A DNA stretch of 64,000 nucleotides, from positions 62,001 to 126,000 of the forward strand of contig JABABD010000020.1 of NCBI GenBank assembly GCA_014238425.1. The letters are read 5' to 3'. The notes under the pieces are model-generated. The model was not told the DNA's origin. It saw only the letters and a program-made list of their open reading frames with translations, and made no database searches. Position numbers and translations under genes: made by a program. Shown here piece after piece: positions 1 to 64,000 of this stretch. Source of the stretch: Flavobacteriaceae bacterium (GTDB taxonomy: Bacteria > Bacteroidota > Bacteroidia > Flavobacteriales > Flavobacteriaceae). Positions within the stretch are counted from its first letter, which is position 1; every line of letters begins with the position of its first letter.

Positions 1-3000
1 CTGTACCCGTCAGATTTATATAACCATAACCACCTTCATACTCGGCTAACCAATGTGAGTTTCCTGCCCATTGCTCCCATAAAAGAATTGTGCCTTGTAT
101 AATTGGGTTAGCTCCGCCATTGTCAAAATCGATATTGTCACGTATGAATTGCTCAGCGTCTAATGCGGATGGGTACGGGTTACCAATAAGGGTTGTTGTT
201 AAAGTAACGTCTTGCTGACTTTCGTTTCCTGAATCACTATCTACATCATCTGCTTGGACAAGAATAGTTCCGTTATTTGGTTTTCCGTTAAAAATATATT
301 CTTGCTCCGTTCCTGTATTTCCAGTACCTTTTTGCGTATAACCAACCCCAGGCGCAATGGCACTTGCTGGTGTCAAAGCCACCCAATCATAATATGTAAG
401 TCCGTTTTGAAAGCTATAGAGCCATTTATTGCTTACTTTCCCTACCTCATCAAAAGCAGAAGTGAATTCAATCGCTGCTCCCGTTCCGTCTTGCAACATG
501 GCTACATTAAAAGGTGTGTTGTTGGCATTATTACTACTTGAATTATTATTACCCAATGCGGTAGCTCCAACAGTTCCAACAGGTGATGACCAGTAGTTAT
601 ACCAAAATGCATCTGCATTTCCTTCTTGGCGACGTAAAATCTTTCCATTGGTAGAAGTAATTAAATCACTACTGATACCCTGTATTAATTGAGAATCTCC
701 TGTAAGGTCTAAGGTGCCATTTAATTCAATAAACTTAGAAACATTTACCTGAAGATCTTCTGTTCCGTTTCCTATAGTAAAAGAGATATCATTGTTTGAA
801 ATGTCTTTTTCATCAATTATCAATCCTAAGGCTTCTATTCCTTGTATTGCTCGTGGCTTATTAGCCTCCGACATTGCTGTAGTTAAAGTAATGTTGTTCT
901 TAATGTGATAAATTCCCCAATGTACTACTTCATCATTCCCAAATGTCGCAGCTTCAATAACTTCATCACCAGGGATAAACCATACATCTCCATGAGTCCA
1001 TGTATTCTTCTCATTCCAATTACCATCTTGCTTAGTAGTAAATGGCATAGGAGCTGTTTGAGATTGAAGCGTTGTAATATTAAACAATCTGGCTGCATTA
1101 TTGTTGTTAGACTCATCCTTAATTGATCCATCCACTATATTAGTCATGGGATAATACATCTGTAAATCTGACCAATCAACTGAGCTTAAAGTATTATTAA
1201 TAACAGATCCTTTAACTGAACCTGAACTATTTTCTATTTCCTGAAAAATAATTTCTTTTAACTCTTCTTCGTCTATAAGCTTATTAAATACTCTTACTTC
1301 ATCTATTGCCCCTTTAAAGTATCGCGTTGAATTTAAAGAAGGGTCATTACCTAACCTAAAATCTTCGTTTGCCGCTGTATCAGCACTTTGAAATCTTACA
1401 GCGTCTTGGAGGTTAGTCCTAAATACCCATCTTCCATCCAATAGAAGTGATGCTTGATTATTTGCAAAATCTACAGTGATAGTTACATGTCTCCATATAC
1501 CTCGTTCGATGCCCGTTGTTGTTCTGTATACATCATGTGTTTGATTGGTTCCAGTTGAGGAAACAATATGAATGTAAGCTCTGATATCTTCATCCGTAAT
1601 AAACAATTCCACGGATTCTCGTTCTCCAAAAACAAATTTCGTTGCAACATCCGACACATCAGAATCACTCTTTATCCAACCCATTATGGTCACCCCATCT
1701 GTGTTGGTTTGATTAAACCCTGAAAGAACTGGGGTACCTACTACATAATCATCAACTCCATCAAAATCAATAGTTGCGGAAGGAATGAATGTATTTAATC
1801 CATCTCTATAATCTAGATCTCCTCCAAAAGCAAGGTCTCCATCTGTATCCGGAAGAATGGATAAATTTGTTGGATTATCGATTTCGTCGTTAGCATCAAA
1901 ATCATTAAGATTACTTCCTTCAAAACTGTCATCTAATCCATCGCTATCTTGGTCTGCATTTGTTAATGAATTGGCCATCCCATTTTCTTGAATGTCGGGT
2001 ATGCCATCATTATCAGAATCATCATCTAAATAATCTGGAGTACCGTCTCCATCAGTATCTTGTTGTGTTAAAATAGAGCTATACACATTTAATATACCAT
2101 TAGCCAGGTTTACAGCGCCTGATGGTGAGATATAAGCGTTAGTAGGTTGAGCTTCTATATTATCTGGGATGCCATCATTATCACTATCGAAATCTTTCCA
2201 ATTAGAATTAGAATCTGTATCTGAATTAAGCAATGGGATAGAATTCCCTATTGTACCATTACAATCAGTAAGGCTACCAAAATCATAACTCAAATAATCG
2301 ATACCAAGATCTTGGTCAGTATCTATGTTTGTGATTCTTATATACCTCGCGTTGTTCGTTAATATTTTATAACTAGCCGAAAAATGTGACGTTGTTTCAC
2401 TTGTGGCTTCAGAGTTTGAATTGGTAAACCCAGATAAAGGATTCATGGACTGTTCAATTGTAAAAGGAACGCTCACAAAGCCGCCACTAGCTCTTCTATG
2501 TTTTATTATTATTAGTGAGTTTGGTATGACTTCATCTGTTAAATCTACAGTTATAAACCCGCCTGGTGCAATTATCGCATCGTTAAAATCTTGTATACCT
2601 AATACATTAGTTTGCGACGTTACTAGGTTTGAAGCTGCCACGCTATCAGCATTACCGCTACCTGAAGTCGTCCCGATACAATTTGTGTCATATATATCAG
2701 GAATTCCATTTTTGTTATAATCTGTAATATCGTCAGCAATACCATTGTGGTCACTATCTGTTCCACCTGCTTCAACAATGTCTGGAATTCCATCATTATC
2801 ACTATCTAAATCCAGAAAATCTTTTACGCCATCGCTATCATAATCATTCAAACAGTAGTTAAACTCAGAAATACGAATTGACGCCCTTTCTTTTAGAGTT
2901 CCCGATATATCTATTCTAGATACTTTTCCCGGAAAATAGAAACTTACAGCTCCATATATGTCATCAGCACTATTATTTCCATCTATATTTATACCGGCCT

Positions 3001-4438
3001 CATTGGTTGAAAAATCATTACCAGTCTGAGATATTAGACTTCCTACGGTTACAACACCAGTTGTAGACAAATCATATTGGTTGTCATTTTCATCAAAAAC
3101 AAGAACCGTTACGTCTTCTTCATAATCGAAATCCGTAATTTTAAATGTTACATACTCTATATCTGTTGAAAATTGCGCATCTATTTGAAAATTGGTCACA
3201 GGAACACTAGATTCTCCTCTTACCTCAATTGCTACTCCTATATCGCCACCTGTAAATGTCATTGCAGTTCCAGCAGACAGGATTGGGGAATATGAAACGG
3301 TTGTTCCTTCTATATTATATGCCGTATTGGTCATATTATTTCCAATCCCGATGGTATTTTCAATATCTGTGGTCGAACAACCGTCAAGATAATTAGGAAT
3401 ACCATCATTGTCTGAATCCTCATCCACTATGTTCGCTGTTCCATCTGCATCATCATCATCAAGAACCGCTATGCTAACTGTAGCTGTAGTACATAATGAA
3501 TCTGAGTTACATACTTCATATATAAAGGAGTCTGTTCCAGTAAAATCAAGATTTGGTGTATATGAAAAAGTACCATTTGCACTAATAGTAACCGTTCCAT
3601 TTGATGGTAAGGTTATTGGAGTTGTGTTATATGTTAATACTAATCCTCGGGGATCTGAATCGTTATTAGAAACGTCTTCGTTTAAAATTGTATTCTCGAC
3701 CATGCTGTAATCATCGTCATTCGCTAATGGTTTGCGGAAATTTTCTGAAATGGTTAAAGCTTCACTACAAATTACTGTAGAAGCCGTCAACCCATCAGGC
3801 CAAATTGATGGACAAGTTGCTTCTGTGGCGTTGGCGCCACAGTATGTTGCGCTTCCAATGTTTGCCGTGGCATCATCAGGACCTATATTGATCCAATTTA
3901 TATCACTGTCATTTGATACATTGATTCCTGCATTAAGATCTAGTTCATCTCGCGTTATAAGATAAGCTTCTCCAACATTATCCCCATCATATTCAGCGAT
4001 GTTATTTGTGCTCAAACTAAAACGATCACAAACTTCAAAGACCGTATTATCTTCCATATAAATATCACCGCCTGACCAAAATACTAATTGCGCAGAAATA
4101 TGGCTATAATCCTTCATCCTGAATTCTCCTGCGGATACATTAAATGAAGTAGTTGATGTTATCGATGCGGTTTCACATAATTGAATTGTTCCTTGAGTTG
4201 CAAAAACTTGCGAAGATAATTCAACACCCTCTTCAATAATTAAGGTGCCTCCTAATTCTATAGTAAGAAAAAGAACCGAGACATCTGAAGAAGCACAATA
4301 CGTTTCTCCTGAACCTATAGTCAAAGAAGTTTGTGAAGTTAAGGTCGTTCCCGAACAATTACATTGACTATAGCCTAAAAAGGATATTAAAATGAATGTT
4401 AGCGTCAATAATTTTCTTACAATGCTAGGTGATCTCAT
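1..4438 (-). CDS. Giant secreted surface protein with TSP3-like repeats and LamG-like domain (3' end outside window)
   Basis: The frame is open for about 1479 codons from the ATG at 4438 and runs off the left edge. Residues 1-24 form a signal peptide ending in a YSQ-like site. A tandem-Ig/cadherin-like segment (VENTILNEDVSNND, about residues 245-325) follows. Several Asp-rich blocks of the type DSDNDGIPDI then resemble calcium-binding thrombospondin type 3 repeats (about residues 325-350, 535-580, 755-830). A concanavalin/LamG-like domain starting IDFDGVDDYV lies at about residues 890-1060. The last visible part has the LIGNPYPSALDA motif, typical of Bacteroidota surface proteins. By family knowledge such proteins usually end in a type IX secretion C-terminal domain, but that end is not in the window. 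The role is probably adhesion or matrix; the ligand is unknown. Confidence 0.85.
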   Translation of the reverse strand, partial: MRSPSIVRKLLTLTFILISFLGYSQCNCSGTTLTSQTSLTIGSGETYCASSDVSVLFLTIELGGTLIIEEGVELSSQVFATQGTIQLCETASITSTTSFNVSAGEFRMKDYSHISAQLVFWSGGDIYMEDNTVFEVCDRFSLSTNNIAEYDGDNVGEAYLITRDELDLNAGINVSNDSDINWINIGPDDATANIGSATYCGANATEATCPSIWPDGLTASTVICSEALTISENFRKPLANDDDYSMVENTILNEDVSNNDSDPRGLVLTYNTTPITLPSNGTVTISANGTFSYTPNLDFTGTDSFIYEVCNSDSLCTTATVSIAVLDDDDADGTANIVDEDSDNDGIPNYLDGCSTTDIENTIGIGNNMTNTAYNIEGTTVSYSPILSAGTAMTFTGGDIGVAIEVRGESSVPVTNFQIDAQFSTDIEYVTFKITDFDYEEDVTVLVFDENDNQYDLSTTGVVTVGSLISQTGNDFSTNEAGINIDGNNSADDIYGAVSFYFPGKVSRIDISGTLKERASIRISEFNYCLNDYDSDGVKDFLDLDSDNDGIPDIVEAGGTDSDHNGIADDITDYNKNGIPDIYDTNCIGTTSGSGNADSVAASNLVTSQTNVLGIQDFNDAIIAPGGFITVDLTDEVIPNSLIIIKHRRASGGFVSVPFTIEQSMNPLSGFTNSNSEATSETTSHFSASYKILTNNARYIRITNIDTDQDLGIDYLSYDFGSLTDCNGTIGNSIPLLNSDTDSNSNWKDFDSDNDGIPDNIEAQPTNAYISPSGAVNLANGILNVYSSILTQQDTDGDGTPDYLDDDSDNDGIPDIQENGMANSLTNADQDSDGLDDSFEGSNLNDFDANDEIDNPTNLSILPDTDGDLAFGGDLDYRDGLNTFIPSATIDFDGVDDYVVGTPVLSGFNQTNTDGVTIMGWIKSDSDVSDVATKFVFGERESVELFITDEDIRAYIHIVSSTGTNQTHDVYRTTTGIERGIWRHVTITVDFANNQASLLLDGRWVFRTNLQDAVRFQSADTAANEDFRLGNDPSLNSTRYFKGAIDEVRVFNKLIDEEELKEIIFQEIENSSGSVKGSVINNTLSSVDWSDLQMYYPMTNIVDGSIKDESNNNNAARLFNITTLQSQTAPMPFTTKQDGNWNEKNTWTHGDVWFIPGDEVIEAATFGNDEVVHWGIYHIKNNITLTTAMSEANKPRAIQGIEALGLIIDEKDISNNDISFTIGNGTEDLQVNVSKFIELNGTLDLTGDSQLIQGISSDLITSTNGKILRRQEGNADAFWYNYWSSPVGTVGATALGNNNSSSNNANNTPFNVAMLQDGTGAAIEFTSAFDEVGKVSNKWLYSFQNGLTYYDWVALTPASAIAPGVGYTQKGTGNTGTEQEYIFNGKPNNGTILVQADDVDSDSGNESQQDVTLTTTLIGNPYPSALDAEQFIRDNIDFDNGGANPIIQGTILLWEQWAGNSHWLAEYEGGYGYINLTGT

Positions 4439-4751
4439 AAGTAGGTATTATTTTGGGGCTATAATAAACTAGTTATTTTTAATCCATAAATCAAGGCAAG
4501 TCTTATTGCAAAAATTTATAGGATAAAATATAGTGAGGGGAGAATGGATTGAATGCAATAGTAGTTTCAATCTTCTGATAATATCCAATTTTATCGTTAT
4601 ATGGTAGATAAACCCTATAAACAATTAATATTGGAGAAATTTCTTACATTTAAATATAACAAATCTTACATTTTTTCACGAAACCTCCTTGATATTACAC
4701 CTTATATAAGGTTAAACCTTATTGCTGAAGATTATAGAATAACTGAATTTA
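4439..4751. other. Intergenic region upstream of the giant surface protein
   Basis: This is 313 bases of AT-rich sequence between the end of pbpC and the start of the surface-protein gene, both read leftward. A 14-base perfect palindrome (ACCTTATATAAGGT, 4699-4712) lies about 40 bases beyond the pbpC stop. It has no T-run, so it is not a clear terminator. I found no clean TAnnTTTG promoter and no ORF worth calling. The promoter of the surface-protein gene must lie here, but I cannot place it. Confidence 0.5.
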
Positions 4752-7100
4752 CTATTCGCTTATATTGATGTTTCGTCTTGCTTCATTACCATATTGATCA
4801 ACAATCGTAATAATATGATTCCCTTCTTTTGGTATAATAGCCATGTCATGAATATCCTTTGTGCTACCCACATAGGTTTCGTCTAAATACCAAAAAACCG
4901 TAGTTTCTGGTTTTGAATGCGCTACTTTAAGTACTAATTCATTCGTATTTCCATCAAAATCTTTAGGCAAGAAAATACTGCTATAAGATTTAGGATAAAT
5001 AAACTCCATAGAGACCTTATTTTCTCCTTTACAATCCATTCTAAATTTTGGCAAAGGTTTATAAAATGGATTTCTTGATTTATAATAAAATTCCATCAAT
5101 GGTGGTAAAACGAACCAAGATCTATGATGGATATTTGTCAAATCTTCACATGAAGAATTTACTTGATACTGTTCGTTTTTATCTAAGTGAACTAACATAT
5201 GATAAGGGCAAGGTTTTGATTTCAAACCACTTATTTGCACATATTTAAGTTGTTTTTCATCGCATATATCTGTTGCTCTGTACCCACTTTTGGTGCAAAT
5301 TTCGACTTCTTGCATCTCGTCAAAAGGTTTTTCGAACCAGTCACTTTTTGGAAGTAAATCGAAGACATCGAACAAAATAGGTGCTGCAGCTTGAACGCCA
5401 ACCAATCCAGGTCGTCCCTCACCATCTGCATTGCCAACCCACACACCAACAACATAATCTTTTGTCGTGCCAATGGCCCAAGCATCACGAAACCCAAAAC
5501 TAGTACCAGTCTTCCAAGCAATTTGTTTGGATCCATCAAAAAATTCCCAATGCTCATCTCCTTGAGGACGATTCACTTCTTTAAGGCTTTCATAACTCAG
5601 ATAAATAGATGCAGCGTCAAATACTGTTTTCTCAGATGTTTTTTTTCCGAAATTGATACTCTCAGAAGCCAAAAAAATTGGTTCAACAAATTCATTTGTA
5701 AAATACTCACTTGACGTTTCGTTAAAATGATTTAATGTTGAAGACATCGCAGCATAGCTTTTACATAAATCCCAAAGGTTACTTTCAGCGCCTCCTAAAA
5801 TTAACGATAGTCCGTAATGATTGGCGTTATATTTTAAATCTTTAAGCTGTAATTCCTTTAAATAATGATGAAATCTATCCAATCCAAAAGATTGCAACAT
5901 CCTAACAGATGGTACATTCAGTGATCGCGCCAATGCACGACTGGCGGGTACAGCGCCATCAAATTCCTTATTAAAATTCTCTGGCACATATGATCCGAAT
6001 TCTGTAGGAACATCAGCTACTAAAGTGTTTGGAAGCATATCTCCAGCATCTAGCATAGCTGCGTATAAAAATGGCTTTAATATGCTCCCTGTGCTTCGCG
6101 GTTTATCAATAACATCTACATCTTTTTGATGCGCTTTATCTGTTGGCGAATTACCAACGTAGGCTAAAACTTCCCTAGTATTAACGTCTAAAACTAATAC
6201 CGATACATTATAAATTTCATTTTGTCTTAATACATTGTAATGGTTCTTTACTACAAAATTTGTTTGTACTTGAAGCCGAGTCTTTATAGTGGTTTGAACA
6301 CGTTCACCATAGTTACTTCGAGCCACTTTTTGAAGCAAATGCGGTGCAATTTGTGGTAATGAATATGGTTTTTGTGGCAACTCTTCAACCAATGACAATT
6401 CATAAGTCAAAGAATCAATTATCTCTTTATCCAACAGTTTTTTTAATAGTCTATTTCGCTTTTTTAATAAGCGCTCTTGATTCTTGCCAGGATATATTAA
6501 ACTCGGAGCGTTAGGCAATACTGCCAAAGTTGCACTCTCTGCCCATGACAAATCGTTGGAGTTCCTATTGAAATAGCGCCATGAGGCAGCATCCAATCCT
6601 ACTATATTACCACCAAAAGGTGCGTTGCTAGCATAAAGGCTTAAAATATCTTCTTTACTATGACGGAGTTCTAAACGTGTCGCTAGAACAATTTCCTTTG
6701 CTTTTTCTAAATATGTTCTAGGGTTTTTTCGTGACAGACGAACAACTTGCTGTGTCAATGTGCTTCCGCCACGTTTAACGGTACCAGAACTTATGTTTTC
6801 TTTCAGTGCCTTGAAAATAGAAACAGGATTGAAACCCGGATGCTTATAAAAATATTCATCTTCAAAATGAACAATACAGGTCTTAAACTTATCTGGAACA
6901 CTATCGTTTTGAGGAAAACGCCATTGTCCGTCTTTGGCAATCATAGCACCCAATAACTCGTTATTTTGACTTGTAATGACCGTTGCCGTTGGATTTTTAA
7001 AAAGTTGTTTTGGCAAACAGAAATAATAAACAATGAGAAGCAAGCCAATAATGATTGACTTTTTTTTATGATCCTTTATGTAGACTGTTATTTTATTCAC
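4752..7100 (-). CDS. pbpC: Penicillin-binding protein 1C (bifunctional transglycosylase/transpeptidase)
   Basis: This is a class A penicillin-binding protein of 782 residues that polymerises and cross-links peptidoglycan at the outer face of the inner membrane. One N-terminal membrane helix (about 14-30) precedes the glycosyltransferase domain, with catalytic motif EDEYF (E80) and GGSTLTQQ (111-118). The transpeptidase has S339-I-L-K342 and the KTG box at K530. The C-terminal 130 residues match the beta-rich extension found in the 1C subtype. The start codon is GTG at 7100, overlapping the preceding stop by four bases (GTGA), so translation is probably coupled. Its place in an operon with an alpha-2-macroglobulin gene matches the yfhM-pbpC pairing known in enterobacteria and supports the 1C assignment. 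Confidence 0.93.
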   Translation of the reverse strand: MNKITVYIKDHKKKSIIIGLLLIVYYFCLPKQLFKNPTATVITSQNNELLGAMIAKDGQWRFPQNDSVPDKFKTCIVHFEDEYFYKHPGFNPVSIFKALKENISSGTVKRGGSTLTQQVVRLSRKNPRTYLEKAKEIVLATRLELRHSKEDILSLYASNAPFGGNIVGLDAASWRYFNRNSNDLSWAESATLAVLPNAPSLIYPGKNQERLLKKRNRLLKKLLDKEIIDSLTYELSLVEELPQKPYSLPQIAPHLLQKVARSNYGERVQTTIKTRLQVQTNFVVKNHYNVLRQNEIYNVSVLVLDVNTREVLAYVGNSPTDKAHQKDVDVIDKPRSTGSILKPFLYAAMLDAGDMLPNTLVADVPTEFGSYVPENFNKEFDGAVPASRALARSLNVPSVRMLQSFGLDRFHHYLKELQLKDLKYNANHYGLSLILGGAESNLWDLCKSYAAMSSTLNHFNETSSEYFTNEFVEPIFLASESINFGKKTSEKTVFDAASIYLSYESLKEVNRPQGDEHWEFFDGSKQIAWKTGTSFGFRDAWAIGTTKDYVVGVWVGNADGEGRPGLVGVQAAAPILFDVFDLLPKSDWFEKPFDEMQEVEICTKSGYRATDICDEKQLKYVQISGLKSKPCPYHMLVHLDKNEQYQVNSSCEDLTNIHHRSWFVLPPLMEFYYKSRNPFYKPLPKFRMDCKGENKVSMEFIYPKSYSSIFLPKDFDGNTNELVLKVAHSKPETTVFWYLDETYVGSTKDIHDMAIIPKEGNHIITIVDQYGNEARRNINISE

Positions 7101-7405
7101 TTCTTAAAATCATACTCACGTTCTACTTTACATATTCTTACATTATACCAGCTATACCAATCGCTTATGCCTTTTTGCTGAGCAACTAAATGATCTCTTT
7201 GTTGCTTCCAATTCTTAATGTCTTCTAAAGTTTCCCAATAACTAACTGTGATTCCCACATCGTTTTTAGCACTGTCAATACCTAAAAACCCTTTTTGTTG
7301 GGTCGCAAGCTCTTCCATTTTGGAGGCCATTTCGGTATAGCCTTTTATGTGATTTGTATGAGTTGATGTAAAAATCACAGCGTAATAGGGTTTGAAATTT
7401 TTCAT
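7097..7405 (-). CDS. Antibiotic biosynthesis monooxygenase (ABM)-fold protein
   Basis: This is a 102-residue protein of the small dimeric alpha/beta ferredoxin-like ABM superfamily. Features are the opening YYAVIFTS strand, the helix with MASKMEELATQQKGFLGIDSA, and the YWETLEDIKNWKQ segment. Members include small haem-degrading or quinone-forming monooxygenases and many with no known substrate, and I cannot assign one here. No signal peptide is visible, so it is probably cytoplasmic. It overlaps both neighbours by four bases (ATGA upstream, GTGA downstream), which ties its translation to the cell-envelope genes on both sides. Any link to peptidoglycan or A2M function is inference from position only. 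Confidence 0.75.
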   Translation of the reverse strand: MKNFKPYYAVIFTSTHTNHIKGYTEMASKMEELATQQKGFLGIDSAKNDVGITVSYWETLEDIKNWKQQRDHLVAQQKGISDWYSWYNVRICKVEREYDFKK

Positions 7406-8124
7406 GATTCATGTTTTCTTTTATTCCAAGCTAATACTTGTATTCCTTTTGAATAATGAATTCTATCAGGAGAGTTATTAATTAGATGATTAAATCTTGG
7501 ATAATTTAGCTCAAGTTTTTCAATACGTATTTTATTAACTGGCCATTCCATATGGTGTACATCGTATTCAATTATTGATTTTTTATAATCTTGGAAAACG
7601 GCATACCTTTCGGTTAACCATAAATCTGTTTCATCTTTTGATGCTATATCATTCCCGACATTATACTCAATGTTGAATGAGTCATTATATTTTCTGTTTT
7701 GTGATTTAAAATTAAGGCTACTTCGCTCCATTTTAGAATAACGATAAGGAAATTTTGAAACAGCTTTCAGAACTTTACAAGAGGTTTTCTTGCTGCCCTC
7801 CATACTCAAGAAATAGACACTTGGCTTCCCTTTACATGTAATATAAACCCTAATATTAATTTCATGAAAATCTGAAATATGAGGTATTTTAGGAATACTC
7901 CTTACACCAATATTATTCATATCAAAAGCTACTAAAGACACCCATGATTTTCCATTAATAACATCTGGATTAATGCCTTTAGGGAGCATGGGCTCTATTA
8001 ACTTAGGGTTAACTTGCCAATGCAAAAAAATAGTATCATTCCATTCCTGATAGTACTTCCAAGAGTGATTAGGATAAGCAAAAGGCCTATGTTTTATTTG
8101 ATCTAATATGTCTTGTGCTTTCAT
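7402..8124 (-). CDS. DUF2071 (YqjF-like) family protein
   Basis: This is a cytoplasmic protein of about 240 residues with the hallmarks of the DUF2071 family: an early W.D..FLHW.V....L...LP.G segment (WNDTIFLHWQVNPKLIEPMLPKG), then SWVSLVAFDMNNIGVR, and a late HYS.GI..L.W. motif. The family has a lipocalin-like fold and no established activity. I prefer the ATG at 8124 over the in-frame ATG seven codons upstream, because 8124 gives a TAATG overlap with the stop of the A2M gene and begins MKAQDIL, as expected for the family. It is the second gene of a four-gene overlapping operon. No membrane segment is seen. Confidence 0.8.
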   Translation of the reverse strand: MKAQDILDQIKHRPFAYPNHSWKYYQEWNDTIFLHWQVNPKLIEPMLPKGINPDVINGKSWVSLVAFDMNNIGVRSIPKIPHISDFHEINIRVYITCKGKPSVYFLSMEGSKKTSCKVLKAVSKFPYRYSKMERSSLNFKSQNRKYNDSFNIEYNVGNDIASKDETDLWLTERYAVFQDYKKSIIEYDVHHMEWPVNKIRIEKLELNYPRFNHLINNSPDRIHYSKGIQVLAWNKRKHES

Positions 8125-11100
8125 TATTTCACGACTTCTATCCAACGTCCTTTATTTCTTACTAAAAACTCATTGTCGTACATAGCTTCTGCTTGCACAC
8201 CAGGTAGATAATATGTGCCAAGATATGCTGCATTCAACATCACATTGAAGGTCTTCGTGCCGTATTTACCTTTCTTGTTCAAGTTAAAATAGAAATTCAC
8301 TCTATCATCCCTTATATCTGTAAATCGCGCTTGACTTGTTGTTGAACTTCCAAAGTCAGTAAAACGCGTATTCACGATTTCCCAACCTGATGGGAATATC
8401 TGTGTCAAAGCCACATCATTCACATTATCATTCTTCATGTTAGACACTTTAACGGTTGCCACAAAATCCTGTCCTTGTTGTAATTTACTAACATCGATCC
8501 TGTTGCCTTTCAAATCTTTATACACTACTGAAACACTCAAGCCACGTTGTTCTCTCAACTCTTGTCCAAGTGGTAGTTTTCCAGAATTTAGTACACGTAC
8601 ATAAACCACATTATCTTGATTATTTTTAAACATCAACGTATTACTCCCTTCATTCACATCAATTTCACGCTGTGCAATCGCACTTTTGGTGTCTATAGCC
8701 TCTGTTTTTCCGTTGATAGCATAATTCAGTTTCACAGATTTACCACCATTAGCTTCTACCATTTTGGCCATGGCTAACAAACTATAGGCCGTAGTTTGTG
8801 TGCTCATCCATCTATCTTTTGATAGTTCTTTTGCAATTGTGACCGACACATCTCTGACGCGTTTATCTTTAGTAATAACCATAGTCTCCAAGGCCATCGC
8901 ACGATTACGGTTTATAGACCCATATGTATAATAGTTATAACGTGGCGCTCTAAACTCAATATTTGCTGTTTTAGAAATCGCTTCACTGGCTTCTTTTTGA
9001 CCAGCCAATGCATAAGCAGCAGCCAATCGCCATTTTGCTTCATTAGAGATTTCAGTAAACTCGCGTAATCTATTCATGGAGGCCAAATCTGGGCTTCCAG
9101 ATAACGCTAATGTATATAACCGATAGGCTTGTGCTAGATCTGAATTATAGGTTTTATAGCTTGGTCGCCAATTACGTGCTGCCTGCTTTTGGTATTTTAT
9201 CCAATGGCTTTTGAAAGTCAATGGTAATGTATACCCTTTCTTCTCTGCTTCTATCATAAAATGCCCAGCATAGCTTGTTCCCCAATCATTGGCAGCATTC
9301 TCTCCCATCCAATAGCTCATGCCCCCATTTGGTCTTTGAAAATTGCCTAAGCGTTTGATACCGTTCTCCACATTACTCTGTATTTCTTGCTTTCTCTTAA
9401 AGGTGAGGTCAAAAATATCTTGCAAGTACAACTGTGGAAAAACACTCGAAGTTGTTTGCTCCACACATCCATGAGGATACTGCACCAAATATTGTAGCCT
9501 ACGAGAAAAATCCATCGGTGGCATAGTCGAAAACTCGACGGATGCCGAATTTGTTCCAGACACACCGAAAGTGTCAAACGAAATACTCTGTGTCGCATTA
9601 GCTTCAAGAGTTTGGTCCAGCGCCTTTGATGTAATTGGGTTAGGGTTTATAACATCCAAAGCCACTTTATAGGTCGATCTTTCACCGCCGCCATTCGCGA
9701 TGACTTCAACAGTATTAATACCTTTAGCTTTACTCACATCTAATTCAAAATAGGTCATTTGCTCATCAGGCCTCGCAAAATTCAAGGCTTTGGTCTGCTC
9801 GCCAACAATGGAGATGCCATCGCTTAATTTCAAACTGATGTTCACATTCTTCACATTTGGCTCCATGGCAAATACGGTTACCGGTAGTGTAACTTTCTCT
9901 CCTGGAGATAATTTCCGCGGAAGTGTGGCTAACACCATTAATGGTTTTTTAACTTGAACCGACTTGTCTGTACTTCCATATGCTTCGCTTATGTTATTCC
10001 CTGCGACAACCATAGTCCTTACAGCACCGATATAATTTGGCATCTGGATGCTATGTGCCTTGCGTTCGCCAGCATTCAAGGTAAAAGGGCCAAGATAAGT
10101 GACGACGGGTTTAAAACGATTTGCTTTTTTGTTCTTTCCGCCAGCAGCGTCGTCGCCACCACCAATAGCAAATACTTGGTCCACACTACCTGAATAAGCT
10201 CCAATGATATCATCAAAAATATCCCAAGTTTTTACTCCTAAAGCTTCTCGTTGATAAAAGGCATTCCAAGCATTAGGCGTCTTGAAACGTGTTAAATCCA
10301 ACAAACCTTCCTCTACCATCGCAATTGTATAGGTCATTACTTTGTTGTTCTTTTCTGACACTACGACGTCAAATTTCTGTTCTGGCTTCAATACGCTAGG
10401 CATACGGATTTCAGGTTCTAATTTTGTATCTGGATCTTCAATCATAATTGGTATTATACCATACAAACGGATTGGCAAATCGTTAGATGTAATGGCATGC
10501 GGCTGCAATAATGAAATGTTCACAAAGACATTTGGCGCCATGTCTGATGTAATAGGAATATCAACAGTCGTTTCGCCCTGAGTTGTTTTTACCCAATTAT
10601 GTTGCAGGACTTCAGTGCCGTTTTCAATGCTTACCAATGCACGCCCTTCGTCACCAGATGGGAATTTTATTTTCGCTGTTTCTCCAACGTTATAATTTTC
10701 CTTATCAGCAGAAAACGCTAATATTTTCGCTGCTTCTTTATCTCCAGGTGGTGCATACCAATTCTTGTAAAAATAGGCCGTACGCCCTGTTGCATGACCA
10801 CTTTTTGGATCAAATACACGTATTAAATAGCGCCCTTTCTCGTTTTCTGGGATGTTCAGATTGAAACTCGTTTTACCTTTTATATCGGTATTAAGTGTCA
10901 TGTTTTTATAAGGCTTATGATACGTACTCGATGCATATGACGATAGATTATCATAGGAAGAGTTCCACCACCAACGCCATTGTATTTTATATACTTTCAC
11001 CTCTAAACCATTACGCTTAATAGGTTTGCCTTGAGCATCGACGACAACTATATCAAAGGTTTGATTCTCATCAGTAAAAAAAGAACCATAGCCTTTCCCT

Positions 11101-13685
11101 TTAGGAGAACGCATTCCAACAAACGATTTATATGGAGCATATTGTTTAGTGAAAGCATCCATTGAAAAATCACCACCATTCTCAAAAGCGCGGACCAAAA
11201 ATTGCACATTTAGCATGCCAGGCGCGTTACTGCCTACATTCAACTTATTAGTGATCTTCGCTTTGCCTTCAGTATTTAAATTGCCTTCAAATACTATAAG
11301 TTCTTCAGTATCGAATCGTCTTGATGGATCTCGGAATGTATACTCTTTATAATTCTTAAAACTGGAATAGGCATTACTAAATTTTGCTTTGATCTCGGTT
11401 TTTATATTTTTTGCCGGAGCACCATGAAGCCAATTAACCTCTAAATCTCCTTTTAACGTCTCAGTGCCCGAAAGAATCTCATTCTCAAAATCGACTTTAA
11501 TTTTTAAACGATTAGGTTTTACGGTTTCTACCTTAAGTCCTTTATAGAATTGCGCACCTCCTACAGAAACTTTAGCGTTCCAATTACCTGTCTTACTTTC
11601 GGAAGAGGTAGGCACCGTGAATTTGAAGAAATTATTGACATTATCAGTCGTTATCTTTTTGTAAGTCAATTTTCCATTAGGATCTGTTACTTCCATTTTT
11701 ACAGGATGCCTTTTGGGGAGCTTGTTATCACTATCATTGAGCATAAATGTGAGATGCAAAGAATCTCCAGGACGCCATACACCACGCTCGCCATAAATGT
11801 AACCTTTAAGTCCACGTTGTAATCTGTTTCCAGAAACGTCAAATTTGCTTAAAGACAAAGAATTACCATCTGTGAGTTTTACATAGCTTACATTGCTTCC
11901 TTTAGATACAATTGCGAACGCCGCATGCTTATCAGAATCAATAGTTGTTAAGCCTTCATTATCTGTAGCTCTTCCAGCAATTTCTTGCTGTTGGAAATTA
12001 TAAATCTTCACAGTTGCATCAGCTTCAGGATTGGTGGTCAAAATATTGGTTACGGCAAAATAATAGGAATTGTTCATGCCTCGTTTGGCAATCACTCCTA
12101 AATTAGATGCTAACAAATTCTGAGACACTACTCTATCTTCGTTGTAATAAGCATTATGACACGGGTTGTCACGTTGACGCCAGTTATATCTATAATTTCG
12201 ATATCTATAGGTCAGGTTATCCCAGTATTCTTCCTCCTTTAACTCTTCATCTTCGGTCGAAGTCTCATTATAATTGTTGCCATAATATTCATCTTCATAA
12301 TAATCTTCATTGTTTTCTACATTGGTAATATTTTGATTCACTTCACAATTATAAAGAGAATAGTCCTTAGTAAAACTCAATTCTACACGATAAATAGCAC
12401 CTGGATCCGACTTTAAATACTTGGATAGATCAATACTATAAGCTTTCCATTTTCCAGAATTTTCATCAATATTGTCATAGAGCGTTATGGTCTGTTTGGC
12501 AATGCGACGACCAACACGTTTTATGCTATTCTGATTGTTACTGTTCAAATTATTATCCTGCAAAAACTGCAATACGTTATCTTCAAATATCTTAATAATG
12601 CGTACATCAACAGCCTTTAAGTTAACAGCTTCAAAATTAAATTTAAGCTCTTGAGAGTTTGGCAATATGGTGCCATTACTTATAAGTCGTACTTGGGGTT
12701 TAGATTCTTCAAAGGCAATGAGTTCTGAAAATGGTTTTTTGAGCTTATAGTTTTCAGTATTCTTAATGCCTTGAAAAACGTCCACCTGCACATTACCAAC
12801 TATTTTGGTGTTTGGATAGACTTTCAAAACATTGCCATCTACAATAAATTTTGGGTTCGTTGTATTTTGAATTGTCACTAGCCCATCAAAATTTTGCTGT
12901 TTTCTTAATGGGTCTGAAAAGTTAATAGACAAATATTGCTCTGGTGTTTGAATGACATCGACTTTGGTAATCGTGAAGTTATTCTTTCCTGGAATCGCCA
13001 CAGTATTCTCTCCAGAATTATCTGCTTTAATTGCTTTTCCATTCCATTTGATTTCTATTTCGTTGTCTTCTAATTGGCGATGAATACTATCAATCTTGAA
13101 TTCGAAGTATTTTGAATTCGGATAAGATTCATTCCAAACCACATTCAATTTTTTTCCATTCTGCGATGCCTCTATCAATTGTTTGGCATTCTCTAAAGAA
13201 ATTATATCAGCCGATTTTACAACACCACCTAAATACTGCCATTCTTTACTATAGGATTGTAAATTATTTGTAACAATATTAAAATTAGGTGTAATGGTCT
13301 TAAACTGGAAAGTATAGGTTTTGAATTCTGAAGGGATATCAGAATAGATACTTCCAAGTTTAACATCAACAGTGTATTCGGTATCAGGTTTCAGTGATTC
13401 ATCAGGAACAAAACTCAACGCATGTTTATTCTTAACAAGTAAATTTCCTTGAACATTTGGTTTTATAGACACGATATTATCGGTAATTTCTTGACCAATC
13501 TCCCAACCATCAACTTCGTTAGCCAGATTAATATCTATGGGTTCAGCAACCGATACACGTCCTGATGTTGTATAACTTATATATTCCTTGAATTTAAAGA
13601 GATTATCGGTTTCTGATACTTTGTTTTTACAGGAGAATGCTATCGCGAAGAAAATGCAGACAGCGAGAAATTTTTTTACTTGCAT
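8124..13685 (-). CDS. yfhM: Bacterial alpha-2-macroglobulin family lipoprotein with thioester
   Basis: This 1853-residue lipoprotein belongs to the bacterial alpha-2-macroglobulin (YfhM) family, thought to trap proteases in the periplasm or at the envelope. Residues 1-19 are a lipoprotein signal ending A-F-S-C19. Residues about 20-600 carry Ig-like domains and an unusually acidic, Asn/Tyr-rich stretch around residues 455-510. MG-type domains follow, with RGVWRPGDS marking the MG2-like region. The thioester motif is intact: G-C1407-V-E-Q1410 within YPHGCVEQTTS, at the start of the alpha/alpha-toroid, where the PNGGMSYW segment also lies. It is the first gene of the operon leading to pbpC. By family knowledge, A2M and PBP1C are proposed to act together in defence and wall repair. 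Confidence 0.9.
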   Translation of the reverse strand: MQVKKFLAVCIFFAIAFSCKNKVSETDNLFKFKEYISYTTSGRVSVAEPIDINLANEVDGWEIGQEITDNIVSIKPNVQGNLLVKNKHALSFVPDESLKPDTEYTVDVKLGSIYSDIPSEFKTYTFQFKTITPNFNIVTNNLQSYSKEWQYLGGVVKSADIISLENAKQLIEASQNGKKLNVVWNESYPNSKYFEFKIDSIHRQLEDNEIEIKWNGKAIKADNSGENTVAIPGKNNFTITKVDVIQTPEQYLSINFSDPLRKQQNFDGLVTIQNTTNPKFIVDGNVLKVYPNTKIVGNVQVDVFQGIKNTENYKLKKPFSELIAFEESKPQVRLISNGTILPNSQELKFNFEAVNLKAVDVRIIKIFEDNVLQFLQDNNLNSNNQNSIKRVGRRIAKQTITLYDNIDENSGKWKAYSIDLSKYLKSDPGAIYRVELSFTKDYSLYNCEVNQNITNVENNEDYYEDEYYGNNYNETSTEDEELKEEEYWDNLTYRYRNYRYNWRQRDNPCHNAYYNEDRVVSQNLLASNLGVIAKRGMNNSYYFAVTNILTTNPEADATVKIYNFQQQEIAGRATDNEGLTTIDSDKHAAFAIVSKGSNVSYVKLTDGNSLSLSKFDVSGNRLQRGLKGYIYGERGVWRPGDSLHLTFMLNDSDNKLPKRHPVKMEVTDPNGKLTYKKITTDNVNNFFKFTVPTSSESKTGNWNAKVSVGGAQFYKGLKVETVKPNRLKIKVDFENEILSGTETLKGDLEVNWLHGAPAKNIKTEIKAKFSNAYSSFKNYKEYTFRDPSRRFDTEELIVFEGNLNTEGKAKITNKLNVGSNAPGMLNVQFLVRAFENGGDFSMDAFTKQYAPYKSFVGMRSPKGKGYGSFFTDENQTFDIVVVDAQGKPIKRNGLEVKVYKIQWRWWWNSSYDNLSSYASSTYHKPYKNMTLNTDIKGKTSFNLNIPENEKGRYLIRVFDPKSGHATGRTAYFYKNWYAPPGDKEAAKILAFSADKENYNVGETAKIKFPSGDEGRALVSIENGTEVLQHNWVKTTQGETTVDIPITSDMAPNVFVNISLLQPHAITSNDLPIRLYGIIPIMIEDPDTKLEPEIRMPSVLKPEQKFDVVVSEKNNKVMTYTIAMVEEGLLDLTRFKTPNAWNAFYQREALGVKTWDIFDDIIGAYSGSVDQVFAIGGGDDAAGGKNKKANRFKPVVTYLGPFTLNAGERKAHSIQMPNYIGAVRTMVVAGNNISEAYGSTDKSVQVKKPLMVLATLPRKLSPGEKVTLPVTVFAMEPNVKNVNISLKLSDGISIVGEQTKALNFARPDEQMTYFELDVSKAKGINTVEVIANGGGERSTYKVALDVINPNPITSKALDQTLEANATQSISFDTFGVSGTNSASVEFSTMPPMDFSRRLQYLVQYPHGCVEQTTSSVFPQLYLQDIFDLTFKRKQEIQSNVENGIKRLGNFQRPNGGMSYWMGENAANDWGTSYAGHFMIEAEKKGYTLPLTFKSHWIKYQKQAARNWRPSYKTYNSDLAQAYRLYTLALSGSPDLASMNRLREFTEISNEAKWRLAAAYALAGQKEASEAISKTANIEFRAPRYNYYTYGSINRNRAMALETMVITKDKRVRDVSVTIAKELSKDRWMSTQTTAYSLLAMAKMVEANGGKSVKLNYAINGKTEAIDTKSAIAQREIDVNEGSNTLMFKNNQDNVVYVRVLNSGKLPLGQELREQRGLSVSVVYKDLKGNRIDVSKLQQGQDFVATVKVSNMKNDNVNDVALTQIFPSGWEIVNTRFTDFGSSTTSQARFTDIRDDRVNFYFNLNKKGKYGTKTFNVMLNAAYLGTYYLPGVQAEAMYDNEFLVRNKGRWIEVVK

Positions 13686-13872
13686 GGCGTTGAAGGTATT
13701 AAGTTAATGAATCTTGAACTGTTAAGAACATGTAAGAATGGTCTTGTTAATATATGTACGCTCATAGGAATCACCTTAGTATATCTCTATTTGTTAAATT
13801 CGTATTAAAGTTACGTATTATCACATCAGGAAATCTGTAAGACCCGAATAAATTCTGTCAATTTTTAGTGTA

Positions 13873-13905
13873 TTGGCCTATTCCCACATTTATCGATTAT
13901 CTTTA
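13873..13905 (+). promoter_or_regulatory. Possible promoter for the serine hydrolase gene
   Basis: TTG at 13873-13875, a 22-base spacer and TATCTTTA at 13898-13905 fit the Bacteroidota TTTG/TAnnTTTG pattern imperfectly. It lies 30 bases before the ATG at 13935. Confidence 0.3.
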
Positions 13906-13934
13906 TCTAGCTATTCATTATTAAAAGCATAGTC

Positions 13935-15503
13935 ATGAACATCTCGAAATTCAAAAAAACAACCTTACTGTTATTTTTAGCCGCAGCTGTAAGTACTGTT
14001 TCTGCACAAATAACCACACAACAAGTGGATTCATTAGTTAATTATGCCATGAGTAAATTTAACGTAGCGGGTTGTGCTGTAGCCGTTGTAAAAGATGGGA
14101 AAATTATTCATAATAAAGGGTATGGTGTGACATCTATAGAAACCAAAAATCCTGTTAATGAGCACACCCAATTCGCTATTGCTTCTAATAGTAAAGCCTT
14201 TACAACTGCGGCCCTAGCTATTTTAGTTGAAGAAGGAAAGATTAACTGGTTAGATAAGGTGAAGGATCATATTCCAGAGTTTAGGATGTACAATCAATAC
14301 GTAGAGGATAATTTCAATATCCAGGATCTCGTGACACATCGTAGCGGTTTAGGCTTAGGTATGGGAGATCTGATGTTCTTTCCAGATGGTACCGATTTTA
14401 CGATGGACGATCTTCTAGTCAGTTTTCAATATTTTAAACCAGAATCTGCTTTCAGGACCAAATGGGATTATGATAACTTGCTGTATTTGGTCGCTGGAGA
14501 ATTAATTGCTCGTAAAAGTGGAATGACTTGGGAACAATTTATTGCGACTCGCATCTTAGAGCCCTTAAACATGGATAACACCTATCCTTCTTTAGCAGAC
14601 ATTAAAGACGCTAGCAATTTATCCGCATCGCATTCTACCGAAACAGGCACGATTAGAGTGATTCCAACATTCAAGGAAATGATGAATGGCGCAGCAGGAG
14701 GCATTTTCTCTAATGTCGATGACCTTGCGCAGTGGATGCTATTGCAATTGAACAAAGGCAAATATGGTGACGATTTAAAGAAACAATTGTTTTCTGAAAA
14801 GAACCATCGAGAGATGTGGAAAATACATACGGTTATGGGCGTTGATCCTAACCCGCGTTATAACACTCATTTTTCGGGTTATGGTTTAGGTTGGTTTATG
14901 TCTGATGTTAAGGGTAATATGAAAGTTGAACATACTGGTGGTTTGCCAGGTATGTTATCAAATACTGTTATGATTCCAGATCTTAATTTGGGTGTTGTGA
15001 TCTTGACTAATACAAGTAATGATGGAGGAGGATTGTTTTCGTCCGTAGCAAATGCTATCGTTGATGATTATCTAGGTTTAGACAATTTTGATTGGATCGA
15101 TAAGTACGCTGCATATTTTAAACAAAGAACGTCAGGAAATGACGAATTTACGAAAGGCGTTTGGGAAGAGGTTACCAATGCAGATGCATCAAATATTAAA
15201 CTAAATAAGTATGTCGGAATGTATAAAGACAATTGGTTTGGCAAGGCAGAAATCTTCAAGAAGAAAAGGAAACTATGGATCAGGTTTTTACGCTCTCCAA
15301 AACTAAACGGAGAACTTCAATTTTATAAGGACAATACCTTTGCGGTAAAATGGGAATATCAAGATATGAATGCAGATGCTTTTGTAAGCTTTAAACCTGA
15401 TGACAACGGCAAAGCGCAAAGCATGACCTTAAAAGGGATTTCACCGAATATCGATTTTAGTTTCGATTTTCAGGATTTGGATTTACAGCGAATTAAGGAC
15501 TAA
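13935..15503 (+). CDS. Serine hydrolase of the beta-lactamase (class C / penicillin-binding) fold
   Basis: This is an exported 522-residue protein. Residues 1-24 are a signal peptide ending VSAQ. The beta-lactamase fold follows at about 30-380, with S84-N-S-K87 as the nucleophile motif, a WDYDN segment (Y179, N181) as the second motif, and H333-T-G-G as the KTG equivalent. Residues about 410-520 resemble the DUF3471 beta-barrel often fused to these enzymes. The family includes esterases, D-aminopeptidases and beta-lactamase-like proteins. Substrate cannot be read from the sequence, and resistance should not be inferred. It stands alone, with a small lipoprotein gene 45 bases downstream. Confidence 0.88.
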   Translation: MNISKFKKTTLLLFLAAAVSTVSAQITTQQVDSLVNYAMSKFNVAGCAVAVVKDGKIIHNKGYGVTSIETKNPVNEHTQFAIASNSKAFTTAALAILVEEGKINWLDKVKDHIPEFRMYNQYVEDNFNIQDLVTHRSGLGLGMGDLMFFPDGTDFTMDDLLVSFQYFKPESAFRTKWDYDNLLYLVAGELIARKSGMTWEQFIATRILEPLNMDNTYPSLADIKDASNLSASHSTETGTIRVIPTFKEMMNGAAGGIFSNVDDLAQWMLLQLNKGKYGDDLKKQLFSEKNHREMWKIHTVMGVDPNPRYNTHFSGYGLGWFMSDVKGNMKVEHTGGLPGMLSNTVMIPDLNLGVVILTNTSNDGGGLFSSVANAIVDDYLGLDNFDWIDKYAAYFKQRTSGNDEFTKGVWEEVTNADASNIKLNKYVGMYKDNWFGKAEIFKKKRKLWIRFLRSPKLNGELQFYKDNTFAVKWEYQDMNADAFVSFKPDDNGKAQSMTLKGISPNIDFSFDFQDLDLQRIKD

Positions 15504-15548
15504 GCACAAGTCGTTTTATACCAGCTCTTGAAATGTGATAAGATTTAT

Positions 15549-16100
15549 ATGAAAAAACTACTGCTAATACTCTCTGTAATACTGATGTTGTCAAATTGTT
15601 CTCAGGACGATTCTTCTTTAATAGAGACTGTCGCGGAATATAATCCAGCCCAACATCCAGGAATACAATTAGCTTTTAGGACTCACGTCAAGAATTTTTA
15701 CGATGAAGCCAATTTAAGAGATGAAAACCCAGATAATATAATTGGACAAACAATTGAATCTCTTAAAATGATTTTTGATGTGGATCTCGATGAACAATAC
15801 TGTGGTTATGCTTATGGATTTGACAATCCATTTAGTGATCCGTTTGTAGTCATATCAACACGTCCTGAATGTTGGGGCGAAAGAAATGAGGCGGAAAGAG
15901 AACTTTTAGTTTTTCACGAGTTAGGGCATGCCATTCTAACGAGGTATCACGATAATTCTCAGCTGCCAAGCGGTCATAAGAAAAGTATAATGGTGTCTGA
16001 CAATACGCTCTTTACAATTTACGCTGACAATGAAACGGACAAACGCAATTATTATTTAGATGAGTTATTTGACCCAAATACTCCTGAACCTGAGTGGTAA
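15549..16100 (+). CDS. Small lipoprotein with HExxH putative metallopeptidase motif
   Basis: This is a 183-residue protein with a lipoprotein signal ending L-S-N-C17. A zinc-binding H123-E-L-G-H127 helix lies within LLVFHELGHAIL, and a conserved pair of Cys-containing loops (around residues 85 and 108) precedes it. This looks like a minimal zincin-type peptidase, but the third metal ligand cannot be assigned with certainty. I chose the ATG at 15549 rather than the one at 15528 because only the later start gives a normal lipoprotein signal. It probably sits on the periplasmic face of a membrane. It may be co-transcribed with the upstream serine hydrolase. Confidence 0.7.
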   Translation: MKKLLLILSVILMLSNCSQDDSSLIETVAEYNPAQHPGIQLAFRTHVKNFYDEANLRDENPDNIIGQTIESLKMIFDVDLDEQYCGYAYGFDNPFSDPFVVISTRPECWGERNEAERELLVFHELGHAILTRYHDNSQLPSGHKKSIMVSDNTLFTIYADNETDKRNYYLDELFDPNTPEPEW

Positions 16101-16125
16101 GATTCAAAGAATTTAATCATCCTTA

Positions 16126-16869
16126 CTATTTTAATTCAGTTTCAATTTGACCAATAACGCCTTTTATGGCTATATTTCTTTGAGTTAATTCTTCAATAAG
16201 CACGCTAGAGTTTTGCAGCATGACAAACAAATTTGAAATAACGGTTTCATTAGCATGTATTCGAATGTTATGCTCTGACTTAAGGTCTAGATCTAATCCT
16301 ATGAAATCATTGATAAGTTCATTCGTTAACAATTTAGGTATAATATCGTCTGTAAACTCTCTTGTTATTTGTTTCGTGCGTTCTTGGGTTCCGTGCTCAT
16401 AACTTAGATCGCTGTAATAATTGGACAGCTTCGTTCGCAATTCTTTGTTTCTTATTAACCCTATTTTTTCAGAAGTCACCATGTTATCAAACCCAGTTCT
16501 TACAGGTGTAAAGATTTTGAAATCTGTTAGAACTGCTATTTTAGGTCTAAGTTCATCAAAGTAGGGTTTGCCTTGTTTACCTTTCTCAAACAATGCTAAT
16601 GTACTAACTATAGAATCTGTTTTCTTTGTATTATACGCTATAGTTTTGTTGATATTGAGTGTGTCCTTTATCAAATTTCCTTTTATTTCAGATAGATAAT
16701 CTTGCTCAAGGTTTTTCTTTTGGCGGTTCTCATTCCAATTATTGATACTTAATGCGATAAGTATCCCAATAACCACAAGAATGATTTCGCCAATCGCGTA
16801 TTTTAGGTACTTCCCTGTTTTATTTTGTTCCATAAGGTCTTTTCTTATATGTCGGAAGAATTTTATCAT
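16126..16869 (-). CDS. DUF6090 family membrane-anchored protein, paralogue 1 (last in array)
   Basis: This 247-residue protein has a constant N-terminal module: MIKFFRHIRKDL, then KTGKYLKYAIGEI, then one membrane helix (about 27-43), then SINNWNENR. The C-terminal 200 residues are probably extracytoplasmic, largely helical, and differ strongly from the sister genes. They keep a loosely shared pattern around 120-150 (GFDNMVTSEKIGLIRN then LR..L..YY). The family is widespread in Flavobacteriia and has no known function as far as I am aware. The start lies one base after the stop of the upstream paralogue, so it is the last gene of a translationally linked array. Confidence 0.85.
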   Translation of the reverse strand: MIKFFRHIRKDLMEQNKTGKYLKYAIGEIILVVIGILIALSINNWNENRQKKNLEQDYLSEIKGNLIKDTLNINKTIAYNTKKTDSIVSTLALFEKGKQGKPYFDELRPKIAVLTDFKIFTPVRTGFDNMVTSEKIGLIRNKELRTKLSNYYSDLSYEHGTQERTKQITREFTDDIIPKLLTNELINDFIGLDLDLKSEHNIRIHANETVISNLFVMLQNSSVLIEELTQRNIAIKGVIGQIETELK

Positions 16870-16870
16870 G

Positions 16871-17581
16871 TTAATCTACTTTCGATAATCGTGTGATTTC
16901 CGTTATGTACTCTTCTAAAGGTTCGTTTTTAATGGTGCTTACGATATTGTTGAGATAAAGAATCTGACGTTCGGTCAAGTTCCTAAATTTTGAAGTAGTG
17001 ATGAGTTTGAAGTTTTTGACATTTCCTAAATTCGCTAAATCGCCATTATCAATTAGATAAGGTTCTATTTTAGTCGTCCATAATTCGCCTGCAAGTTCTT
17101 CATCTTCGATATAATCCTGAAGAACATCTTTCCATGAAATGATGTAGTTCCTCAAAGAGTCATTCTTGATGAGTTGGTACTCTCCGGAAGAGATTAGTGA
17201 CTCAATTACACCATTGGAAGGGTTATAAGACACGCCATTGAAAGCTTGGAAATAATATTTGGCTATACTGTCTTTCACCAATAAAAGATCCTTATGATTG
17301 ATGTACTCTTTGAATTTAAGAACGCTTCTTTGGGTCCGTATATGTGTAGCCTTGACCCTTTGGAACTGCTCTAAATTGTTCTTGAAATCCTTGTTGAGTT
17401 CTTTTAGGATACTAGTTTCCTTGATGCGGTCCTTACGATCTTCATTCCAATTATTGATACTTAAGGCGATAAGTATTCCAATAACCACAAGCACGATTTC
17501 GCCAATAGCATATTTTAGGTATTTACCTGTTTTGTTCTGTTCCATGAGGTTGAATCTTATTTTTCTGAAGAATTTAATCAT
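16871..17581 (-). CDS. DUF6090 family membrane-anchored protein, paralogue 2
   Basis: This is a 236-residue protein. Its first 50 residues (MIKFFRKIRFNL, KYLKYAIGEIVLVVIGILIA, SINNWNEDR) are nearly identical to those of paralogue 1, at DNA level as well. The remainder shows only scattered similarity, mainly the segment GVIESLISSGEYQLIKNDSL followed by LR.YI..WK. A single membrane helix (about 27-43) and a helical extracytoplasmic tail are predicted. It ends one base before the start of paralogue 1 and begins 15 bases after the stop of paralogue 3. The strong contrast between constant head and variable tail suggests duplication with divergence or gene conversion of the 5' end. Confidence 0.85.
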   Translation of the reverse strand: MIKFFRKIRFNLMEQNKTGKYLKYAIGEIVLVVIGILIALSINNWNEDRKDRIKETSILKELNKDFKNNLEQFQRVKATHIRTQRSVLKFKEYINHKDLLLVKDSIAKYYFQAFNGVSYNPSNGVIESLISSGEYQLIKNDSLRNYIISWKDVLQDYIEDEELAGELWTTKIEPYLIDNGDLANLGNVKNFKLITTSKFRNLTERQILYLNNIVSTIKNEPLEEYITEITRLSKVD

Positions 17582-17596
17582 TGGTTCAATTGTTGG

Positions 17597-18331
17597 CTAT
17601 TCCAAATTATATTCTGTTTTAATCTTATCAATCAAGACTTTTCCATCAGTTTTAAATTTTTTTAGCATGTTCTTATATTTTCCATATGATAATACGTATC
17701 TAAAAAAGTAATTTTTAAAAGCATCATCCTCAAAAATCATATTGATGAAAGTATCCCTATTCTTATTTACTACATAATCTACTCTAATTCCTTTCTCGAT
17801 TATATAATTAGTTAGCTGTCTAAAATTATCATCTAAATATTCTGCATCTACTTCAATTTCGAATAAAAACTCAGAATACAATAAAGTAAGAGCTCCTGTA
17901 AGTTCAGTATTTAGTTCGTAATCAAGCTCTATTTTAGATTCAAGTAACTGTACTCCTTTATCATTAATTTTAATGTCTGGGTATCCTGTTGTAGTGCGGA
18001 AGTATTTATTACAATAATCAAGATTTGTTAAAAGGGAATCGCGAACAACATTACCTTGAATAATATTTCGCATTAAAAGACGATTCTTATCCATTTTCCC
18101 AACTTCACTCTCAATTTCAAATGCGGTATTATTAAAGTCCTGCACAATTCGAGCATAAATATTTCGAATTTGTTTTTTCTCTTTTTGTTTTTCATTCCAA
18201 TTATTAATTGATAGCGCAATGAGAATCCCAATCACCACAAGGATAATCTCGCCAATAGCGTATTTTAGGTATTTCCCTGTTTGATTTTTTTTCATGAGGT
18301 TGTATCTAGTATGTCTAAAAAACTTAATCAT
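17597..18331 (-). CDS. DUF6090 family membrane-anchored protein, paralogue 3
   Basis: This 244-residue protein has the same head (MIKFFRHTRYNL, KYLKYAIGEIILVVIGILIA, SINNWNE) followed by a Lys-rich stretch (KQKEKKQ). Its C-terminal region (about 60-244) is rich in acidic and aromatic residues and barely resembles the other copies. Its ATG overlaps the stop of a 41-codon mini-ORF that begins with the same head codons (stop at 18326-18324). It is followed after 15 bases by paralogue 2. No function is known. Confidence 0.85.
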   Translation of the reverse strand: MIKFFRHTRYNLMKKNQTGKYLKYAIGEIILVVIGILIALSINNWNEKQKEKKQIRNIYARIVQDFNNTAFEIESEVGKMDKNRLLMRNIIQGNVVRDSLLTNLDYCNKYFRTTTGYPDIKINDKGVQLLESKIELDYELNTELTGALTLLYSEFLFEIEVDAEYLDDNFRQLTNYIIEKGIRVDYVVNKNRDTFINMIFEDDAFKNYFFRYVLSYGKYKNMLKKFKTDGKVLIDKIKTEYNLE

Positions 18332-18449
18332 AGTTTCTATTTAAATATAGAGGATGTCCGCAAGCGGCTATCTTCACCAAATGTCCACTGGACATCTGAT
18401 TTTGCCAAGACAAAATTCTGTTTCGATAATGTCGAAAGAATTTAATCAT
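18324..18449 (-). pseudogene. 41-codon mini-ORF beginning with the DUF6090 head (MIKFFRH)
   Basis: From the ATG at 18449 the frame reads MIKFFRHYRNRILSW and stops with TAA at 18326-18324, inside the first codons of paralogue 3. Only the first seven or eight codons match the DUF6090 family. The rest is repeat-like DNA with palindromes (ATGTCC..GGACAT). The membrane helix is absent. It is either a truncated relic or a short leader that couples translation to the next gene. Whether it is translated is unknown. Confidence 0.55.
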
Positions 18450-18623
18450 TTAATTACTTTTTGTGTCAGGTCGAGCGGAGTCGAGACCTACTTCACTTAA
18501 ATTATTTTCAGAATGCGTTTCATTTCTGCATTCAGCTAATAATTTTATTAAATCATAGTCTCCATTTGCTAATGCTAATTTCTTTTTACCGCTCCATTTT
18601 TTAATTTTCGTTAAGCTCTTTTT
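18450..18623 (-). pseudogene. Open fragment without a start, ending in repeat-encoded GLDSARPD
   Basis: A frame overlapping the 3' end of paralogue 4 stays open from about 18623 to the TAA at 18452-18450, directly abutting the next ATG. It has no ATG, GTG or TTG start. The readable part includes KKLALANGDYDLIKLLAE, which looks like real, helix-rich coding sequence, then ends in the palindromic repeat (GLDSARPDTKSN). I read it as the tail of a lost gene captured between DUF6090 copies; its family is not recognised. Confidence 0.4.
18465..18490. repeat. Dispersed palindromic repeat, copy A
   Basis: GTCAGGTCGAGCGGAGTCGAG plus ACCTA. The same 25-base unit recurs at 19422-19446 and 20324-20348, with inverted partial copies at 20358-20381 and 59391-59413. 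The reverse strand reads CTCGACTCCGCTCGA, an element I know as common in Flavobacteriaceae genomes. Confidence 0.8.
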
Positions 18624-19407
18624 CTATTCTTTTTTCTAGGTCTTCCAGCATATAAATAGCCGTTCTGTAACGCCCTACTTTAAACGAACGATACCTAAAT
18701 GCTTGCCGTAATAGCACCCTGAATTTAGTGCTCTTTTTCAAGGCTTCAAAATCATTGGGAACATAACCTAGGTACACATCAAATTCATCTCCCTCAAAAG
18801 AATTCCTGTAAGGAAACTTCAAATCTACATCATACATCTTGTATTCATATATTAAAGTTGAGTCTGTATTTGTTGTAAAATTTTCTTGATAAAAATCACC
18901 AAAAAACTCTTCAAGATCGGGATAGAATGGATTTTGCTTGCTTATTCTTGGCAATACGAATTCAAAAGCATTTTGTGTGTATATGCGAATGGTATCATTT
19001 TTCACGAGTCCCAAGCCTTCTTTTTTTAGTAGGTCATAGGATGAGGTTATAGGATACATATATTCATCTCTCAATAGCCAATGAAAATCGAAACACATAG
19101 TGTCATTGTAGGTTGCGTCTTGCTCTAGGTATTTGACCACTCTTAAATGGCTCTTGACTCCCATTTTAAGGACCTCATAATCTCCTTCCAAGTCATTTAG
19201 CATGGAGCGAATGTCTTTCTTTAAATGTTCTAGGGTTATTTTTTCCAATTTGTTTTTCAATCTGCCAGCATTCCAATTACTCACTTGCAGTGCCAGAAGG
19301 ATTCCAACCATTACTAGTAAAATTTCACCAATGGCATATTTTAGGTATTTGCCTGTTTTGTTTTCATTCATGAGGTTATAGCGTATTTGACGAAAGAACT
19401 TGATCAT
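18601..19407 (-). CDS. DUF6090 family membrane-anchored protein, paralogue 4
   Basis: This is the longest copy at 268 residues. The head is MIKFFRQIRYNL, KTGKYLKYAIGEILLVMVGI, LQVSNWNAGR, so the helix and its end differ slightly from paralogues 1-3 (QVSNWN instead of SINNWN). The tail carries SSYDLLKKEGLGLVKNDTIR, matching the weakly conserved pattern of the family, and is rich in aromatic residues. Its ATG overlaps the stop of a 49-codon mini-ORF by four bases (ATGA). Downstream, 150 bases of relic and repeat DNA separate it from the next mini-ORF. Function unknown. Confidence 0.85.
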   Translation of the reverse strand: MIKFFRQIRYNLMNENKTGKYLKYAIGEILLVMVGILLALQVSNWNAGRLKNKLEKITLEHLKKDIRSMLNDLEGDYEVLKMGVKSHLRVVKYLEQDATYNDTMCFDFHWLLRDEYMYPITSSYDLLKKEGLGLVKNDTIRIYTQNAFEFVLPRISKQNPFYPDLEEFFGDFYQENFTTNTDSTLIYEYKMYDVDLKFPYRNSFEGDEFDVYLGYVPNDFEALKKSTKFRVLLRQAFRYRSFKVGRYRTAIYMLEDLEKRIEKELNEN

Positions 19408-19553
19408 TTATCTAAAATTATGTCAGGTCGAGCGGAGTCGAGACCTATTTGAGACCTCTCGGCTTGCCTTGCAAGGTACATTCGTACAAAATATATTTTG
19501 CACTTTGCAATGCTCGAGGTGACAGCCATAATATGACGAAAGAATTTAATCAT
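19404..19553 (-). pseudogene. 49-codon mini-ORF with DUF6090 head and repeat-encoded tail
   Basis: The ATG at 19553 follows the stop of paralogue 5 by six bases. The frame reads MIKFFRHIMAVTSS, passes through a palindromic repeat pair with a 50-base insert, then ends GLDSARPDIILDK. Its stop (TGA, 19406-19404) overlaps the ATG of paralogue 4. Head codons and coupling overlaps are kept although the protein body is missing. It is closely similar to the mini-ORF at 20306-20410. Confidence 0.6.
19421..19523. repeat. Dispersed palindromic repeat, copy B, interrupted inverted pair
   Basis: TGTCAGGTCGAGCGGAGTCG at 19421-19440 is followed by AGACCTATTTGAGACCTCTCGG, then about 50 bases of different sequence (containing CCTTGCAAGG and GTACATTCGTAC short palindromes), then CTCGAGGTGACA. 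Compared with copy C it looks like the same inverted pair with an insertion in the loop. Confidence 0.7.
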
Positions 19554-19559
19554 GAGTTT

Positions 19560-20309
19560 TTAGTCTAAATCTGTTTGTAATCTTGGTAAGATCTTTTTGA
19601 TGTTTATTTGGTTAGTCTCTAATTCTGCTATAGCATTTCTGTATAAGACGTCATAAGCAGCTAGTAAAACAGCAACTCTGGGTGTAAAATCTTTACCGTC
19701 GATATTGGCCCAAGTACTATTGTATAAATAACTATTGTTATAATTATCATCATATAATCGACCTATAATGTTATAGTGCTTTACAAAATCATCCAAATGA
19801 TTACGATACTGATCTAAGACTTTTTCATTAATGTCTTTATGATATTCCAATTCAGTGTAATAATCAGATAATGTTTGTTTAATCTCGTTCGGTAAAATAT
19901 CAAATGCTCCAGTGGATTTTAAGTTAGAAAACGTATTGGTGTTGTATGCTGGTGAGCTATACCATCTTACCGGGAATTCATTTTGCATGATTTTGATTAA
20001 GGTATCCAAGGTTGACGGAGTAGCATAAGATCGCTTTAATAATGTTTTATTAGTGCTGTGTCTTTGATACACTAATGGCATTGCTTCATAAATAAGCAGA
20101 CTATCTGAAACAAGATCATTATAAACAGATTGTAGGGCCGATTTTAGTTGAACATTCTCTTTTCTTTTTTCATTCCAATTATTAATCTGTAGCGCAATGA
20201 GAATACCAATAACAACGAGAATGATTTCACCAATAGCGTATTTAAAGTATTTGCCTGTTTTTCCTGTTTCCATGAGGCTGTATCTTATTTTACGAAAGAA
20301 CTTGATCAT
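19560..20309 (-). CDS. DUF6090 family membrane-anchored protein, paralogue 5 (first in array)
   Basis: This 249-residue protein has the head MIKFFRKIRYSL, KTGKYFKYAIGEIILVVIGI, LQINNWNEKR and one membrane helix (about 27-43). In the tail, NTFSNLKSTGAFDILPNEI followed by LSDYYTELEYH matches the common family pattern. Its ATG at 20309 overlaps by four bases (ATGA) the stop of the 34-codon mini-ORF upstream, which in turn overlaps the stop of the cyclase gene. A chain of stop-start overlaps therefore links an enzyme gene to this array. Function unknown; it probably sits in the inner membrane with the tail outside. Confidence 0.85.
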   Translation of the reverse strand: MIKFFRKIRYSLMETGKTGKYFKYAIGEIILVVIGILIALQINNWNEKRKENVQLKSALQSVYNDLVSDSLLIYEAMPLVYQRHSTNKTLLKRSYATPSTLDTLIKIMQNEFPVRWYSSPAYNTNTFSNLKSTGAFDILPNEIKQTLSDYYTELEYHKDINEKVLDQYRNHLDDFVKHYNIIGRLYDDNYNNSYLYNSTWANIDGKDFTPRVAVLLAAYDVLYRNAIAELETNQINIKKILPRLQTDLD

Positions 20310-20410
20310 TTATCTAAAATTATGTCAGGTCGAGCGGAGTCGAGACCTATTTGAGACCTCTCGACTCCGCTCGAGGTGACAGCTATAATATGGCGAAAGA
20401 ATTTAATCAT
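20306..20410 (-). pseudogene. 34-codon mini-ORF with DUF6090 head and palindromic-repeat body
   Basis: The ATG at 20410 overlaps the TGA of the cyclase gene (ATGA). The frame reads MIKFFRHIIAVTSSGVERSQ and ends GLDSARPDIILDK, with its TGA at 20308-20306 overlapping the ATG of paralogue 5. After seven head codons the whole body is an inverted pair of the palindromic repeat. This is the simplest of the three mini-ORFs and suggests that a full paralogue here was replaced by the repeat while both overlaps were kept. Confidence 0.6.
20322..20385. repeat. Dispersed palindromic repeat, copy C, complete inverted pair
   Basis: TGTCAGGTCGAGCGGAGTCG (20323-20342) and its inverted partner CTCGACTCCGCTCGAGGTGACA (20360-20381) can form a long hairpin with a loop including CTATTTGAGAC. 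It lies wholly inside the 34-codon mini-ORF. A hairpin of this strength between genes could affect mRNA stability or readthrough; that is inference. Confidence 0.8.
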
Positions 20411-21240
20411 AACTCTTCATTTACTAAAGCTATTATCCTTAATGGCGCACCGCTACCTTCCTTTATTTTCATGGGTAGTGCAACAATTTCAAAATCCTTT
20501 GAAGGCAGTTTATCGAGATTAGCTACATTCTCAAATGCCGGAATGTTTTCCGTAAGTAGTATGACATGGCTCCTAAAATATTCCGATTGCCCGTAATCTA
20601 TACTAGGTGTGTCTATTCCTATAGCATTAATTATCCTGTTTTTAACCAACCACGATGCTGCTTCAGGAGAAAGTCCAGGAAAATGCAATAACTTAATAAC
20701 ATCGGAACCGCGCTGGTCTGTACCTAAATACTTCAATTTATCTGGATAGTATGTTGAATGTCCTGTTTCTAATAGTACAATGCTTCCATCAGGAATTTGA
20801 CCATTCACCTTCTCCCATTCCAAAAAATCTTGAATGCTTATACGATAATCTGGGTTTTGCAATGCTTTTTTAGAAACATCTATTTTTATAGCACTGCCCA
20901 CTAATTTTTCTAAGGGAATCTGATCGACAGATTGCTTGCCTTTTGCAAAATGAATCGGGGCATCTATATGTGTACCGCCATGTTCGGCCGTTTCAAAATT
21001 GTTAGCTGCGTAAAAAAATCCCTTGTCAGTATCTCCTTTTGCCACTACTTCTAGCTGGAACTCTTTAGCTGTAACCCAATACACCGTTTCATCAGAAAAT
21101 GTATGTGTTAAGTCTATAATATTGGTTTTGGTGAAAGATTCCTTTTTAGATGTAGCGTCCGTTTTTGTCTCTTTACCAGCATTAGAGCATGATAGCACTA
21201 AACAGATTACTATTAAGGCATTAAATAATTTAAGTTTCAT
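20407..21240 (-). CDS. Cyclase/kynurenine-formamidase family (PF04199) lipoprotein
   Basis: This is a 277-residue metal-dependent hydrolase of the cyclase family. The signature H87-G-G-T-H91-I-D93-A-P-I-H97 supplies the metal ligands known for kynurenine formamidase and related enzymes. Residues 1-18 form a lipoprotein signal ending V-L-S-C18, so it is exported, which is unusual for kynurenine formamidases (normally cytoplasmic). The substrate is therefore uncertain: a periplasmic cyclic amide, lactone or formylated compound is possible. It starts 19 bases after the M28 peptidase gene and its TGA overlaps a DUF6090 mini-ORF start, so it heads the DUF6090 array. Confidence 0.85.
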   Translation of the reverse strand: MKLKLFNALIVICLVLSCSNAGKETKTDATSKKESFTKTNIIDLTHTFSDETVYWVTAKEFQLEVVAKGDTDKGFFYAANNFETAEHGGTHIDAPIHFAKGKQSVDQIPLEKLVGSAIKIDVSKKALQNPDYRISIQDFLEWEKVNGQIPDGSIVLLETGHSTYYPDKLKYLGTDQRGSDVIKLLHFPGLSPEAASWLVKNRIINAIGIDTPSIDYGQSEYFRSHVILLTENIPAFENVANLDKLPSKDFEIVALPMKIKEGSGAPLRIIALVNEEL

Positions 21241-21259
21241 AATAATTTAAACGTTTAAT

Positions 21260-22762
21260 CTAGTCCTTGATCGGAGTGTTCTTGTACAATGCCTTTGATG
21301 CTTCCTCATATTTATCGCCAGACACCCATGTAGGTGTGGCCACGTCATTACCAATATTACGGCCTGATAAGACATAAGCCCTAAAAAATTTCAACAAGTA
21401 ATCATAATCCAAGGTGTTTGCCTCATCTCCAGGTCGATGATAGTACTTGGTGACATCGCCATTAAAAGCCGTGAAACCCATCGAAAAGGTAGGTGCTGGA
21501 ATCCCTTTTTTGGCAAAATTCACATTATCACTACGATCAAAAAGACCTTGTTCTTTTGCGGGATCTTCAATAGCTGTAAGCCCAAACACAGATGCCGCAG
21601 ACTCTATGTTCTTTTGCGCTGTGGTTCTTGTCAGACCTACAATAGTGGCTAAAGAGGTGTCGTTGTAACCTCCATTATCGCTATTAAAACAATATACCAT
21701 CTGCTTTAACGGCAGTACAGGATTTTCAACATAAAACTCACTACCTAATAATCCCTTTTCTTCTCCTGTAAACAAAATGAACAATGCTGATCGCTTTGTT
21801 GGGTATTTTGCTAAATTCTCGGCCATACTCAATACTGTCGTTGTCCCAACAGCATTATCTCTAGCACCATTATAAATGGTATCGCCAGTTTCATCAGGTG
21901 TGCCAATACCAACATGATCGTAATGTGCAGAATATATAATGTATTCATCCTTTAAATTAGGGTCCGTTCCTTCGACCACGCCAATAATGTTTTGAGATAT
22001 AACTGGTTCTTCTTGCTTCTCATTAACGGACATTTTTATGGGTATTGTACTTGCCCCTTGAAGTGTATTGGCCATTGCATGTTCTTTATCAAGAACCCAA
22101 ATATGTGGTGCTTGTTTGTCGTAATCCTTATTGTCTTTACCATCCTCATCCTTGGCAACCATAAGTTGCGGTTCATTAAAGTTATGTTGAATAAATCCCC
22201 ATATATTATCATCGGCATTCAGTAATTCAACAATGGCTAGTACACCATTATCTTTTGCCAATTTTTGTTTTTTGGATCTGAGCCTAAAAGCCGCTCTAGC
22301 GTCCTTAGCTTCAGGGCCACCTGCTTTTATGACTACAACTTTTCCTTGCATGTTTTTTCCAGAATAATCTTCTTCTAAACCATAGTTAAGATAAATGGCA
22401 TCACCTGTGTTCTCAATTGGTGATGGAAAAATAAAGGCATAATTATCAATCTTGTTATTATTGATTTCTATAGATACCTTACTAGGTGGAGAGACTCTTT
22501 TGAGTTCTACATCTTGGTAATATGTTCCTGTTTTAGGGTTTGGTTTCACGCCATAGCTTCTAAATCTGTTAGCCAAATAAGAGGCCGCAATTTTAAGTTC
22601 TGGTGATCCAGTAGCTCTTCCTTTTAATACGTCGTCTGCCAAGAAATAAATATGACCTTCGATATCAGATTTACTAACGGTCTCAATTACTTTGTCCTTT
22701 TCGCTTTGTGCAGATAGTGTAAAAGCACCAAAAAGGGCCATTAATAATAAGAATTGTTTCAT
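21260..22762 (-). CDS. M28 family zinc aminopeptidase, exported
   Basis: This is a 500-residue exported metallopeptidase. The signal peptide is residues 1-19 (LSAQ). A protease-associated-like insert lies at about 120-250. The M28 metal ligands are visible as SAH280YDHVG, D302 in GARDNAVG, the E334-E335 pair in FTGEEKG, D362 in NSDNGG, and a late His in KYYHRPGDE. Such enzymes remove N-terminal residues from peptides in the periplasm or outside the cell. It is upstream of, and probably co-transcribed with, the cyclase lipoprotein and the DUF6090 array. Confidence 0.9.
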   Translation of the reverse strand: MKQFLLLMALFGAFTLSAQSEKDKVIETVSKSDIEGHIYFLADDVLKGRATGSPELKIAASYLANRFRSYGVKPNPKTGTYYQDVELKRVSPPSKVSIEINNNKIDNYAFIFPSPIENTGDAIYLNYGLEEDYSGKNMQGKVVVIKAGGPEAKDARAAFRLRSKKQKLAKDNGVLAIVELLNADDNIWGFIQHNFNEPQLMVAKDEDGKDNKDYDKQAPHIWVLDKEHAMANTLQGASTIPIKMSVNEKQEEPVISQNIIGVVEGTDPNLKDEYIIYSAHYDHVGIGTPDETGDTIYNGARDNAVGTTTVLSMAENLAKYPTKRSALFILFTGEEKGLLGSEFYVENPVLPLKQMVYCFNSDNGGYNDTSLATIVGLTRTTAQKNIESAASVFGLTAIEDPAKEQGLFDRSDNVNFAKKGIPAPTFSMGFTAFNGDVTKYYHRPGDEANTLDYDYLLKFFRAYVLSGRNIGNDVATPTWVSGDKYEEASKALYKNTPIKD

Positions 22763-22800
22763 GATCTATTGTTGTTTATATAATTGTAGTTATTTCTTTT

Positions 22801-22992
22801 TTATCCCATTTCGCCATCACCGTCAATGTCCATTTGCACATGCTTCTCTAAGGCCACTAATGTCTTTCTGAGAAGGTCTTTCGTTTTAGCAAGCTCATCT
22901 TCCAGTTGCCCCACTCGATCTTCCAGACTATTCGCTTGCTCTTGTTGTTTTTCTAATTCATCTTGCTGTAATAAATCCCAAAATATGCCCAT
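22801..22992 (-). CDS. Small coiled-coil protein (63 aa)
   Basis: This 63-residue protein starts MGIFWDLLQQDELEKQQEQ and continues with a heptad-like coiled coil (NSLEDRVGQLEDELAKTKDL, about residues 20-50), ending in an acidic DIDGDGEMG tail that could bind a metal ion. It is short but has the composition of a real gene and sits 38 bases upstream of the M28 gene in the same direction. A decayed DUF6090 head ends five bases before its ATG. The family is not recognised; similar short coiled-coil proteins occur in flavobacteria. Confidence 0.65.
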   Translation of the reverse strand: MGIFWDLLQQDELEKQQEQANSLEDRVGQLEDELAKTKDLLRKTLVALEKHVQMDIDGDGEMG

Positions 22993-22997
22993 AGTTT

Positions 22998-23138
22998 TTA
23001 AATGATTTTATCTGTGTTCAACCTAATAGTAATAACCTTGATTTCAAATATGATTTCGCCAATGATATATAGAGGGTATTCCGAAAACGTGTTTTCGGAG
23101 AATGGTCGCTGAAGAATGCGACGAAAGAACTTGATCAT
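22998..23138 (-). pseudogene. Decayed DUF6090 N-terminal fragment (46 codons)
   Basis: From the ATG at 23138 the frame reads MIKFFRRILQ, then a region containing the palindrome CCGAAAACGTGTTTTCGG (23081-23098), then YIIGEIIFEIKVI, which aligns with YAIGEIILVVIGI of the intact paralogues. The helix is degraded by charged substitutions and the frame ends at 22998. This is a real relic of a sixth family member at the upstream end of the cluster, so the array was once larger or is mobile as a unit. Confidence 0.7.
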
Positions 23139-23277
23139 TTGCTTGCAGTTAGAAGCAAGTTAGGTTGATGATTAGTTGAGGTCAATTACAACTATCTGTA
23201 TCTAAATCGTTTTAAATGTTACAAATAGTTGCGATTTTGAAAGTTACACAAATTAACATTAGCGACATCATATGGCA

Positions 23278-23307
23278 CAAAAAACCACTCAAGCTTATTT
23301 GAGCGGT
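23278..23307 (-). terminator. Rho-independent terminator after the S9 peptidase gene
   Basis: On the minus strand ACCGCTCAA and TTGAGTGGT pair across a six-base loop and are followed by TTTTTT. It lies 19 bases beyond the stop of the S9 peptidase gene at 23326. Confidence 0.8.
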
Positions 23308-23325
23308 CTTATCTATTTTTTTTAA

Positions 23326-25776
23326 TTAATCTTTCAATTCCTTTTGATTGTCTATTGGAGATTCTCCTTTGTTTTTTACATATTTTTCCAGCCATTGATC
23401 CTGCTCCCATAATAAATGTAGTACAGATTCCTTAGCGCGATAACCATGACTTTCTTTTGGCAGCATAACCAATCTCGCCGTGGCTCCTAAACCTTTCAAC
23501 GCATTAAAATAACGCTCGCTTTGTAGTGGGTAGGTCCCAGAATTGTTATCTGCTACACCATGCACCAAAAGTAATGGAGTTTTCATTTTATCGGCATGCA
23601 TAAATGGCGACATGTTATAATACACGTCTGGTGCTTCCCAATAACTACGTTCTTCACTTTGGAAACCGAAAGGCGTGAGCGTTCTGTTATACGCGCCACT
23701 TCGTGCAATACCTGCAGCAAATAAATTAGAATGCGATAGTAAATTAGCCGTCATAAAAGCACCATAAGAGTGGCCTCCAACGCCAACACGATTTCTATCA
23801 ATGTAACCCATAGCATCTACGGCATCAATGGCCGCTTTACCATTAGCCACTAATTGTGTTCTGAAGTTGTCATTAGGCTGTTCATCACCTTCCCCCACAA
23901 TTGGGAAGGACGCATCATCTAATACCACATAACCTCTCGTAACCCAATAAATCATAGAACCGTAATATGGATATGTAAATTCATTGGCGTTCTTAGTAGA
24001 TTGAGACGCACTGCTTTTGTCTTTAAACTCTCTTGGATACGCCCATAAAACCATCGGCATTTTTTCTTTTTTGATCTTATCATATCCTGCCGGTAAATAC
24101 AAAGTTCCTGAGAGTTCTAATCCATCATCACGTTTATAAGTAATTACCTCTTTATGTACATCCTGTATACTCGCAAACGGGTTTTTAAATTCTGTAATTT
24201 GAGTGAGCTTATCTTTTTTGATGTTTCGTATATAATAATTAGGATACTCCGTTGGCGATTCTATACGAACTAAAATCTCACCTTTTTTTATATCTATAGC
24301 TTGCTGTAAGTTTTCTAGTTTATCGGTATATGCAGATTCGTATAAGCGCTTGGTTTTACCCGTTTTTATATTCATGGCATCTATAAAAGGAAACTGTCCT
24401 TTCTTGCTATGGCCATCTCCCATAAGGTAGAGCTCATTGTTTTCAATGGTTAAAACATTACGTCCATAAGTATTTTCTTGCGTTACAAAATCACCTGGGT
24501 CGCTATAGACATCTTGGTAATTACGGTCTGTAATAATCTTTCCTTCATTTTTACTATTGGATGGGTTGAATAAATAAATCTTGGTATTTCGTGTATTCCA
24601 CCAATAATCATACGCCAAAGCGGTTTTTGAATCTCCCCATTGTATGCCACTAAAACGACCAATGGTTTTTAAAACTTCTTTTGGGGTTGACGTAAAAGGC
24701 GCTTCTTGCATATACACCTGGTCGCGATATGCCACATCTACTTCGGGGTCTCCACTATCTAAGACTTCAGCCCAAACCAATGTTGCTGAAACATCATCAC
24801 GCCATTGCATACGTCTTTTACCTTTCCGAGCTGACATGAATCCTTTTGGTAATTCTTCTATAAGCGGCACTTCATTAACGGTCTTTACTTCGGTTCCATT
24901 AGTATCATAAATCACGGATGTTTGCGGAAAACGACGATAAGGCACGATATAAGAAAATGGTTTTTCAATAGTTGTCACCATCCAATATTTTCCATCTGGC
25001 GACGCTGAAATACCACTATACATGGCTGCTTCTTTCCACGGTGTGATTTTTCCGTCTAAATTTAATTGTATTAAACTGGCAGTCGCCAATTGTTCAAAAT
25101 TGAACACATCGTTTGGATTCTGAAGCAAATCTTGATACGTGCGGTTTTGAGCTTTGGAACCATCACTTGTTGAAATTGTAGGGCCTGTAGGTACAGCTTC
25201 TGCTGCATTAATGAGTTCTTTTCTACTATCAGGAATAACCTTTACTAATAGACTAGAACCATCTTTAAACCATCGCAACGGATTTCCCATATTGGCGTTC
25301 AACGGTGGTGTAGATAATTTTGAAACCGACGCCGAAGCAATATCGAGTATCCATACCTCTACGCCATTTTCTACCGTATTGGTCACGGCCATTTTAGATT
25401 CGTCAGGTGACCAACTAAAATTGCTCAATTTAGCATTATCAGGCAAGCCCTTTATTTGTTGCGCTTCTTTTTCTGATATGCCCTTTATCTTCACATTATT
25501 AAAGTAAGTTGTGCGGCTACCAATATTTGTTTTCGGGTTAATTCGTAATCCGCCTAAGCGCAACTCCTTTTCAGACAATGTTGCAATATCTTTATAGCTA
25601 TCGCGATACAAAAGAATCATTTTGTCGCCATCAGAATTCATTACCACACTTGGAGCTCTTGGAACATCAACAAGATCCAGGATTTCTTTTGGTGGTTTTT
25701 GGTATTTAAGATTGATTTGCGCAAAACTGCTAGAAATAAATAGCAATGCGACTAGCGTGAACAGAAGTTTTTTCAT
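23326..25776 (-). CDS. S9 family prolyl-oligopeptidase-type serine peptidase
   Basis: This 816-residue exported peptidase has a signal peptide at 1-19 (SSSFAQ). Residues about 60-530 form a beta-propeller of the WD40-like or dipeptidyl-peptidase type. The C-terminal alpha/beta hydrolase has the nucleophile S670 in GGHSYGAF, the acid in VHGVADNN and the base in PKESHGY. By family these enzymes cleave short peptides, often glutamyl or prolyl peptides, in the periplasm. It has its own terminator and a 70-base gap to the isoaspartyl peptidase gene upstream; both read leftward and could share a promoter. Confidence 0.9.
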   Translation of the reverse strand: MKKLLFTLVALLFISSSFAQINLKYQKPPKEILDLVDVPRAPSVVMNSDGDKMILLYRDSYKDIATLSEKELRLGGLRINPKTNIGSRTTYFNNVKIKGISEKEAQQIKGLPDNAKLSNFSWSPDESKMAVTNTVENGVEVWILDIASASVSKLSTPPLNANMGNPLRWFKDGSSLLVKVIPDSRKELINAAEAVPTGPTISTSDGSKAQNRTYQDLLQNPNDVFNFEQLATASLIQLNLDGKITPWKEAAMYSGISASPDGKYWMVTTIEKPFSYIVPYRRFPQTSVIYDTNGTEVKTVNEVPLIEELPKGFMSARKGKRRMQWRDDVSATLVWAEVLDSGDPEVDVAYRDQVYMQEAPFTSTPKEVLKTIGRFSGIQWGDSKTALAYDYWWNTRNTKIYLFNPSNSKNEGKIITDRNYQDVYSDPGDFVTQENTYGRNVLTIENNELYLMGDGHSKKGQFPFIDAMNIKTGKTKRLYESAYTDKLENLQQAIDIKKGEILVRIESPTEYPNYYIRNIKKDKLTQITEFKNPFASIQDVHKEVITYKRDDGLELSGTLYLPAGYDKIKKEKMPMVLWAYPREFKDKSSASQSTKNANEFTYPYYGSMIYWVTRGYVVLDDASFPIVGEGDEQPNDNFRTQLVANGKAAIDAVDAMGYIDRNRVGVGGHSYGAFMTANLLSHSNLFAAGIARSGAYNRTLTPFGFQSEERSYWEAPDVYYNMSPFMHADKMKTPLLLVHGVADNNSGTYPLQSERYFNALKGLGATARLVMLPKESHGYRAKESVLHLLWEQDQWLEKYVKNKGESPIDNQKELKD

Positions 25777-25846
25777 TAGAAATAGTTTTGTTTAAAGTTA
25801 CTGAAAAAGCAAGTGTGAGAATGTTAATTTTATGTAAGAATATAGA

Positions 25847-26926
25847 CTACTCTTTATAAATACCGATAGTTAGCTTCCCTTTGTCATTCATAGTTGCGCG
25901 GTACATTCCTGAGGTATTGAATTCCATAGCCACATTACCATTATGATCTACCGCAACAATGCCTCCAGTACCACCTAATTTTGTCAGCTTATTTTGGATG
26001 ACTTCTTTAGAGGCTTCTTGCAAAGACAAGCCTTTATATTCCATCAACGCTGAAATATCATAGGCGACCATACCTCTAATAAAATACTCGCCCCAACCCG
26101 TACTTGAAACGGCACATGTTGCATTGTTAGCATAGGTACCTGCGCCTATAATTGGTGCATCTCCGATACGTCCCCATCGCTTATTGGTCATACCTCCTGT
26201 TGAGGTGCCTGCAGCCAAATTGCCATTCTTGTCTAGTGCTGCACAACCTACGGTTCCATATTTATAGTTTTGGATATCCTCATCATAAAACGCTGATTTA
26301 TCATCGTGGTCTAATTCTATTTTTTCTTTTTCCTTAGCGTTTCTTACTGAATTCAAGCGCCTATCTGTATGGAAATAACTCGGATCTACAATCGGTAAGC
26401 CCTGCTCTTTAGCAAATGTTTCGGCACCACTTCCTGCCATCATCACATGAGGGGAATTGTCCATAACAGCGCGCGCTAAATCAATCGGATTTCTAACATT
26501 AGTGGTTCCCGCGGATGCTCCAGCATTCAGTGTTTTTCCATCCATGATAGAAGCATCTAATTCATTAGTTTCAGCATTGGTAAAAACAGCACCTTTTCCT
26601 GCATTGAATAAAGGAGAATCTTCCATCACATTTATGGTCTTGGTCACAGCATCGAGACTCGTGCCTCCATTTTTAAGAACTTCATAACCCACACGAATGG
26701 CCTCTTCTAATTTTTGCTTATAAGCAGCTTCGCGTTCTGGCGTCATGTTTTTTTTCAGGATCGTGCCTGCACCACCATGAATTACAATAGAGAATTCAGC
26801 TTTTTCATCGGTTTGATTCAACGCATATTCAGAATCAGAATCCGACTCAGATCTGTGATGTTCGCCGCCTTCTTTACAATTAGCAAAAGCGATTATAAAC
26901 GTAAAAAGATAAATGATTTTTTTCAT
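25847..26926 (-). CDS. Isoaspartyl peptidase/L-asparaginase (Ntn hydrolase), lipoprotein
   Basis: This is a 359-residue plant-type asparaginase/isoaspartyl dipeptidase. The precursor is cut to expose the nucleophile T225 in Y-G-T225-VGCAALD; the GTSTGG segment and the late GGTGG loop complete the active site. I chose the ATG at 26926 over 26965 because it gives a lipoprotein signal (FIIAFANC), so the enzyme is probably membrane-anchored outside the cytoplasm. It repairs or degrades isoaspartyl peptides. The His/Ser/Asp-rich linker after the Cys (about 18-35) is low complexity. Confidence 0.9.
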   Translation of the reverse strand: MKKIIYLFTFIIAFANCKEGGEHHRSESDSDSEYALNQTDEKAEFSIVIHGGAGTILKKNMTPEREAAYKQKLEEAIRVGYEVLKNGGTSLDAVTKTINVMEDSPLFNAGKGAVFTNAETNELDASIMDGKTLNAGASAGTTNVRNPIDLARAVMDNSPHVMMAGSGAETFAKEQGLPIVDPSYFHTDRRLNSVRNAKEKEKIELDHDDKSAFYDEDIQNYKYGTVGCAALDKNGNLAAGTSTGGMTNKRWGRIGDAPIIGAGTYANNATCAVSSTGWGEYFIRGMVAYDISALMEYKGLSLQEASKEVIQNKLTKLGGTGGIVAVDHNGNVAMEFNTSGMYRATMNDKGKLTIGIYKE

Positions 26927-27109
26927 GACTTTAAAAGATTGAATAGTTGTCATAAAGTTACTCATTATATAGATTTAAATATCTATAATTAGAAAAATGC
27001 TAAGCAATTTTTGCTTTATAAAATTATGCTTTTCATCGAAAAGTAGCTGGAAAGAGAATCTTTAAGTACAATTAAAACCGTATATAAGTAGCATCCTAAA
27101 TTGTTACTT

Positions 27110-27607
27110 ATGTCTTTTTTTACACTACGTCGTTCATCACTTTTATTAGGAACTACATTGATTGTCCTATTTTTCTCTTCTTGTTCTAAGGATGATTCAA
27201 CTATAGATGATACTGATACAGTAACAACAGAAGAAGCTATTCTTGAAAATGAGATTCTAGAGTTGGTAAATGCGCACCGGAATAGTATTGGGAAAAATTC
27301 TCTTGCTTTAAACAATCGCGCTTCAGAATTAGCTCAAGAACATACACTATACATGATTAATAAAGGAGGCATTAGTCATGATAATTTTAATGAAAGAGCA
27401 GATATCTTGTTTCAAGAGGAAAATGCATATAGTGTTGGCGAAAATGTTGCGGCAGGTTATGCTACGGCTCAAAGTGTTATGACAGGTTGGTTAAATAGTA
27501 CAGGACATCGCGATAATATTGAAGGAGACTATACCCATATTGGTGTTAGTGCCATTAAAAACTCTTCAGGCACATATTACTACACACAGCTATTCTTAAA
27601 GAAATAA
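27110..27607 (+). CDS. CAP (SCP/PR1-like) domain lipoprotein
   Basis: This 165-residue protein has a lipoprotein signal (VLFFSSC) and a CAP domain. The family motifs are LVNAHRNSIG, the metal- or ligand-binding HDNFNERA and ENVAAGY, and GHRDNIEGDYTHIGV. CAP proteins are secreted and often of unknown activity; some bind lipids or act as proteases. The ATG at 27110 is preferred over the TTG three codons earlier. It is divergent from the isoaspartyl peptidase gene and is followed by the promoter of the dehydrogenase. Confidence 0.88.
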   Translation: MSFFTLRRSSLLLGTTLIVLFFSSCSKDDSTIDDTDTVTTEEAILENEILELVNAHRNSIGKNSLALNNRASELAQEHTLYMINKGGISHDNFNERADILFQEENAYSVGENVAAGYATAQSVMTGWLNSTGHRDNIEGDYTHIGVSAIKNSSGTYYYTQLFLKK

Positions 27608-27645
27608 TTACAGTCTAATTTTTTCTTATCCAGCAATTATTCTTG

Positions 27646-27653
27646 TAAATTTG
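27646..27653 (+). promoter_or_regulatory. Promoter -7 box of the aldehyde dehydrogenase gene
   Basis: TAAATTTG followed by CGCCC is an exact match to the Bacteroidota TAnnTTTG box and lies 35 bases before the ATG. The -33 TTTG is not clear (a T-rich run is present instead). Confidence 0.6.
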
Positions 27654-27687
27654 CGCCCTATAAACAAGGCAAAATTTAGAATTATAA

Positions 27688-29241
27688 ATGGCAACAGCAA
27701 CAATAGATTTCGGAATGGACCAAGCATTAAGAGAGCTTGGCATCAAAGATATAAATGAAGGGACCTCAACAGGATCAAATAACTTTTCAAACGGAGAGAT
27801 TATTGCATCTTATTCTCCAGTAGATGGCCAGCTTATCGGTAAAGTAAAAACGACCACTAGAGAAGATTACGAAAAAGTTATGGATGCGGCTACTAAAGCT
27901 TTTCAAAGTTTTAGAGATATGCCAGCGCCACAAAGAGGCGAGATCGTGCGTCAATTTGGCAACAAACTTAGAGAGTTAAAAGAACCATTAGGAAAGCTTG
28001 TATCTTACGAAATGGGAAAATCTTTACAAGAAGGTTATGGAGAAGTTCAAGAAATGATTGACATCTGTGATTTTGCAGTAGGGTTATCAAGACAATTAAA
28101 CGGACAAACAATTCCTTCTGAGCGTCCAGGACACGTCATGAGGGAACAATGGCATCCAATTGGTGTTGTGGGGATTATTTCGGCATTTAACTTTCCAGTA
28201 GCCGTTTGGGCTTGGAACACTGCTTTAGCATGGATTTGTGGTGATGTATGTGTTTGGAAAGCGTCTGAAAAAGCACCTTTATGTTCTGTTGCTTGTCAAA
28301 ATATAATCGCAGGAATCTTAAAAGAAAATAACTTACCAGAAGGTATTTCATGTATCATAAATGGAGACTATAGAGTTGGTGAATTCATGACTACTGATGC
28401 TAGAATTCCTTTAGTTTCTGCTACAGGTTCTACCAGAATGGGAAGAATAGTTGGCGCCACAGTTGCAGAACGTTTTGGAAAATCGTTATTAGAATTAGGA
28501 GGAAATAACGCCATCATTATTACGCCTTCTGCAGATTTAAAAGTAGTAGTTCCTGGTGCTGTATTTGGCGCTGTTGGAACTTGTGGACAACGTTGTACAT
28601 CTACAAGACGACTAATTATTCATGAATCTGTTTATGATAAAGTAAGAGATGCTATAGTTAGCGCTTATGGCCAATTAACTATTGGAAATCCATTAGACGA
28701 AAGAAATCATATTGGTCCTTTAATTGATAAAGATGCTGTAAACACTTATTTGGCTGCTATTGAAAAAGCGAAAGCTGAAGGTGGAAATGTATTAGTTGAA
28801 GGTGGTGTTTTAGAAGGGGAAGGTTATGAAAGTGGTTGTTATGTAAAACCAGCCATTATTGAAGCTGAAAACCATTTTGAAATTGTGCAACATGAAACGT
28901 TTGCTCCAATTTTATATTTAATGAAATATTCTGGAGAGGTAGAAAATGCTATTGACAAACAAAATGGCGTTGCTCAAGGTCTATCGTCTGCCATCATGAC
29001 CAACGAAATGAAAGAAGCTGAGAAGTTTTTATCGTATGCTGGTTCTGATTGCGGAATTGCAAATGTAAATATTGGAACGTCTGGTGCAGAAATTGGTGGT
29101 GCTTTTGGAGGTGAAAAAGAAACAGGTGGCGGACGCGAGTCTGGATCTGATGCTTGGAAAGTTTACATGCGTAGACAAACAAATACAGTAAACTATTCAG
29201 ACGAATTGCCTTTAGCACAAGGAATTAAGTTCGATTTGTAA
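27688..29241 (+). CDS. ALDH7-type aldehyde dehydrogenase (aminoadipate-semialdehyde/piperideine-6-carboxylate dehydrogenase)
   Basis: This 517-residue cytoplasmic enzyme has the typical aldehyde dehydrogenase catalytic pair E269 (LELGGNNA) and C303 (GQRCT) and an NAD-binding region with FNFPVAVW. The overall sequence resembles antiquitin (ALDH7A1) and bacterial piperideine-6-carboxylate dehydrogenases, which oxidise alpha-aminoadipic semialdehyde to alpha-aminoadipate in lysine breakdown using NAD(P). No other lysine-degradation gene is adjacent, so the substrate rests on family similarity. It is a single-gene unit with its own promoter box and terminator. Confidence 0.88.
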   Translation: MATATIDFGMDQALRELGIKDINEGTSTGSNNFSNGEIIASYSPVDGQLIGKVKTTTREDYEKVMDAATKAFQSFRDMPAPQRGEIVRQFGNKLRELKEPLGKLVSYEMGKSLQEGYGEVQEMIDICDFAVGLSRQLNGQTIPSERPGHVMREQWHPIGVVGIISAFNFPVAVWAWNTALAWICGDVCVWKASEKAPLCSVACQNIIAGILKENNLPEGISCIINGDYRVGEFMTTDARIPLVSATGSTRMGRIVGATVAERFGKSLLELGGNNAIIITPSADLKVVVPGAVFGAVGTCGQRCTSTRRLIIHESVYDKVRDAIVSAYGQLTIGNPLDERNHIGPLIDKDAVNTYLAAIEKAKAEGGNVLVEGGVLEGEGYESGCYVKPAIIEAENHFEIVQHETFAPILYLMKYSGEVENAIDKQNGVAQGLSSAIMTNEMKEAEKFLSYAGSDCGIANVNIGTSGAEIGGAFGGEKETGGGRESGSDAWKVYMRRQTNTVNYSDELPLAQGIKFDL

Positions 29242-29261
29242 GAATTATCTTTAATATATTT

Positions 29262-29296
29262 AAAATCCGCTTCTTGTCGAAGCGGATTTTTGTTTT
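29262..29296 (+). terminator. Terminator after the aldehyde dehydrogenase gene
   Basis: AAAATCCGCTT and AAGCGGATTTT form an 11-base stem (29262-29272 with 29280-29290) around a seven-base loop, followed by TTTTT-rich sequence. Confidence 0.9.
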
Positions 29297-29369
29297 TTAA
29301 ACGATATTTTATGCGTTTAAACGATAGCTCCCGTTGTTATCCCATCAAACAATTTGGCAAATGTTAAAA

Positions 29370-29397
29370 ACTGTTAAAAATTTAATAATTTAACAGT
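29370..29397. promoter_or_regulatory. Inverted repeat upstream of the OmpA gene
   Basis: ACTGTTAAA and TTTAACAGT are perfect inverted repeats with a ten-base spacer, centred 35 bases before the ATG at 29419. It could be an operator or a 5' leader hairpin. No matching regulator is in the window. Confidence 0.35.
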
Positions 29398-29418
29398 CAA
29401 TAACTTAAACCTTCAACT

Positions 29419-30354
29419 ATGAGTAAAAGAACATCTTACCTTCTCGGTATGTTGCTCACTATCGTTATCGGTACCTTATTGTATTGTTATCTCTGCGACA
29501 ATTGTAATTGCAGCGGGACTACAAATACTGAAGGAACCATTGATAATAGTGTAGTGGACACACCGACAACAGATGCCAAAAAAGCAACTTTTAACCCATT
29601 TAGTATTAATGGCGAGAACGGTGATATTGGCATTAGCAGTAACGATAACTTTAATTTCAACTTGTCAAATTTTTCAGCATTAATGCCAGTGTCAGCAAAT
29701 GTTGATGCCGCCTTAGCAAAACTTAAAGATTATCTAACAGCAAATCCTGGAAAGTCTATTGATATCACAGGGTATTACACTTCTGATGAAGCTAATAACT
29801 CAGCCTTCCCTAATCTTGGATTGGCAAGAGCGAATTCCGTAAAAAACTATTTCGTACTTAAAGGAATGTCTTCTAAAGATCTCGACACTTATGGAGAACT
29901 TAAAGATGACCTTGTAGCTGATGCTGATAACATACTTCATGGACCAATTTCTTTTGGAGTTAGTACAGGCAGCGCTACTACAGAAGCCGATATGAAAATA
30001 TTAGGCGATAAAATTAAAGCAAATCCTTTGGTGTTATATTTTAATACAGGACAAGCTGCAATAAATCTCACAGCAGATCAGCGTCAAAAAATCGCCGATA
30101 TTTCAAGATATCTTGATAAAGTAGATGGTGCTTCTTGCAATGTTGTTGGGCATACTGACAACACAGGTGGAAGAGACACTAACGTTAAGCTTGGGCAAGA
30201 CAGAGCAGAATTTGGAAAAGCCTATCTCGTAAGAAATGGTATTCCAGCCTCTAAAATAAATGCATCTTCAAAAGGACCAGATGAGCCTATTGCAGATAAC
30301 GCTACAGAAGAAGGCCGAGCAAAAAACAGAAGAACAGTAATAACAATTAACTAA
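29419..30354 (+). CDS. OmpA family protein with two OmpA-like modules
   Basis: This 311-residue protein has one N-terminal membrane helix or uncleaved signal (about 8-24) and a Cys-rich start (CYLCDNCNCS). Residues about 85-165 look like a degenerate OmpA-like fold (ALAKLKDYL.. DITGYYTSDE). Residues about 190-311 are a full peptidoglycan-binding OmpA domain with NVVGHTDNTGG, LGQDRAEFGKAYL and a final AKNRRTVITI. It probably links the envelope to peptidoglycan. The next gene follows after 15 bases, so the two are likely co-transcribed. Confidence 0.88.
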   Translation: MSKRTSYLLGMLLTIVIGTLLYCYLCDNCNCSGTTNTEGTIDNSVVDTPTTDAKKATFNPFSINGENGDIGISSNDNFNFNLSNFSALMPVSANVDAALAKLKDYLTANPGKSIDITGYYTSDEANNSAFPNLGLARANSVKNYFVLKGMSSKDLDTYGELKDDLVADADNILHGPISFGVSTGSATTEADMKILGDKIKANPLVLYFNTGQAAINLTADQRQKIADISRYLDKVDGASCNVVGHTDNTGGRDTNVKLGQDRAEFGKAYLVRNGIPASKINASSKGPDEPIADNATEEGRAKNRRTVITIN

Positions 30355-30369
30355 TAAAAACAAGATATT

Positions 30370-30897
30370 ATGAATTGGTGTATTTTAATCCCAGCATTAG
30401 TTGGACTTTTATGTGGAATCCTCGGTTATCTTTTAGGAAGATTACTAGGAGGCGGAAACAATAATATAGATGATTGGAAAAGCAGAAATGCGCAATTACA
30501 AGCAGATTTAGATGCCTGTAGAAGCAAATTATCTGTAAAAGGACCTTCAGCAGCAAGTACAAGCTCTAGCATTGCATCATCTTTTGCTGCTGCAGGAGTT
30601 GCTTTTAATGCCAATGCAGCTAAAGCAGTATTTGGAAAACGTATTAAAGAAAACGATTTGACTGTTGTTGAGGGCATTGGTCCGAAAATACAAGAGCTTT
30701 TCCACAATCATGATGTAATGACATGGGCTTCCTTAGCAAACTGTACTGTAGATAAATGTCAACAAGTTCTAGATAGTGGTGGTGACCGTTTTAAGATCCA
30801 CAATCCAGGCACATGGCCGAAACAAGCAGGTTTAGCTGCTGAAGGCAAATGGCAAGAGCTTTTAGATTGGCAAGATGCTCTTGATGGAGGCAAATAA
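30370..30897 (+). CDS. Membrane-anchored protein with C-terminal helix-hairpin-helix-like domain
   Basis: This 175-residue protein has an N-terminal membrane helix (LIPALVGLLCGILGYLLGRL), a short coiled region, an Ala/Ser-rich linker, and a C-terminal domain. The segment TVVEGIGPKIQELF matches the first helix-hairpin-helix of proteins that bind DNA or act as protein-interaction modules. In flavobacteria a similar gene often follows an OmpA-like gene, as here. Role unknown; the membrane anchor argues against a simple nucleoid function. Confidence 0.75.
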   Translation: MNWCILIPALVGLLCGILGYLLGRLLGGGNNNIDDWKSRNAQLQADLDACRSKLSVKGPSAASTSSSIASSFAAAGVAFNANAAKAVFGKRIKENDLTVVEGIGPKIQELFHNHDVMTWASLANCTVDKCQQVLDSGGDRFKIHNPGTWPKQAGLAAEGKWQELLDWQDALDGGK

Positions 30898-30924
30898 ATA
30901 ATTCGTTAAACAATAAATCAACTT

Positions 30925-30955
30925 AAAAAGCCGTTTCCAAAGGAAACGGCTTTTT
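30925..30955 (+). terminator. Strong terminator after the OmpA-linked gene pair
   Basis: AAAAAGCCGTTTCC (30925-30938) pairs perfectly with GGAAACGGCTTTTT (30942-30955) around a three-base loop. The next ATG begins one base after the hairpin, so the following gene has no room for a normal leader beyond it. Confidence 0.92.
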
Positions 30956-30956
30956 A

Positions 30957-31220
30957 ATGGAACAAAAATATATCATAGGTCTCGTTGTAATAAGCTTTAT
31001 ATTAACAAATGCTGTTGCATATTTAGACGAAGGTTTACGAAATTTTGACTATTTAAATCATCTGGGGGATTGGATTGCACTCATTATGTATACAACCGCA
31101 TTTCTAGTAATTCCTTTATTGCTTTTCTTTGGAGTAAGAAAGAAGCTTAATAATAGATTTGCTTTCTCTCTTTTTGGGTTTGTTCCAACTGTATTATTGA
31201 TATTACTTCAATTATCGTAG
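30957..31220 (+). CDS. Small membrane protein (87 aa)
   Basis: This 87-residue protein has about three hydrophobic segments (residues 4-20, 40-60, 68-86) and short charged loops (EGLRNFDYLNHLGD, RKKLNNR). The ATG lies directly after a strong terminator, so it can be translated only from transcripts that read through the hairpin or begin inside it. The hydrophobic pattern and codon use look real. The family is not recognised. Confidence 0.6.
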   Translation: MEQKYIIGLVVISFILTNAVAYLDEGLRNFDYLNHLGDWIALIMYTTAFLVIPLLLFFGVRKKLNNRFAFSLFGFVPTVLLILLQLS

Positions 31221-31677
31221 AAAAAATAAAACCTCATTTCAGTGCCGGAACTTTGTCGGGAGAAACGAGGCTTATTTATGTAATTGATTAATAGCAGGGC
31301 TAAAATCGTAATTATAAGTTTATCCTGTATAAAATAATCTATGATTGGCATAAAAAAATGTATAATTGGTAGTCTTTTGCATTTTTTTGGGATGAACTGC
31401 TATTTTACTGATACCCAAATGATAAGAAAAATCCTCGCTTCAGTATTCCTTTAGGTACTTAAAGCAAGGATTTCACAGGTAACTGATTAATAGCGCTGTA
31501 AATATCTTGATGTTTTATTATTTCAATGTCACTTAGACAAGTCTCTTTCGTTAAGTTTTATTGTCAAGTCTGAGTTATATAATTTTATACCGCTAACTTA
31601 TGATAAGTTAATAATATTGAATACCACATATGTAACAAACACTACAACATATGTAACATTTACAAAAAAACTAAACG
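31221..31677. other. Gene-free region with two related hairpins and a 21-base-period repeat
   Basis: No convincing ORF is present. Two related structured blocks 199 bases apart occur: a hairpin CCTCATTTC/GAAACGAGG (31232-31270) followed by TAATTGATTAATAGC (31281-31295), and a hairpin AAATCCTCGCTT/AAGCAAGGATTT (31429-31473) followed by TAACTGATTAATAGC (31480-31494). Both share the CCTCrYTTCAGT start. A CATATGTAACA direct repeat lies at the right end. A small RNA or a duplicated relic is possible; direction is unclear. Confidence 0.45.
31627..31658. repeat. Direct repeat CATATGTAACA with 21-base period, copy 1
   Basis: CATATGTAACA occurs at 31627-31637 and 31648-31658, two DNA turns apart. The same 32-base layout occurs at 50235-50266. 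It looks like a tandem protein-binding site. No start codon lies close downstream on either strand, so its target is unclear. Confidence 0.5.
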
Positions 31678-32811
31678 TTAACTATACTTGACTTTACGGA
31701 GAATTCGTATGCTTTCCTTGTAGTTATCATAAACCTCATTGCCTGCTAGTTTTATATATGGACGTGCATCATTGAGCTTTTCCATGGCATCGTCAAAATC
31801 ATTGAAGTAACAAATAAGATAGGTTTCAGGAAGATTTATTAAATCTGTCTGCTCATTTTTTCTAAGCGCTATGCCTTTTTTAAGTTTATCTATAATAGCA
31901 TTATTTGTATTGTAAATGTGATGCAAGACTTTTTTATCAAACTGAGGTGCTTCGAACAATAAAGAGGTGTTGATATTATAATTGGCATTATTTTCAAAAT
32001 GAATGATAGTTTCTTCAAGTGGATAATATTTAGACGAATTATGAAGCCCAAGATTTACATACTCTACAATCTTAAAACTATCTTCATCAAACCCAATAGA
32101 GACCTCATCCAAAGTTGAATAGAATAATCTGACTTGCTCATTGATCAGCTCGATATCTACACGAGAGAAAAACGTTTCATTCTTCACTATTTTTTCTTGT
32201 CCAGCCCAACACAATACAAAATACTCTTTAAAGACCTTGTATTGCGGGTTGTAATCTTGCCGTTTGTTCATGAAATGCATGACGCCATCAAGTGTATATT
32301 CAATATTGTTTTGGGCATGACTCTCAATAGCCTGTACAATCTTGGAATTAGCATCCTTTATTTCTATATCAAAAACCTTGGGCATACTCATGCTACCGTC
32401 TCTAAAGAACACAGCGCCTCCATAATACTTCCAGATATTCTTCTTTAAAGATGTGATCTTATCTATAGCTCTTATCGTCACAAGTCCGACAACTTTATCA
32501 TCTGGAAGATGTGGAAATGGAATATTCTCGTACTGTACAATAGGCGGATGCGTCAAGTAGGCGTTGATAAGATTCTGAATCTTACTATCGTCAAAAAAAT
32601 CGACACCTATAATATTATTATCCTCATCCTCAACACCAATAACAATATATGAGTTGTTTTTAGGATTGCTGTTCGAAAGCGCACAAATATGTTTTAAGAA
32701 TTTTGCCTTACCTTCTTTATGCGTGATATCAATCTTTCGTTTTTTGTCATAAAAACTGTTCTCATCGTTGTGAGCCAATAAATTTTTAATCAACAAACGC
32801 TTATTAATCAT
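31678..32811 (-). CDS. AlbA_2 (Schlafen-type) domain protein, putative ATP-binding
   Basis: This 377-residue cytoplasmic protein has an N-terminal AlbA_2 domain (about 25-165), shown by HICALSNSNPKNNSYIVIG followed by D..NIIGV, then VGLVTIRAI and a final YGGAVFFRDGSMS. Proteins with this domain are often annotated as transcriptional regulators or nucleases, but the function is usually untested. The C-terminal half (about 190-377) has no family I recognise. Its ATG directly follows the stop of the SDR gene with no gap, so the two are likely coupled. Lack of a nearby toxin or methylase argues against a simple defence island. Confidence 0.8.
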   Translation of the reverse strand: MINKRLLIKNLLAHNDENSFYDKKRKIDITHKEGKAKFLKHICALSNSNPKNNSYIVIGVEDEDNNIIGVDFFDDSKIQNLINAYLTHPPIVQYENIPFPHLPDDKVVGLVTIRAIDKITSLKKNIWKYYGGAVFFRDGSMSMPKVFDIEIKDANSKIVQAIESHAQNNIEYTLDGVMHFMNKRQDYNPQYKVFKEYFVLCWAGQEKIVKNETFFSRVDIELINEQVRLFYSTLDEVSIGFDEDSFKIVEYVNLGLHNSSKYYPLEETIIHFENNANYNINTSLLFEAPQFDKKVLHHIYNTNNAIIDKLKKGIALRKNEQTDLINLPETYLICYFNDFDDAMEKLNDARPYIKLAGNEVYDNYKESIRILRKVKYS

Positions 32812-33564
32812 TTACATTTTCTTATTAATCGTCACATTATTTGCCTGTGCTGTGGGGAAGACTAACAAGTCTGCAATATTTACATGTGCAGGTCGAGTAA
32901 TGGCAAAGTGAATAATCTCTGCTATATCTTCAGGTTGCAATGCTTTGTAACCTTTATATACTCCATCTGCAACGGTATCTCCTTTAAAACGCACTTGTGA
33001 GAATTCTGTCTCTACCATTCCTGGATTAATAGCACATACCTTAATACCAAAAGGGTTTAGATCAATACGCATTCCTTTAGTAATGGCATCAACGGCATGT
33101 TTACTCGCACAATAGACATTCCCTTTAGGGTACACCTCTTTACCAGCTGAAGATCCAATATTTATTATATGTCCGGATTGCCGTTCAGACATCTGCGGGA
33201 TAATAGCTCTGCTCACATATAATAACCCCATAACATTAATATCCATCATCGCATCCCAATCATCTGTGCTACCATCCTGTATAAAATCCAGACCATGAGC
33301 ATTACCAGCATTATTTATAAGGATGTCTATTTTAGAAAAATCGCTAGGCAGAGAATCTATCGCCTTAAATGTTGCTTCTTTATCTCTTACATCAAAATTG
33401 AGCGTATGCACATCTGTTTGCCTCTCGAGTGCCGATTTAATCGTGTCTAACCGCTCTTGACGTCTGCCACAAAGCACAAGATTAATACCGTGTTTTGCAA
33501 ACTCATGAGCTGTTGCGCGACCTATACCACTTGTGGCTCCTGTAATAAATGCTGTTTTTTTCAT
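32812..33564 (-). CDS. SDR family NAD(P)-dependent oxidoreductase (YdfG-like)
   Basis: This is a classical short-chain dehydrogenase of 250 residues. The nucleotide-binding loop is T8-G-A-T-S-G-I-G15, the structural NNAG at 84-87, and the catalytic triad S138/139, Y151 and K155 (YCASK). Sequence is close to YdfG-type enzymes that oxidise serine, 3-hydroxy acids or allo-threonine with NADP; the substrate here is not proven. It is upstream of and directly abuts the AlbA_2 gene. Confidence 0.9.
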   Translation of the reverse strand: MKKTAFITGATSGIGRATAHEFAKHGINLVLCGRRQERLDTIKSALERQTDVHTLNFDVRDKEATFKAIDSLPSDFSKIDILINNAGNAHGLDFIQDGSTDDWDAMMDINVMGLLYVSRAIIPQMSERQSGHIINIGSSAGKEVYPKGNVYCASKHAVDAITKGMRIDLNPFGIKVCAINPGMVETEFSQVRFKGDTVADGVYKGYKALQPEDIAEIIHFAITRPAHVNIADLLVFPTAQANNVTINKKM

Positions 33565-33660
33565 TTATAATTTTGTTTCATCCTGATATTCATGCTTTTG
33601 AACTTAAAAAAAGTCCAAAAAACCTTACAAAACGTATATTTACCTATAAACCCTCAAGAT

Positions 33661-34467
33661 ATGAAGACTTTAAAAACCCTGAAACTAATTTTTGTGACTT
33701 TATTAATTGTTACTGGTATTAGTTGCGATAACGAACCCAATAACTCTGATTCTCAAGGACCAGCATCAATTTCTGTTAGATTGCAGGATATGCCTGGAGA
33801 CTACGAGAACGTTTTTGTAGATGTTATGGATGTTATGGTAAAGTATGATAGTGATGAGGGAGAAAACGGTTGGCAGAGTTTAGAAGCCATTAATACTGGA
33901 GTTTATGACCTCCTTGAATTAACGGGTGGTGTTGATGTGTTATTAGTAGATAATTATGAAATTCCTTCAGGTGTTTTGAAACAAGTTCGACTAGTTCTTG
34001 GTGAAGAAAATTCTGTGGTGATTGAAGGAGACACGTTGCCTTTGAGTACTCCTAGCGCTCAACAATCTGGATTAAAAATCCATGTTAACCAAGCTCTTGA
34101 ACCTAATATAAACTACACATTCCTATTAGATTTTGATGTTGATGAATCAATTGTCATGGCTGGAAACTCAGGAAATATCATCTTAAAACCAAGACTTAGA
34201 GCCAGTGTTGAAGCTTTATCAGGTATTATTATAGGCAGTGTAGTACCTGCCGATGTTCAAACTGAGATTACAGCTACTAATGGAACAGATACTATCTCCG
34301 CTTTTGCAGACTCAGATGGCAACTTCATGTTAGTAGGATTACCTGAAGGTTCATATACAGTTACGATAACTCCTGATACTAGCTCAGAATTAGCAGAACA
34401 AACGATTGAAAATGTTGAAGTAACAGTTGGTAACACAACAGATTTGGGTGAAATAATCCTGAATTAA
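33661..34467 (+). CDS. DUF4382 domain lipoprotein with C-terminal beta-sandwich
   Basis: This is a 268-residue exported lipoprotein. The ATG at 33661 is chosen because it gives a signal ending V-T-G-I-S-C; the in-frame start at 33592 adds 23 unrelated residues. About residues 38-185 form a DUF4382 domain (VRLQDMPGDYENVFVDV, then YDLLELTGG, then GVLKQVRLVLG). About residues 195-268 resemble a carboxypeptidase regulatory-like domain (GSVVPADVQ, then GNFMLVGLPEGSYTV). The role is unknown; perhaps a surface or periplasmic binding protein. Its TAA overlaps the stop of the convergent aldo/keto reductase gene within TTAA. Confidence 0.85.
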   Translation: MKTLKTLKLIFVTLLIVTGISCDNEPNNSDSQGPASISVRLQDMPGDYENVFVDVMDVMVKYDSDEGENGWQSLEAINTGVYDLLELTGGVDVLLVDNYEIPSGVLKQVRLVLGEENSVVIEGDTLPLSTPSAQQSGLKIHVNQALEPNINYTFLLDFDVDESIVMAGNSGNIILKPRLRASVEALSGIIIGSVVPADVQTEITATNGTDTISAFADSDGNFMLVGLPEGSYTVTITPDTSSELAEQTIENVEVTVGNTTDLGEIILN

Positions 34468-35333
34468 GGTACTTTATGTCCTTGACTTGCCACCAAGATC
34501 AAGAACCAATCTTGCAATTCCATATTAATTTTTGCTGCTTTTGCAGCATCTGTTATCCGTTTAGGTGTTGTTGTGCCAATGACTGGATGAATATTTGCTG
34601 GATGCTTCATAATCCAAGCCAACAATAACTGATCTTCGGTAGCATCATATTTTTCCAATAGTTCCCCTAACTGCTTATGAATACGTCTTGTCTGTTCATT
34701 GTCTTCCCTAAAGACATTACCCAAAGGCGACCATGCCATTGGTGTGATATCATTGGTAATCATTGTATCTAAAGTACCATCATGCATTGCCGTATGCGTT
34801 GTTAACGAGAACTCAATTTGATTTACAGAAATAGGCATTTTACTACCTATCATGTTCATTTGCGCTGGTGTAAAGTTAGACACGCCAAAATCCTTGATTT
34901 TTCCCTGCCGCATCAATTGTAAAATAGCCTCAGCAATCTCATCTGAACGCATCAACGGACTTGGTCTGTGCATTAATATTACATCTAAATAATCTGTTTT
35001 CAAGAGTTTAAGGGATTCTTCAACAGACCAAATAATATACTCTTTAGAGTATTCATAATGTCCAACCTTATTTTTACGGTCCCCACTTAAATGTTGAATA
35101 CCGCATTTTGAAATCAGCTGTATGTCTTCTCTTTTAATATTGCTTTCAGCTAACGCAATTCCAAAATCTTCCTCAGTTGTATAGCCTCCATAAATATCAG
35201 CATGATCAAACGTAGTAATCTTATTTTCAATGCAATGACTCATCAGCGAGGACATTTCTTTTTTATCTAGTTGCTTTCCCCAAGCGCCCCAAGTCATCGT
35301 GCCAGAAATAATACGTGAAAATTCTTTGTTCAT
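34464..35333 (-). CDS. Aldo/keto reductase family protein
   Basis: This 289-residue TIM-barrel oxidoreductase of the YdhF-like AKR group has the catalytic set D46, Y48 (FDHADIYGG), K76 (LISKCGI) and the HRP segment (LMHRPSPL), and a C-terminal NADPH-binding region (HPVIGTTTPKRI). It reduces aldehydes or ketones with NADPH; the substrate is unknown. The gene is convergent with the DUF4382 gene and separated by 156 bases from the start of the Bat operon, which reads the other way. Confidence 0.9.
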   Translation of the reverse strand: MNKEFSRIISGTMTWGAWGKQLDKKEMSSLMSHCIENKITTFDHADIYGGYTTEEDFGIALAESNIKREDIQLISKCGIQHLSGDRKNKVGHYEYSKEYIIWSVEESLKLLKTDYLDVILMHRPSPLMRSDEIAEAILQLMRQGKIKDFGVSNFTPAQMNMIGSKMPISVNQIEFSLTTHTAMHDGTLDTMITNDITPMAWSPLGNVFREDNEQTRRIHKQLGELLEKYDATEDQLLLAWIMKHPANIHPVIGTTTPKRITDAAKAAKINMELQDWFLILVASQGHKVP

Positions 35334-35442
35334 AGCTGAATTTGATAATGTTTAAAATTAACAAACAAATAACAGGAGATGGCTTTTAAATACTGGAATT
35401 TTTAACCAATTATTAACAGCTCTAACCGAATTATTTTAACAA

Positions 35443-35474
35443 TTTGCGATGTTGAAAATTAGGGCTTACATTCG
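35443..35474 (+). promoter_or_regulatory. Putative promoter of the Bat operon
   Basis: TTTG at 35443-35446, a 20-base spacer and TACATTCG at 35467-35474 give a near match to the Bacteroidota consensus (one mismatch in the -7 box). It is 16 bases before the ATG of the moxR gene, so the leader would be short. Confidence 0.5.
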
Positions 35475-35489
35475 CCTGGTAAATAATAC

Positions 35490-36494
35490 ATGATGGAAGA
35501 TACAAGTACAATAGATATTAAGGCTATTAACGAAGCTATTGAAAAAGAAAGTGCTTTCGTAGACCTACTTACTTTAGAAATGAATAAAGTAATCGTTGGG
35601 CAGAAGCATATGATAGAACGTTTGTTGATTGGCTTACTTGGTCAAGGACACATCTTATTAGAAGGTGTTCCTGGACTGGCAAAGACATTGGCGATTAATA
35701 CACTAGCGCAAGCTGTTGATGGTAGTTTTAGTAGAATTCAGTTTACTCCAGATCTTCTGCCAGCTGATGTTACTGGTACATTGATCTACAATATGAAGCA
35801 GAATGATTTCACCATAAAGAAAGGACCCATTTTTGCCAATTTTGTATTAGCTGATGAGATCAACAGGGCACCGGCAAAAGTACAATCAGCATTGTTAGAA
35901 GCGATGCAGGAAAAACAAGTGACCATTGGTGACGAAACTTTTGTGCTTGACAGACCATTTTTAGTTATGGCCACGCAAAATCCAGTAGAACAAGAAGGAA
36001 CATATCCATTGCCTGAAGCACAGGTTGACCGTTTTATGTTAAAAACAGTTATCGATTATCCTAAAATGGATGAGGAACAACAAATTGTTCGCGCTAATTT
36101 AAAAGGCGCTTTCGAAAAAGTAAATCCTGTTGTTTCCGTAAAACAGATTCTTGATGCTCAAAAAGCGGTAAGAACCGTTTATATGGATGAGAAAATTGAA
36201 AAATATATACTCGATATTGTATTCGCAACACGATATCCTGAAAAATATAAATTATCTGAGCTTAAGCCTTTAATTTCTTTTGGAGCTTCACCTCGTGGAA
36301 GTATCAATTTAGCTACAGCTGCAAAATGCTTCGCTTTTATTAAAAGAAGAGGCTATGTGATTCCGGAAGATGTTCGCGCTGTTGTTCATGATGTGCTACG
36401 TCATAGAATAGGTATTACTTACGAAGCTGAAGCTGAGAATGTAACGTCTGAAGATATCATCAATAAAATTGTCAACGAGATTGAAGTGCCATAG
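35490..36494 (+). CDS. MoxR family AAA+ ATPase
   Basis: This 334-residue AAA+ chaperone-like ATPase has Walker A G-V-P-G-L-A-K-T (59-66), Walker B FVLADEINRAP, a sensor segment VMATQNPVEQEG, and a C-terminal lid domain. By family knowledge MoxR proteins remodel or activate von Willebrand factor A (VWA) domain proteins encoded next to them. It is the first gene of a nine-gene unit that contains two VWA proteins and a DUF58 protein, matching that role. A start at the next ATG (35493) is also possible. Confidence 0.93.
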   Translation: MMEDTSTIDIKAINEAIEKESAFVDLLTLEMNKVIVGQKHMIERLLIGLLGQGHILLEGVPGLAKTLAINTLAQAVDGSFSRIQFTPDLLPADVTGTLIYNMKQNDFTIKKGPIFANFVLADEINRAPAKVQSALLEAMQEKQVTIGDETFVLDRPFLVMATQNPVEQEGTYPLPEAQVDRFMLKTVIDYPKMDEEQQIVRANLKGAFEKVNPVVSVKQILDAQKAVRTVYMDEKIEKYILDIVFATRYPEKYKLSELKPLISFGASPRGSINLATAAKCFAFIKRRGYVIPEDVRAVVHDVLRHRIGITYEAEAENVTSEDIINKIVNEIEVP

Positions 36495-36541
36495 TAGTTA
36501 TTCAGAAGTTAACTGAATATTGATTATTGTCGACTGAACAA

Positions 36542-37408
36542 ATGGATACTAAAGAACTACTAAAGAAAGTACGTAAAATCGAGATTAAGACACGCCGTTT
36601 GTCTGATCACATATTTGGAGGTGAATATCATTCCACCTTCAAAGGGCGTGGTATGACATTTAGTGAAGTTCGTCAATACCAATACGGAGATGACGTAAGA
36701 AATATTGATTGGAATGTCACTGCGCGTTATAATGAGCCCTATATAAAAGTCTTTGAAGAAGAACGTGAGCTTATTATGATGCTTGTTGTGGATATATCTG
36801 GATCTGAATTATTCGGTACACAAGAACAATTTAAAAATGAAATCGTGACTGAAATTGCTGCAACATTAGCTTTTTCTGCCACTCAAAATAATGACAAAAT
36901 CGGCTTGATTTTGTTCTCTGATGAAGTAGAATTATATGTACCACCTAAAAAAGGACGTTCACATGTATTACGTATTATACGAGAGTTAATTGAATACAAA
37001 CCCAAAAGCAAGCAAACTAATATTGCAGAAGCATTGAAGTTCCTTTCCAATGTGATGAAGAAAAAAACAATTGTGTTTTTGCTATCCGATTTTATTGCTG
37101 ATAACTATGAGCGTACATTAAAAATCGTTTCCAATAAACATGATGTTACGGGCATTAGAGTTTATGATAGGCGCGAGGAAGATATCCCAAATCTAGGAAT
37201 GGTTCAAATGGAAGATGAAGAGACTGGCGAATCTATATTGGTAAATACTAACTCTAAGAAAGTAAGGATGAATTATGGCAGATTCTATCGTGAAAAAGTA
37301 GATTTCTTCAAAGATAGTTTCAATAAATCTGGTGCTGGTACTATTAATTGTCGTGTTGATGAAAGTTACGTGAAAAAGCTATTAGGGTATTTTAAACGAA
37401 GAGGATAA
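36542..37408 (+). CDS. DUF58 domain protein (VWA-like, Bat operon)
   Basis: This is a cytoplasmic protein of 288 residues with the hallmark DUF58 segment YQYGDDVRNIDWNVTAR (about 47-64) and a degenerate VWA fold (VVDISGSELFG, then IGLILFSDEVE). DUF58 proteins always accompany MoxR ATPases and are thought to be adaptors. I prefer the ATG at 36542; the in-frame TTG at 36527 would add five residues. It is the second gene of the unit. Confidence 0.92.
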   Translation: MDTKELLKKVRKIEIKTRRLSDHIFGGEYHSTFKGRGMTFSEVRQYQYGDDVRNIDWNVTARYNEPYIKVFEEERELIMMLVVDISGSELFGTQEQFKNEIVTEIAATLAFSATQNNDKIGLILFSDEVELYVPPKKGRSHVLRIIRELIEYKPKSKQTNIAEALKFLSNVMKKKTIVFLLSDFIADNYERTLKIVSNKHDVTGIRVYDRREEDIPNLGMVQMEDEETGESILVNTNSKKVRMNYGRFYREKVDFFKDSFNKSGAGTINCRVDESYVKKLLGYFKRRG

Positions 37409-37412
37409 AGAA

Positions 37413-39077
37413 ATGATGAATTACGAACTACGAACTAAAAGATTAAATACTGCAAGCTCCACGTTTTGGGCGTCAGTTGTCTTTTGTTTATTTTCTGTTA
37501 TCTCTGAGGCCCAAGTGACATCATCGATTGACTCTACCACCATAAAAATTGGAGAGCAAATAACGTATCGTATTGAAGTAGATACCGATACTACAGATTT
37601 AGTGGTTTTTCCTGAAGGGCAAACATTCGCTCCTCTAGAAATGATTGAATCTTATCCGCTAGACACTACTAAAAACAATGCTAAATACAATCTCATAAAA
37701 CGTTATGGGTTAACGCAGTTTGACTCTGGTGCATATACCATTCCGCGACAGAAAATAATTGTTGGGGGCAAAACATTCTTTACAGATTCTCTCAAAGTAG
37801 AAGTAAATAACGTCTTAATAGATACTACTAAACAAGGCCTTTATGACATTAAACCATTAATTGAGGTTGATAGATCTGCTGGCAATTGGTGGAAATATTT
37901 GCTATATACCTTATTGTTCTTAGCGTTAGTTGGTGGTCTTTTATATTGGTTTATTTGGAGGAAAAAACCGCTCACCCAAGAAGAAAAAATAGCGCTGTTG
38001 TCGCCTTATGAGCGAGCTAAATTATCGCTCCAAAAATTAGACGATGCTGATTATTTAAAGAACGAACAACTTAAAGATTATTATTCTGAATTAACTGGTA
38101 TTATACGGAAATATCTTGATGAAAAGGTATATGATCATTCGCTTGAGAGTACAACTGACGAGCTTGTTAATAGATTGAAGCTTTTAAAGGATGGCAATCA
38201 AATTGATCTTAAAGAAGATGATATCCATAATATTGAAACCATTTTAAAACGAGCCGATTTAGTGAAATTCGCTAAATCCAAACCAGATATTGCGCTTGCC
38301 GAAATCGATAGAAAAACAATCGATTTAGAAATAGATCAAGTAAAAGAAGCATTACCAGAACCTACAGAAGAAGAAAAATTACGTGATCAGCAATATAGAG
38401 AAGAACAAGAAAGAAAGAAAAAACGTCGTAAAATAATAATTACATCTGTTATAGCAGCGTTTGTAATCTTGGGGTCTTTAGGAGGACTCACGGCCTATTA
38501 TGGTTTCAATACATTAAAAGACAATATATTAGGTCACCCAAGCAAAGAGCTGTTAGAAGGTGAGTGGGTAAGAAGCGAGTATGGAGCACCAGGCATCACC
38601 GTGTCTACACCTAAGGTTTTAAAGCGCTTTGAATTACCACTGCCTGATGAGGTTAAAAAACAAATAAATAGCACGACGTTTGCTTACGGTAGTTTGCTAG
38701 AAGATTTTAATATTATGGTCAATAGTGCCGTATATAAACAACAAGATTCTGTTGATGTTAAAAGTGTTTTAGAGGGCGCCATCAAGAATTTTGAAGCTCA
38801 AGGCGTTCAAAATTTAGTTGTACAAAATGACAAGTTTGTAACTCCAAATGGAGCCGAAGGATTAAAAACATACGGAAGTGGTGAATTTCCTATTCCTGGA
38901 ACAGATAAATTCAGTTTAGGGAATTATACTATGCTCCATTTTACAGGAGGTAATGTATTACAACAAGCCATTGTGACTTGGAGAGATGGTGATGATTATG
39001 GCAAAGAAATGGCAGACAGAATTATTAATTCTGTTGAAGTCAAAAAAGAAGAGAAAGAAGAAGAAGAAAAAAGCTAA
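37413..39077 (+). CDS. BatD-like membrane protein of the Bat operon
   Basis: This 554-residue protein has a signal peptide (about 20-34), an Ig-like BatD-type domain (about 35-140), a membrane helix (161-182), a helical cytoplasmic stretch (about 195-330, with IIRKYLDEKVYDHSLESTT), a highly charged segment KKKRRK, and a second membrane helix (338-360). Residues 380-554 form an alpha/beta domain of unknown type. It ends with E/K repeats and its TAA shares a base with the ATG of batA. A similar protein sits between DUF58 and batA in other flavobacteria, so it is probably a standard member of the complex. Confidence 0.75.
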   Translation: MMNYELRTKRLNTASSTFWASVVFCLFSVISEAQVTSSIDSTTIKIGEQITYRIEVDTDTTDLVVFPEGQTFAPLEMIESYPLDTTKNNAKYNLIKRYGLTQFDSGAYTIPRQKIIVGGKTFFTDSLKVEVNNVLIDTTKQGLYDIKPLIEVDRSAGNWWKYLLYTLLFLALVGGLLYWFIWRKKPLTQEEKIALLSPYERAKLSLQKLDDADYLKNEQLKDYYSELTGIIRKYLDEKVYDHSLESTTDELVNRLKLLKDGNQIDLKEDDIHNIETILKRADLVKFAKSKPDIALAEIDRKTIDLEIDQVKEALPEPTEEEKLRDQQYREEQERKKKRRKIIITSVIAAFVILGSLGGLTAYYGFNTLKDNILGHPSKELLEGEWVRSEYGAPGITVSTPKVLKRFELPLPDEVKKQINSTTFAYGSLLEDFNIMVNSAVYKQQDSVDVKSVLEGAIKNFEAQGVQNLVVQNDKFVTPNGAEGLKTYGSGEFPIPGTDKFSLGNYTMLHFTGGNVLQQAIVTWRDGDDYGKEMADRIINSVEVKKEEKEEEEKS

Positions 39078-40081
39078 TGTTCGAGAATTTTGAATTTGTA
39101 AATCCTGGATTATTTTGGTTGCTATTAGCACTTCCATTAGCTTTGCTATGGTATATTTTTAAAAGAAAAAAAGAAACAGCTGAACTTAAAATTTCAAGTT
39201 TAAAAGGCTTTAAAGCAACCCCTTCTTTTTTACCCAAACTTAAACCTTTGCTCTTTATCTTAAGGTTACTAACGTTGGCATTATTGATTGTTGCCATGGC
39301 GCGACCACGCACTGTTGATGTATCTACCAAAACAAAAACGACCAAAGGCATAGATATCGTTATGGCAATTGATGTATCAGCGAGTATGTTAGCAAGAGAT
39401 CTTCAACCTAATCGTTTAGAGGCCTTAAAAAGTGTTGCCGCAGAGTTTATAAAAGGCAGGCCAAATGACCGAATTGGGTTGGTTGAATACGCTGGTGAGA
39501 GTTTTACAAAAACCCCTATTACTAGTGATAAGAACATTGTCTTGCGATCGCTAAACGATATAAAGTACAATACCATTATTGAAGGCGGAACAGCCATAGG
39601 AATGGGGTTAGCTACCGCAGTTAATAGATTAAAAGACAGCAAAGCAGTAAGTAAGATCATCATCCTGTTAACGGATGGCGTAAATAACTCAGGACAAATC
39701 GATCCAAAAATTGCTAGTGATCTTGCTGTAGAATTTGGTATTAAAACATATACCATTGGTTTGGGTACAAATGGTATGGCATTATCGCCAATTGCCATTA
39801 AAAACAATGGAACATTTCAATATGGCCGTGTTCAAGTTGAAATAGACGAAAAACTTCTACGTGAAATCGCGGATGCTACAGGTGGAAAATACTTTAGAGC
39901 AACCAATAATAAAAAACTGGAAGAAATTTATAAAGAAATAGATAAGCTTGAGAAAACCGATGTTGAAGAATTTAAGTTCACACAGTATGAAGAAATGTTC
40001 AGGCCATTAGTGTGGTTAGCAGGACTTCTATTCCTGTTAGAACTATTATTGAGGTTTACGATTTTCAAGAGTTTTGTGTAA
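39077..40081 (+). CDS. batA: BatA: VWA domain membrane protein
   Basis: This is a 334-residue inner-membrane protein with two N-terminal helices (about 12-28 and 57-75), a periplasmic VWA domain with MIDAS D99-V-S101-A-S103 and a later GGTAIG loop, and a C-terminal helix. BatA is part of the Bacteroides aerotolerance complex, which by family knowledge supports growth under oxidative or envelope stress; the exact function is unsettled. It overlaps the preceding gene by one base (TAATG). Confidence 0.93.
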   Translation: MFENFEFVNPGLFWLLLALPLALLWYIFKRKKETAELKISSLKGFKATPSFLPKLKPLLFILRLLTLALLIVAMARPRTVDVSTKTKTTKGIDIVMAIDVSASMLARDLQPNRLEALKSVAAEFIKGRPNDRIGLVEYAGESFTKTPITSDKNIVLRSLNDIKYNTIIEGGTAIGMGLATAVNRLKDSKAVSKIIILLTDGVNNSGQIDPKIASDLAVEFGIKTYTIGLGTNGMALSPIAIKNNGTFQYGRVQVEIDEKLLREIADATGGKYFRATNNKKLEEIYKEIDKLEKTDVEEFKFTQYEEMFRPLVWLAGLLFLLELLLRFTIFKSFV

Positions 40082-40082
40082 G

Positions 40083-40598
40083 ATGAAGAAAGGCATAATC
40101 ATACAAGGCAGCTCCAGAAGTGAAGGAGACACTAGTAAGATTGTTGATTTACTAAGAAAGCAAACAGGTTTTGATATTGTTGACTTGAATAGAAAAAAAA
40201 TAAAACACTTTGATTATAACTTTAATAATCGTGATGATGATTTCACTGATTTATTTAAAAACATAGTCACTAATTATAAGATCATAGTTTTTGTTACGCC
40301 AATTTATTGGTACTCAATGAGTGGGTTAATGAAAGTTTTTTTCGATAGAATTTCAGATTTTTTGAAACTAGATAAAGACTATGGCAGAAAATTAAGAGGA
40401 ATGAAAATGGCAAGTGTGAGTTCTAGTAATGACAATAGGTTTTATGAAGGATTTGAAATGCCATTTAAGAATAGTGCGGATTATTTAGGCATGGAATACA
40501 AAGGGCATTTACATGCTTGGATTCTGAACGATACGATTCCTGAAGAAGTCAAAAATAAGATCAATGAATTTGCAAGTAATAAATTAATTAACGATTAA
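40083..40598 (+). CDS. NAD(P)H-dependent flavin oxidoreductase (flavodoxin-like fold), inserted in the Bat operon
   Basis: This is a 171-residue flavodoxin-like reductase. The FMN-phosphate loop is GSSRSEGDTSK near the start, and the segment TPIYWYSMSGLMKVFFDR is typical of the NADPH-dependent FMN reductase/YwqN group. The ATG at 40083 is preferred over an in-frame TTG at 40074 because it leaves one base after the batA stop. Its presence between batA and batB is not part of the usual Bat layout. It could supply reduced flavin for an oxidative-stress role, or be an insertion that keeps the operon intact. Confidence 0.87.
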   Translation: MKKGIIIQGSSRSEGDTSKIVDLLRKQTGFDIVDLNRKKIKHFDYNFNNRDDDFTDLFKNIVTNYKIIVFVTPIYWYSMSGLMKVFFDRISDFLKLDKDYGRKLRGMKMASVSSSNDNRFYEGFEMPFKNSADYLGMEYKGHLHAWILNDTIPEEVKNKINEFASNKLIND

Positions 40599-40626
40599 AA
40601 AACCCTGACATTAGCAGGAAGAAAAT

Positions 40627-41664
40627 ATGTTTCAATTAGAAGAGAAAATATGGTTTTGGGCATTACTTATCATTCCGGTGATAGTGGTTTTCTTTGTATT
40701 ACTTCAAATATGGAAACGTCATGCGCAAGGAAAATTTGCGAATAGGAATTTACTTAAAAGATTAAGTCCTAATAGGTCGTTATTCAAATCTGTATTAAAG
40801 CTTATCGTTTGGTCGTTGGCCATTGCCTGTTTAGTTGTAGCACTTGTAAATCCAAAAGTAGGAACAACACTTGAAACAGTAAAGCGTGAAGGCGTTGATA
40901 TCGTTTTTGCGGTAGATGTATCTCGAAGTATGTTGGCAGAAGATATAGCACCTAATCGTTTAGAAAAATCCAAGCAATTGGTTACACAGATCATTAACAA
41001 TCTAGCCAGTGATAGAGTTGGTATCATTGCATACGCTGGTACAGCATTTCCGCAATTGCCAATAACAACTGATTACGGTTCAGCCAAAATGTTCCTTCAG
41101 AACATGAATACAGATATGTTGTCTTCTCAAGGAACGGCAATCAACCAAGCCATACAATTGGCCAAGACCTATTATAATGATGAAGAGCAGACCAATCGGG
41201 TATTAATTATTATTTCAGATGGTGAAGATCACAGCCATGAAGCGGCAAGAGTGGCTGAAGAGGCCAGCGAAGAAGGCATTCGAATCTTTACTATTGGTGT
41301 TGGCAGTGAAAAAGGAGGTCCAATTCCTATTAAAAGAAACGGTATAGTACTTAATTATAAAAAAGACCGGCAAGGTGAAACTGTTGTCACAAAGTTAGAC
41401 GAAAAGACCTTAAAAACGATTGCTGAAGAAGCCAACGGTGTATATATTAATGGTCAGAATACTAATCGCGTAATTGAGGAAATTAGCGATATTCTCTTAA
41501 GAATGGACAAAAAAGAGTTCGAAGCCAAGCAATTTGCAGATTTCAAAGATCAATTTCAGTGGTTCTTAGGATTGGCCATATTTCTATTGTTCTTAGATGT
41601 ATTCTTATTAGAGCGAAAAACTGGTTGGTTGAAAAAACTGAATTTATTCAATGAAAACCTATAG
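40627..41664 (+). CDS. batB: BatB: VWA domain membrane protein
   Basis: This 345-residue protein is built like BatA: two N-terminal helices (about 9-27 and 54-73), VWA domain with MIDAS D97-V-S99-R-S101 and GTAIN loop, and a C-terminal helix (about 315-332). It probably forms a complex with BatA in the inner membrane. Separated from the flavin reductase by 28 bases and from batC by 74 bases. Confidence 0.93.
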   Translation: MFQLEEKIWFWALLIIPVIVVFFVLLQIWKRHAQGKFANRNLLKRLSPNRSLFKSVLKLIVWSLAIACLVVALVNPKVGTTLETVKREGVDIVFAVDVSRSMLAEDIAPNRLEKSKQLVTQIINNLASDRVGIIAYAGTAFPQLPITTDYGSAKMFLQNMNTDMLSSQGTAINQAIQLAKTYYNDEEQTNRVLIIISDGEDHSHEAARVAEEASEEGIRIFTIGVGSEKGGPIPIKRNGIVLNYKKDRQGETVVTKLDEKTLKTIAEEANGVYINGQNTNRVIEEISDILLRMDKKEFEAKQFADFKDQFQWFLGLAIFLLFLDVFLLERKTGWLKKLNLFNENL

Positions 41665-41738
41665 TTGCATTTTATAAGTTCTTTAACTATAATGAACATT
41701 CGTGTTTTATATATTGTGAGGCTGAATTAAGCGTAAAA

Positions 41739-42572
41739 ATGAAAAAAATTGTATTCTTTATAGTATTATGTACATCACTGTTGGGTTTTTCCCAAGAGAA
41801 AGATATGGCATTACAAGAATCGAATAACCTCGTTTACGAAGGCAATGAGTTAATTTCTGAAAACGAATTCGTTTCAGCAGAAATGGAATATCGCAAAGCG
41901 ATATCAAAGAAATCTAACAACGCCGTAGCAAGTTATGACTTAGGAAATGCTTATTACCAAAACGCCCATTTTGAAGAAGCCTTACTTCGCCATGCCGAAG
42001 CTGTTGAATTTGCAGATACCAAAGAACAAAAGCATAAAGCTTGGCATAATATAGGGAACACCTTGATGAAGGCTGAAAAATGTCAAGAAGCCGTTGAGGC
42101 CTTTAAAAATGCGCTGCGCAATAATCCATCAGATGATGAAACACGTTATAATTTTGGGCTAGCAAAAGAATGCGCCAAAAAGCAGCAAGAAGAAGAGGAT
42201 AAGAAGAAAGACGACGAAAAGAAAGACGAAGACAAAGATAAAGAGGAGAAAGATGGTGAAGATGACAAGGAAAAAGAGAAAGACAAGAAAGAGGAAAAAG
42301 ATGATCAAAAAAATAAAGATCAGCAAAATCCAGATGAAGGTGATGATAAAAAAGATGAGAATGGTGATCCTAAAGACGAAAAGCAAGATCAAGACAAAGA
42401 AGGCAAGCCTGAAGATCAAAAACAAAAACCTCAGCAACAACCTGGAAAATTATCACCTCAGCAAATCAAGAATTTGTTAGAAGCGATGAATAATCAAGAG
42501 CAAAAAGTACAGGAGAAAATAAATGCTCAAAAGACCAAAGGCGTAAAAATTAGAACAGATAAAGATTGGTAG
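41739..42572 (+). CDS. batC: BatC: TPR protein with acidic low-complexity tail
   Basis: This is a 277-residue exported protein. Residues 1-18 form a signal peptide (LLGFSQ). Residues about 25-145 hold three TPR repeats (ASYDLGNAYYQNAHFEEALL, HNIGNTLMKAEKCQEAVEAF). A highly charged Glu/Asp/Lys low-complexity stretch follows (about 148-235). The end, about 235-277, is a short helix. BatC is the TPR partner of the Bat complex. The charged tail is typical of this family in flavobacteria, and it creates many spurious long frames in other phases. Confidence 0.9.
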   Translation: MKKIVFFIVLCTSLLGFSQEKDMALQESNNLVYEGNELISENEFVSAEMEYRKAISKKSNNAVASYDLGNAYYQNAHFEEALLRHAEAVEFADTKEQKHKAWHNIGNTLMKAEKCQEAVEAFKNALRNNPSDDETRYNFGLAKECAKKQQEEEDKKKDDEKKDEDKDKEEKDGEDDKEKEKDKKEEKDDQKNKDQQNPDEGDDKKDENGDPKDEKQDQDKEGKPEDQKQKPQQQPGKLSPQQIKNLLEAMNNQEQKVQEKINAQKTKGVKIRTDKDW

Positions 42573-42579
42573 CTTTATA

Positions 42580-44349
42580 ATGAATCTCTTGAAAAACATA
42601 TCGTTTTTATTACTCCTATTCGTTGGAACTGTTGTTTCGGCACAAGTTACCTTTGAAACCAAAGTCAGTAAAAAAACATTGGGCGTCAATGAACGCCTTC
42701 GTATTGATTTTCAAATGAACAAGGATGGCGATAATTTTGTACCACCAAGTTTTGTCGATTTTACGGTTGTAGGTGGTCCGAGTCAATCCATTAGTAATTC
42801 TTGGGCCAATGGTAAACGGTCTTATTCCAAGATGTACAGCTATTTTTTAGCACCAAAAAGGAAAGGAAAGTTTACAATTAAACAAGCTTCTGTAGAGATT
42901 GGAGGTGAAGTTTATAAAACATTACCAGTTACCATCACTGTAAAAACAGCCGTCACCAAGTCTGAAGGCAGCAATAACGCAAGTTACGAAGCAACTGAAA
43001 ATATCCATTTGGTTGCCGAAGTGTCTAAAAACAACCCTTACCTCAATGAGCCATTAACCGTTGTTTATAAATTATACGTAGGATCAAATACGGGTGTCGA
43101 GAACTGGAGAGAAACCGATACGCCAAGATATAATGATTTCTGGAGTCAGAATATCGATATCAAAGGCATAAAGATCATGAATGGTAAATATAAAGGCGAA
43201 GATTATAGATATGTAGTCCTTAGAAAAGCTGTTTTGTATCCGCAAAAAACGGGGAAGCTTGAGATTGAACCTTTAGTCTTAGATGTTACAGTAGCTGTAC
43301 CAACAAAAAGACGCGATATTTTTGGCGGTCGTATGATGTCTCAAATTCATGTGCCTGTATCTGCAGGAAAACGAACGATTAATGTAAAACCGCTTCCGGA
43401 AAATGCGCCTTCAGATTTTACCGGTGCCGTAGGTAAGTTCGATTTTAATATCACTACATCTAAAAGGCAATTAGATGCTTCAGAATCGTTACAAGCCAAG
43501 GTAGAAGTATCTGGAAAAGGGAACTTAAAATTGTTTAAACTCCCTAAGCTCACACTTCCAAGTTCCTTAGAGGTTTATGAGCCTGAGCACAATCAAAACG
43601 TAAGAACGGATCTCAGTGGTATGAGAGGTAAAATTTCTGACAGCTATACGATTATACCCCAATATAAAGGCAAATATCCAATCCCAAGTATTTCGTTTTC
43701 ATATTTCGATCCAGAGGTGGGAACTTTTAAAAGAGTTACTTCAGATGAAGTCGTAATCGACGTACTTGACGGACCAGTTAATAATGCTACTGCAGATAAT
43801 AACTTGAATGCTGGTGGAAACAAACAACGTGTTGTACTTTCTACTGATCAGTTTGCATTCGTAAAAACGAACCCGAATTTAGCAGCTATTGAATCTCCAA
43901 ATTTCTTTAAGTCAAAACTATTCTGGGCTTCATTATTATCGCCATTACTATTAATTCCTCTAGCGATCGTATTCAGGAGAAAAAGAGAAGAACGATTATC
44001 TGATATTGCTGGCAATAGAGTTAGACTAGCAGATAAATTAGCTCGGAAATACCTAGGAGAAGCCAAGAAATCTTTAGGTAAGAAAGAAGCGTTCTATGAG
44101 TCTTTAGAGCGTGCTTTACATAATTACCTCAAGGCAAAACTGAATATTGAAACCAGCGATCTGAGTAAAGAAAAGATACAAGGCTTATTAACTGAGAGAA
44201 AAGTAAGCCACGATACCGTTGACGAGTTTATGAGTTTATTACAAAGCGCCGAACTTGCTCGATACACGCCGCTATCAAATGTGGAAATGCAGCAAGATTA
44301 TGACAAAGCCGCAAAAACGATTTCAGCAATAGATAAACAAATCAGGTAG
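42580..44349 (+). CDS. batD: BatD: Ig-like repeat membrane protein
   Basis: This 589-residue exported protein has a signal peptide 1-21 (VVSAQ), three or more Ig-like beta domains to about residue 400 (e.g. VNERLRIDFQMNKDGD, then YKLYVGSNTGVENW, then LSGMRGKISDSYTIIPQYKG), a membrane helix at about 442-462, and a cytoplasmic helical domain ending in the SAELARYTPLSN pattern. It is the periplasmic core of the Bat complex. It starts seven bases after the batC stop. Confidence 0.92.
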   Translation: MNLLKNISFLLLLFVGTVVSAQVTFETKVSKKTLGVNERLRIDFQMNKDGDNFVPPSFVDFTVVGGPSQSISNSWANGKRSYSKMYSYFLAPKRKGKFTIKQASVEIGGEVYKTLPVTITVKTAVTKSEGSNNASYEATENIHLVAEVSKNNPYLNEPLTVVYKLYVGSNTGVENWRETDTPRYNDFWSQNIDIKGIKIMNGKYKGEDYRYVVLRKAVLYPQKTGKLEIEPLVLDVTVAVPTKRRDIFGGRMMSQIHVPVSAGKRTINVKPLPENAPSDFTGAVGKFDFNITTSKRQLDASESLQAKVEVSGKGNLKLFKLPKLTLPSSLEVYEPEHNQNVRTDLSGMRGKISDSYTIIPQYKGKYPIPSISFSYFDPEVGTFKRVTSDEVVIDVLDGPVNNATADNNLNAGGNKQRVVLSTDQFAFVKTNPNLAAIESPNFFKSKLFWASLLSPLLLIPLAIVFRRKREERLSDIAGNRVRLADKLARKYLGEAKKSLGKKEAFYESLERALHNYLKAKLNIETSDLSKEKIQGLLTERKVSHDTVDEFMSLLQSAELARYTPLSNVEMQQDYDKAAKTISAIDKQIR

Positions 44350-44353
44350 TAAG

Positions 44354-45103
44354 ATGAAGAAACTGATTTACATATTAACCCTTTTGTTAAGCTTCGGAGC
44401 AATCTCTCAAAACGACATTTTGTTTAAAGAAGCAAATGCTTTATACAACGAAGGAAAGCACTATGAAGCTATTGACAAATACGAGACTATATTAAAAAGC
44501 GGTGTTCATTCTGCCGAGTTATATTTTAATCTAGGCAATGCTAACTACAAACTTAATAATGTAGCTCCAAGCGTTTATTACTATGAAAAGGCATTGCAAC
44601 TGGCACCTAAGGATAAAGAGATACAAAATAATTTAGTATTTGCTAACAACATGACCATTGATGCTATTGAAGAAGTCCCTGAAGTGGGTGTTTCTAAATT
44701 CTTCAATAAAGTGATCAATGTCTTTGGTTTTGATGGTTGGGCAAAATTGACAATTGTATTAATGCTATTGTTTGTTGGGCTATTTATTATGTATTATTTC
44801 GCCTTTGCAACACAAAGAAAACGCTTATCTTTTATTGGAAGCATCGCCGCATTGTTCTTAATGCTTTTGTCTTTGACTTTTGCCTTCCAGAAATACAATA
44901 TGGCCAAAAAAGACCAGCCAGCAATCGTATTCTCTCAAGAAGCAAAAGTAAAAAGTGAGCCTAATAATCGTAGTGCAGAAGCCTTTATACTTCATGAAGG
45001 CACAAAAGTGCAGATCCTGGACACTATTAATAACTGGAAGAGGATTAAGTTAGTAGACGGTAAGACAGGTTGGATTCCTAGTGATGATATAAAAGCTTTA
45101 TAA
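44354..45103 (+). CDS. batE: BatE: TPR and SH3-domain protein
   Basis: This 249-residue protein ends the operon. It has a signal peptide (about 1-17), two or three TPR repeats (LYFNLGNANYKLNNVAPSVY, about 50-100), two membrane helices (about 127-150 and 157-178), and a C-terminal bacterial SH3 domain (about 190-249, LHEGTKVQILDTINNWKRI then GKTGWIPSDDI). The SH3 part may bind peptidoglycan or a protein partner. Confidence 0.9.
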   Translation: MKKLIYILTLLLSFGAISQNDILFKEANALYNEGKHYEAIDKYETILKSGVHSAELYFNLGNANYKLNNVAPSVYYYEKALQLAPKDKEIQNNLVFANNMTIDAIEEVPEVGVSKFFNKVINVFGFDGWAKLTIVLMLLFVGLFIMYYFAFATQRKRLSFIGSIAALFLMLLSLTFAFQKYNMAKKDQPAIVFSQEAKVKSEPNNRSAEAFILHEGTKVQILDTINNWKRIKLVDGKTGWIPSDDIKAL

Positions 45104-45239
45104 TAAAACCATTGTTACATTCTTAAAATATTACTCAAAGCCAAACAGTAGATTTTGGGATTCTTATACAGAAGTATAAAAACATCATTGATATATTATG
45201 AATATAAACTAATTATTCATGGTAGATAAGGTAGCTGTT

Positions 45240-46106
45240 TTAGTAAGCTGGAAGTTTAGATTTGGTTTTAAAAAGAGATAATGGAAATGTGGCTTTTCCT
45301 TTCATCCAATAATCTTTCGCATGATATTTTTTCATTTCAACCATTGCGGCATGTAGACGATTAGTTCTTCTGGGATTCTCATCTCCAGGCCCTCCAAATT
45401 TACGATACCCAAGTCCTACCGGATGATAGTCGTACCGATCTGCGAACCAAATAGTAATCGTTTTTTTATCTTTACTAATTTCCCAATCTACTCTGTCTAT
45501 ACCTCCAAAGGCATATTTAAAATTTAGTTTTGAATAATAAAATTGTTTTAGAAAAAAACGACCTCGCAGTGAACTACCAATATTAGAACTGAAGACATTT
45601 CTAACATTTGAGTCTTGATAAAAAAGTTCTTTTAGATTTTTAGAGACATTTAGTGTTTTCCCACTACCATTTAAATAATGATTGACATGCTTTAAGGCTA
45701 AAGTCAAATTGAGTCTTCGAAAATAAAGTTTTACCCAATCAACTTCAATCAAGGCAGTATCAATATTACCTGTGCCTGCCAAACTAATTCTTGCACTATT
45801 ATTTGGTTGATGATTATGAGCAGGACGACCAGCAATAAACCACTTTTTTTTTGGTTCATCAACATGTTTACGTCTAGTTCCTCTTTCAGTTTTCTCTAAT
45901 TCAATTCCTTGAACCCTTCCAAGGCCTCGATCAGGGTCATACGGAACTTTATGTACTATTTCTCCTGTATATATAGTTTTAAATATAGTATAACCCTTAT
46001 TATCTATATAAGCAGATTCCACACTGACTTGAACATGAATTCCAGATTCATTGATATAAAAGAATTTTTCGTTTATTTCCCGTATAGTGATTTTTCTCTT
46101 AGGCAT
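45240..46106 (-). CDS. Unassigned 288-aa protein, partner of the 1305-aa protein
   Basis: This 288-residue protein starts three bases after the stop of the 1305-residue gene and is surely co-transcribed with it. No signal peptide or membrane helix is visible. The N-terminal part (1-110) is basic and beta-rich. The C-terminal half contains LALKHVNHYLNGSGKTLNVS, then FGGIDRVDWEISKDKKTI, then FADRYDYHP with two Arg and an AKDYWMKGKA end. This layout (helix plus GSG loop, a DRYDxHP strand, and an AKxYxxxG end) recalls the terminal domains of some secreted toxins and lipid II-degrading colicin M-type proteins, but I am not sure of the match. No family can be named with confidence. Confidence 0.7.
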   Translation of the reverse strand: MPKRKITIREINEKFFYINESGIHVQVSVESAYIDNKGYTIFKTIYTGEIVHKVPYDPDRGLGRVQGIELEKTERGTRRKHVDEPKKKWFIAGRPAHNHQPNNSARISLAGTGNIDTALIEVDWVKLYFRRLNLTLALKHVNHYLNGSGKTLNVSKNLKELFYQDSNVRNVFSSNIGSSLRGRFFLKQFYYSKLNFKYAFGGIDRVDWEISKDKKTITIWFADRYDYHPVGLGYRKFGGPGDENPRRTNRLHAAMVEMKKYHAKDYWMKGKATFPLSLFKTKSKLPAY

Positions 46107-46109
46107 TAA

Positions 46110-49100
46110 TTATTCATTAACATTAATGTTCTTAGCTCCACTTACTTTTATTATTTTTTCTATATCCCCATCCTCATAATCCTTATTCAAAACCCTAGCA
46201 GACTTCCTTAAATTCTCAATTTGTGCTTCACGTACTTCTTCTTGTACTTTTAAAACATCCATGGCTCTGTGTTTTAATTTAAAGTCTTCTAATAAGGCAT
46301 GTTTGCCTGGCAATGCTTCTATATACAGTTGGCCAGTTGGCACTACAATAGTTTCATCTTTTATAACTGGGTTTGCTAAACGCGCAGTAAGAATTTCTGA
46401 TACTCTCTCCGCTAATTCCTTATGTTCTGGTATGCCTTTTATTTGTACTTGAATCTCTTTGAGGTCTTCAGTAGAAATCTCATTGTCAAAATCAGGATCT
46501 TGAATACCTAAATATTCATTCACATAATCTTTCATCATGAAGTCTGTAATATATGTACATTCTTTAAGAGGAAAGATGGCATAATTTCCTTTAAAACCAA
46601 GTAAGTTATCAATATCTGCAACTTCATGAAGTCTTCTTGAGAAGTCAACATCATTTGGTTTGGGATAGCCGACTAACCAATGTAAATCTGATATAGGATA
46701 ACCTATATTTCGAAAATAATCAGCACTGTTATTCCTGTCATTTTGAGTGATAGTAACATCTTTAGGTTTAGGCATTGGAGCTACTTTATCATATAACCTA
46801 AAAAACCGTTGGTCTGGTGGTTCATGTTCCCAAATACCTTGCATGTAGTACAGAATGTTTTGTTTGACGTGAATTCGCAATTGATTAATTAAATTACGCT
46901 TGGTGTATATTTTAGTAGTAATAGCCATCATCTGGTTTTTGGCTTTTTCTAGAGTATTGCTTTCAGAAGCTAATTCTTCACCTGTAACACCTAATTCTTC
47001 TCGTACCTGATTTATTCTAGAATCTAATGCCTTACGTTCAGCTTCATAAAATTCAGAGTCGTATTGTCCTTCTAATTCACTTCCAGCATTATTGAATTCA
47101 GAGAAACTCTGAGCGGCTTGAAATGGATTTATTAAAGCCCCTAAAAATGCATTTGTTTTAGTGCTATCCCTTTTTCTTTGTTCAAAATCAACAATATTTT
47201 CGTTATTAGTTGCAGTATTAAGTTTGGACTGTAATCTTGACCTTAAAGACATTAAACTAGATACGTTTGCTGATATTTCATTGACCATTTCTTTTTGCTG
47301 ATGATAATGTCCCTTGGCTGCTTCGTAATTAATTTCATCTCCTATAAATCCTTCCCTTAAATAATCTAAAGCTTCATGAAAAGAGTCATCTAGTAAAATA
47401 CGTCTCAAAATCCATTCATGAGTTAATAACCAATCTTCATCAATTTCATGTGGAGCGGGAACATCAAAAGCAACCATGATTATAGGTGTAAGCTTGTGTA
47501 GGTTCTCGGATACAATAAATTGACGTTCTAATTCATAAAAAAGATAAGTAACTGTTATTTCATTATTAGGATTTAAAATTTCTCCAGACGTACTTTCTTC
47601 GTAATCAGATTCTTCCTTTGAAATTATTTCAACAGAGCGTTCATTTTTAAATTCATTGGCGGCTTTTCTTGTTGATTCTCTTATTCCTTTTTTCTTGGCT
47701 GAAGATTCTGAAGATTGATCATTTTTGTATCCAGTAGTAGTTTTTACTCCGCCTTTAGCTACACCTACTTCAAAACCAATACTGCCTTCTACCGTCAAAT
47801 TAAAATTTGTAGCTGTACTCGCTTTGCTAAAAATCTCTGAATGCGCTTTAGTAATGTAGGATGCTTCATCGGTTTGCTTGGACAACGAACTTTCCACTTC
47901 TTTTTGGGATCGTGTCCTTTTTACTTTAAGTTTTTTAGTGAATTTTCTTTTTTCACCAGGTGCAAGAGGTATTGTAGAAACTAAATCTCCAACTTGCCAG
48001 TTAGAAGGAGTCCATTCTTGACGATATGTGGTCATGATTCCGTAATTAACAGAGTTTTTTGCAAACACATGAAATTTGTAGGGTTCTAAAAGTCTTTTAT
48101 TGATGTCATCTATTAACTTACTAACTCTTGTTTTAATACCTTTTGGGTTGTTTAAAATACTTTTAATGGCATTTTTATCGACGTCAAAAGAAGAAAAATA
48201 TGGTTTTAAACTAAACTTAAGAACAGCATAAGCCTTAGCATTATCTGAATTATCGTAGTTAAATTTTTCGTTTAAATAGCTTAAAGAGTTTGTATCAAAA
48301 TAGCCTTTTTGCTTTAATACTTTATCTATGAAACTACCCTTTTGACCGTTTATATCATTATCATTATACACTTTCGATATAGTATCCCCATTGTGTTCAT
48401 GATTTCCTTCACTACTTTTCCATGTATCATTTTGCTTTGATATTATTTCCACATAGTTTTCTTGCGTTTTAGTAAATAATACATCTACCTTTTCTTCGTA
48501 TGATAATTCTATATATCTATCAAGCTCTGTAGTATTTAAAACACTTATTATCTGGTTCTGTTGATTAATGGATAGTAATCGCCAATTCTCCTTTAACTTA
48601 TCAGGATTACTAGAATCTAAAATACCATCTTTCAGATTCAACTTTTGTAATTTTGATGGCATTGGTATGCCTTCTCCAATTAATGCCGACTTTTCATTAA
48701 GAAAAGCAACTATTCTTGTCAGGTTATTTTTTTCTCCATTTAATAATTGTTCTAACTCATTGTATGAATTTCGCAATTCTACATTAAACTTACCTTCTCC
48801 ATTATATTCTTCCAAAACATCAACAATTTGGTTATATGTAGATGTTATGTTTTCAGATATTTTTTCATCTAAAAGTTCAGACCAAACATCCTCAAAAGCA
48901 ATTTGTAAATTATGGAAATCATGAAATGCTTTTTGATTTGCAGCACTAGTGTCTTGATCAAAATCTACTCTAGTTTTAATATTGGCATGTAAAACACTAT
49001 TATCAAGTGTATTCTGAATAGGACCATACACCTCACTTATTTTATCGTTTATGAATTTTGTTTCTTCCCCTTCTTTAATTAATTCTATACCGTTAGATGA

Positions 49101-50027
49101 GTTGAATTGCTTACAAGAATCTGGTTTTGAAGGTTTTTCAGAATCAGTATTTTTTTTATTGATAATTTCATCTAGTATATCTTTAAGTTTATCTTTTCTT
49201 ACTAAGGTCTTTCCTTTAGTTTTTTTATTTAATAGGCCACAATATCTACTATAAGGAATATTAATTTCATTAATTGGGTTAGTACTATCATCAATCCCTA
49301 ACTCTTTTTTGTCTTTATCTGTTAGTATTACTGGCAAAAGAGAAGAATTTTTAAAATCTAAGCGTTCTAACCCTTTAATTATTATGGTTTCTGAAACATC
49401 AATAAATGAGTCTTCTTTGCCCATAAATAAATGACTATCTCTTAGTGCCTTTGGAATTGTTGAAATATTTTTGAATAGAGTATCTGTCTCCTTTTTTCTC
49501 TTTTTTTGTTTTTCAAATTTTTTAGCAATTTTAGGGGTTAAATGAGTTTTTAGAAGTTGCTCTTCTTTTTCATCTACCTCAATACTTTTTAGAATAGTCG
49601 CAACTTTAGTTTCTATATTCTTAGACCCTGAACTTATATTAGATATATCTGGACTAGAAACATTAATTATTAACGCTTCATTTTGTCCACCATTTAGCAA
49701 GGGATAATCAGAAACATAAAGAACTCTATCTTTCAATTCTCTTTCTTTCTCTTCAGGAGCAAGAACGACTACAATAATATCAGGTCTTTTTTCTTCCTTT
49801 TGTGGTGCAAAATCTTTGTAATCATAATTAAACTCGAATGAGCCATCACTTTTCGAGTATGTTGAACCTAATCTTTCAGAACCTTTTTCTTCCAAAAATT
49901 CTAGAATGTTCTTTTTGAGATTTTTTGGGATAGTTAGCTTTCTGTCGGTATCATAAAATAGGACTAATAGGTTTTTTAGACCAGCTCCATTTTTTGCTAT
50001 AATTTTGCCATTGATTGTGTACTCCAT
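46110..50027 (-). CDS. Unassigned 1305-aa multidomain protein with N-terminal TTR-like domain
   Basis: This 1305-residue protein lacks a signal peptide. Residues about 1-125 look like a transthyretin/carboxypeptidase-regulatory beta-sandwich (INGKIIAKNGAGLKNLLV, then YSKSDGSFEFNYDYKDF, then RPDIIVVVLAPEE). Residues about 150-640 are charged, helix-rich and of unknown type. Residues about 660-890 form a central module: TYRQEWTPSNWQVGDL, STIPLAPGEKRKFTKKLKV, then a Ser/Gly-rich EGSIGFEVGVAKGGVKT stretch, then LNPNNEITVTYLFYELERQF. I recall related segments in large uncharacterised actinobacterial proteins. Residues about 910-1050 are coiled coil. It is Lys/Asn/Glu-rich and looks more AT-rich than the Bat genes. 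Function unknown. Confidence 0.75.
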   Translation of the reverse strand: MEYTINGKIIAKNGAGLKNLLVLFYDTDRKLTIPKNLKKNILEFLEEKGSERLGSTYSKSDGSFEFNYDYKDFAPQKEEKRPDIIVVVLAPEEKERELKDRVLYVSDYPLLNGGQNEALIINVSSPDISNISSGSKNIETKVATILKSIEVDEKEEQLLKTHLTPKIAKKFEKQKKRKKETDTLFKNISTIPKALRDSHLFMGKEDSFIDVSETIIIKGLERLDFKNSSLLPVILTDKDKKELGIDDSTNPINEINIPYSRYCGLLNKKTKGKTLVRKDKLKDILDEIINKKNTDSEKPSKPDSCKQFNSSNGIELIKEGEETKFINDKISEVYGPIQNTLDNSVLHANIKTRVDFDQDTSAANQKAFHDFHNLQIAFEDVWSELLDEKISENITSTYNQIVDVLEEYNGEGKFNVELRNSYNELEQLLNGEKNNLTRIVAFLNEKSALIGEGIPMPSKLQKLNLKDGILDSSNPDKLKENWRLLSINQQNQIISVLNTTELDRYIELSYEEKVDVLFTKTQENYVEIISKQNDTWKSSEGNHEHNGDTISKVYNDNDINGQKGSFIDKVLKQKGYFDTNSLSYLNEKFNYDNSDNAKAYAVLKFSLKPYFSSFDVDKNAIKSILNNPKGIKTRVSKLIDDINKRLLEPYKFHVFAKNSVNYGIMTTYRQEWTPSNWQVGDLVSTIPLAPGEKRKFTKKLKVKRTRSQKEVESSLSKQTDEASYITKAHSEIFSKASTATNFNLTVEGSIGFEVGVAKGGVKTTTGYKNDQSSESSAKKKGIRESTRKAANEFKNERSVEIISKEESDYEESTSGEILNPNNEITVTYLFYELERQFIVSENLHKLTPIIMVAFDVPAPHEIDEDWLLTHEWILRRILLDDSFHEALDYLREGFIGDEINYEAAKGHYHQQKEMVNEISANVSSLMSLRSRLQSKLNTATNNENIVDFEQRKRDSTKTNAFLGALINPFQAAQSFSEFNNAGSELEGQYDSEFYEAERKALDSRINQVREELGVTGEELASESNTLEKAKNQMMAITTKIYTKRNLINQLRIHVKQNILYYMQGIWEHEPPDQRFFRLYDKVAPMPKPKDVTITQNDRNNSADYFRNIGYPISDLHWLVGYPKPNDVDFSRRLHEVADIDNLLGFKGNYAIFPLKECTYITDFMMKDYVNEYLGIQDPDFDNEISTEDLKEIQVQIKGIPEHKELAERVSEILTARLANPVIKDETIVVPTGQLYIEALPGKHALLEDFKLKHRAMDVLKVQEEVREAQIENLRKSARVLNKDYEDGDIEKIIKVSGAKNINVNE

Positions 50028-50200
50028 AATTAAATGAATTAGAATAAATAATTACTTTCTCGGGCTGTTAATTACAAAAGGGAGGTTTAACAAAAATATG
50101 TTTCATTTTAAATATATGAGACTGACTAACAGGCAATTAAATAATTACGGGTTAACTCCCTAATTATTAGTTTTAGTTTACCGTCTAGGTTTTGTTGAAG

Positions 50201-50208
50201 CAAATTTA
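50201..50208 (-). promoter_or_regulatory. Promoter -7 box of the 1305-aa gene
   Basis: The minus strand reads TAAATTTG followed by CTTC, an exact TAnnTTTG match, 174 bases before the ATG at 50027. No clear -33 TTTG lies at the right distance, but the CATATGTAACA repeat (50235-50266) lies just upstream. The leader would be long. Confidence 0.45.
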
Positions 50209-50234
50209 GAGATGATGTATAAGACGCCATATCA

Positions 50235-50266
50235 CTATTGTAACAAATGATGCAACATATGTAACA
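50235..50266. repeat. Direct repeat C(A/T)ATnTGTAACA with 21-base period, copy 2
   Basis: CTATTGTAACA (50235-50245) and CATATGTAACA (50256-50266) lie 21 bases apart and match the layout at 31627-31658 over 32 bases. They sit between two divergent -7 boxes (50201-50208 minus, 50313-50320 plus), as expected for a shared operator. Confidence 0.55.
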
Positions 50267-50312
50267 ATTGATGTTTTAAACTTTCTTTAACGCTTTCTTC
50301 AAACCCAAATAG

Positions 50313-50320
50313 TATCTTTG
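50313..50320 (+). promoter_or_regulatory. Promoter -7 box of the 97-aa gene and SulP operon
   Basis: TATCTTTG followed by CGGTC is an exact TAnnTTTG box, 26 bases before the TTG start of the 97-aa gene. The -33 position is only T-rich. Confidence 0.6.
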
Positions 50321-50346
50321 CGGTCAACCATTAAAATCTTAGGACA

Positions 50347-50640
50347 TTGAGAAGCATTGTTTCTGTCTTTTTCTCTTTTATTTTCTTGCTGCTTATTGCT
50401 GCTCCTTCGCTAGTATTAATAGTTGAAGATTCGTTGGACATATCTTTTATCATTGATATAAATGAAGAAGAAAACACAGAGAAAAAATCCAAGAAAAATC
50501 TTGAACTCGATGTTTTTCATAAAAGTGATTTAGTAGAGACTTGTATCAATCCTGAAAACAAGCATATTCCTGAATATTATTTTAGATCATACGGAAAGCT
50601 TTATAAAAAACTACATTCTCCGCCTCCCGAACAGGTGTAA
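50347..50640 (+). CDS. Small exported protein upstream of SulP (97 aa)
   Basis: This is a 97-residue protein with an N-terminal hydrophobic signal or helix (IVSVFFSFIFLLLIAAPSLV) and a charged tail (NEEENTEKKSKKN, then HIPEYYFRSYGKLYKKL). The only suitable start is TTG at 50347, a rare start in this phylum. It lies 26 bases after a -7 box and 63 bases before the SulP gene, in the same direction, so it is probably part of the anion-transport unit. The function is unknown. Confidence 0.65.
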   Translation: MRSIVSVFFSFIFLLLIAAPSLVLIVEDSLDISFIIDINEEENTEKKSKKNLELDVFHKSDLVETCINPENKHIPEYYFRSYGKLYKKLHSPPPEQV

Positions 50641-50703
50641 ATTATTCAAAAATCATTGAAGGCGTTTGAGCCTAATTAATTTTAATAATTTATATTACAA
50701 TAC

Positions 50704-52569
50704 ATGAAAAACATATTTTCCAATATCAAAGGTGATGCCTTTGGAGGTATTACCGCTGGAATCGTAGCATTACCACTCGCCTTGGCGTTTGGTGTGTCTT
50801 CTGGTCTTGGGCCAAGCGCTGGTCTGTATGGCGCTATTTTCATTAGTTTCTTTGCGGCACTTTTTGGAGGTACTAACACACAGATCTCTGGGCCTACAGC
50901 ACCAATGACTGCCGTAAGTATGGTAGTCATTGCTGGAATCATCGCTGTCAATGATGGAGATGTCTCTAGGGCACTTCCTGCTATACTGACCGTCTTCTTA
51001 TTAGCGGGTTTGATGCAAGTAGGGTTGGGAATCATAGGTTTAGGTAAATACATAAGGTATATACCGTACCCTGTTGTTTCTGGTTTCATGACAGCTATAG
51101 GTGTTATTATCCTTGCTACTAATATCTTACCTTCAATTGGGTATTATCCAAAGGAAGACGCCGAATATGTACAAACTTTTAAAACTAAGGCTGAAGATGT
51201 TATTCTACAGAATATCATAAAAGAAGAGGCTGATGAAGGCATCTTGGTTCTAGAGAATTTTAAGGAAACCATAGATCGAGCGGATCAAATTACAGAAGCC
51301 GATATTTTAAAAGAATCGCAGACGCTAGCCAAAAATGAGGCAAAATCAGTATATGGATCATTGAAAGTGCTACCACGCGCTTTAAAAAATATTAGTTGGT
51401 TGGAACTCATATTAGCCCTAGGAACCATTATTATTATCTACGGGTTCAAACGGATTACTAGAGTGATACCAAGTACGTTGGTGGCATTACTAGTTATGTC
51501 TGGAATTGCGTTTGGATTTGGATTGGATTACAGGCCTATAGAAGATATTCCTTCTGGTTTGCCTATACCAAATCTTGAGATTTTCACAAGTTTTAAGTTA
51601 GGAAGTATTACGCCATATATTTTTACGGCATTGACACTTGCACTTTTAGGAGCCATCGATTCTTTATTAACAAGTGTGGTTGCCGATAATATGACCAAGA
51701 CCAAACATAAACCTAATAAGGAATTAGTTGGTCAAGGTATAGGAAACTCTATTGGCGCCATATTTGGAGGTATTCCAGGAGCGGGAGCAACTATTAGAAC
51801 AGTGGTCAACATCAAGTCAGGTGGTAAGACCAAGTTATCAGGAATGATCGCCGGAATTATGCTATTTGCTATAACTATTGGGTTAGGACCAGTAGCCTCT
51901 AAAATCCCTGCTGCCGTGCTTGCAGGCATATTAGTAACTGTAGGTATAGGTGTTATGGACTATAAAGGATTAAAAGCAATCCCAAGCTTACCTAGAGATA
52001 TGAATTTTGGTCCGTTCAAATTAAGTTCAGAAGTACTTATTATGATTACTGTATTACTACTGTCTACTTTTTGGGACTTAGTATATGCCGTTGGTATTGG
52101 GCTCGTTATAGCATCTCTTATGTTCATGAAAAAAATTGGCGATCTGACTGCTGAGCGTTCTGATGTAAAATCCTTGAAAAAAGAAAAAGCATGGGCAGAC
52201 GAGGTTAATTTTCCTAAAAGTTTAAAAGAAGAGGTTTATATCAAGCATGTAAAAGGTCCTTTATTTTTTGGTTCTACTAGCGACTTTCAAGCATTGGCAC
52301 TGCAAATCCCTAAAACAGCAAGAATTGTTATCATCCGATTAGGGCGTATGCAATATATGGATCAGTCTGGGCTTTATGCCATGGAAGACATGTTACAAGA
52401 ACTAAAGAAAAATGATGTAGAAGTACTTTTCACAGGCTTATTACAGCAACCACGCTATATGATGGAGCGTATTGATATCATTCCAGATTTCATTCCTAAC
52501 GAACACATTTTCGATACATTTAATGATTGTATTGAATGGGTAAAACAAAACGTAAAAAGCGAACACTAA
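50704..52569 (+). CDS. SulP family anion transporter with STAS domain
   Basis: This 621-residue inner-membrane transporter has the SulP signature around residues 20-60 (GIVALPLALAFGVSSGLGP), about twelve membrane helices, a charged loop at about 140-225, and a C-terminal STAS domain (about 505-615) with the conserved MQYMDQSGLYAMED segment. SulP proteins carry sulfate, bicarbonate or other anions with Na+ or H+. The beta-carbonic anhydrase gene directly downstream makes bicarbonate the most likely substrate, as in the known SulP/carbonic-anhydrase pairs. Confidence 0.9.
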   Translation: MKNIFSNIKGDAFGGITAGIVALPLALAFGVSSGLGPSAGLYGAIFISFFAALFGGTNTQISGPTAPMTAVSMVVIAGIIAVNDGDVSRALPAILTVFLLAGLMQVGLGIIGLGKYIRYIPYPVVSGFMTAIGVIILATNILPSIGYYPKEDAEYVQTFKTKAEDVILQNIIKEEADEGILVLENFKETIDRADQITEADILKESQTLAKNEAKSVYGSLKVLPRALKNISWLELILALGTIIIIYGFKRITRVIPSTLVALLVMSGIAFGFGLDYRPIEDIPSGLPIPNLEIFTSFKLGSITPYIFTALTLALLGAIDSLLTSVVADNMTKTKHKPNKELVGQGIGNSIGAIFGGIPGAGATIRTVVNIKSGGKTKLSGMIAGIMLFAITIGLGPVASKIPAAVLAGILVTVGIGVMDYKGLKAIPSLPRDMNFGPFKLSSEVLIMITVLLLSTFWDLVYAVGIGLVIASLMFMKKIGDLTAERSDVKSLKKEKAWADEVNFPKSLKEEVYIKHVKGPLFFGSTSDFQALALQIPKTARIVIIRLGRMQYMDQSGLYAMEDMLQELKKNDVEVLFTGLLQQPRYMMERIDIIPDFIPNEHIFDTFNDCIEWVKQNVKSEH

Positions 52570-52580
52570 AAAACACTATT

Positions 52581-53210
52581 ATGAAAAATACAGCCATAAC
52601 AAAAAATATTCAAGATACATTAACGCCTTCTGGAGTACTAGAAGATTTACTTGAAGGAAACTCTAGATTTGTTTCAAACAAAAACCAATCCGTAGATAAC
52701 TCTGCATTAGTACAACAAACCACTGGTGGGCAATTTCCTAAGGCCGTAGTACTCTCATGCATTGATTCTAGAGTGCCTGTCGAAACAGTTTTAGATCAAG
52801 CTATCGGTGATATTTTTGTCGCAAGAGTGGCAGGAAATTTTGAAAACGTCGATATTCTCGGAAGCTTAGAATATTCGTGTAAAGCTGCCGGAAGTAAATT
52901 AGTTCTAGTATTAGGTCATGAAAGCTGTGGCGCTGTTAAAGCCGCTTGCGATGGTGTAGAATTAGGAAATATTACAGCGATGTTAGAAAACATATTGCCT
53001 GCAGTTAAACAAAGTGCTGATGAGGTAGATGGCGAATTGAATTCGTCCAACAAAGCGTTTGTAGCCAAAACAGTTGAGAACAATGTGAAACTAACTATAC
53101 AACGTATTCGTGAGAAAAGCCAGATCTTAACAGAAATGGAAGACAACGGTGAAATCGCTATAGTTGGTGGCATTTACAACCTACATACTGGAAAAGTAGA
53201 TATGCTTTAG
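52581..53210 (+). CDS. Beta-carbonic anhydrase
   Basis: This 209-residue beta-carbonic anhydrase interconverts CO2 and bicarbonate. The zinc ligands are C60 (S-C-I-D-S-R, with D62 and R64), H113 and C116 (GHESCGAVKAA). I chose the ATG at 52581; the longer frame from 52536 overlaps the end of the SulP gene and adds 15 basic residues unlike the family. No signal peptide is seen, so it acts in the cytoplasm, most likely using or supplying bicarbonate for the upstream transporter. Confidence 0.93.
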   Translation: MKNTAITKNIQDTLTPSGVLEDLLEGNSRFVSNKNQSVDNSALVQQTTGGQFPKAVVLSCIDSRVPVETVLDQAIGDIFVARVAGNFENVDILGSLEYSCKAAGSKLVLVLGHESCGAVKAACDGVELGNITAMLENILPAVKQSADEVDGELNSSNKAFVAKTVENNVKLTIQRIREKSQILTEMEDNGEIAIVGGIYNLHTGKVDML

Positions 53211-53227
53211 AAGTAATAGTACTGTAT

Positions 53228-53257
53228 AAAAGCCGCTCTTTTAAGCGGCTTTTTTTT
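53228..53257. terminator. Bidirectional terminator between carbonic anhydrase and cvpA genes
   Basis: AAAAGCCGCT (53228-53237) and AGCGGCTTTT (53244-53253) pair perfectly, with a T-run on the plus side and an A-run on the other, so it can end both convergent transcripts. Confidence 0.88.
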
Positions 53258-53774
53258 ATTCGATTGTTTCCTCTTCACTATTAGTGTCTTCCTCGCTTTT
53301 AATAATACTAGGGAAAATCATAGGAGCTAAAGACCTAACGGGTTTATAGAGTATGGATTCCTTAATGTCATCGTCACCTACAAAAGGCACCACACTATTC
53401 ATCTTGCTAAACACAATAAGCAGTACACTCAATATCAATCCTATTTTAAGAGCACCAAAGACGCCTCCAAGAAGTTTGTTCAGAATGCCAAGTGCGGCAA
53501 AATCAGCTAATTTAGTCAAGGCTTTTCCAGCCATGGATATCGCAATAATAATAACAACAAAAGTAATGGCAAACGCAGCGAGGTTAATCGTCTTTTCATT
53601 CCAATCGGTTCTGCTTTGCAAAAATTCAGCCGCAAAATTACTGAAGTGAATGGCGCCATACACACCTGCAATTAAAGCTACAAGTGAAGCTACCTCAACA
53701 AAAAGGCCTTTCATGAACCCTCTAACAAGTCCGAATAACAAAAGAGCGCCAAGAATAATATCCAATACATTCAT
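53256..53774 (-). CDS. CvpA family membrane protein
   Basis: This 172-residue inner-membrane protein has about four helices and the family start MNVLDIILGALLLFGLVRGF, with ALIAGVYGAIHF. CvpA proteins affect envelope homeostasis and colicin V export in other bacteria; the direct activity is not known. The C-terminal tail (about 150-172) is acidic. It is convergent with the carbonic anhydrase gene and divergent from the next small gene. Confidence 0.85.
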   Translation of the reverse strand: MNVLDIILGALLLFGLVRGFMKGLFVEVASLVALIAGVYGAIHFSNFAAEFLQSRTDWNEKTINLAAFAITFVVIIIAISMAGKALTKLADFAALGILNKLLGGVFGALKIGLILSVLLIVFSKMNSVVPFVGDDDIKESILYKPVRSLAPMIFPSIIKSEEDTNSEEETIE

Positions 53775-53803
53775 GATTAGTCAGTTTTTAACAAATATAA
53801 GAG

Positions 53804-53831
53804 TTTGATAGGTATCTACTTTGTAACTTTG
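53804..53831 (+). promoter_or_regulatory. Promoter of the 118-aa gene
   Basis: TTTG at 53804-53807, a 16-base spacer and TAACTTTG at 53824-53831. It is one of the best matches to the Bacteroidota consensus in the window. The ATG at 53848 lies 16 bases after the -7 box, so the leader is very short. Confidence 0.65.
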
Positions 53832-53847
53832 TATTTCGAAATTTATT

Positions 53848-54204
53848 ATGTCTAGAGACGAACAATTAAAAGAAAGATGGGATTTAATAGTGCAAAGACT
53901 CTCCAATCAATTTGCCGATGGCGATACCTTGGATCTTGATGCGATTATCTATTTAATAGGTATACAAGAACTAGGGCAACTAGACAGGAAGTTCAAGAAA
54001 GACCATAAGTTAGATCTTATGCATATAGCTATTTGTAGGCTTTTAGAACCCTATGGATACTACAAATTTGACTATTTTGACGATGATGGTTGGCCACATT
54101 ATATTACAAAAGAGGAATTGCCAAACCTTAAGGCTGGAGAGCAAAGTGTTCTCATGAAAGAAGCCATCGTTAACTATTTCTTAGAAGCGGAATTCATAAA
54201 TTAG
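53848..54204 (+). CDS. Conserved small protein of unknown function (118 aa)
   Basis: This is a 118-residue acidic, probably cytoplasmic protein with the segments LKERWDLIVQRLSNQFADGD, LDAIIYLIGIQELGQL and GYYKFDYFDDDGWPHY. It has no signal or membrane helix. It has the look of a conserved Bacteroidota protein, but I cannot name a domain. It has its own promoter and is followed by repeat-rich DNA before pheS. Confidence 0.7.
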   Translation: MSRDEQLKERWDLIVQRLSNQFADGDTLDLDAIIYLIGIQELGQLDRKFKKDHKLDLMHIAICRLLEPYGYYKFDYFDDDGWPHYITKEELPNLKAGEQSVLMKEAIVNYFLEAEFIN

Positions 54205-54471
54205 GGCGTTCCTTTTCTGTTATCTCGAGCATTGCTGAGCGTAAAACATATTATATGCGAAAGTAGCTTGCGAAGCAAATCGAGAGAAAAGAAAGGTCGG
54301 GCTTTCTGTAGTCGCTTTTTAATTTGTCTCGAAAACCTTTCGACTCCACTTCGACAAGCTCAGTATGACACGCTCAAGGAGACAAATCAAAAGAGCTCCA
54401 ACAATACTTCAATCCCTAACGCACAGTCCGCAAATTTTCCTAAATTTGCCATTCACTTTTCACGTGATATC
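54205..54471. repeat. Repeat-rich leader region before pheS
   Basis: The 267 bases hold several imperfect inverted repeats of the dispersed type: CTCGAGCATTGCTGAGC near 54224, TTTCGACTCCACTTCGACAA at 54348-54367, and an outer pair TTAATTTGTCTC/GAGACAAATCAA (54321-54332 and 54379-54390). The pheS frame stays open through this block, which would add 80 residues to the protein if an upstream start were used, but those residues read as translated repeat ([15 protein letters not shown]) and are not believable. The true start is at 54472. Confidence 0.65.
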
Positions 54472-55491
54472 ATGATAGACAAGATAAAGGAACTTATCGC
54501 CGAAGCTGAAGCTTTCAAATCGCAATCAAAAGACGAGATTGAAGCATTCCGTATAAAATATTTAGGTAAAAAAGGATTGCTTAATGATTACTTTGCTGAA
54601 TTCAAGAATGTGGCCAATGATCAGAAAAAAGAATTTGGTCAGGTTATTAATCAGTTAAAAACAACTGCTCAAGATAAAGTCAACGCACTTAAGGAAGAGT
54701 TAGAAAGCAAAGAAGAGGTTAAAGGCGTTTATGGCGATTTAACACGTCCTGGAGAACCCATGGAAATTGGTGCACGCCATCCTATATCCTTAGTGAAAAA
54801 TCAAATTATCGATATATTTTCTCGTATTGGGTTTAATGTGAGCGAAGGTCCAGAAATTGAAGATGATTGGCATAATTTTACCGCATTGAACTTACCAGAA
54901 TATCACCCAGCAAGAGATATGCAGGATACCTTTTTTATCCAGACAGATCCAGATATCTTATTACGTACGCATACAAGCTCAGTACAAGTGCGGTATATGG
55001 AAAATAATAAACCTCCTATTCGAACTATTTCACCAGGTCGCGTTTATAGAAACGAAGCTATTTCGGCACGTTCGCATTGCTTTTTTCATCAGGTAGAAGG
55101 GTTATACATTGACAAAGACGTGAGTTTTGCCGACTTAAAACAAACATTACAATATTTCACGACAGAAATGTTCGGAAAATCAAGAATTCGTTTGCGTCCG
55201 TCGTATTTTCCATTTACAGAACCTAGTGCTGAAGTAGATGTGTATTGGGGTCTAGAGACTGAAACCGATTACAAAATGACTAAAGGTACAGGTTGGTTGG
55301 AAATTATGGGCTGCGGTATGGTAGATCCGAACGTTTTAGAAAACTGTGGTATTGACTCTAAAGAGTACTCAGGTTTTGCATTTGGTATGGGTATAGATCG
55401 TATTGCTTTGCTGCAGTATCAAATTTCTGATATTCGTATGTTTAGCGAAAATGATGTGCGTTTCTTGGAGCAGTTTAAATCCGCTTTGTAA
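54472..55491 (+). CDS. pheS: Phenylalanyl-tRNA synthetase alpha subunit
   Basis: This is the 340-residue alpha subunit that charges tRNA-Phe together with the beta subunit (not in the window). The N-terminal coiled coil ([18 protein letters not shown]) and the class II motifs are clear: motif 2 around [11 protein letters not shown], then [13 protein letters not shown], and motif 3 [14 protein letters not shown]. The ATG at 54472 gives the normal family length; everything in frame before it is repeat DNA. PheT is not adjacent, which is common in this phylum. Confidence 0.95.
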
Positions 55492-55496
55492 TTAAA

Positions 55497-55602
55497 GCGT
55501 CAATTCGAGTATTTCAATTTAAATTGAAATGTATCGAGAATAGCTTTAATTTACTTGTTTTCGATACAATTTTCTGAAGAAAATCACTCAAACTGACGTA
55601 AA
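55497..55602. repeat. Dispersed inverted-repeat element (CGTCAnTTnGAGT type)
   Basis: CGTCAATTCGAGT at 55499-55511 pairs with ACTCAAACTGACG at 55587-55599 (11 of 13), enclosing a perfect 20-base palindrome of AT bases (55511-55530) and a further CGAGAA/TTTTCGATA pair. It lies between pheS and the next gene and resembles the CGTCAGTTCGAGTG elements common in flavobacteria. The whole can fold as one long hairpin. Confidence 0.7.
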
Positions 55603-55606
55603 TTTT

Positions 55607-56002
55607 ATGAAAGAAGATATCACCATCCCTAAAGTAGAAGGCGTGTACATCGCCATAGTTAACGAATATAACGATATCTATAAAACACAAGATTGGAATG
55701 CCTATATCATAAACGATAAAGATGTTGATCTAGATATTGTACTTATAGTCACAAGTGGCTATTCTGAAGACAAAACCACTTCCGTCTTTCGTAAAAAGCT
55801 AGATAAACTCCCAGCAAAAAGCTACGCTAAAATAGAACTCATGCAAGAGCCTCTTTTTGCCTTGAACAATCAATTTAAAGTGTCGTTTTTTGAAGGAAAC
55901 TCTATGTTTGATAAAACATATGTGTTTAGAAAGAACACCATTAATTTAAAAGCACTTAGAGATATTCCTCTAATGGACGTAAAGGGTGTTTTGATGAAAT
56001 AA
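55607..56002 (+). CDS. Conserved protein of unknown function (131 aa)
   Basis: This 131-residue protein has no signal or membrane helix. It has a beta-rich first half (YIAIVNEYNDIYKTQDWNAY, then DIVLIVTSGYSED), and the segment RKKLDKLPAKSYAKIELM is well formed. Its ATG lies five bases after the edge of the inverted-repeat element at 55497-55602. It is convergent with gpsA, with one base between the stops. I cannot name a family. Confidence 0.7.
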   Translation: MKEDITIPKVEGVYIAIVNEYNDIYKTQDWNAYIINDKDVDLDIVLIVTSGYSEDKTTSVFRKKLDKLPAKSYAKIELMQEPLFALNNQFKVSFFEGNSMFDKTYVFRKNTINLKALRDIPLMDVKGVLMK

Positions 56003-56003
56003 T

Positions 56004-57005
56004 CTAATCCAAACGTTCCGTTAATTTCTTGAACACTTTCTTGGCATTTTTACCTTCATATAAAATACCGTAAACGGCATTAATAATAGGAAGTCGTGTC
56101 TTCTTTGCATTTTTTTCATTAAGTAAATGAGCGCTTTTAGTAGCGTAGTAGCCTTCTGCTACCATACTCATTTCCATTTGGGCAGATTTAACGGTGTAGC
56201 CCTTACCTATCATATTCCCGAACATACGGTTGCGCGAAAACGTAGAATAACCGGTCACTAACAAATCCCCCAAATAAGCGGAATTATTAATATTACGCTT
56301 CATCTTATGCATCTTCTTTATAAAACGTTTCATCTCTCGTATGGCATTGCTCATCAATACACTCTGGAAGTTGTCTCCATAGCCCAACCCATGAGCGATG
56401 CCTGCAGCTATTGCGTAGATATTTTTAAGCATCGCGGCATATTCCGTCCCAATAATATCATCGCTAGTTTTTGTACGTATATAATCTCCAGATAATTGAT
56501 TTGCAACTTCCTGTGCTTTGACTTGATCCGCACAAGAAATCGTAAGATAAGATAAGCGCTCTAGTGCCACTTCTTCTGCATGACAAGGCCCAGAAATCAC
56601 CACAATATTTTCGAAAGGTATATGATATATATCGTGAAAATGCTCGCCAACCAATAATCCGCTTTCTGGAATAATTCCCTTTACAGCAGAAACCATGGTC
56701 TTGTCTTTTATATCCACAGTCAGTTTTTCTAATTCCATATGCATGAATGCTGACGGAATTACGAAGATAAGCACATCTGCATAGGCAGCTATCTCGTTAA
56801 TATCGTTACTTAACTTCAACTGTTCTGTATGGAATTCAACGGCGCTTAAATAACTCGGATTATGTTTCTCTTTGAGTATGTGTTCTTTCGCATAAACACT
56901 TCTCATGTACCATCCTACCTCATCTAAATTTTCACATAACATTTTGACAATCGCCGTTGCCCAACTTCCTCCTCCAAAAACAGCATATTTTAAAGACTTG
57001 CTCAT
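56004..57005 (-). CDS. gpsA: Glycerol-3-phosphate dehydrogenase [NAD(P)+]
   Basis: This 333-residue cytoplasmic enzyme reduces dihydroxyacetone phosphate to sn-glycerol 3-phosphate for membrane lipid synthesis. The nucleotide loop is A-V-F-G-G-G-S-W-A-T-A at residues 8-18, the VVISGPCHAEEV segment covers the substrate region, and AAMLKNIYAIAAGIAHGLGYGDN carries the catalytic Lys. The start at 57005 is preferred over 57029, which would add eight residues before the usual MSKSLKYAVFGGG. Confidence 0.94.
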   Translation of the reverse strand: MSKSLKYAVFGGGSWATAIVKMLCENLDEVGWYMRSVYAKEHILKEKHNPSYLSAVEFHTEQLKLSNDINEIAAYADVLIFVIPSAFMHMELEKLTVDIKDKTMVSAVKGIIPESGLLVGEHFHDIYHIPFENIVVISGPCHAEEVALERLSYLTISCADQVKAQEVANQLSGDYIRTKTSDDIIGTEYAAMLKNIYAIAAGIAHGLGYGDNFQSVLMSNAIREMKRFIKKMHKMKRNINNSAYLGDLLVTGYSTFSRNRMFGNMIGKGYTVKSAQMEMSMVAEGYYATKSAHLLNEKNAKKTRLPIINAVYGILYEGKNAKKVFKKLTERLD

Positions 57006-57133
57006 AAAAACGTATGGTTTACAATTCAAAATTACATAAATTCCATTTTATCTTAACTTATTGATAATTAGAATATTAAATATTTTGGCATGTATTTTGA
57101 AAGTCTAAAAGTATAATATAAAACTGCGAGATT

Positions 57134-58078
57134 ATGAAGACTTTAAAATTACTTACTGGATTTGCCTTAGTAGCAACCTTATTTACTTCTTGTTACACAG
57201 AAGTTATTGTTGATGATATTGTCGACAACACACCTCAAGTGTCCCTGAATCAATTATTGAATTCATACGACTTATGGTATGTCGATATCAACGCCACTTT
57301 AGGCACTGGAGAAACACCCTTTTTACAGAAAGCATTTACGGTATCGTTCAAAAATGGAACTGTGTATGCTAATAACAATTTAGTGGGTATAGGCAGTCAA
57401 GGAAGTGGCCTTGGGATTTCCGTTGGGTATTATGACGCTTATAATATGATTCTGGATGTTCATCATGATATTGATGGCCTAGAAAGCTTTGATGTCTTTC
57501 AGATCGATAGTAATACAATAGAGTTATATAACCCATTTAATGACACATCATACTTTCTGGATGGATACCAAACATCTAATTTCGATTATGATTTTGTGTT
57601 CTTTGATAACATTCATTATTTCTTACAGGAGTATGAAGCATGGGAGAAAACATATACAAGCCAAATGGGTGCGTTAAATGAGTTTGATAACGAAAACTAT
57701 TTACAGTTCTTGGCAGGAGGTAATGATTCAGAATTTAGAAGCTCGCAAGATGAAAATATTGCGAACCCTAACAATATTTTATGGGATTATACAGGGATTT
57801 ATGGTGTAGCTGATATTGCTGGAAATGCATACCTAAAAACCTTAACATTAGATTATGACTACTTTGACAATGAATTTTTTGAGCTTGACGTTATAAATGA
57901 TGGGAAGATAGAACTTTTCCACAGTGCCTCAGGAACCGTTTATGAATTTGAAGGTAGAGGATACATTCAATATTTAAGAACTGCAACTGAAGAGGGTGAA
58001 TCAAAATCATCTGGAGAGAAAAAGCGTAAGCAAAAAACAGCAAAAAAAGATAATCCAAGAGATAGTAAACGAAGCTAG
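57134..58078 (+). CDS. Lipoprotein of unknown function with C-terminal basic tail
   Basis: This is a 314-residue exported lipoprotein: residues 1-20 form a signal ending L-F-T-S-C. The mature part is acidic, Tyr/Asn/Asp-rich and beta-sheet-like (NLVGIGSQGSGLGISVGYYD, then FNDTSYFLDGYQ). The last 25 residues are strongly basic (EKKRKQKTAKKDNPRDSKRS), an odd contrast to the acidic body. No domain is recognised. It has its own terminator. Confidence 0.75.
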   Translation: MKTLKLLTGFALVATLFTSCYTEVIVDDIVDNTPQVSLNQLLNSYDLWYVDINATLGTGETPFLQKAFTVSFKNGTVYANNNLVGIGSQGSGLGISVGYYDAYNMILDVHHDIDGLESFDVFQIDSNTIELYNPFNDTSYFLDGYQTSNFDYDFVFFDNIHYFLQEYEAWEKTYTSQMGALNEFDNENYLQFLAGGNDSEFRSSQDENIANPNNILWDYTGIYGVADIAGNAYLKTLTLDYDYFDNEFFELDVINDGKIELFHSASGTVYEFEGRGYIQYLRTATEEGESKSSGEKKRKQKTAKKDNPRDSKRS

Positions 58079-58105
58079 ATTTTTTTGGTTGGTTATTTAG
58101 TTTCT

Positions 58106-58145
58106 ACCGCTCATCTGATATTTATGCAGATGAGCGGTTTTTATA
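58106..58145 (+). terminator. Terminator after the 314-aa lipoprotein gene
   Basis: ACCGCTCATCTG (58106-58117) and CAGATGAGCGGT (58127-58138) form a perfect 12-base stem, followed by TTTTTATAT. Confidence 0.9.
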
Positions 58146-58166
58146 TATTCTAAAAATCGAGATCGA

Positions 58167-58197
58167 TTGTAAGTCGATACTTAATTTCGTAAATTTA
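58167..58197 (+). promoter_or_regulatory. Probable promoter of the BON/LysM gene
   Basis: TTG at 58167-58169, a 20-base spacer and TAAATTTA at 58190-58197 fit the Bacteroidota pattern with one mismatch in the -7 box; 28 bases remain to the ATG at 58226. Confidence 0.45.
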
Positions 58198-58225
58198 TAT
58201 CATAACTTAAAAACAAAAAACAAAC

Positions 58226-58702
58226 ATGGGACTATTTTCATTTATTAAGAACGCTGGAGCAAAAGTTTTCGGTATAGGAAAAACAGATGCAGAAGAAGCG
58301 GCAGCAGCAGAAGCAGCTAAACTAGCAACAGCAGCAAGACGCATGGAAAACACCGTTAGAGACCTTGGACTTGATGTTGATGGGTTGAATGTGTATATCG
58401 TTGGTGATATGGCTACCATTACTGGATTAGCTCATGACCAAGCTACAAAAGAAAAAGTAGTGTTAGTAGTAGGTAATTCTGAAGGGATTGCAACTGTAGA
58501 CGATCAAATGACGGTTGAAAACATTGAGCCAGAAGCACAATTTCATACCGTCGTTAGCGGAGATACTCTAGGTAAAATAGCTAAAAATTATTATGGTAAT
58601 GCCATGAAATACCCAGTAATTTTTGAAGCTAACAAACCAATGCTTGAGCATCCAGACAAAATCTATCCTGGTCAAGTATTGCGAATTCCAGCTTTAGATT
58701 AA
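58226..58702 (+). CDS. lysM: BON and LysM domain protein (Kbp/YgaU type)
   Basis: This 158-residue protein has an Ala/Glu-rich N-terminal region (about 20-40), a BON domain (about 40-95; NVYIVGDMATITGLAHDQATK), and a C-terminal LysM domain (about 107-156; HTVVSGDTLGKIAKNYYGNA then PGQVLRIP). E. coli YgaU/Kbp, with the same order, is a cytoplasmic potassium-binding protein induced by osmotic stress. No signal peptide is visible here either, consistent with that role. It is followed by a terminator. Confidence 0.88.
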   Translation: MGLFSFIKNAGAKVFGIGKTDAEEAAAAEAAKLATAARRMENTVRDLGLDVDGLNVYIVGDMATITGLAHDQATKEKVVLVVGNSEGIATVDDQMTVENIEPEAQFHTVVSGDTLGKIAKNYYGNAMKYPVIFEANKPMLEHPDKIYPGQVLRIPALD

Positions 58703-58728
58703 AGAAGAGTCAAAAAATTATAGAAAGG

Positions 58729-58758
58729 CCCGCTCAAAAGAGTGGGTTTTTATTTTTT
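58729..58758 (+). terminator. Terminator after the BON/LysM gene
   Basis: CCCGCTC and GAGTGGG (58729-58735 with 58740-58746, one G-T pair) form a short stem, followed by TTTTTATTTTTT. Confidence 0.8.
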
Positions 58759-59334
58759 ATAAAAATTCATCTCATCCAAATACTGCCAAACATACTCTGG
58801 TAACATAGGGCGAATGTTCTTTTTGTCTTTAATAGCTTTTCGAATGAAAGTAGAGGATAATTCCATAATTGGGGCATCTACTTTATAGATTTTCGGATGG
58901 TCATTAAATTGCGTATCAACTACTCCTTTTGATATTCGTGGATACACATACATATCATGGTTCTCCAGTATAATTTCATAGTTCTTCCATTTATGGAAGC
59001 TTTTTAAATTGTCTTCTCCCATGATCAAGCAAAACTCATTGTCAGGATATTTTTCTTGTAAATGCACCAACGTATTAACGGTATAATTTGGTTGAGGTAG
59101 CTTGAACTCAATATCGCTCGGTTTGAGTTTTTTATACTCTTCGGTTGCCCTTAAGACCATCTGATAACGATGGTTATTATCTAGGAGCGAACTCTTTTTC
59201 TTAAATGGACTATGGGGTGTTACTACAAACCAAACTTGATCTAAATCACTATGTTCCACTATGTGATTAGCAATGGTCAAGTGCCCAATATGTATAGGAT
59301 TAAACGTGCCAAAGTAAAGTCCTATTTTTTTCAC
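58750..59334 (-). CDS. nadD: Nicotinate-nucleotide adenylyltransferase
   Basis: This 194-residue enzyme joins nicotinate mononucleotide to AMP in NAD synthesis. Visible motifs are GTFNPIHIGH with H15-I-G-H18, the substrate loop FVVTPHSPFKKK, and the late ELSSTFIRKAI (the family's SSTxIR). The start is GTG at 59334, overlapping the stop of gmk by four bases (GTGA), so it depends on translation of gmk to its very end, including the repeat-derived tail. Confidence 0.93.
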   Translation of the reverse strand: MKKIGLYFGTFNPIHIGHLTIANHIVEHSDLDQVWFVVTPHSPFKKKSSLLDNNHRYQMVLRATEEYKKLKPSDIEFKLPQPNYTVNTLVHLQEKYPDNEFCLIMGEDNLKSFHKWKNYEIILENHDMYVYPRISKGVVDTQFNDHPKIYKVDAPIMELSSTFIRKAIKDKKNIRPMLPEYVWQYLDEMNFYKK

Positions 59335-59990
59335 TTTTCTTTTTTTTCTTCACCTTCCGAAACTTCAGTGGAGGTGGGTTCATTAAGGTTTCTCGACTCC
59401 GCTCGAAATGACATAGTGTTATTATTTATAAAATACTCAACCAATGTCTCCGCTTCTTTCAAGGCATTTCCCAAATTATCATTTAAAATAACCTCATCGA
59501 ACAATGGAGCAGTAGCCAATTCGGCAGACGCTTTGGCAACCCGCATATTTATTTTGTCGTCGCTTTCAGTTTTGCGTTTTTTAAGTCGGATCTTTAATTC
59601 ATCAATACTTGGAGGTTTTACAAAAATGGCTAATGTTTCCTCAGGGAACTTTCGTTTGATACGCAGCCCTCCAGACACATCAATATCAAAAATCACATGT
59701 TTCCCCTTTTTCCAGATACGCTCAACTTCGGTTTTTAAAGTTCCGTAGAAATTATCACGATATACTTCTTCCCACTCCAAAAACTCATCATTCTTTATCT
59801 TGCTCTTGAATTCTTTGGCCGATAAAAAATAATAGTCGACGCCTTCTTCTTCATTACCACGCTTTTCTCGCGATGTAGCCGATATCGAAAACTCTAAATT
59901 AAGTGCTTCTTTAGTTAATAAATGTCTTACAATAGTGGTTTTTCCAGATCCTGATGGTGCAGAAAAAACGATAAGCTTCCCTTTTTTCAT
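59331..59990 (-). CDS. gmk: Guanylate kinase with repeat-derived C-terminal tail
   Basis: This is guanylate kinase (GMP to GDP), with P-loop A11-P-S-G-S-G-K-T18, the GMP-binding segment TSREKRGNEEEGVDYYF and the lid FVKPPSIDELKIRLKKRKTES. The usual protein ends near LVEYFINN (about residue 190). Here about 29 more residues follow (MSFRAESRNL, then EPTSTEVSEGEEKKEK), encoded by the palindromic repeat unit at 59391-59413 and adjacent DNA. This is a clear case of repeat DNA extending an essential gene in frame. It lies directly after yicC with no gap. Confidence 0.92.
   Translation of the reverse strand: MKKGKLIVFSAPSGSGKTTIVRHLLTKEALNLEFSISATSREKRGNEEEGVDYYFLSAKEFKSKIKNDEFLEWEEVYRDNFYGTLKTEVERIWKKGKHVIFDIDVSGGLRIKRKFPEETLAIFVKPPSIDELKIRLKKRKTESDDKINMRVAKASAELATAPLFDEVILNDNLGNALKEAETLVEYFINNNTMSFRAESRNLNEPTSTEVSEGEEKKEK
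59391..59413. repeat. Dispersed palindromic repeat inside the gmk 3' end
   Basis: TCTCGACTCCGCTCGAAATGACA matches the DUF6090-cluster repeat in reverse orientation. It is read in frame as part of the gmk tail. Confidence 0.8.
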
Positions 59991-60848
59991 TTAAAGAACA
60001 TTTAAGAGTTGTTCCTTCACTTTCTCTAATTCATCTTTCATTTGCACTACCAATTTTTGCATCGGTGCATAGTTAGATTTTGAACCAATAGTATTAATTT
60101 CCCTTCCCATTTCCTGGCCAATAAACCCTAGTTTCTTACCATTTGAATCAGGTGTATTGATAGATTTTATAAAATACTCCAAATGATTCGCAAGTCGAAC
60201 CTTCTCCTCAGTAATATCGAATTTCTCGATATAATAAACCAATTCTTGTTCAAAACGATTTTCGTCAACCCGTTCTTTCAATTCTTCCACACCTTTACGC
60301 AAACGTTCTCGTACACCTTCAATACGTTCAGGATCCATTTTAATAACGGCCTCTAACAATTCAGATATATTATTGACACGAAGTGATAAATCGTCTTCCA
60401 GGGCTTTTCCTTCAGATGCACGATAATCTGCTATCTTATTTAAGGTGTTTTTAATTTCATTTTCAATCGTCTTCCACTCATCTTCATCAATATCATCGCG
60501 TTCTGTAGTTATTGCATCGGGCATTCTTATAGCCATTTTAAGCAACTCCATATCATCGCCTTCAACAACTTCTTTTAGCTGAGTAATATATTGTTTAGTG
60601 ACAGTTTTATTGATCTTTGAAGAGGTTTCTTCTCCTGTAACTTCAAGAAATAAGTTAAAGTCCACTTTGCCTCTTTCAAGTTTCTTAGAAATTAGCTTTC
60701 TAATACTCAATTCTTTTTCTCTATATAATGATGGCGTGCGTACATTTAAGTCTAGATTCTTACTATTTAGAGATTTTATCTCTATGGTAATCTTCTTGGA
60801 CGGAAGCTGCAAAACGGACTTCCCGAAACCTGTCATTGATACTATCAT
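59991..60848 (-). CDS. yicC: YicC family endoribonuclease-type protein
   Basis: This 285-residue protein belongs to the YicC (YloC) family, recently linked to RNA turnover. The family start MIVSMTGFGK and the internal KSLNSKNLDLNVRTPSLY are clear, and the C-terminal domain has FIGQEMGREINTIGSKSN. It is first in a yicC-gmk-nadD unit, an order common in many bacteria (yicC-gmk). Confidence 0.9.
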   Translation of the reverse strand: MIVSMTGFGKSVLQLPSKKITIEIKSLNSKNLDLNVRTPSLYREKELSIRKLISKKLERGKVDFNLFLEVTGEETSSKINKTVTKQYITQLKEVVEGDDMELLKMAIRMPDAITTERDDIDEDEWKTIENEIKNTLNKIADYRASEGKALEDDLSLRVNNISELLEAVIKMDPERIEGVRERLRKGVEELKERVDENRFEQELVYYIEKFDITEEKVRLANHLEYFIKSINTPDSNGKKLGFIGQEMGREINTIGSKSNYAPMQKLVVQMKDELEKVKEQLLNVL

Positions 60849-60906
60849 CTGCTATTTTTAAAAGTTAGGCGAAGTTACAAAAATAAACGCTTTAAGGCGC
60901 TTAATT

Positions 60907-61261
60907 CTATTTAGGGTTTCCTTCTTTATCGAAACGCTTGTCTAAGAGTTTTTCGCAATATAGCATGCCTCCTAAAAGAGATATTAGCAACACGCAAAAT
61001 GGAATGAAATGCGCATGTTTCCAATCGACGAATAATGGAATTAATCCTGAAAGAATTGTAATGAATCCTGCATATATAATCAATTGGGCTCCTAATTTTA
61101 TTAGCATAATCCCAAACTTGCTGATTTTTCATGCTACGTCTCGTGCGGTACCCATAAATATGATTGATCTTTTTAGGCGGTCGCATTTTGTAGATATAAC
61201 CTATAATCACTAAAGGTAACCCATAAACCACAATACCGATCCAAGGCAAAAAACTATCCAT
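60907..61261 (-). pseudogene. SdpI family membrane protein, interrupted by a one-base frameshift
   Basis: Two overlapping frames together make one SdpI-like protein of about 117 residues. The first frame (start ATG 61261) gives MDSFLPWIGIVVYG and GYRTRRSMKNQQVWDYANK. The second gives LGAQLIIYAGFITILSGL and CEKLLDKRFDKEGNPK to the stop at 60907. The switch is at a run of four T (four A on the coding strand) at 61096-61099: dropping one base restores WDYANKLGAQL, which is the expected family sequence. SdpI proteins are small integral membrane immunity/regulatory proteins. It may be a sequencing error, a recent pseudogene or a rare +1 shift. Confidence 0.8.
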
Positions 61262-61271
61262 GTTTGTTAAT

Positions 61272-61778
61272 TTATTCTACAATGAACTTGCCTTGCATAA
61301 TTCCGTAATGGCCAGGAAAACTACATATAAAATCATATTCTCCTTTTGCTGGCGCATCGAACGTTATAGAAGTCGTCTGCCCACCACCTATCATTTTGGT
61401 ATGTGCAATAACATCCTTACCTCCATTAGGTATATAGTCAGTATCCTTTGCTGCAGATGCTTCAGACCCAAAAGATGAGATGTCTGTGCCTTGCTTTAGT
61501 ATCACAACATTGTGGCCCATGATATTTGCAGCCATGGTTCCTGTATGCTCTAATACCAAAGTCACTTTTTGTCCTTCTTTTGCTCTAACGATCTTAACAT
61601 TGAATTGCATCTGATCATTCCCAGTGATTTTTACTTCAATTTCCTTGGCGTTACCAGTATTAGAAGTTTGCTTTTTAGTACCGATCTTCACTTTCTCTTT
61701 TTCTTGTTTCTTTTCATCACCACAAGAAAATATGATTAAAGAAAGCGTCAATATAAATGCTAGTTTTAATGTTTTCAT
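61272..61778 (-). CDS. Azurin-type cupredoxin lipoprotein
   Basis: This 168-residue lipoprotein (signal ending I-I-F-S-C19) has a Lys/Glu-rich linker (20-45) and an azurin domain. The type 1 copper ligands are H89 (MGHNVV), C152 (FICSFPGH), H157 and M161. It carries electrons in the periplasm or at the envelope surface, probably to or from cytochromes or oxidases; no partner gene is adjacent. It starts upstream of the SdpI remnant, reading in the same direction. Confidence 0.93.
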   Translation of the reverse strand: MKTLKLAFILTLSLIIFSCGDEKKQEKEKVKIGTKKQTSNTGNAKEIEVKITGNDQMQFNVKIVRAKEGQKVTLVLEHTGTMAANIMGHNVVILKQGTDISSFGSEASAAKDTDYIPNGGKDVIAHTKMIGGGQTTSITFDAPAKGEYDFICSFPGHYGIMQGKFIVE

Positions 61779-61879
61779 TATTAAGAATTTTGTTTCCTGC
61801 TAATATAAAAAATAGACCTCAGATTATAAGCCATTAAAAAGTAGATCTTCATATTTTTGTTGACTTAATAATCAGACAC

Positions 61880-62356
61880 ATGTATTTTAAAGAATTTGAT
61901 ATTAGATGGAGCGATATTGATGCCAACAGGCACTTAGCCAACTCCGCTTACATTAACTTTATGAGCCACACCCGAATGAGCTTTTTTATTGATAAAGGCA
62001 TTACCCAACAACAATTGGCGAAATTTAGTTTTGGGCCAGTCGTGTTTTACGAACACATCTATTACTTTAAAGAAGTATTTCAAGGGAAGCCTATACGCGT
62101 AAGTCTTGAAGTTACAGGTATAAGCGAAGATGGAGGATTTTTTGAATTTGCTCATAATTTTTATGACCATAAAGGGCGAAATATAGCGCACTGCGAAATA
62201 TTAGGTGCTTGGATCGACCTTGAAACTAGAAAGTTAACAGCTTTTCCAAAAGAGCTTGATTACATTTTAGAGGCTTTTCCAAAGTCAGATGATTTTAGAA
62301 TCCTGACTAAAGAAGATACCAGGAAATACGGAAAATACCCTGTTGACCTTATTTAA
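61880..62356 (+). CDS. Hotdog-fold acyl-CoA thioesterase (4HBT-like)
   Basis: This 158-residue cytoplasmic hotdog-fold protein has FDIRWSDIDANRHLANSAYINFM, the typical active-site strand and helix (D16/D18 region), and HNFYDHKGRNIAHCEILGAW. It hydrolyses a coenzyme A thioester; the acyl chain is unknown. Its end overlaps the end of the convergent GNAT gene by eight bases. Confidence 0.88.
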   Translation: MYFKEFDIRWSDIDANRHLANSAYINFMSHTRMSFFIDKGITQQQLAKFSFGPVVFYEHIYYFKEVFQGKPIRVSLEVTGISEDGGFFEFAHNFYDHKGRNIAHCEILGAWIDLETRKLTAFPKELDYILEAFPKSDDFRILTKEDTRKYGKYPVDLI

Positions 62357-63485
62357 ATGGTTGGTGCTGCTTGAAAGATTTTATCTTAACATTTGAGACC
62401 AATGGCTTAATAAAATGATTTGGAATGGTTCTTTTATGTCTGAAATAGCACATCAAATCTTCTGGTTTTGCACCAAGCGTACTTTTTATTTCTGAAGCCG
62501 TTCTACCAAGATTAATTCTTTTGGATGTATGTTCAATTCCCAATCTCACATAATCATTCAGGATTCTTGGATAAATAGCATGCTCTTTATTTAATGAATA
62601 ATCTAAACCTATAAAATGCGCATCGAGATTATCTTGATTCACCATGGCTGATAAAAAACCAACTAATCTATCTTCAAAAAAATACCCTTTAACTATAAAT
62701 TTGTCATGATACACAGCTTTTAAATTTGTATAAGTGTTAAGATTTAAAATCTGAGCGTTAAAATTTGCATTCGCTATGGTGTTTTCATAAAGTTGTTGGA
62801 GTTCGTCTTTATGCTTAGCTACATCTTCATCTGTAAAACGCTTAGCCATCAAGGTTTTGCTCTTGGAATCCGCTTTATTGGCTTTTACTCGGTATTTAGA
62901 TTTAAGTGCATTTTTATAATCTTCAAAAGAGGTCCATTCGGGTTGTAATGTAATAATCATATTCGGCTCAACTTGCATGGCGGCATAGTTAAAGTTTTTT
63001 AGTTTATCCGTTATGTAAAGTGAATCTTCTTTAAAGTCTTTTACAAAAATTGCATGTAGTCGTTTAGTCGATTTCGACAATTCTTTAACCGCTTTAGCAA
63101 TAGCCTCAAAGGTTTTTAGTTTATCCGCTCCATGTTGTAGAAATGTCCCATACTCACCGCTCAAAAAGATATTACCAACAAATAGGATTCGAATTTTGTT
63201 ATCGCAGAATAATCGATTAACAATCTTCTTTAACCAACCTGAAATCTTGATATTCTTTGTAATTGTTTTAACACTAATAGAAACTAACTGTGTATTTGCA
63301 AATGCTACAGGTCTATCTTCATCAAAAACAATTATATATTTAAACAAAATATCTTGATTTGCGGTTTCAAAAGCCTTGAGAAACTCGGGCGTATAGTATA
63401 TATTATCGCAGCAACCTAGAGCATCCCAATGATGGGAATCTATATTGTCAATAGAATCATAAAAAGAAGCCTTCAAACTATTCAA
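62349..63485 (-). CDS. GNAT/FemAB-like acyltransferase protein
   Basis: This 378-residue cytoplasmic protein has no signal. The C-terminal half (about 170-350) has the GNAT-like pattern of lipid or peptidoglycan acyltransferases (YKNALKSKYRVKANKADSK, then GYFFEDRLVGFLSAMVNQ, then ILNDYVRLGIEHTSKRINLG, then KSTLGAKPEDLMCYF). The donor and acceptor are unknown. The start is TTG at 63485, overlapping the stop of the transporter gene upstream by four bases (TTGA). Confidence 0.75.
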   Translation of the reverse strand: MNSLKASFYDSIDNIDSHHWDALGCCDNIYYTPEFLKAFETANQDILFKYIIVFDEDRPVAFANTQLVSISVKTITKNIKISGWLKKIVNRLFCDNKIRILFVGNIFLSGEYGTFLQHGADKLKTFEAIAKAVKELSKSTKRLHAIFVKDFKEDSLYITDKLKNFNYAAMQVEPNMIITLQPEWTSFEDYKNALKSKYRVKANKADSKSKTLMAKRFTDEDVAKHKDELQQLYENTIANANFNAQILNLNTYTNLKAVYHDKFIVKGYFFEDRLVGFLSAMVNQDNLDAHFIGLDYSLNKEHAIYPRILNDYVRLGIEHTSKRINLGRTASEIKSTLGAKPEDLMCYFRHKRTIPNHFIKPLVSNVKIKSFKQHQPFK

Positions 63486-64000
63486 GTTGTGGTTTTTTGT
63501 GAATTAAGCGACACTAAGTAAACTCCAGCAAAAATAAGTAATGCTGCCGCTATTTTTACTATCCCCATGGAATCACTACCCATTAATATGGCAAATATAC
63601 CTGCTATTACAGGCTGAATATAAATAAAGGTTCCAACGGTTGTTGCTTTTAGCTTTGTCAAGGCTAAAGGGTTCAGGATATAAGTCGCAAAAGTGGCTCC
63701 TATTATTACAAAAGCAACCGAAAAAGATACGTATGGTGTAAAACTTTGCCAATCCACTGCTTTAAATTCACTAAAACCAAAAGGCGTGACTAATATCAAT
63801 CCGAACAAGAATAACCATTTAATAAATGTAAATGGATGATACTTAACGGTCAATTTCTTTATTATAATAATATAAATACTATAAGAAATAGCGTTTATGA
63901 AAATGAACAAATTCCCTAATGGTACGTTATCTCCTATCCTAGTGGATTTACCATAAATTGTTAATATCAAAGCACCGCATAGTCCTAAAATAACTCCTAT
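63482..64000 (-). CDS. EamA/DMT family transporter (5' part outside window)
   Basis: The C-terminal 172 residues of a drug/metabolite-family permease. The reading frame is open to base 64000, so the gene continues rightward; the internal TTG at 63970 is not the start. Several membrane helices are visible (FINAISYSIYIIIIKKLTV, then FTFIKWLFLFGLILV, and the second EamA repeat PLALTKLKATTVGTFIYIQP, then VIAGIFAILMGSD). Substrate unknown. The next gene overlaps its stop. Confidence 0.88.
   Translation of the reverse strand: MGVILGLCGALILTIYGKSTRIGDNVPLGNLFIFINAISYSIYIIIIKKLTVKYHPFTFIKWLFLFGLILVTPFGFSEFKAVDWQSFTPYVSFSVAFVIIGATFATYILNPLALTKLKATTVGTFIYIQPVIAGIFAILMGSDSMGIVKIAAALLIFAGVYLVSLNSQKTTT

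Follow-up and report, generated by a model that had tools for sequence, protein, structure and literature searches.

A run of five minus-strand genes (g1 to g5, 16126-20309) in the window, by which we mean the whole 64,000-nt stretch of DNA analyzed here, raises the question of how proteins with one common N-terminal head come to carry divergent tails: by an old duplication followed by drift, or by recombination that joins tails to different heads. All five exceed the curated cut-off of 23.5 bits for PF19578 (DUF6090), the Pfam model beginning at residue 28 and the alignments of g3 and g4 hardly passing the head. The initial annotation had described five tandem genes with a common head, separated by 1-15 bases or by mini-ORFs, and this description holds: g1 and g2 lie 1 nt apart, g2 and g3 lie 15 nt apart, and mini-ORFs occupy the remaining gaps. 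The features of the region are as follows.

16104..16120, minus strand: R4, a 17-nt remnant of a head, 5 nt past the end of g1, with two mismatches to the head motif
16126..16869, minus strand: g1, DUF6090 gene, 247 aa, PF19578 40.4 bits, its ATG 1 nt past the g2 stop
16871..17581, minus strand: g2, DUF6090 gene, 236 aa, PF19578 50.4 bits, AlphaFold model m429d66776b2a
17597..18331, minus strand: g3, DUF6090 gene, 244 aa, PF19578 30.4 bits, AlphaFold model mc7b22d91ad4c
18324..18449, minus strand: R3, a solitary head as a 41-aa mini-ORF, its stop TAA within the ATGATTAA start of g3
18601..19407, minus strand: g4, DUF6090 gene, 268 aa, PF19578 24.4 bits
19390..19461, minus strand: 72-nt tract found unchanged at 20292-20363; 54 nt of it lie ahead of g4 and 18 nt within it
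19404..19553, minus strand: R2, a solitary head plus REP-like palindrome as a 49-aa mini-ORF, its stop TGA within the ATGA start of g4
19560..20309, minus strand: g5, DUF6090 gene, 249 aa, PF19578 30.9 bits
20292..20363, minus strand: 72-nt tract (before and into g5), identical to 19390-19461
20306..20410, minus strand: R1, a solitary head plus REP-like palindrome as a 34-aa mini-ORF, its stop TGA within the ATGA start of g5
20407..21240, minus strand: cyclase gene (PF04199), upstream of the array in a presumed operon, its stop codon (TGA) within head R1
21260..22762, minus strand: M28 peptidase gene, a syntenic marker of this address
22801..22992, minus strand: gene for a 63-aa coiled-coil protein with a DIDGDGE loop, a recurrent DUF6090 neighbor
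22998..23138, minus strand: R5, a decayed 46-aa head that immediately precedes the small coiled-coil gene

Transcription on the minus strand would pass R5, the 63-aa coiled-coil gene, the M28 peptidase, the cyclase, R1, g5, R2, g4, R3, g3, g2, g1, and R4 in that order. Within 15500-23400, no terminator-like site was found on this strand from the M28 peptidase to g1, which is consistent with a single long transcript. The 3.75-Mb genome has 11 exact copies of the head motif ATGATHAARTTYTTYMG, of which nine lie at the array; with up to two mismatches allowed, the motif is matched 10 times in the window against 2.3 expected.

Plotting DNA identity along the genes bore out the claim that the heads are similar at the DNA level while the tails have diverged. 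Mean pairwise identity among g1-g5 was 0.75-0.80 over codons 1-40, 0.52 over codons 41-60, and 0.32-0.50 beyond (~37% past codon 50), so that identity is high until about codon 45 and has collapsed by codon 55. The five tails have 11-24% of residues in common, and BLAST among them returned a single weak match, between g1 and g5 (E 4e-4). Where two heads encode the same residue, codons agreed at 0.48 across genomes, against an expected 0.45, and at 0.56 between close array neighbors, against an expected 0.47, an excess that declines with distance within the array. As the codons of identical residues match little above expectation, the DNA similarity of the heads mostly reflects constraint on the protein, and we rejected recent gene conversion as its sole cause because synonymous sites in the heads are nearly saturated.

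The initial annotation had suggested looking for gene-conversion tracts, and the window offers two candidates. The 72-nt tract at g4 and g5 is identical between the two, and past it the genes agree at only 71% across codons 7-46; the heads of g1 and g2 reach a codon identity of 0.72 (0.41 expected) over unrelated tails. The palindrome within the 72-nt tract could have spread on its own; the spacer adjoining it is absent beside the other REP copies inspected. Since most head pairs in the window are near synonymous saturation, the window itself argues only faintly for recent exchange.

Exchange was far clearer in our close-species comparison set, the array-bearing regions of three species of Hanstruepera and two of Winogradskyella. 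These yielded 29 cross-species tail pairs at ≥70%, nearly always with differing upstream neighbors, and the homologous block was mostly one gene with unrelated flanks; any two Hanstruepera species had only 7-8 of 30-34 sampled tails in common. Nine of the ten strongest breakpoints fell in codons 16-43 and one at codon 121, although several breakpoint pairs have a gene in common and the cases are not all independent. In 15 pairs with tails ≥85% alike (434 genes), heads matched at 0.78 over codons 1-8 and 0.55 over codons 9-16, compared with 0.80 and 0.52 for random pairs, and the match rose to 0.90 at codons 45-52 (random 0.58). Tails are unlinked from codons 1-16 of their own heads. For example, L061_3236 and L090_7268 of Hanstruepera ponticola and Hanstruepera neustonica have tail DNA identities of 0.97-0.98 with 0.62 over head codons 1-16. 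The converse, near-identical heads over unrelated tails, was seen in a minority of pairs (L090_4298/5058, head codon identity 0.91, tails 25% identical in amino acids).

Using rpoB dS as a clock for species divergence, we found tail dS values below those of the species: 0.09 against 0.69 for H. neustonica and H. ponticola, and 0.34 against 0.99 for H. ponticola and Winogradskyella vincentii, indicating that some tails have moved between species and genera. Heads of genes with low tail dS were saturated (dS >1). Tail dN/dS was 0.06-0.29 (median 0.14), on which ground positive selection was rejected; there was no sign of a residue-level arms race. The tails are old conserved modules under purifying selection that are gained, lost, and transferred, and recombination within the head is real, yet moves old tails rather than creating new ones. 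The earlier proposal of rapid tail diversification through 5′ recombination thus survives in its second half: the identity step, the unlinked codons 1-16, and the breakpoints in codons 16-43 speak for recombination, and the median dN/dS speaks against rapid diversification.

The array in the window is one of a large, undescribed family of membrane proteins with a constant head and exchangeable tails. A scan of named genomes found 79 loci with DUF6090 arrays of up to 20 genes, several loci per genome and 0-48 copies per genome, and 310 of 322 tails fit one profile. The tails of g1, g3, g4, and g5 each have their best relative at a separate locus in another genus (L081, L109, L069, and L056, respectively), and the tail of g2 has its best relative at L061; the closest are at 60% identity for g3 (Winogradskyella ouciana L109_5259), 40% for g4 (Eudoraea L069), and 47% for g5 (L056_8001). 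Plasmids, phages, and viral contigs yielded no DUF6090 relatives. Non-family neighbors of the arrays were co-directional in 91 of 105 cases upstream and 87 of 105 downstream, a few of which may be family ORFs with another start.

At two shared addresses, arrays of different genera carry unrelated tails. L072 and L082 have the same M28 peptidase (72-73% identical) and, counting the coiled-coil gene with it, 72-75% identity beside their DUF6090 arrays, whose tails gave nothing beyond a weak match to those of the window. The other address is a junction between RidA and aldehyde dehydrogenase genes in a kynurenine-type operon, where the genome of the window (L002) has one DUF6090 gene, L085 has five, and L103 has three, with no mutual similarity among their tails. 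The operon reads FAD monooxygenase, RidA, the DUF6090 genes, and aldehyde dehydrogenase (L002 203-3359, L085 3589-11061, L103 6033-11784). The initial annotation had held that the same copy number and order in distant relatives would point to a fixed old duplication; instead, congeners vary in how many copies they have, in gene order, and in which tails are present, and so do the arrays at the shared addresses. The 63-aa coiled-coil protein, which ends in a calcium-loop-like DxDGDG, is single-copy, occurs in 6 of 60 genera of the bacterial family, and nearly always adjoins a DUF6090 gene (L060, L082, L084, L094, L141, L146, L148, L150, and L161-L164); it is possibly a constant partner of these proteins.

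Five solitary heads were counted in the window (16104, 18433, 19537, 20394, and 23122). The decayed upstream anchor noticed earlier (R5) is indeed present, but it is not the sole relic; the corresponding position of the related locus L082 is occupied by a complete DUF6090 gene (3742-4479). R1 and R2 have the same layout, with MIKFFRHI followed by a REP-like palindrome, a short end, and a stop supplied by the ATGA of the next gene, and the stops of all three mini-ORFs fall within the following head. R1, R2, and R3 are best read as internally deleted genes. The idea that a 49-aa fragment before R3 is the remnant of a GIY-YIG nuclease was dropped as it had no Pfam match. The REP-like palindrome TCTCGACTCCGCTCGA is found in the window at 18471, 19428, 20330, 20359, and 59391 and has 41 copies in the genome at ≤2 mismatches. 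Three copies (one in the array at L026, others at L034 and L050) are preceded by a similar coding-like fragment ending in CRNETHS or CRNVSHS, which has no Pfam match and may derive from a mobile gene. Of 445 heads, 31 (from L056, L060, L061, L062, L074, L078, L094, L103, and L124) contain in-frame insertions 3-21 codons long, many of them palindromic (e.g., CCTGCC..GGCAGG) and mostly just ahead of the membrane helix; in one genome, the same insertion is common to several heads with differing tails.

Could these palindromes account for the whole pattern? Mobile REP-like elements might have jumped into heads, cut genes short, and scattered copies, leaving relics and similar heads as by-products, and R1-R3, which contain or adjoin palindromes, as well as the palindromic in-frame insertions, would fit. 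Most discordant pairs, however, have ungapped heads without an insertion, some recombinant pairs have no palindrome in either head, and breakpoints are scattered across codons 16-43, making this account barely credible. A fixed old duplication, in which purifying selection for membrane targeting or a common partner preserved the head and the tails drifted without exchange, agrees with the near-saturation of synonymous sites in heads overall, with the single profile that fits nearly all tails, and with purifying selection on the tails. Against it stand the disagreeing head and tail histories in relatives, the range in copy number, and the unrelated tails at the same address; for the family as a whole it is refuted by head dS >1 beside tail dS 0.09 in one gene, and we consider it very unlikely. 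Head-tail reassortment through recombination in about the first 50 codons is, in our judgment, the highly probable explanation. Homologous recombination or gene conversion between conserved heads would join tails to different heads, and the spread of breakpoints makes homologous recombination likelier than a site-specific enzyme.

Such reassortment would be helped by the start of the head. Among successive array genes in other genomes, an overlap of precisely 8 nt occurs in 49 of 273 pairs and one of precisely 4 nt in 35 (84 together). In the start ATGATTAA, frame 2 contains TGA and frame 3 contains TAA, which closes every reading frame but that of the head; this two-frame closure applies where the second codon of the head is ATT (144 of 323 heads), while an ATA or ATC there leaves frame 2 as the only one closed in the first bases. 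Most upstream frames entering a head would thus end at ATGATTAA, where translation could restart, and this stop/start would make junctions tolerant.

Next, we examined structure and topology. The AlphaFold model of g2 is all-helical (pLDDT 93.6), and that of g3 (pLDDT 90.6) has the same order of helices even though the two tails are 18% identical; on the question raised earlier of whether the tails share one fold, the models thus give one all-helical layout. A PDB search by sequence gave nothing significant, and searches by fold with the AlphaFold models gave no match reaching E 0.001 (best E 0.08); structural matches to chemoreceptor ligand domains at E ~0.4-0.9 were non-significant. Cysteine makes up 0.21% of tail residues, and the charge is +5.9 before and +0.4 after the membrane helix, which points to a tail outside the cytoplasm, and we infer a cytoplasmic N-terminus and a helical, periplasmic tail. 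Longer members end in a DUF3471-like domain or weakly match SusF/SusE-like sequences; these domains are associated with exported proteins. Long same-head proteins of 337-392 aa with extra C-terminal sequence were seen at L090:14589, L099:4453, L099:10682, and L118:267, two of them DUF3471-like.

As to function, Pfam gives none for DUF6090, and our literature search found no paper on it and nothing on its arrays or on head-tail exchange, matching the earlier remark that no function was described. The suggestion of an envelope sensor or interaction set fares well as to the envelope, given the low cysteine content and charge bias; a sensing role and an interaction or immunity role seem about equally likely. 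The proteins may be envelope sensors or adaptors, for instance for nutrients or co-transcribed secreted hydrolases, with reassortment just as real and no immunity-like role. Arrays do lie among genes for peptidases, amidohydrolases, and kynurenine-type enzymes that run in the same direction, no toxins were seen among the listed neighbors, and there is the non-significant resemblance to chemoreceptor domains. The roughly 27 residues ahead of the membrane helix leave no cytoplasmic signaling domain, however, and the tail does not track the enzyme, since the same enzyme operon carries unrelated tails in different genera. We regard a sensor role as possible, though rather unlikely.

Our best guess, held just as tentatively, is that the arrays could form a polyimmunity-like repertoire of recognition proteins at the envelope, in which each tail would bind its own extracytoplasmic target, with toxins or other attackers as the likeliest targets. 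Homogeneous polyimmunity loci are tandem, same-strand paralogues of one type, seemingly equivalent functionally, whose number and type vary between close relatives, usually at a single locus (PMC3482391). DUF6090 arrays are likewise tandem, same-strand, seemingly equivalent functionally, and variable between close relatives; repertoire logic, gain and loss, and transfer all fit. Neighbors and family membership do not. DUF6090 arrays also occupy many loci per genome and encode a constant membrane anchor common to all members. Among the listed neighbors (the top 25 families per set, 172 flanking or interspersed proteins), no toxin genes or known immunity families were present; array flanks were not enriched for defense islands; and hits to PADLOC models were all marginal, the best (E 8e-4) covering part of a single protein. 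RidA-type proteins were discounted as defense genes, their PADLOC match coming through a shared enzyme domain.

Other known systems resemble the family in part. Polymorphic toxins of the CdiA/Rhs type also have a constant N-terminal part and a C-terminal module exchanged by recombination (PMC3482391), but DUF6090 proteins are much smaller, lack a toxin domain, and combine one helical fold with a single-helix anchor. In hsdS target-recognition genes and pilin/Vls cassettes, conserved segments likewise serve as recombination points for variable ones; DUF6090 copies, in contrast, all look expressed in operons, with no evident split between silent cassettes and an expression site. Unlike integron-type cassette arrays, they have no fixed recombination point, and unlike chemoreceptor-type sensor domains, their models have no significant structural match.

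Modular exchange at a constant region is known for toxins and antigens, and we did not find it described for a family of small membrane proteins. An anonymous DUF thereby becomes a testable system, with predicted junctions, a predicted topology, and a natural experiment in the same tail on different heads. More doubtfully still, the family may be a constant/variable recognition system of Flavobacteriia, in which helical tails circulating between genera would be joined to an anchor with a stop/start, giving each genome its own repertoire, with as many as about 48 proteins standing guard at the inner membrane. That a marine flavobacterial genome can devote as many as 48 genes to exchangeable tails suggests strong selection on what those tails meet.

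What the first reader, a model, noticed from the sequence alone, without database searches (positions are those of the whole stretch)
45240..50027. Two-gene cassette: 1305-aa multidomain protein plus 288-aa partner with a DRYDxHP-type domain
The pair is isolated between the Bat and SulP operons, has its own promoter region and a three-base gap. The large protein combines a TTR-like N-terminal domain, long helical part, a central module with LAPGEKR and NPNNEITVTY segments, and coiled coil, without a signal peptide. The small one ends in a pattern (GSG loop, DRYDYHP, AKDYWMKG) that recalls toxin or lipid II-cleaving domains. A carrier plus effector, or a cytoplasmic assembly with an enzyme, is possible. 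I cannot assign either protein to a described system.
Basis: partly seen in the sequence, partly recalled or inferred. Interest (0 to 1): 0.72.

Follow-up and report, generated by a model that had tools for sequence, protein, structure and literature searches.

The report
Mobile scaffold gene with swappable effector
A flavobacterium has picked up a two-gene cassette in which one conserved giant protein is always followed by a different second protein, in some relatives a toxin-like one, which looks like an unrecorded carrier-and-cargo weapon shared between bacteria and archaea.

Summary
The two ORFs are real, 3 bp apart, and match no curated family. The 1305-aa protein belongs to a rare, patchy, horizontally spread family: two other Flavobacteriaceae, Alphaproteobacteria (Pelagibius, Ciceribacter, Sinorhizobium) and a haloarchaeal plasmid. 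In all eight known carriers a second gene follows within 2-173 bp on the same strand, but its product (288-628 aa) is unrelated from lineage to lineage. In the archaeon and in Sinorhizobium it holds a significant Pre-toxin TG domain. The carrier is also a shortened relative of 1500-2070-aa single-chain proteins that carry peptidase domains (C70, DUF2272, M23) at their own C-terminus. In five relatives of the window organism the Bat-SulP neighbourhood exists without the pair, so the pair is an insertion of about 5.1-5.2 kb. Best reading: a carrier/scaffold with an exchangeable effector encoded in trans, like a split polymorphic toxin without an adjacent immunity gene. The genome also holds a contractile injection system (4 of 5 carrier genomes or plasmids judged do; background about 5-17%), a possible delivery route. 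The activity of the window's own 288-aa partner remains unknown; the lipid II idea is unsupported, and both structure predictions failed.

The parts
46110..50027 (-). Carrier/scaffold gene, 1305 aa, first gene of the pair
   Evidence: full-length relatives at 26-51% identity in 7 other genomes or plasmids
49608..50027 (-). N-terminal TTR/carboxypeptidase-regulatory-like domain (residues 1-140), tentative
   Evidence: conserved in A1; profile matches the N-terminus of a 1073-aa frame with weak TTR-52; no Pfam hit of its own
47487..48071 (-). Central module (residues 653-847: VNYGI..YRQEW..GDLVSTIPLAPGE ... NPNNEITVTYLFYELERQ), shared with ~450-aa and 1500-2070-aa proteins
   Evidence: profile-profile E 2e-11, 8e-9 and 1e-11
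46800..46889 (-). Block 2 (residues 1047-1076, QLRIHVKQNILYYMQGIWEHEPPDQRFF), collinear with LIEHLNSNLEHYNKILWANLDPDRRYMLL of single-chain relatives
   Evidence: weak alone, but collinear
46275..46346 (-). Block 3 (residues 1228-1251, VVPTGQLYIEALPGKHALLEDF), collinear with VPTKGVFMEAIQGNCDACE of single-chain relatives, where it precedes the C-terminal enzyme domains
45240..46106 (-). Partner (candidate effector) gene, 288 aa, ORFan
   Evidence: no homologue (best hits are chance)
45420..45440 (-). DRYDYHP motif (residues 223-229) of the partner
   Evidence: sequence; no family match
45104..50346 (.). Segment holding the insertion: in five relatives the genes on either side (BatE and a ~100-aa ORF upstream of SulP) are 28-96 bp apart

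Best explanation
The pair is a horizontally moving two-gene cassette: a conserved carrier/scaffold (1305 aa) and an exchangeable effector encoded just downstream. The carrier is a split relative of large single-chain proteins in which the same scaffold is fused to C-terminal enzyme domains. Inferred mechanism: the carrier leaves the cell (by an unknown route, or loaded on a contractile injection system), binds the partner through its C-terminal coiled-coil/block-3 region, and presents it to, or moves it into, a non-kin target cell, where the partner acts. Shown: linkage in 8 of 8 carriers, variability of the partner, pre-toxin domains in partners of two lineages, absence of the pair from the same site in relatives, homology to single-chain effector-bearing proteins. 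Inferred: physical binding, secretion, toxicity, target.
For: Eight carriers from Flavobacteriaceae, Alphaproteobacteria and Halobacteria. Each is followed on the same strand by a second gene after 3, 25, 2, 173, 103, 100, 54 or 62 bp. Partners are not homologous between lineages except for the PT-TG stretch of the archaeal and Sinorhizobium ones; the two Sinorhizobium partners are orthologues. Pre-toxin TG (PF14449) reaches 37.1 and 51.0 bits against a cut-off of 23.5. Single-chain relatives carry Peptidase_C70 plus DUF2272 or M23; two others are followed by a patatin or a tyrosinase gene. Empty site in five relatives and lowest GC3 in the window. The carrier tree does not follow the species tree: the same-family G326 carrier groups with Pelagibius, support 0.88. 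Contractile tube genes lie in 4 of 5 carrier genomes or plasmids that could be judged, against 34/199 and 6/115 background.
Against: The window's own partner has no pre-toxin domain, no hydrophobic segment and no recognisable active site. No secretion signal was found. No adjacent immunity gene is recognisable. A tyrosinase or patatin partner is not necessarily a toxin. Carrier genome G326 (99% complete) has no T4_gp19-type tube gene. Both structure predictions had pLDDT 34-42 and are unusable.
Confidence: 0.58

Rival explanations
1. Scaffold plus enzyme, not a weapon: the carrier organises an enzyme (tyrosinase, phospholipase, peptidase or nuclease-like) inside the cell or on its surface for a metabolic or cell-wall task, and the variable partner reflects different tasks.
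For: Neighbours of distant scaffold relatives include a tyrosinase and a patatin, and fused domains include M23; no secretion signal on the carrier.
Against: Pre-toxin TG domains in partners of two lineages; rare, patchy, mobile distribution, three full-length carriers (window, G326, Pelagibius) in about 1,080 genomes searched, is unusual for housekeeping.
Confidence: 0.22
2. Cargo complex of an extracellular contractile injection system (eCIS): carrier and partner are loaded into or onto the eCIS encoded elsewhere in the genome. This is a special case of the best explanation that fixes the delivery route.
For: The window genome has a full eCIS locus (Pvc16_N, sheath, tube, hub, tape measure, two eCIS_core proteins); same-genus G001 and G002 have neither the pair nor an eCIS tube gene; 4 of 5 judged carriers have one. 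eCIS-type systems often lack adjacent immunity genes (PMC3482391).
Against: The pair is not next to the eCIS locus in any genome seen; G326 has no tube gene; small sample, genome size and search bias not controlled; a 1305-aa multidomain protein is large for a tube lumen.
Confidence: 0.25
3. Phage-defence (abortive) system: the carrier senses infection and releases the toxic partner inside the producing cell.
For: No immunity gene; in Psychroserpens a STAND NTPase gene lies 30 bp downstream of the pair; two-gene mobile cassette.
Against: No PADLOC family match for carrier or window partner (LeoBC at E 0.01 for one other partner is not significant); no defence genes seen around the window pair; pre-toxin domains belong to exported toxins.
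Confidence: 0.12
4. The 288-aa partner is a lipid II-cleaving (colicin M-like) toxin, as the DRYDxHP motif suggested.
For: By eye, D-x-Y-D followed by a K-x-Y-x(2)-G stretch in the C-terminal region (resemblance from memory only).
Against: No match to any Pfam model at E up to 10, none in NCBIfam or PDB sequences; as I recall it, the family needs His-Arg some residues after D-x-Y-D, which is absent here.
Confidence: 0.06

Closest known systems
Polymorphic toxin systems (Zhang et al. 2012, PMC3482391)
   Same: Conserved delivery part with variable effector; Pre-toxin TG domain in partners of two lineages; spread by horizontal transfer
   Different: Effector encoded as a separate gene instead of a C-terminal tip; no recognisable immunity gene; no known trafficking domain on the carrier
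VARTIG modules of Thermococcales (PMC8416519)
   Same: Large upstream protein with varying downstream genes, likened by its authors to polymorphic toxins
   Different: VARTIG carrier is built of immunoglobulin domains and limited to Thermococcales; no Ig domain match here
eCIS-associated toxins and eCIS_core (DUF4157) proteins (PMC11297309)
   Same: An eCIS is present in the window genome; effectors often without immunity genes
   Different: Carrier and partner have no eCIS_core domain and are not in the eCIS locus
Two- or three-component toxins of the Tc (ABC) or binary type (own knowledge)
   Same: Large translocator-type protein plus a separate enzymatic component
   Different: No match to any such Pfam model in the carrier; size and domain order differ
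Unnamed flavobacterial 1500-2070-aa scaffold proteins with C70, DUF2272 or M23 domains (found here)
   Same: Central module, block 2 and block 3 in the same order
   Different: Single chain with effector domains fused; carriers end shortly after block 3

Membership tests
Polymorphic toxin system | Conserved carrier part with non-homologous effector parts between lineages | tested here: met
   carriers align full length, partners do not
Polymorphic toxin system | Known toxin or pre-toxin domain in the variable part | tested here: inconclusive
   PT-TG in the archaeal and Sinorhizobium partners; none in the window partner or four others
Polymorphic toxin system | Known trafficking domain or signal (T5SS, T6SS, T7SS, eCIS_core, signal peptide) | tested here: not met
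Polymorphic toxin system | Adjacent immunity gene | tested here: not met
   next gene downstream of the window partner is the opposite-strand Bat operon 136 bp away; no consistent third gene in other loci
Polymorphic toxin system | Toxicity of the variable part | not testable with these tools
   needs expression
Restriction-endonuclease-fold (Tox-REase) effectors | D-[EQ]xK active-site signature on core strands | tested here: inconclusive
   by eye in four partners' C-termini, but a pattern test was not above control (5 of 30 control proteins) and no Pfam match
Colicin M-like lipid II toxin (window partner) | Match to the family model | tested here: not met
   no Pfam family for the C-terminal 156 aa at E up to 10
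eCIS effector | Encoded in or near an eCIS locus, or bearing eCIS_core | tested here: not met
   window pair on contig C4, eCIS on contig C15; no eCIS_core in carrier or partner
Tc (ABC) toxin A component | TcA domains | tested here: not met
   no match in Pfam at E up to 1

The most novel reading that the evidence does not exclude
A previously unrecorded split polymorphic toxin class shared by bacteria and haloarchaea: one carrier scaffold, built on a module not in Pfam, accepts unrelated effectors encoded in trans and delivers them into other cells, through an eCIS or by the carrier itself.
Probability: 0.4. Interest if true: 0.82.

Novelty: new variant of a known kind. Interest (0 to 1): 0.62.

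Why it matters
If the scaffold accepts unrelated effectors in trans, it would be a modular protein-delivery device that works across domains of life, and would give a function to a widespread module that has no curated family. The non-homologous partners would also be a source of new toxin or enzyme domains. The two-gene size makes it directly testable.

Tried and rejected
Structure prediction of the carrier (residues 345-1305 with two relatives) and of the partner alone gave pLDDT 34 and 42, so no fold search was run. Weak Pfam hits (DUF5783 in the carrier; Pox_TAA1, FCD and similar in partners) are below cut-offs and were set aside. Hits of the 288-aa protein in 15 Bacteroidota genomes at E 7e-4 to 0.09: those examined lie in tRNA-lysidine synthases, a histidine kinase and other unrelated ORFs, so chance. 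No carrier in viral contigs or phage records. Pattern test for nuclease motifs did not beat its control. Profile comparison of the whole carrier C-terminus with the single-chain proteins was not significant; only short windows around the two motifs gave E 0.0006-0.0013 against the C70 group, and 0.02-0.03 against the other group, so homology there rests on order and motif, not on score. Centring a genome search on the archaeal record was not possible, so the haloarchaeal spread is unknown.

Full report
Observation. Both ORFs exist as described: 1305 aa (46110-50027, -) and 288 aa (45240-46106, -), 3 bp apart, between the Bat operon and SulP, both of which are on the other strand. Neither gives a significant Pfam, NCBIfam or PADLOC family or a PDB sequence match. 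Promoter-like sites are at the chance level.

Insertion. In five relatives of the family, including two of the same genus, the BatE gene is followed after 96, 38, 63, 58 or 28 bp by a ~100-aa ORF that corresponds to window 50347-50640 (BLAST match in four; by eye in G002), and SulP lies near. In the window these two genes are 5243 bp apart and the space is filled by the pair. Both genes have the lowest GC3 of 49 ORFs. So the unit that moved is just two genes, with no transposase and no third gene at this site.

Carrier family. Full-length relatives of the large protein are rare: G326 of the same family, Psychroserpens and Pelagibius, and the plasmids of Salinirubellus (a haloarchaeon), Ciceribacter, Sinorhizobium terangae and S. 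mexicanum. Searches of 397 family, 395 phylum and 289 Alphaproteobacteria genomes found no other full-length one. Pairwise identities are 24-51% apart from the two Sinorhizobium (97%), and the same-family G326 carrier is no closer to the window protein (32%) than the archaeal (35%) or Pelagibius one (36%); it groups with Pelagibius in the tree, support 0.88. This is a horizontal-transfer pattern.

Partners. Every carrier is followed on the same strand by another gene after 2-173 bp. The partners are 288, 465, 468, 513, 553, 564, 566 and 628 aa. BLAST finds homology only between the two Sinorhizobium orthologues (91%) and, over about 100 aa, between these and the archaeal partner (E about 1e-7). 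That shared stretch is Pfam Pre-toxin TG; pre-toxin domains are a recognised part of polymorphic toxins (PMC3482391). Five of the six longer partner types have a hydrophobic segment (mean KD over 19 residues 1.36-2.02); the Ciceribacter one (1.18) and the window partner (0.8) are weaker. C-termini of four partners look like restriction-endonuclease-type active sites to my eye, but a pattern test did not exceed the control, so I do not claim it. The window's partner is an ORFan.

Scaffold relatives. The central module (residues 653-847) occurs in two further kinds of protein: ~400-465-aa proteins, one of them in the window's own genome beside a glutamyl-tRNA synthetase-like gene, and 1500-2070-aa proteins of Flavobacteriaceae; profile comparison gives E of 1e-11 to 8e-9. 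The long ones also hold, in the same order as the carriers, block 2 (NLEHYNKILWANLDPDRRYMLL against NILYYMQGIWEHEPPDQRFF) and block 3 (VPTKGVFMEAIQG against VPTGQLYIEALPG). The scores for these short blocks are weak alone; order and motif make the case. After block 3 the long proteins go on to Peptidase_C70 and DUF2272, and a related one ends in Peptidase_M23, whereas the carriers end. DUF2272 relatives may include peptidoglycan amidases secreted into competitors (PMC10318531). Other scaffold relatives are followed by a separate patatin or tyrosinase gene. The simplest common account is a scaffold with an effector or enzyme either fused or encoded next door.

Delivery. The window genome holds an extracellular contractile injection system on another contig (Pvc16_N, sheath, two tube proteins, hub, CIS_TMP, two eCIS_core proteins). 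Psychroserpens, Pelagibius and the Ciceribacter plasmid have tube genes too; G326 does not; the Salinirubellus and Sinorhizobium plasmids do not, and their chromosomes were not available. Background is 34 of 199 in the family and 6 of 115 in Alphaproteobacteria, carriers included. By hand, 4 of 5 under these rates has a probability of about 5e-4, but the sample is tiny and not corrected for genome size or ascertainment, and G326 shows that the link is not obligatory. I treat it as a lead.

Immunity. No third gene is consistently present; downstream of the window partner the next gene is on the other strand. Systems of the contractile (PVC) type often lack adjacent immunity genes, which has been read as aim at distant organisms (PMC3482391). 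Defence by self-killing is the alternative.

Verdict. The function of the window's own small protein, the binding of the two proteins, secretion and target are inferred, not shown.

Noticed in passing
G000 contig C15 about 91-116 kb (L060:11340-20000, L061:1-16400): Complete-looking eCIS locus with two eCIS_core (DUF4157) proteins of 448 and 1383 aa, candidate effectors, and a 1327-aa PKD protein.
   Followed up: partly
L062:8987-10192 (G000 contig C30): 401-aa stand-alone protein with the central module next to a glutamyl-tRNA synthetase-like gene in the window's own genome; relatives of ~450 aa ending in LPTPGIIVKGCLDECDTCE occur across Bacteroidota without a Pfam family.
   Followed up: partly
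L026, L028, L030, L031, L033, L034: Conserved ~2000-aa flavobacterial proteins; Peptidase_C70 plus DUF2272 found in the four scanned (L028, L030, L031, L034).
   Followed up: partly
L024:90-1058 and L027:4597-5805: Tyrosinase and patatin genes directly downstream of scaffold relatives.
   Followed up: partly
L020:10001-10090 and 13 S. medicae plasmids: A 30-codon stretch about 80% identical to carrier residues 1049-1078, in Ensifer canadensis near nif, nol and virB genes: probably a relic of a lost carrier.
   Followed up: no
L021:13542-17201: STAND NTPase (nSTAND3) gene 30 bp downstream of the Psychroserpens pair.
   Followed up: no
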